Assembly (NCBI GenBank): GCA_003157715.1 | Contig: PMKK01000197.1 | Span: 1-10,333 of the forward strand | Origin: Actinomycetota bacterium | GTDB taxonomy: Bacteria > Actinomycetota > Thermoleophilia > UBA2241 | Direction: 5' to 3' | DNA length: 10,333 nucleotides | Shown: piece by piece, positions 1 through 10,333 of the stretch | Numbering within the stretch: position 1 is the stretch's first letter | Layout: each line of letters starts with the position of its first letter | Notes under the pieces: generated by a model | What the model saw: only the letters and a program-made list of their open reading frames with translations | Told to the model about the DNA's origin: nothing | The model's database searches: none | Translations under genes and position numbers: made by a program

Positions 1-647
1 GCCCAGATGCCCATCGTCTGCTGGCAGAAGGCATTGTTGACGTACACCCACGAGAAGTAGATGTCCGCGGACGTGTCGCCGGGCGCGATGCAGCGCAGAT
101 TCGGGTGGCCAAGATGGGCGACCGCCCATTGCGTGTAGCCGTAGTAGGACTCGCCGGTCATGCCGATGGCGCCGTCGCACCACGGCTGGCCGGCCACCCA
201 CTCCAGCGTATCCCAGCCATCTTCGCTCTCGTGCACGAACGGCTCAAAGACGCCGCCCGAAGACCAGCGGCCGCGCACGTCCTGGATCAGGCAGGCGTAG
301 CCGCGGCGCGCCCAGTACTTGCCGTGCGCCGGCATGTAGCAGTACGCCTCCTGCTTGCCGTAGGGCATGCGGATGAGCACCACCGGCCAGGAGCTCTGAG
401 CGCCTACTGCGCCGGCCGGCCGCGGCAGGTAGAGGTCGGCGCGCAGCACGACGCCGTCGCGCATCGGCACCGCGAGGTCTTTGCGGATGGTGATGCCTTC
501 GCTGCGCACCGGCACCTCGGAGGGCAGCTCCAGGCCGGGCGTGTGGAACCGTTTCTTCAGCGCGCGCCGGGCCAGCTCGACACGCCAGCGCAGGTCGGCG
601 CCGAGCCGCGACGCCTGACGGCGCCGCGTCGCATCGACCGTACTCAT
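1..647 (-). CDS. CocE/NonD family alpha/beta hydrolase (X-Pro dipeptidyl-peptidase S15 type), C-terminus outside window
   Basis: N-terminal 215 residues of a serine hydrolase that runs off the left edge. A leader of about 45 residues precedes a segment typical of this family: MRDGVVLRADLYLP (62-75), then PVVLIRMPYGK (89-98), YWARRGYACLIQDVRGRW (111-128), and the nucleophile elbow GESYYG (165-170) with Ser167 as the predicted catalytic residue. The catalytic Asp and His and the jelly-roll domain would lie outside. Members hydrolyse acyl bonds in esters, amides (cocaine esterase, glutaryl-7-ACA acylase) or Xaa-Pro dipeptides; substrate cannot be told here. No signal peptide is obvious, so it is probably cytoplasmic. 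The ATG at 647-645 overlaps the TGA of the upstream permease as ATGA, with GGAG a few bases before it, so the two are one operon and probably translationally coupled. The permease may import the substrate. Family is confident, substrate unknown. Confidence 0.9.
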   Translation of the reverse strand, partial: MSTVDATRRRQASRLGADLRWRVELARRALKKRFHTPGLELPSEVPVRSEGITIRKDLAVPMRDGVVLRADLYLPRPAGAVGAQSSWPVVLIRMPYGKQEAYCYMPAHGKYWARRGYACLIQDVRGRWSSGGVFEPFVHESEDGWDTLEWVAGQPWCDGAIGMTGESYYGYTQWAVAHLGHPNLRCIAPGDTSADIYFSWVYVNNAFCQQTMGIW

Positions 648-2203
648 GGCGTCTCCGCCGCCTCGGCGACCGTCGCGGCGTCCGGCGAGGCCGCGAGCGG
701 CCCGTCACCGGCCGCCATGGCGGCCGCGAGGCTCTCCGCGGTCTGCGGCCGGCGACGGAAGAACCGCGGTGTGAACATCCACTGCACGAACATCAGGACG
801 ATGCCGACGACGATCACGCCGAGCCCTATCACAAACGGCGGGCCGAAGCCGAACCACGAGTTTCCGGAGACCGAGTTGGCGGGGTTGGCGTTCACGACCG
901 CCGAACGATAGAAGGCCCACATCAGCACGCTCGCGCCGACGAACGGCACCAGGCCCATGAGCAGGAAGTTCCTGGCACTCTTGAACAGCCGGCGCCGGTA
1001 GAAGATCGGACAGGCGAACCCGGTGAAGCCGTAGGTGAAGGCGACGAGAAAGCCGAGACCCGCGATCGAGTCCCAGAGCGTGTTCTGGCTGACGACGGTG
1101 AGACCGACGAACCAGGCCATGGCGGCGACGCCGACTACGATCGTGCCCCAGAACGGCGTCTGGTATCTGGGATGCGTACGCCCGAAGAGCTTGGGAAAGG
1201 CGCCATGGGTCGCCATCGAGAGCGTCGAGCGCGAGGTCGGCAGCAGCGTGGTCAGCGCCGAGGCGATGCCCGAGGTGAACACGGCAAGCAGCACGAGGCG
1301 GTCAAGCGGCGAGCCGAGGACGCTGCGCGACAGCGGCGCCAGGACGTCGTCTGAATTGTTGGCCAGAAACGAGGCGCCGTGGAACGCCTGCGCGGCGACG
1401 GCGATCAGCGTGAAGGTGGCGACCAGCGTGAGCGTGCTGACGATGGCGGAGATGCCCGGCAGGCGCCGCTTGTCTTTGGACTCCTCGTTTACGCTCAGCA
1501 CAGTGTCCCAGCCCCAGTAGACGAAGATGCCGAGCAGGGCGGCACTCGAGAAGGCGCCCCCCGATATGCCGTGGAAGGGCGAAAACCAGGACAGGCCGGG
1601 CGTGACCGACCCGGCGGGGTGCCAGACAAGGACTCGCGTCAGGGCGACTACGGCAAAGAGGATGATGGCGCCGAGCTGCGTGCCCATGAGCACGTACTGG
1701 GTGCGCGCCGAGATCTCGATGCCGAGCGCGCAGACGGCGGTCATCGCCGCGAGCCACGCGACGGCGCCGACCGCGACCCAGAAGCTCGAGTCGGCGCCGG
1801 CCTGCCAGCCGACGAGCAGGAACATGTAGCGGGCGCCGACGGCGGTGAGGTTACCCATGCCGATGACCTGCGCCGCGACGGCGGCGAAGCCGACGACCCA
1901 GCCGATGTGCGGACCCATGGCGTGCGTGACCCAGGTGAACGACTGGCCGCAGTCCGGGTCGGCGCGGTTCATAAAGGCAAAAGCGGCGGCGACCATCAGC
2001 ATCGGGATGAACACGGTGATGAGGATCGCCGGTGACTTGAAGCCCACGACGGCAGCGATGAAGCCGAGGGTGGCGGCCATCGTGTAGGCCGGCGCCGTCG
2101 AGGCGACACCGATCGTCACCGAGGAGAGCATCCCGAGCGCTCCCGGCTTCAGACCTTTCTTGCCGGACTCGCCCACGGTCTCTAGGTTGGCGCTCGCGTC
2201 CAT
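644..2203 (-). CDS. APC superfamily amino acid/amine permease
   Basis: Integral membrane transporter of 519 residues, the usual length for the amino acid-polyamine-organocation family, with about 12-14 hydrophobic helices. TM1 carries the unwound-helix signature GVASTAPAYTMAATLG (about 32-47), where this family binds the amino group of its substrate. A second binding-site helix is seen around VYWGWDTVLSVNEES (about 228-242). The C-terminus is a short Ala-rich cytoplasmic tail. The likely role is proton- or sodium-coupled uptake of an amino acid or amine; the exact substrate is not readable. I chose the ATG at 2203-2201 because an AGGGAGG ribosome binding site lies 4 nt before it; an open frame extends upstream to 2269 but lacks such a site. 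It is first in an operon with the hydrolase (4-nt ATGA overlap) and divergent from a TetR regulator, with an operator-like palindrome in its promoter. Confidence 0.92.
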   Translation of the reverse strand: MDASANLETVGESGKKGLKPGALGMLSSVTIGVASTAPAYTMAATLGFIAAVVGFKSPAILITVFIPMLMVAAAFAFMNRADPDCGQSFTWVTHAMGPHIGWVVGFAAVAAQVIGMGNLTAVGARYMFLLVGWQAGADSSFWVAVGAVAWLAAMTAVCALGIEISARTQYVLMGTQLGAIILFAVVALTRVLVWHPAGSVTPGLSWFSPFHGISGGAFSSAALLGIFVYWGWDTVLSVNEESKDKRRLPGISAIVSTLTLVATFTLIAVAAQAFHGASFLANNSDDVLAPLSRSVLGSPLDRLVLLAVFTSGIASALTTLLPTSRSTLSMATHGAFPKLFGRTHPRYQTPFWGTIVVGVAAMAWFVGLTVVSQNTLWDSIAGLGFLVAFTYGFTGFACPIFYRRRLFKSARNFLLMGLVPFVGASVLMWAFYRSAVVNANPANSVSGNSWFGFGPPFVIGLGVIVVGIVLMFVQWMFTPRFFRRRPQTAESLAAAMAAGDGPLAASPDAATVAEAAETP

Positions 2204-2245
2204 CGGCCCTCCCTGGCTTTTAGGATAGCGGATCGGGGTCTCCGA

Positions 2246-2261
2246 CGACGCGACCGCGTCG
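2246..2261. promoter_or_regulatory. Second palindrome in the permease 5' leader
   Basis: Perfect inverted repeat CGACGCG-AC-CGCGTCG with 7-bp arms and a 2-bp centre, located between the predicted transcription start and the permease ATG. The centre is too short for a good RNA hairpin loop, so a protein-binding dyad is the more natural reading. Its sequence differs from the palindrome at 2288-2303, so the two are unlikely to bind the same protein equally. Chance is possible in GC-rich DNA. Confidence 0.3.
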
Positions 2262-2280
2262 CCCGGCATGGCCCTGCGCG

Positions 2281-2309
2281 AACAGTGGGCCGGGAATCCG
2301 GCCTGTCAA
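2281..2309 (-). promoter_or_regulatory. Candidate sigma70-type promoter of the permease-hydrolase operon
   Basis: On the minus strand a perfect -35 TTGACA (2309-2304) is followed after 17 nt by ACTGTT (2286-2281), a weak -10. Predicted transcription start is near 2274, leaving a 5' leader of about 70 nt before the permease ATG. The spacer is entirely occupied by a palindrome (separate entry). Confidence 0.5.
2288..2303. promoter_or_regulatory. Palindromic operator candidate in the permease promoter spacer
   Basis: Perfect inverted repeat GGCCGG-GAAT-CCGGCC, two 6-bp arms around 4 bp. It lies exactly between the -35 (2309-2304) and -10 (2286-2281) of the permease promoter and about 30 bp before the TATAGT box of the divergent TetR gene. 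TetR dimers bind short dyads placed like this, so repression of the permease and perhaps autoregulation is inferred. GC-rich dyads can arise by chance in such DNA. Confidence 0.5.
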
Positions 2310-2332
2310 GTCCCAAAAAGCAGCGATGACGA

Positions 2333-2338
2333 TATAGT
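2333..2338 (+). promoter_or_regulatory. Candidate -10 box of the TetR regulator gene
   Basis: TATAGT on the plus strand fits a -10 element; a transcription start near 2345 would leave a leader of about 31 nt before the GTG at 2376. The -35 region 17 nt upstream (GTCCCA, 2310-2315) is poor, as expected for a weak or regulated promoter. Confidence 0.35.
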
Positions 2339-2375
2339 TGCGGCACTCGGGGACGGGGCCAGGGAGGAGCAGCAC

Positions 2376-3062
2376 GTGAGCGACGAGCCACACGGGGCGC
2401 CACGTCGGGGGCGGCCGGCAGCAAAGAATGTCAAGGCCAAAACGCACGCCGGCCTGCCCATCCGCGATCCCCTGCAGGCCCTGCCGCCGGCGGCCCGCTG
2501 GGTCCTGCAGTGCGCGCGCCGCATGCTCATCGAACGCGGCTTCGAGGCTCTCACGCTTGAGAACGTCGCGCTCGAGTCTCGCGAGAGCAAGGCGTCGATC
2601 CAGCGCTACTTCGGCAGCAGGGCCGGGCTGATCGAGGCACTCTTCGACTCGCTGATGCACGACGACTACGTGGCGATGAAGTCCGAGGCCGAGAGCCTTC
2701 CCCCGGGGGATGAGCGCGTGCATACGTATCTTCTCGGCCTGCGCGGCATCGCCGGCGACGTCGAGGCCTGGCGGGCATTCTTCGAGATAGTGCCCCACGC
2801 GCTTCGCGACCCGGATCTCCACGAGCGCCTCACACAGATGTATGCGTGGTATCGCGACCTCACGGCCTTCACCTGCGGTCTCGACGGGACGTCACTCGAC
2901 GAGAGACACCAGGACGCCCTCGCGACGCTGATCCTCGCGACGCTGGACGGTCTCTCCTTTCAGGTCGCGCTGGATCCGCGAAGCGTCGATCCGGCTCCGG
3001 CCTTCGAGCTGCTCTACGAGTTCATACAGAGCGCGCTGCGCCCGGAGCGCGACCGGTCGTGA
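2376..3062 (+). CDS. TetR/AcrR family transcriptional regulator
   Basis: DNA-binding regulator of 228 residues. After an unusually long, basic N-terminal arm (about 1-38, with an AT-hook-like RRGRP at 10-14) comes the TetR DNA-binding domain: helix 1 PAARWVLQCARRMLIERGF (38-56), then LTLENVALESRESKASIQRYFGSR (59-82), where SIQRYFGS is the recognition helix region. The rest (about 85-228) is an all-helical ligand-binding and dimer domain with no assignable ligand. I chose GTG at 2376 because AGGGAGGAG (2361-2369) sits 6 nt before it; an ATG in the same frame at 2268 would add 36 residues, lacks a Shine-Dalgarno sequence and overlaps the promoter region. It is divergent from the permease operon with 172 bp between starts, which contains a palindrome inside the permease promoter, so it most likely represses that operon. 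Some of this long-arm type could be activators. Confidence 0.9.
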   Translation: MSDEPHGAPRRGRPAAKNVKAKTHAGLPIRDPLQALPPAARWVLQCARRMLIERGFEALTLENVALESRESKASIQRYFGSRAGLIEALFDSLMHDDYVAMKSEAESLPPGDERVHTYLLGLRGIAGDVEAWRAFFEIVPHALRDPDLHERLTQMYAWYRDLTAFTCGLDGTSLDERHQDALATLILATLDGLSFQVALDPRSVDPAPAFELLYEFIQSALRPERDRS

Positions 3063-3082
3063 CCAGCGCAGCCGCTCAGAAG

Positions 3083-3110
3083 AGGACGATCGCCGCCGCC
3101 GTCGTACACT
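3083..3110 (+). promoter_or_regulatory. Candidate promoter of the small ORF, leaderless geometry
   Basis: A -10 TACACT (3105-3110, TANNNT) is preceded after 16 nt by AGGACG (3083-3088, 3 of 6 to TTGACA). The -10 ends 6 nt before GTG 3117, where transcription would start, so the message would begin with its start codon. The absence of a Shine-Dalgarno sequence at usable distance supports this. Confidence 0.45.
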
Positions 3111-3125
3111 GTGTCCGTGGACACA
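3110..3125. repeat. Inverted repeat across the start of the small ORF
   Basis: Perfect dyad TGTGTCC-GT-GGACACA with 7-bp arms, covering the last base of the -10 box, the predicted transcription start and the first codons. It could be an operator; no regulator can be assigned from the sequence. Confidence 0.35.
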
Positions 3126-3329
3126 CTGGATCTTCTTGGCAAGCACGTACGCTACGACGGCGAGGTAGGGACGGTCGTGGGCCGCTCTGAGCCGGGCTGG
3201 GCAGGTCGTGACGGGTTGGCCGCGCAGCGCGGCCGATCGGTCACCATCCGCGTCGAGGGACAGCTCGCACCGCACTTCGTCGAGGTCACAGAAGCCGACC
3301 TTCAAAGGATCGAGGTCCTGGGCGACTAG
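3117..3329 (+). CDS. Small hypothetical protein, possible SH3-like barrel fold
   Basis: Protein of 70 residues (72 if GTG 3111 is used). I do not recognise a named family. It opens with VDTLDLLGKHVRYDGEV, continues with a Gly-rich turn (GTVVGRSEPGWAGRDG) and alternating hydrophobic strands (SVTIRVEG, HFVEVTEADL), a pattern compatible with a small beta-barrel of KOW or PRC type; that is only an impression. It has no signal peptide or membrane segment. There is no ribosome binding site near either GTG, but a TANNNT -10 box ends 6 nt before GTG 3117, so a leaderless message starting at 3117 is the best explanation and the reason for this start. It starts 54 nt after the TetR stop, on the same strand, but appears to have its own promoter. 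The stop is TAG, which matters if the host also decodes UAG as pyrrolysine. Confidence 0.65.
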   Translation: MDTLDLLGKHVRYDGEVGTVVGRSEPGWAGRDGLAAQRGRSVTIRVEGQLAPHFVEVTEADLQRIEVLGD

Positions 3330-3344
3330 CCCGGCTGCCGGCGG

Positions 3345-3365
3345 CCTCCCCGCTTCGCCGGGAGG
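3345..3365. terminator. Hairpin between convergent genes, candidate bidirectional terminator
   Basis: CCTCCC pairs with GGGAGG (6 bp), followed inward by a C-C mismatch, two more GC pairs and a TTC loop. It lies in the 51-bp gap between the small ORF and the convergent deacetylase. There is no T-tract on either side, so it is not a classical intrinsic terminator, though such U-less hairpins are often seen at convergent gene ends in high-GC bacteria. Confidence 0.5.
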
Positions 3366-3380
3366 AGTCCCGCGCTCATC

Positions 3381-4310
3381 CTATGGACCGGTCGCCCCGG
3401 CGGCCCGGTCGACCGCCGCCTCACCCTTGCGGGAGCCACTGAGGCCCTCGGCGAACACCTTCAGGGACTCACCGCCGAACACGACGATGCGCGGCAGCGC
3501 GAAGAGCTCGCTGGGCCGGGCGAGGCCATACCACACCGAGGTGGCCGCCAGGTAGCCGGCGCGGCGCACGGCGGCCTTGACGGCCGAGTCGTAGACGCCG
3601 CCCGGATAGCAGAAGAAGTCGACCGGAACGCCGAAGTAGCGCTGTAGCAGATCGCGCGAGCCCTTGAGCTCGTAGGCCACGGCCGCCGGCGACAGCCGCG
3701 TCAGATCGCGGTGCGTGATGGTGTGCGAGTCGATCTCCCAACCCCAGGCGGCCATCCTGGAGATCATCGCGATGGTGAGAGCGCGACCAAGGTTGTGGAC
3801 GATCAGGTTGAGCACGGCGGTGTCGCCGCGGCGGCGCAGCAGGGCGGCGGCGTAGCGGTACTGATCGAGATAGCCGTCGTCGAAGCTCAGCACGACGGGT
3901 CGCGCCGGCAGCGGGCTGCCCTGCGTCCAGCACTGATAGACCTGCCGCATGGTGACGGTGTGAAAGCCGTGACCGCGCAGGTAGCCGAGTTCGCGGGCGA
4001 ACTGGGCGCGAGTCACCCAGAGTAGGGCCGAACCCCCGCGGCTCGGCGCGACGTGGTGGTACATGAGGATGGGTACCGCCCGCGGATCGCCGCGACGAAC
4101 GGGCTTGGTCGCGATCGGGCGGTGCGATCGGCCGGGCGACCCTCCGGGAGCCCGAGGCGAGTCTCTCGTCGCGGCAAGCACGCTCGCCGCGACGATCACG
4201 GCTACGACAAGCGCCAGAACAGCGAGCCGCAGAAGCTCGGGCTTGCCTCTCGGGTCCAGGGCCTTCAGAGGTGATCGGCGCGCCGTGTCGAGCTGTGGGG
4301 GAACCGGCAT
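3381..4310 (-). CDS. Membrane-anchored polysaccharide deacetylase (NodB domain)
   Basis: 309-residue carbohydrate esterase family 4 type protein. A short basic N-terminus precedes one hydrophobic segment (about 29-47, VLALVVAVIVAASVLA), acting as an uncleaved signal anchor, then a Pro/Arg/Ser-rich linker to about 78, so the catalytic domain should sit outside the membrane. The domain begins at VPILMYHHV (79-87) and carries motif 1 SFDDGY (142-147, base and metal Asp144/Asp145), motif 2 DSHTITH (194-200, metal His196 and His200) and motif 3 FCYPGG (232-237). Known members remove N- or O-acetyl groups from peptidoglycan, chitin oligomers or exopolysaccharide using a divalent metal; the substrate here is unknown but cell-wall or surface glycan is likely. 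No Shine-Dalgarno sequence is seen; a promoter placed 6 nt before ATG suggests a leaderless message. The stop is TAG (3383-3381). It is convergent with the small ORF and downstream of the Fic gene but with its own promoter. Confidence 0.9.
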   Translation of the reverse strand: MPVPPQLDTARRSPLKALDPRGKPELLRLAVLALVVAVIVAASVLAATRDSPRAPGGSPGRSHRPIATKPVRRGDPRAVPILMYHHVAPSRGGSALLWVTRAQFARELGYLRGHGFHTVTMRQVYQCWTQGSPLPARPVVLSFDDGYLDQYRYAAALLRRRGDTAVLNLIVHNLGRALTIAMISRMAAWGWEIDSHTITHRDLTRLSPAAVAYELKGSRDLLQRYFGVPVDFFCYPGGVYDSAVKAAVRRAGYLAATSVWYGLARPSELFALPRIVVFGGESLKVFAEGLSGSRKGEAAVDRAAGATGP

Positions 4311-4316
4311 GGCCCC

Positions 4317-4345
4317 ACTCTAGTGGCGCCGGCTACAGGCGTCCA
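4317..4345 (-). promoter_or_regulatory. Candidate promoter of the deacetylase, leaderless geometry
   Basis: On the minus strand TGGACG (4345-4340, 4 of 6 to TTGACA), a 17-nt spacer, and TAGAGT (4322-4317, TANNNT). The -10 ends 6 nt before the ATG at 4310, so transcription would start at or next to the start codon. The -10 lies in a small dyad, CCACT-CT-AGTGG (4315-4326). Confidence 0.5.
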
Positions 4346-4442
4346 CCGGCTGCTCGGACGGCTTGCCGGGCACAGGTCGGCTTCGCGGGGGAGCGCGCTC
4401 ACGCAGGGCGCGATTGACCGCCGATGCCGCGTGCGACGAGTC

Positions 4443-6533
4443 TCACTCTACCGGCACGACAACCGGCGTGGCCTCCTGGCTCTCGACCTCCTGCCGCCAC
4501 GCTACGCGCTTGCCGACGCGCGCGCGCAACCGCCAGCCGAGCGACTTCTCCTCGTCTTCGATCGCCTCGGCGACGGCGGTGACACGGCCGTAGACGCGCG
4601 CGGCCTCCCGTTCGGAGAGGCCGTAGTCGCTGAGCCAGTCAAGGACTATCTGCAGGTTGGCCGTGATGTCGATGTAGAGGCCCCAGTCATACGCGCATGC
4701 TTCGGCGATGTAGCGCACGCAGATCGACAGATCGTCGTCGATCTCACGCAAGGGCAGATCCTTGAACAAGGCGATGAGGTCGTGCACGTCCTTGCGGTTG
4801 ATGATGCCGATCTGCGCCTTGGAGATGAGTGTGTCGACCGGCGAGATCGCATAGTCGTCGAGGTCGAGTCGCCCGCGGATGTCGACATCGTGGTCCATCC
4901 TCATCACGTCCAGGAAGACGTCGACGTGGTCGACGAGAGGACGGGCGGGTACCCTTAGCTGCTCCCCGGCCCGCGACTGCCCGGGTGCCTCCGGGTCATC
5001 GGACCCCTCCGGACGCTCGAGCCGCGCGGCGCGCAGCGCTTCGTTCTTGACGAACTGCAGCTGCAGTCCTCTCGTCGCCTGGCTCACGTAGATGTTCTCG
5101 GTGTAGCCGAGACCGGCGAACACCTCGTAGAGCGCCTCTTTCTGATCGGAGAGGCCGACGAGATCGACGTCCGAGTACTCGCGGTCCATGAAGCCGAGAT
5201 CGATGCAGTGGCGGCGCACGGCAAGGCCGCCCGCGAGCCGGACGTCGACGCCGGCGCGCCGCGCCACGTCGACCATCGCCATGGCCTCGGTCATGAGACG
5301 GTCGGCCAGGCGGCGCGGCCTTCTGTCCCAGCCCAGCCGTGACTTGAGCGGCTCGCCCTCTGGAGCCTCGTCGACTTCGCCGACCAGGTCCTCGATAGGC
5401 TCCTCGATGGCATCGAGGATGGACGGCGCCACGTAGACGCGCGGGCGGTTCGAGCCCTCGACCAGGGTGATCAGGCCGCGGCTCTCGAGGGCGCGCACGG
5501 CACGGCGCGCCGTGCCGTCGCTCACCTGCAGCGCGCGCCGCACATCGCGCACCGCGATGAACGGCGACACGAAGAGCTCGTCGACCAGCACCGGTGGCGT
5601 GCCCTCGGCCTCCGCGCGGTAGCGCGCCCGCTGACGCAGCAGCAGACGTGCCTGCAGGCGCGCGCGCTCCGCCGTTTCGCGCACGCCGTCGGCGAAGAAC
5701 AGCAGCCACGGCCGCCACTCGCCGTGCGTGCGCACGCGCTGCAGCAGGGTGTAGTACTCGCGGCGGTGCGCCTCGAGATAGGCGGAGAGATACAGGAGCG
5801 GTTGCGAGAGCCTGCCGCGCGAGACGAGAAAGAGGACTATGAAGATGCGGCCCAGGCGCCCGTTGCTGTCGACGAACGGGTGAATCGATTCGAACTGCGC
5901 ATGAGCCATGGCGCACTGCACGAGGTCGGGCAGCCGGTCCCGCTCGGCCAGGAATCCCTCTAGCTGGTCGAGCGCCGCGTTCATCTGTGGTACCGGCGGA
6001 GGAACGTAGGTAGCGGTGGTCAGCGTCGCGCCGGGCGGCCCGATCCAGTTCTGCGTGTTCCTGAACTCGCCCGGGGCTCTCGCCATGACCGCTTCTCCGC
6101 GCAGCAGGCGCTGGTGCAGGCTCCGGACCAGGGTAAGGTCGAGTGGCAGCTTGGCGACACACTCGACGCCGTAGGCAAGCGTCGCGAGCACGTTGCGCAC
6201 CCCGGAAAGCTGGTCGAGGCGGGAACCGGCGGGAGCCGCCGCGATCTCGTCGAGCAGGACCTCCGTGAGGCTCACGTCGGCTCCCTCGATGCGCGAGCTG
6301 CAAAGGGCTTCCTGGCGCAGGAACGGCGCCGCCATCGCCACCGGGCTCGGGAGCTCGTCACCGAGCCCAGACAACGCACCCAAGGCCGCATCGGCGCGTG
6401 AGAGCGCGACGGCAAGCTCCCTCGTGAAGGCTAGCCGCGGCGGCAGCGACGCCGGCACAAAGGCGCAGTAGCCCTCAGGGCAGGCGACGATCCGCCCTGC
6501 CGCCGATGCCTTGAACTCGCTGGGGTCCATCAC
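4443..6533 (-). CDS. Fic family protein fused to a nucleotidyltransferase-like C-terminal domain
   Basis: 696 residues from GTG 6533, or 695 from the adjacent ATG 6530; GAAGG upstream serves either. Part 1 (about 1-300) is a Fic module, which transfers AMP or another nucleotide phosphate to target proteins: an N-terminal Fic_N region with the autoinhibitory motif SSRIEG (79-84, S/T-xxx-E-G), ARAPGEFRNTQNWIG (151-165), and the catalytic motif HPFVDSNGRLGR (218-229) with His218 and a Ser in place of the usual first Gly. Part 2 (about 318-372) is a winged helix (VRRALQVSDGTARRAVRALESRGLI), probably DNA-binding. After an acidic linker, part 3 (about 410-696) resembles nucleotidyltransferase-fold proteins of MNT/AbiEii character: LAGGLAVRRH (433-442), metal motif SDVDLV (454-459), a possible third Asp in HVDVF (536-540), and KDVHDLIALF (581-590). 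Single Fic-winged-helix proteins are near 370 residues, so the last 320 are extra. Role is unknown; toxin, regulator or defence functions are all possible. TGA stop. A gene by itself, 237 nt from the gene upstream. Confidence 0.85.
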   Translation of the reverse strand: MMDPSEFKASAAGRIVACPEGYCAFVPASLPPRLAFTRELAVALSRADAALGALSGLGDELPSPVAMAAPFLRQEALCSSRIEGADVSLTEVLLDEIAAAPAGSRLDQLSGVRNVLATLAYGVECVAKLPLDLTLVRSLHQRLLRGEAVMARAPGEFRNTQNWIGPPGATLTTATYVPPPVPQMNAALDQLEGFLAERDRLPDLVQCAMAHAQFESIHPFVDSNGRLGRIFIVLFLVSRGRLSQPLLYLSAYLEAHRREYYTLLQRVRTHGEWRPWLLFFADGVRETAERARLQARLLLRQRARYRAEAEGTPPVLVDELFVSPFIAVRDVRRALQVSDGTARRAVRALESRGLITLVEGSNRPRVYVAPSILDAIEEPIEDLVGEVDEAPEGEPLKSRLGWDRRPRRLADRLMTEAMAMVDVARRAGVDVRLAGGLAVRRHCIDLGFMDREYSDVDLVGLSDQKEALYEVFAGLGYTENIYVSQATRGLQLQFVKNEALRAARLERPEGSDDPEAPGQSRAGEQLRVPARPLVDHVDVFLDVMRMDHDVDIRGRLDLDDYAISPVDTLISKAQIGIINRKDVHDLIALFKDLPLREIDDDLSICVRYIAEACAYDWGLYIDITANLQIVLDWLSDYGLSEREAARVYGRVTAVAEAIEDEEKSLGWRLRARVGKRVAWRQEVESQEATPVVVPVE

Positions 6534-6686
6534 TTCCGCCTTCGCCGCGCCTGGCTTGCGGCCCTGCCCGGCGTGCGCCCCTGAGGAATCCGCAAAGTCG
6601 CGGCGCGCTCGCCCGAGCAGCTTGACCCACCAGGATCGCGGGCTCCCGGCCCGCCTTCTCGTGGAATACCCGCTGCCGCCTTTGCT

Positions 6687-6692
6687 AGTCTA
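6687..6692 (-). promoter_or_regulatory. Weak candidate -10 box for the Fic gene
   Basis: TAGACT on the minus strand matches TANNNT, about 155 nt before the Fic start, in the 237-bp gap between the Fic gene and the methyltransferase gene upstream of it. No convincing -35 partner is seen. The rest of this gap holds no gene I can support. Confidence 0.2.
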
Positions 6693-6721
6693 CTTCGCCG
6701 TCGGCTGCAGCTGCCGGCTCT

Positions 6722-6736
6722 GGGCCGTAAAGGCCC
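6722..6736 (-). terminator. Weak hairpin after the pyrrolysine-free methyltransferase gene
   Basis: GGGCC and GGCCC (5-bp perfect stem) around a GTAAA loop, 35 nt beyond the TGA of the methyltransferase gene. There is no T-tract, so termination is only suggested by position. Confidence 0.3.
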
Positions 6737-6770
6737 GATCGAAGGCGTGTCTGCCGCCGGTCGGCGCCCG

Positions 6771-8207
6771 TCAACGCTCCGGCAGCTCCCCGTCGGCCGC
6801 GGCGATGATGTCGGAGATCGTCGCCTCGGCGCCCACGGGCAGCGCCTTGGGCCTGTGCGTGGCAAGGATGTCTTCGAGGATGGCGACCGCGCGCTCGTAC
6901 TCGCTCACGGGCGCGGCCGCCCAGGCCTCGTAGGAGTTGCGGGTGAAGATCGCCGGCGCCCAGTGCTCGCCGGCACGCAGCATCTGTGTCGTGACTTTGG
7001 CCTTCAGGTAGTGACCGCCGGGTCCGGTCTCGTCGATCAGGCCGGCGAGGTAGTGGGCGTCATCGAAGTCGACCCCGCGCATGAGTCGCTGGCACTCGCG
7101 CATGACCTCGGCGTCGAGGATGAGCTTGGGCAGATAGAGCATCTGCGCCGAGTCGAGCATGCCCATGCCGGTCACCAGGTCCACGCCGCTCAGGTGCGCC
7201 AGCACCGCCATGAGCCCGCCGTCGAGTCCCGACTGCATGCAGAGCTCTTTGGCGTCGGAGGTGAAGCCCGTGGTGAGCACCGGGAAGCCGTAATGCTTGC
7301 CCATCTCCGACAGACCGAGGTTGATGAGCACCGCCTCGGGGCCCGCCGTCGCATAGGTGGCGGACCGCATGTCCATGATCGCCGAATCGCCGACGTAGAT
7401 CAGCGGGCAGCCGGGCTCGACGAGCTGCAGCAGCACGAACGAGCTCAGCACATCGCAGTTCGTCTGCAGGATGGTGCCTGCCACTGTGACGGGAGCGGTG
7501 GCGCCGGCCAGGGCGAGGCTGAACACCGTTATCGGCACCCGCTCCTTCGCCAGCAGCATCGCCGCCTCGAGGCTGTCGCGCTCGTGCTGGAGCGGCGCGA
7601 CCGGACAGTAGACGATAGAGAAGGTCGGTCGCTCCCGGTCCCAGCGTCCCTCATCCGAGGCGGCGGCCAGCATGGCCATGACGAACGGCACCTCGTCCGG
7701 GTGGAGCACCTCGGCCTGGACGTGCTTGCCGGTGTTGCGCAGCATCGTCTCGACACCGCGCAGGATCTCGAGCTTAGGCTTCTCGTCCGTCGGGTTGACT
7801 ATGTACCAGGCGACGCCCACCTCGTCGAGAGCATCGCCGACGCGCACCGCCTGGGCGAGATCGTCGGCCTTGGACAGACGACGCTCGCCCGTCTTGTAGT
7901 CGAGGGTGTAGGCGCCGATGCCGTCGAGGGTCGCGTGAGTCCGCGTGTGATCGAGCAGCACATCGCGGGCAGGATCCCGACCGGCCAGGAGCATGGTCTT
8001 GGGGGCCGCGGCTATCGCCTCTTCGACCAGCCGCCGCGGAATGCGGGCGATCTGCGTGTCGTCGTCTACCCGGCAGCCGGCGTCGCGTAGCACGGCCAGC
8101 GCCTTGGGACTCGCGAAACGAACGCCCGTGCGTTCCATCACTTGCAGACTGCGCTCATGGATGCCCTGTTTGCCGGCATCGTCGAGCAGGCTTACTCGAG
8201 GAAACAT
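6771..8207 (-). CDS. MttB-superfamily methyltransferase without pyrrolysine
   Basis: 478 residues, full length for the trimethylamine methyltransferase superfamily (COG5598), a TIM-barrel that moves a methyl group from an amine to a corrinoid protein. Recognisable stretches are LAGRDPARDVLLD (74-86), STVY-like FSIVYCPVAPL (196-206), VFSLALAGATAPVTVAGTI (228-246), PLIYVGDSAIMDMRSATYA (268-286) and YGFPVLTTGFTSDAK (306-320). It has no in-frame TAG. Aligned by eye without gaps to the neighbouring paralogue, Thr316 falls at the pyrrolysine position. Pyrrolysine-free relatives characterised elsewhere (MtgB, MtpB, MtcB) demethylate glycine betaine, proline betaine or carnitine, so a quaternary amine is a better guess than trimethylamine, but the substrate is not shown. 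Start ATG 8207 is fixed by AAGGAG 4 nt upstream. TGA stop. It is divergent from the pyrrolysine MttB gene and may use the same corrinoid protein. Confidence 0.92.
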   Translation of the reverse strand: MFPRVSLLDDAGKQGIHERSLQVMERTGVRFASPKALAVLRDAGCRVDDDTQIARIPRRLVEEAIAAAPKTMLLAGRDPARDVLLDHTRTHATLDGIGAYTLDYKTGERRLSKADDLAQAVRVGDALDEVGVAWYIVNPTDEKPKLEILRGVETMLRNTGKHVQAEVLHPDEVPFVMAMLAAASDEGRWDRERPTFSIVYCPVAPLQHERDSLEAAMLLAKERVPITVFSLALAGATAPVTVAGTILQTNCDVLSSFVLLQLVEPGCPLIYVGDSAIMDMRSATYATAGPEAVLINLGLSEMGKHYGFPVLTTGFTSDAKELCMQSGLDGGLMAVLAHLSGVDLVTGMGMLDSAQMLYLPKLILDAEVMRECQRLMRGVDFDDAHYLAGLIDETGPGGHYLKAKVTTQMLRAGEHWAPAIFTRNSYEAWAAAPVSEYERAVAILEDILATHRPKALPVGAEATISDIIAAADGELPER

Positions 8208-8224
8208 GCTACTCCTTCGCGGAA

Positions 8225-8233
8225 GTTAGTCAT
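8225..8233 (+). repeat. Direct repeat copy 1 (GTTAGTCAT) in the divergent promoter region
   Basis: GTTAGTCATCC lies 18 nt upstream of the minus-strand methyltransferase start, at the transcription start predicted from a TATGTT -10 (8245-8240). The second copy is at 8349-8357. Possible binding site for a shared regulator. Confidence 0.35.
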
Positions 8234-8315
8234 CCACCCAACATACTGATGGTAAGGCACTCACCGGTCTGACAGCAAGTCAACGATATTCCCGGCACGG
8301 ATACGCACGAGCGGC

Positions 8316-8344
8316 TTGCAGAACGACGGGCATCGCGATACGTT
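8316..8344 (+). promoter_or_regulatory. Candidate promoter of the pyrrolysine mttB-mttC operon
   Basis: TTGCAG (8316-8321, 3 of 6 to TTGACA), a 17-nt spacer and TACGTT (8339-8344, TANNNT). Transcription would start near 8351, giving a leader of about 49 nt with a strong ribosome binding site. No palindromic riboswitch-like structure is obvious in the leader. Confidence 0.35.
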
Positions 8345-8348
8345 CTCC

Positions 8349-8357
8349 GTTAGTCAT
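8349..8357 (+). repeat. Direct repeat copy 2 (GTTAGTCAT) in the divergent promoter region
   Basis: GTTAGTCATTC matches copy 1 at 8225-8233 over nine bases and is in the same orientation. It covers the predicted transcription start of the mttB operon, so a repressor could act on both divergent genes. Confidence 0.35.
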
Positions 8358-8399
8358 TCGAGCAACTGACCTGGCTCCCATCCACCCTGGAGGTCGCCC

Positions 8400-9872
8400 A
8401 TGAAGCGCAACGCACACGCCGGTCGGCTGGGCAGCGGAGGACTGTCCCTGAACGTCTTCACCGATGCCGAGTTCAACGACATCCATCTCGCCACCCTCGA
8501 AGTGCTCGAGCACACCGGCGTCTTCGTGGAAGACGACGAGGCGCTGGACATCTTCGCCGACGGAGGCTGCCGCGTCGATCGCGAGACGAAGACCGTCAGG
8601 ATCCCGCCTTACGTGGTCGAGAGTGCCATTGCCTCGGCGCCGCCTGAGATCGTGCTCGCCGGCAGGGATCCTCGCCATGACATCGTCTTGAGCCCCGGGC
8701 GCGTAGGCTTCTGCAACTTCGGGGAGGGAACGTCGGTCATCGACCCCTTCACCGGCCTGCAGCGGCCGTCGACGAAGAAGGACATCGGCGACGCCGCCCT
8801 GCTGGCCGACGCCCTGGAGGCCGTGGACGTGTTCGAGATGGCCGTCGGCGCCGGCGACTGCCCGCCCGAGACGGCCACCATCCACAACTACGAAGCCGCC
8901 TTGCTCAACTGCACGAAGCCGATCTCGACCGGACCGCAGGACGGCGCGGCCGTGAGGGCGACGGTGGCCATGGCCGCCGAGGTCGTGGGCGGGAAGGACG
9001 CGTTGCGCGACCGGCCGATCCTGCTCTTCGGCACGTGCCCGGTGAGCCCCCTCAAGCTCGTCAAGGACTTCTGCGAGATCGTCATCGCCGCGGCCCGCGC
9101 GGGCCTTCCGAACACCGTCCTCAGCATGGCCATGGCCGGCGGTTCGTCGCCCGTGACCCTGGCGGGGACGCTCGTCACGCACAACGCCGAAGTGCTGGCC
9201 GGCATCACGCTGGCGCAGCTCACCGAGCGTGGCGCGCCCTGCCTCTACGGCAGCTCGACGACCGCCATGGACCTTCGTCTCGCGACGGCCAGCGTGGGCT
9301 CGCCGGAGCTGGCGCTGATCAGCGCCGGCGTGGCCCAGATCGCCCGTCAGTACCGGCTCCCCAGCTACATCGCCGGTGCGTAGGCGGACAGCAAACTGAG
9401 TGACGCGCAAGTCGGTCACGAGAAGACCCTCACAGGCCTTATGGCGGCGTTGGCAGGGACCAACCTGATCTATGGCCTGGGGATGACCGAATCGGGCGTC
9501 ACCTTCGACTTCGGCCAGCTCGTCATGGACAACGAGCTCGCCCTCATGATCAAGCACGTCGTGGCCGGGATCCCCGTCACCGACGAGACCCTGGCGGTGG
9601 AGGACATCGCCAGGGTCGGCGCCTTCGGTGACTTCCTCAGCCTCGACAGCACCATGAAGTTCATGCGCGCGCAGTCGCAGCCCACCCTCATCGACCGCCG
9701 TGTGCGCGAGGACTGGGAGGCGCAGGGGAGCACTGATCTCTACCAGCGCTCTCTGGCACGTGCGCGCGAGATCCTGGAGACGCACCAGCCCCAGGCACTG
9801 CCGGACGAGACGGCGGCCGCGGTCCGCAAGATCGTGGCCGACGCCGACCGGGCCGCGGGCGTAAGAGTCTAG
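8400..9872 (+). CDS. mttB: Trimethylamine methyltransferase MttB with an in-frame UAG pyrrolysine codon
   Basis: One gene of 490 codons with a TAG at codon 328 (9381-9383), read as pyrrolysine. MttB demethylates trimethylamine and passes the methyl group to a corrinoid protein; pyrrolysine is thought to activate the amine in the TIM-barrel active site. Family stretches before the TAG are NFGEGTSVIDPFTGLQRPS (107-125), FGTCPVSPLKLVKDF (211-225), SMAMAGGSSPVTLAGTLV (242-259) and YRLPSYIAGA (318-327). After it, in the same frame with no shift, come ADSKLSDAQVGHEKT (329-343) and NLIYGLGMTESG (355-366), which are MttB sequence. Length and UAG position agree with archaeal MttB (about 495 residues, pyrrolysine near 334). 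Start ATG 8400 has GGAGG 6 nt upstream. A gene finder would report two fragments, 8400-9383 and 9441-9872. The terminal stop is also TAG (9870-9872). The corrinoid gene starts 14 nt later. A nonsense-mutated pseudogene is the alternative but less likely. Confidence 0.92.
9381..9383 (+). other. In-frame UAG, predicted pyrrolysine codon
   Basis: The TAG is codon 328 of mttB (981 bases, 327 codons, after the ATG). It follows YIAGA and precedes ADSK, the position at which MttB proteins carry pyrrolysine. The surrounding frame is open for 327 codons before and 162 codons after. Decoding would need tRNA-Pyl (pylT) and PylS, which are not in this window. Confidence 0.88.
9400..9419 (+). other. Small stem-loop downstream of the UAG
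   Basis: GTGAC (9400-9404) can pair with GTCAC (9415-9419) around a 10-nt loop, starting 16 nt after the UAG. It is roughly where a PYLIS-like element has been proposed in methanogen methylamine methyltransferase messages. A 5-bp stem may be chance, and such elements are not essential for UAG decoding. Confidence 0.2.
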
Positions 9873-9879
9873 AGGAGAG
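9873..9879 (+). promoter_or_regulatory. Ribosome binding site of the corrinoid protein gene
   Basis: AGGAGAG lies directly after the mttB TAG stop and 7 nt before ATG 9887, which fixes that start and indicates one transcript with mttB. Confidence 0.7.
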
Positions 9880-9886
9880 TGGTCAC

Positions 9887-10333
9887 ATGAAAAACCAGCT
9901 CAAGCAAGCCATCATCGACGGCAACGCCGACACCACGAAAGCTCTTGCCGGAGCGCTGCTCGCCACCGGAGCATCGGCCCGCGAGATCCTAGACGAAGCC
10001 CTGCTGCCCGGCATGGAGGTCGTCGGCGAGCGCATGCGCTCGGGAGCGTGCTTCATCCCGGAGGTGCTGCTCTCGGCGAGAGTCATGCAGGGAGCCCTCG
10101 AACTGCTGGAGCCCCACATGGCTGCTGGCGACAGCGCCGGCATGGGCACCGTGGTGATCGGCACCGTCGAGGGCGACCTGCACGATATCGGCAAGAACCT
10201 CGTGGCGATGCTTCTGCAGGGCGCCGGCTTTACCGTGGTCAACCTCGGCACGGGAGTGACGAGCGCGCGGTTCGTGGCGGCGGTTCGCGAGCACGCTCCC
10301 GTGATCGTGGGCATGAGCGCCCTGCTCACCACC
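9887..10333 (+). CDS. mttC: Methylamine corrinoid protein (B12-binding methyl carrier), C-terminus outside window
   Basis: First 149 residues of a small corrinoid protein that receives the methyl group from MttB on its cobalt and hands it to a second methyltransferase. Residues about 1-80 form the helical methyltransferase-2 cap domain (MKNQLKQAIIDGNADTTKAL, then LLPGMEVVGERMRSG at 39-53 and PEVLLSARVMQGALE at 58-72). Then starts the Rossmann-like cobalamin domain: GTVEGDLHDIGKNLV (92-106) with the DxHxxG motif, Asp97, lower-axial ligand His99 and Gly102, and the SxL motif SAL at 144-146. The GG motif and the end (about 65 residues of a usual 210-220) are cut by the window edge. The position 14 nt after mttB identifies it as the MttB partner (MttC) rather than MtmC or MtbC, which are close in sequence. 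It could also serve the divergent paralogue. Confidence 0.93.
   Translation, partial: MKNQLKQAIIDGNADTTKALAGALLATGASAREILDEALLPGMEVVGERMRSGACFIPEVLLSARVMQGALELLEPHMAAGDSAGMGTVVIGTVEGDLHDIGKNLVAMLLQGAGFTVVNLGTGVTSARFVAAVREHAPVIVGMSALLTT

What the first reader, a model, noticed from the sequence alone, without database searches (positions are those of the whole stretch)
8400..9872. A split-looking mttB is one pyrrolysine-containing gene
The TAG at 9381-9383 lies in frame at codon 328 of an otherwise uninterrupted MttB. Both flanks are family sequence (YRLPSYIAGA before, ADSKLSDAQVGHEK after), and the position corresponds to the pyrrolysine site of archaeal MttB. The gene has a strong ribosome binding site, its downstream corrinoid partner follows, and 162 codons after the TAG are intact. 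This points to the 22nd amino acid in this host and would be missed or annotated as two truncated proteins.
Basis: partly seen in the sequence, partly recalled or inferred. Interest (0 to 1): 0.95.

Follow-up and report, generated by a model that had tools for sequence, protein, structure and literature searches.

The report
Pyrrolysine gene with conserved RNA hairpin
A bacterial gene of the trimethylamine-methyltransferase family is interrupted by a UAG stop codon that is likely read as the rare 22nd amino acid pyrrolysine, and shortly after it lies a conserved sequence, predicted to fold into a small RNA hairpin and seen after the same codon in three different enzyme families of related bacteria, that would help the cell tell this UAG from the ordinary UAG stops it also uses.

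Summary
TAG 9381-9383 is codon 328 of one mttB frame (8400-9872). The joined protein passes NCBIfam's pyrrolysine-MttB model (702 bits, cut-off 525). TAG sits at the same site in all 61 TAG-bearing MttB relatives aligned. The window's own genome is not held. In the class of its nearest named relative (Thermoleophilia), 19 of 399 sampled genomes have pylS over the cut-off. All 19 also have pylSn and pylC; 15 have every part sought. Over-cut-off MttB occurs in 19/19 of them and in 0/21 pylS-negative genomes tried.

The evidence went further. One genome holds 16 TAG-bearing methyltransferase genes. Another, sampled, ends about 27% of genes with TAG. After the pyrrolysine TAG, synonymous codons are nearly frozen and spell a 6-bp hairpin with an AG(G/A)N loop: mttB 58/60, mtbB 48/48 (strong covariation), mtmB 6/6. 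It was absent from 37 sense-codon paralogs and 235 ordinary stops. In the window it lies at 9449-9464, with one of six pairs mismatched. I read it as a likely pyrrolysine-insertion hairpin; its effect on decoding is untested.

Pyrrolysine in bacteria is known. A hairpin shared by all three methyltransferase families was not reported in what I could search.

The parts
8389..8394 (+). GGAGGT, ribosome-binding sequence of mttB
   Evidence: read from the sequence
8400..9872 (+). mttB, trimethylamine:corrinoid methyltransferase, one gene of 490 codons with an in-frame TAG
   Evidence: TIGR02369 702.1 bits, cut-off 525, full length; PF06253; constraint on both sides of the TAG
9381..9383 (+). TAG codon 328, likely read as pyrrolysine
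   Evidence: same column in 61 of 61 TAG-bearing relatives; aligns with the X/K of PDB 7xcl/7xcm
9381..9480 (+). Rfam PYLIS_3 match (RF02510)
   Evidence: 66.9 bits, gathering 38
9449..9464 (+). predicted hairpin, stem 9449-9454 with 9459-9464, loop 9455-9458 (AGGG); inner pair C9454/A9459 is mismatched here, 5 of 6 pairs form
   Evidence: only 1 of 105 TAG triplets of the window (both strands) has this element, the one at 9381; conserved in relatives
9870..9872 (+). TAG that ends mttB; next in-frame stop TGA at 9888-9890
   Evidence: no hairpin after it
9873..9879 (+). AGGAGAG, ribosome-binding sequence of the next gene
   Evidence: read from the sequence
9887..10333 (+). corrinoid protein gene (MttC-like), cut by the window's end
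   Evidence: PF02607 and PF02310 over cut-off; best NCBIfam corrinoid models below their cut-offs, as the protein is cut
6771..8207 (-). second MttB-like gene without TAG (sense residue at the site), divergent from mttB
   Evidence: TIGR02369 396.3 bits, below the cut-off 525; 34% identical to the TAG gene

Best explanation
The mttB gene at 8400-9872 is one gene whose in-frame TAG (9381-9383) is likely read as pyrrolysine, and a predicted mRNA hairpin at 9449-9464, counted +69 to +84 from the T of that TAG, would favour reading it over stopping. Inferred working: PylB, PylC and PylD make pyrrolysine; the split synthetase PylSn/PylSc charges tRNA-Pyl(CUA); the hairpin with its AG(G/A)N loop marks this UAG as sense, by binding a factor or by holding back release factor 1; the finished MttB passes a methyl group of trimethylamine to the corrinoid protein encoded next. 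Shown by the calls: one continuous gene, the conserved TAG, co-occurrence of the pyl set with TAG genes in relatives, frozen synonymous codons and covarying pairs in relatives. Inferred: pyl genes in this host, pyrrolysine in the protein, and any effect of the hairpin on decoding.
For: Gene and codon. Machinery in relatives: pylS over cut-off in 19 of 399 genomes; of these pylSn 19/19, pylB 18/19, pylC 19/19 and pylD 17/19 by tblastn, tRNA-Pyl 18/19 (plus G005). MttB over cut-off in 19/19 pylS-positive and 0/21 pylS-negative genomes. Hairpin: mttB 58/60 against a synonymous-shuffle mean of 0.5, maximum 4; mtbB 48/48 against 1.95, maximum 7; mtmB 6/6, 0 of 200 shuffles as good; mtbB covariation score 0.314 against 0.103, 0 of 500 shuffles; absent in 37 sense paralogs and after 235 ordinary stops; its codons TTG GCA are CTC GCG in a relative with Val in place of TAG. 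MttB, MtbB and MtmB show no sequence similarity to each other (best E 2.2, 0.50, 0.064).
Against: The host's genome is not held and its class is unsettled. Two of 60 mttB genes with TAG lack the hairpin (L070, L108). The window and four close relatives have a mismatched inner pair. mttB itself varies too little: its covariation is weak (0.055 against 0.030, 3 of 500 shuffles; a structure slid by -3 reaches 0.052). In mtbB two of the five measures do not exceed shuffles (pairs with double change 299/500, further pair types 63/500). Folding energy of the 126 bases after the TAG is not unusual. All rows come from 19 related genomes with many paralogs, and sense paralogs were fewer (37), which lowers their power. 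In archaea the PYLIS of mtmB is reported as not essential (PMC2933860, passages).
Confidence: 0.7

Rival explanations
1. TAG is likely read as pyrrolysine by plain competition of tRNA-Pyl with release factor 1, and the hairpin acts elsewhere: mRNA stability, control of transcription when ribosomes stop at the TAG, or binding of a regulator of methylamine genes.
For: The hairpin's distance from the TAG differs among families (loop at +75, +81, +117), and it lies beyond the ribosome's footprint (recalled). PYLIS is not essential in M. acetivorans (PMC2933860, passages).
Against: Strict tie to the pyrrolysine TAG: 139 of the 140 TAG triplets with the hairpin and open frames on both sides are mttB or mtbB; 0 of 37 sense MttB paralogs have it, although they belong to the same pathway.
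Confidence: 0.22
2. The hairpin is not a functional RNA; frozen codons reflect recent spread or gene conversion of this segment among paralogs, or codon-choice demands of protein folding.
For: Many paralogs per genome; mttB rows are nearly identical in this segment (61 rows, 32 distinct).
Against: Gly codons within and next to the segment stay variable (codons 353 and 359). In mtbB two pairs change on both sides at third positions (outer pair CG 17, GC 9, UA 4, AU 3, UG 3, other 4). Three protein families without sequence similarity arrive at the same hairpin shape.
Confidence: 0.07
3. The window's gene is a pseudogene or its host lacks pyrrolysine, so that only a 327-residue product is made.
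For: No pyl gene lies in the window and no genome is held; the nearest relative shows weaker constraint after the TAG than before it.
Against: 162 intact codons, constraint after the TAG in all six comparisons, TAG in 61 of 61 relatives, hairpin kept.
Confidence: 0.05

Closest known systems
Archaeal pyrrolysine MttB (PDB 7xcl, 7xcn, 7xcm; TIGR02369)
   Same: Full-length match; window codon 328 falls on the X (7xcl) or K (7xcm) of the same site.
   Different: Bacterial, high-GC host; TAG also ends this gene; hairpin with frozen codons after the TAG.
Known pyrrolysine bacteria such as Bilophila, Desulfitobacterium and Deltaproteobacteria (PMC7593587, PMC8318568, passages)
   Same: TAG mttB, pylBCD, split pylSn/pylSc, tRNA-Pyl.
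   Different: Bilophila genomes lack the dimethylamine gene and have a sense mtmB (PMC7593587, passage); the relatives here have up to 11 TAG mtbB and, in 6 of 19, TAG mtmB.
PYLIS (archaeal mtmB element; Rfam PYLIS_3 for mttB)
   Same: Downstream of a pyrrolysine UAG; window matches PYLIS_3. The Rfam consensus keeps AGGU at the loop place and, by my count, 3 of the 6 pairs.
   Different: One local 6-bp hairpin shared by mttB, mtbB and mtmB; published work saw no common structure in mttB and nothing PYLIS-like in mtbB (PMC3639795 section 17, PMC2933860 passages).
Bacterial SECIS (selenocysteine)
   Same: A hairpin in the coding region after a recoded stop codon.
   Different: SECIS follows UGA closely and is bound by SelB (recalled); here the loop starts at +75, +81 or +117 and no binding factor is known.
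AGNN tetraloop hairpins of yeast RNase III (recalled)
   Same: Loop letters AG(G/A)N on a short stem.
   Different: Resemblance of loop letters only; no relation was tested.

Membership tests
Pyrrolysine trimethylamine methyltransferase (TIGR02369 equivalog) | score over the curated cut-off, full length | tested here: met
   702.1 bits, cut-off 525, profile 2-469 of 469
Pyrrolysine trimethylamine methyltransferase (TIGR02369 equivalog) | single in-frame TAG at the conserved site | tested here: met
   61 of 61 relatives in the same column; site of X/K in 7xcl/7xcm
Pyrrolysine trimethylamine methyltransferase (TIGR02369 equivalog) | pyrrolysine in the protein and trimethylamine activity | not testable with these tools
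   needs mass spectrometry and an enzyme assay
Pyrrolysine-decoding organism | pylS, pylB, pylC, pylD and tRNA-Pyl in the window's own genome | not testable with these tools
   no genome held; none of these in the window
Pyrrolysine-decoding organism | the same set in relatives with TAG mttB | tested here: met
   all six parts (with pylSn) in 15 of 19; lacking: pylB G003, pylD G047 and G076, tRNA G079
PYLIS_3 (RF02510) | score over the gathering threshold | tested here: met
   66.9 bits, gathering 38
PYLIS as an insertion element | raises pyrrolysine insertion over termination | not testable with these tools
   needs a reporter assay
PYLIS as an insertion element | conserved RNA structure with covariation in pyrrolysine genes | tested here: met
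   mtbB 0 of 500 shuffles; mttB weak, 3 of 500; mtmB pairs do not vary in 6 genes
Bacterial SECIS | hairpin after UGA | tested here: not met
   codon is TAG; hairpin begins at +69 from its first base

The most novel reading that the evidence does not exclude
These actinobacteria use UAG both as a common stop and as pyrrolysine in up to 16 genes of a genome, and tell the two apart with one dedicated mRNA signal: a 6-bp hairpin with an AG(G/A)N loop, present in three methyltransferase families without sequence similarity, and thus a true, general pyrrolysine insertion element.
Probability: 0.55. Interest if true: 0.92.

Novelty: new variant of a known kind. Interest (0 to 1): 0.8.

Why it matters
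How a cell tells a pyrrolysine UAG from a stop UAG is unsettled: the archaeal PYLIS was judged helpful but not essential and not common to all pyrrolysine genes (PMC2933860 and PMC3639795, passages). The relatives of the window do not shun TAG as a stop (64 of 238 predicted genes in a 400 kb sample of G081), hold many pyrrolysine genes, and show one short, sequence-defined candidate signal that synonymous mutation can test directly. It also works as a tag: of 13,015 TAG triplets in all loci fetched up to then, 140 had the hairpin with open frames on both sides, and 139 of these were mttB or mtbB (loci overlap, so some genes count twice). Natural contexts that favour UAG decoding would be of use in genetic code expansion. 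Many records of these genes are cut at residue 327, so the metabolism is under-reported.

Tried and rejected
A long-range fold covering +19 to +124 looked attractive in single-sequence folds (noted). Folding energy against synonymous shuffles did not single out the region after the TAG (TAG genes mean z -0.73, the next stretch -0.74, sense paralogs -0.29), so I dropped it and kept the local hairpin.

The mttB letters GCGTTGGCAGG are not shared by the eight mtbB printed; what is shared is the hairpin shape and the AG(G/A)N loop.

Host class stays open. The window's deacetylase is closest in pylS-positive G027 (69%, 412 bits; best pylS-negative genome 178 bits, none above 47%), and the MttB tree, made by the quick method, groups it with G021. 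But the permease's best hit, 76%, is named Acidimicrobiales. A sample of 396 Actinomycetota genomes gave two with over-cut-off MttB, both already known from the class search (G001, G005). Pyrrolysine in Acidimicrobiia is neither shown nor excluded.

Out of reach: viral contigs gave no relative; plasmids gave only MttB under 60% identity, and a DNA search there only short pieces. I could not fetch pyrrolysine genes of Firmicutes, Desulfobacterota or archaea as DNA, so the reach of the hairpin beyond these 19 genomes is unknown.

Rows left out: six TAG-bearing MttB fragments (G009:C259, G069:C180, G057:C79, G009:C269, G085:C333, G047:C30) were not fetched. Two of the 62 mttB rows (L086, L087) were too short. 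A frameshifted second mtmB of G081 was left out. For mtbB I used 48 of the TAG-bearing matches and 40 of these 48. The 21 pylS-negative genomes were picked by me from 380.

Full report
WHAT WAS CHECKED. The frame starting at ATG 8400 is stopped by TAG at 9381-9383 and goes on to a second TAG at 9870-9872. Read through, it is a 490-residue MttB with the TAG at codon 328. The protein fits NCBIfam TIGR02369, the curated model for pyrrolysine MttB, with 702.1 bits against a cut-off of 525; the second MttB-like gene of the window (6771-8207, minus strand, 34% identical, no TAG) stays below it with 396.3 bits. A search of solved structures puts codon 328 on the X of PDB 7xcl and the K of 7xcm (that this X is pyrrolysine is recalled). 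Rfam PYLIS_3 starts at the TAG.

RELATIVES. The only relative found in the GTDB contigs was L001, from an uncultured Thermoleophilia MAG (Actinomycetota), 72% identical and with TAG at the same codon. Its genome, G001, has 38 MttB-family matches, five over the cut-off, each with one TAG. A search for PylS in 399 genomes drawn from its class gave 19 over the cut-off. I then searched MttB in these 19 and in 21 of the 380 others: over-cut-off matches in 19/19 and 0/21. Of the 65 over-cut-off matches listed, 64 contain exactly one TAG and one, in G079, contains no stop. In the 19 genomes pylSn is found in 19, pylB in 18, pylC in 19 and pylD in 17 (tblastn with the G001 proteins in the fetched stretches), tRNA-Pyl in 18 (17 by a pattern with no control hits; G005 by ARAGORN). 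Fifteen have all six parts. G001 carries pylSc, a corrinoid-protein gene, pylSn, tRNA-Pyl, pylD, pylC and pylB on one contig. Other TAG genes abound: mtbB over the cut-off in 19/19 genomes, every listed over-cut-off match with one TAG, 11 in G001, which with its five mttB makes 16. Full-length mtmB with TAG is in 6 of 19; 7 more have only sense versions, 6 none.

THE WINDOW'S PLACE. Of the 120 best protein hits, 76 are short records ending in the residues before the TAG, 65 of exactly 327 residues. Apart from a 100% record (P0003) the closest of these are 79-82% identical; full-length ones reach 61% at most. In a quick tree of 150 rows, on the part before the TAG, the window joins a 7-row group (SH-aLRT 99) with G021 and five truncated records, inside a 112-row clade of TAG or truncated rows only; seven full-length rows are nested among TAG rows. 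In 40 of the 44 full-length hits the site could be read: L 19, W 12, A 2, S 2, T 2, G 2, V 1. Constraint before and after the TAG is alike in five of six comparisons and weaker after it in the sixth, L081. The host's class is probably Thermoleophilia but not settled. A contig of 1,978,625 bases is the longest one for both a 327-residue MttB (P0103) and a relative of the window's deacetylase (P0249, 75%), which hints at a related chromosome with both.

TAG IS ALSO A STOP. With a simple gene picker on 400 kb of G081 (pyl-positive), 64 of 238 genes end in TAG (26.9%; TAG is 26.5% of stop triplets in that DNA); in G082 (pylS-negative) 47 of 198. One genome of each kind was sampled. Of 59 TAG-bearing mttB with a readable end, 7 also end in TAG, as the window's gene does. 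The window's deacetylase gene ends in TAG too. So these cells have to read UAG in two ways; PMC2933860 (passages) says the same of archaea with pyl genes.

THE HAIRPIN. I asked which synonymous codons are frozen in 62 TAG mttB (pairwise identity 41-97%, median 58%), against pooled codon usage. Of the 11 strongest of 160 sites, 9 lie 11-39 codons after the TAG: +24 GCA 59/60 (log10 P -72.8), +23 TTG 55/61, +22 GCG 60/61, +26 GCC 51/51, +28 CTG 42/47 and others. In 48 TAG mtbB (median identity 54%) the strongest of 120 sites is +26 GGA 48/48 (-56.9), then the Leu codon before the TAG (TTG or TTA 44/44), then +28 CTG 41/47. In 37 sense-codon MttB paralogs the best of 121 sites reaches -6.1. P values assume independent rows and serve for ranking only; fewer rows give the paralogs less power.

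The frozen letters spell hairpins. In mttB, +69 to +84 from the T of the TAG: GUUGGC-AGGN-GCCAAC. In mtbB, +75 to +90, for example GGCCGG-AGAY-CUGGUC, with a variable outer pair. The rare codon (GCA, GGA) supplies the first A of the loop. With at least 5 of 6 pairs and a loop starting AG: mttB 58 of 60 (synonymous shuffles: mean 0.5, maximum 4, 300 runs), mtbB 48 of 48 (mean 1.95, maximum 7). Of the offsets scanned, 10 to 124, these are the best in each family (97% and 100% of genes; next best 55% and 44%). In 40 mtbB the outer pair is CG 17, GC 9, UA 4, AU 3, UG 3, other 4, and another pair CG 25, UG 9, GC 4, UA 1, other 1. The covariation score is 0.314 against 0.103 +- 0.018, 0 of 500 shuffles; slid versions reach at most 0.106; the number of pairs with a double change (299/500) and of further pair types (63/500) does not stand out. 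RNAalifold, given the alignment without a structure, returns the same hairpin with one pair more. mttB varies little: three double changes (G-C to A-U once, U-A to C-G twice), score 0.055 against 0.030, 3 of 500, while a version slid by -3 reaches 0.052. In seven mtmB rows an open scan put a hairpin with an AGGU loop at +117 on top, tied with the same hairpin counted one pair shorter. In the six intact TAG mtmB (five alike, plus the divergent G045) it is CGACGU-AGGU-GCGUUG, +111 to +126, 6 of 6 pairs in all; none of 200 shuffles had a site as good; four of the eight codon-invariant sites among 45 after the TAG are its codons GTA GGT GCG TTG. MttB, MtbB and MtmB have no sequence similarity to one another (one protein each).

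Specificity. Hairpin at the homologous place in 0 of 37 sense paralogs; after 0 of 64 TAG, 0 of 151 TGA and 0 of 20 TAA stops of the G081 sample, tested at +75 and +81; of 13,015 TAG triplets in the loci held then (loci overlap), 153 have it, 140 with open frames on both sides, of which 139 are mttB at +75 (68) or mtbB at +81 (71), sorted by short peptide marks, and one is another frame in pylS-negative G082. Two of 60 mttB lack it (L070, L108). In G079 a TAG mttB has a neighbour with Val in place of the TAG: it reads GCG CTC GCG where TAG genes read GCG TTG GCA; this is one case. In the window 1 of 105 TAG triplets has the hairpin, the one at 9381, with 5 of 6 pairs.

LITERATURE. Pyrrolysine in bacteria is well known, and a 2025 review counts two Actinobacteria among bacterial PylRS carriers (PMC11764691, passages). 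Searches for pyrrolysine with Thermoleophilia (1 paper), Actinomycetota (2) and Acidimicrobi (3), and for pylS with Actinobacteriota (0), showed no title about pyrrolysine in these bacteria (listings only, papers not opened; open-access papers, no preprints). A wider search, pyrrolysine with Actinobacteria, held 52 papers, 25 listed. On the element, PMC3639795 (passages and section 17) finds no common structure in mttB and unlike ones in mtmB and mtbB, and cites lower yields with synonymous changes in PYLIS. PMC2933860 (passages) says that PYLIS is not essential, that nothing similar was seen in mtbB and that covariance in mtmB is limited. A search for PYLIS listed 20 papers, none with a title on a shared hairpin. 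Of PMC9999580, PMC8318568, PMC9723677, PMC11467909, PMC11363022 and PMC7593587 I saw passages only. Hence: known amino acid, known enzyme, apparently new signal.

VERDICT. The stronger finding is the hairpin that goes with the pyrrolysine codon. That it is a conserved RNA element I put at about 0.9; that it acts in decoding at about 0.6.

Noticed in passing
L085 (G079:C191:759-2159) and proteins such as P0004, P0005, P0008, P0011, P0028: Full-length MttB with Val or Leu at the pyrrolysine site, nested among TAG genes in the tree: a natural loss of pyrrolysine, in G079 beside a TAG copy.
   Followed up: partly
L037 10183-10845 and relatives: A nitroreductase/BluB/FbiB-like gene lies next to pylB in G001; a relative was found in the fetched pyl stretches of 12 of 19 genomes. 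Role unknown.
   Followed up: no
tRNA-Pyl of L037, L043, L046, L048 against L049, L050, L051, L053, L054: Two forms of tRNA-Pyl in the class, 73 and 72 bases long, differing by one base before the anticodon.
   Followed up: no
mttB, mtbB and mtmB of the pyl-positive genomes: When Leu precedes the pyrrolysine TAG its codon is TTG or TTA: 25 of 25 in mttB, 44 of 44 in mtbB, 7 of 7 mtmB rows shown, although CTN codons are far commoner.
   Followed up: partly
G033:C261:24804-24845: A second, apparently broken tRNA-Pyl-like stretch beside the intact one on C71.
   Followed up: no
G081:C1:99499-100850: A second mtmB copy with a shifted frame near the intact one at 108843-110195.
   Followed up: no
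window 644-2269 (minus) and 2268-3062 (plus): Amino-acid permease whose best named relative (76%) is Acidimicrobiales, not Thermoleophilia, beside a TetR-family regulator with a BetI-type C-terminal domain.
   Followed up: partly
window 4443-6533 (minus): A 696-residue protein with a Fic domain and a long C-terminal part without a Pfam match over its cut-off.
   Followed up: no
G001: 38 MttB-family matches in one genome of 3.5 Mb, five of them TAG genes: a very large methyltransferase repertoire.
   Followed up: no
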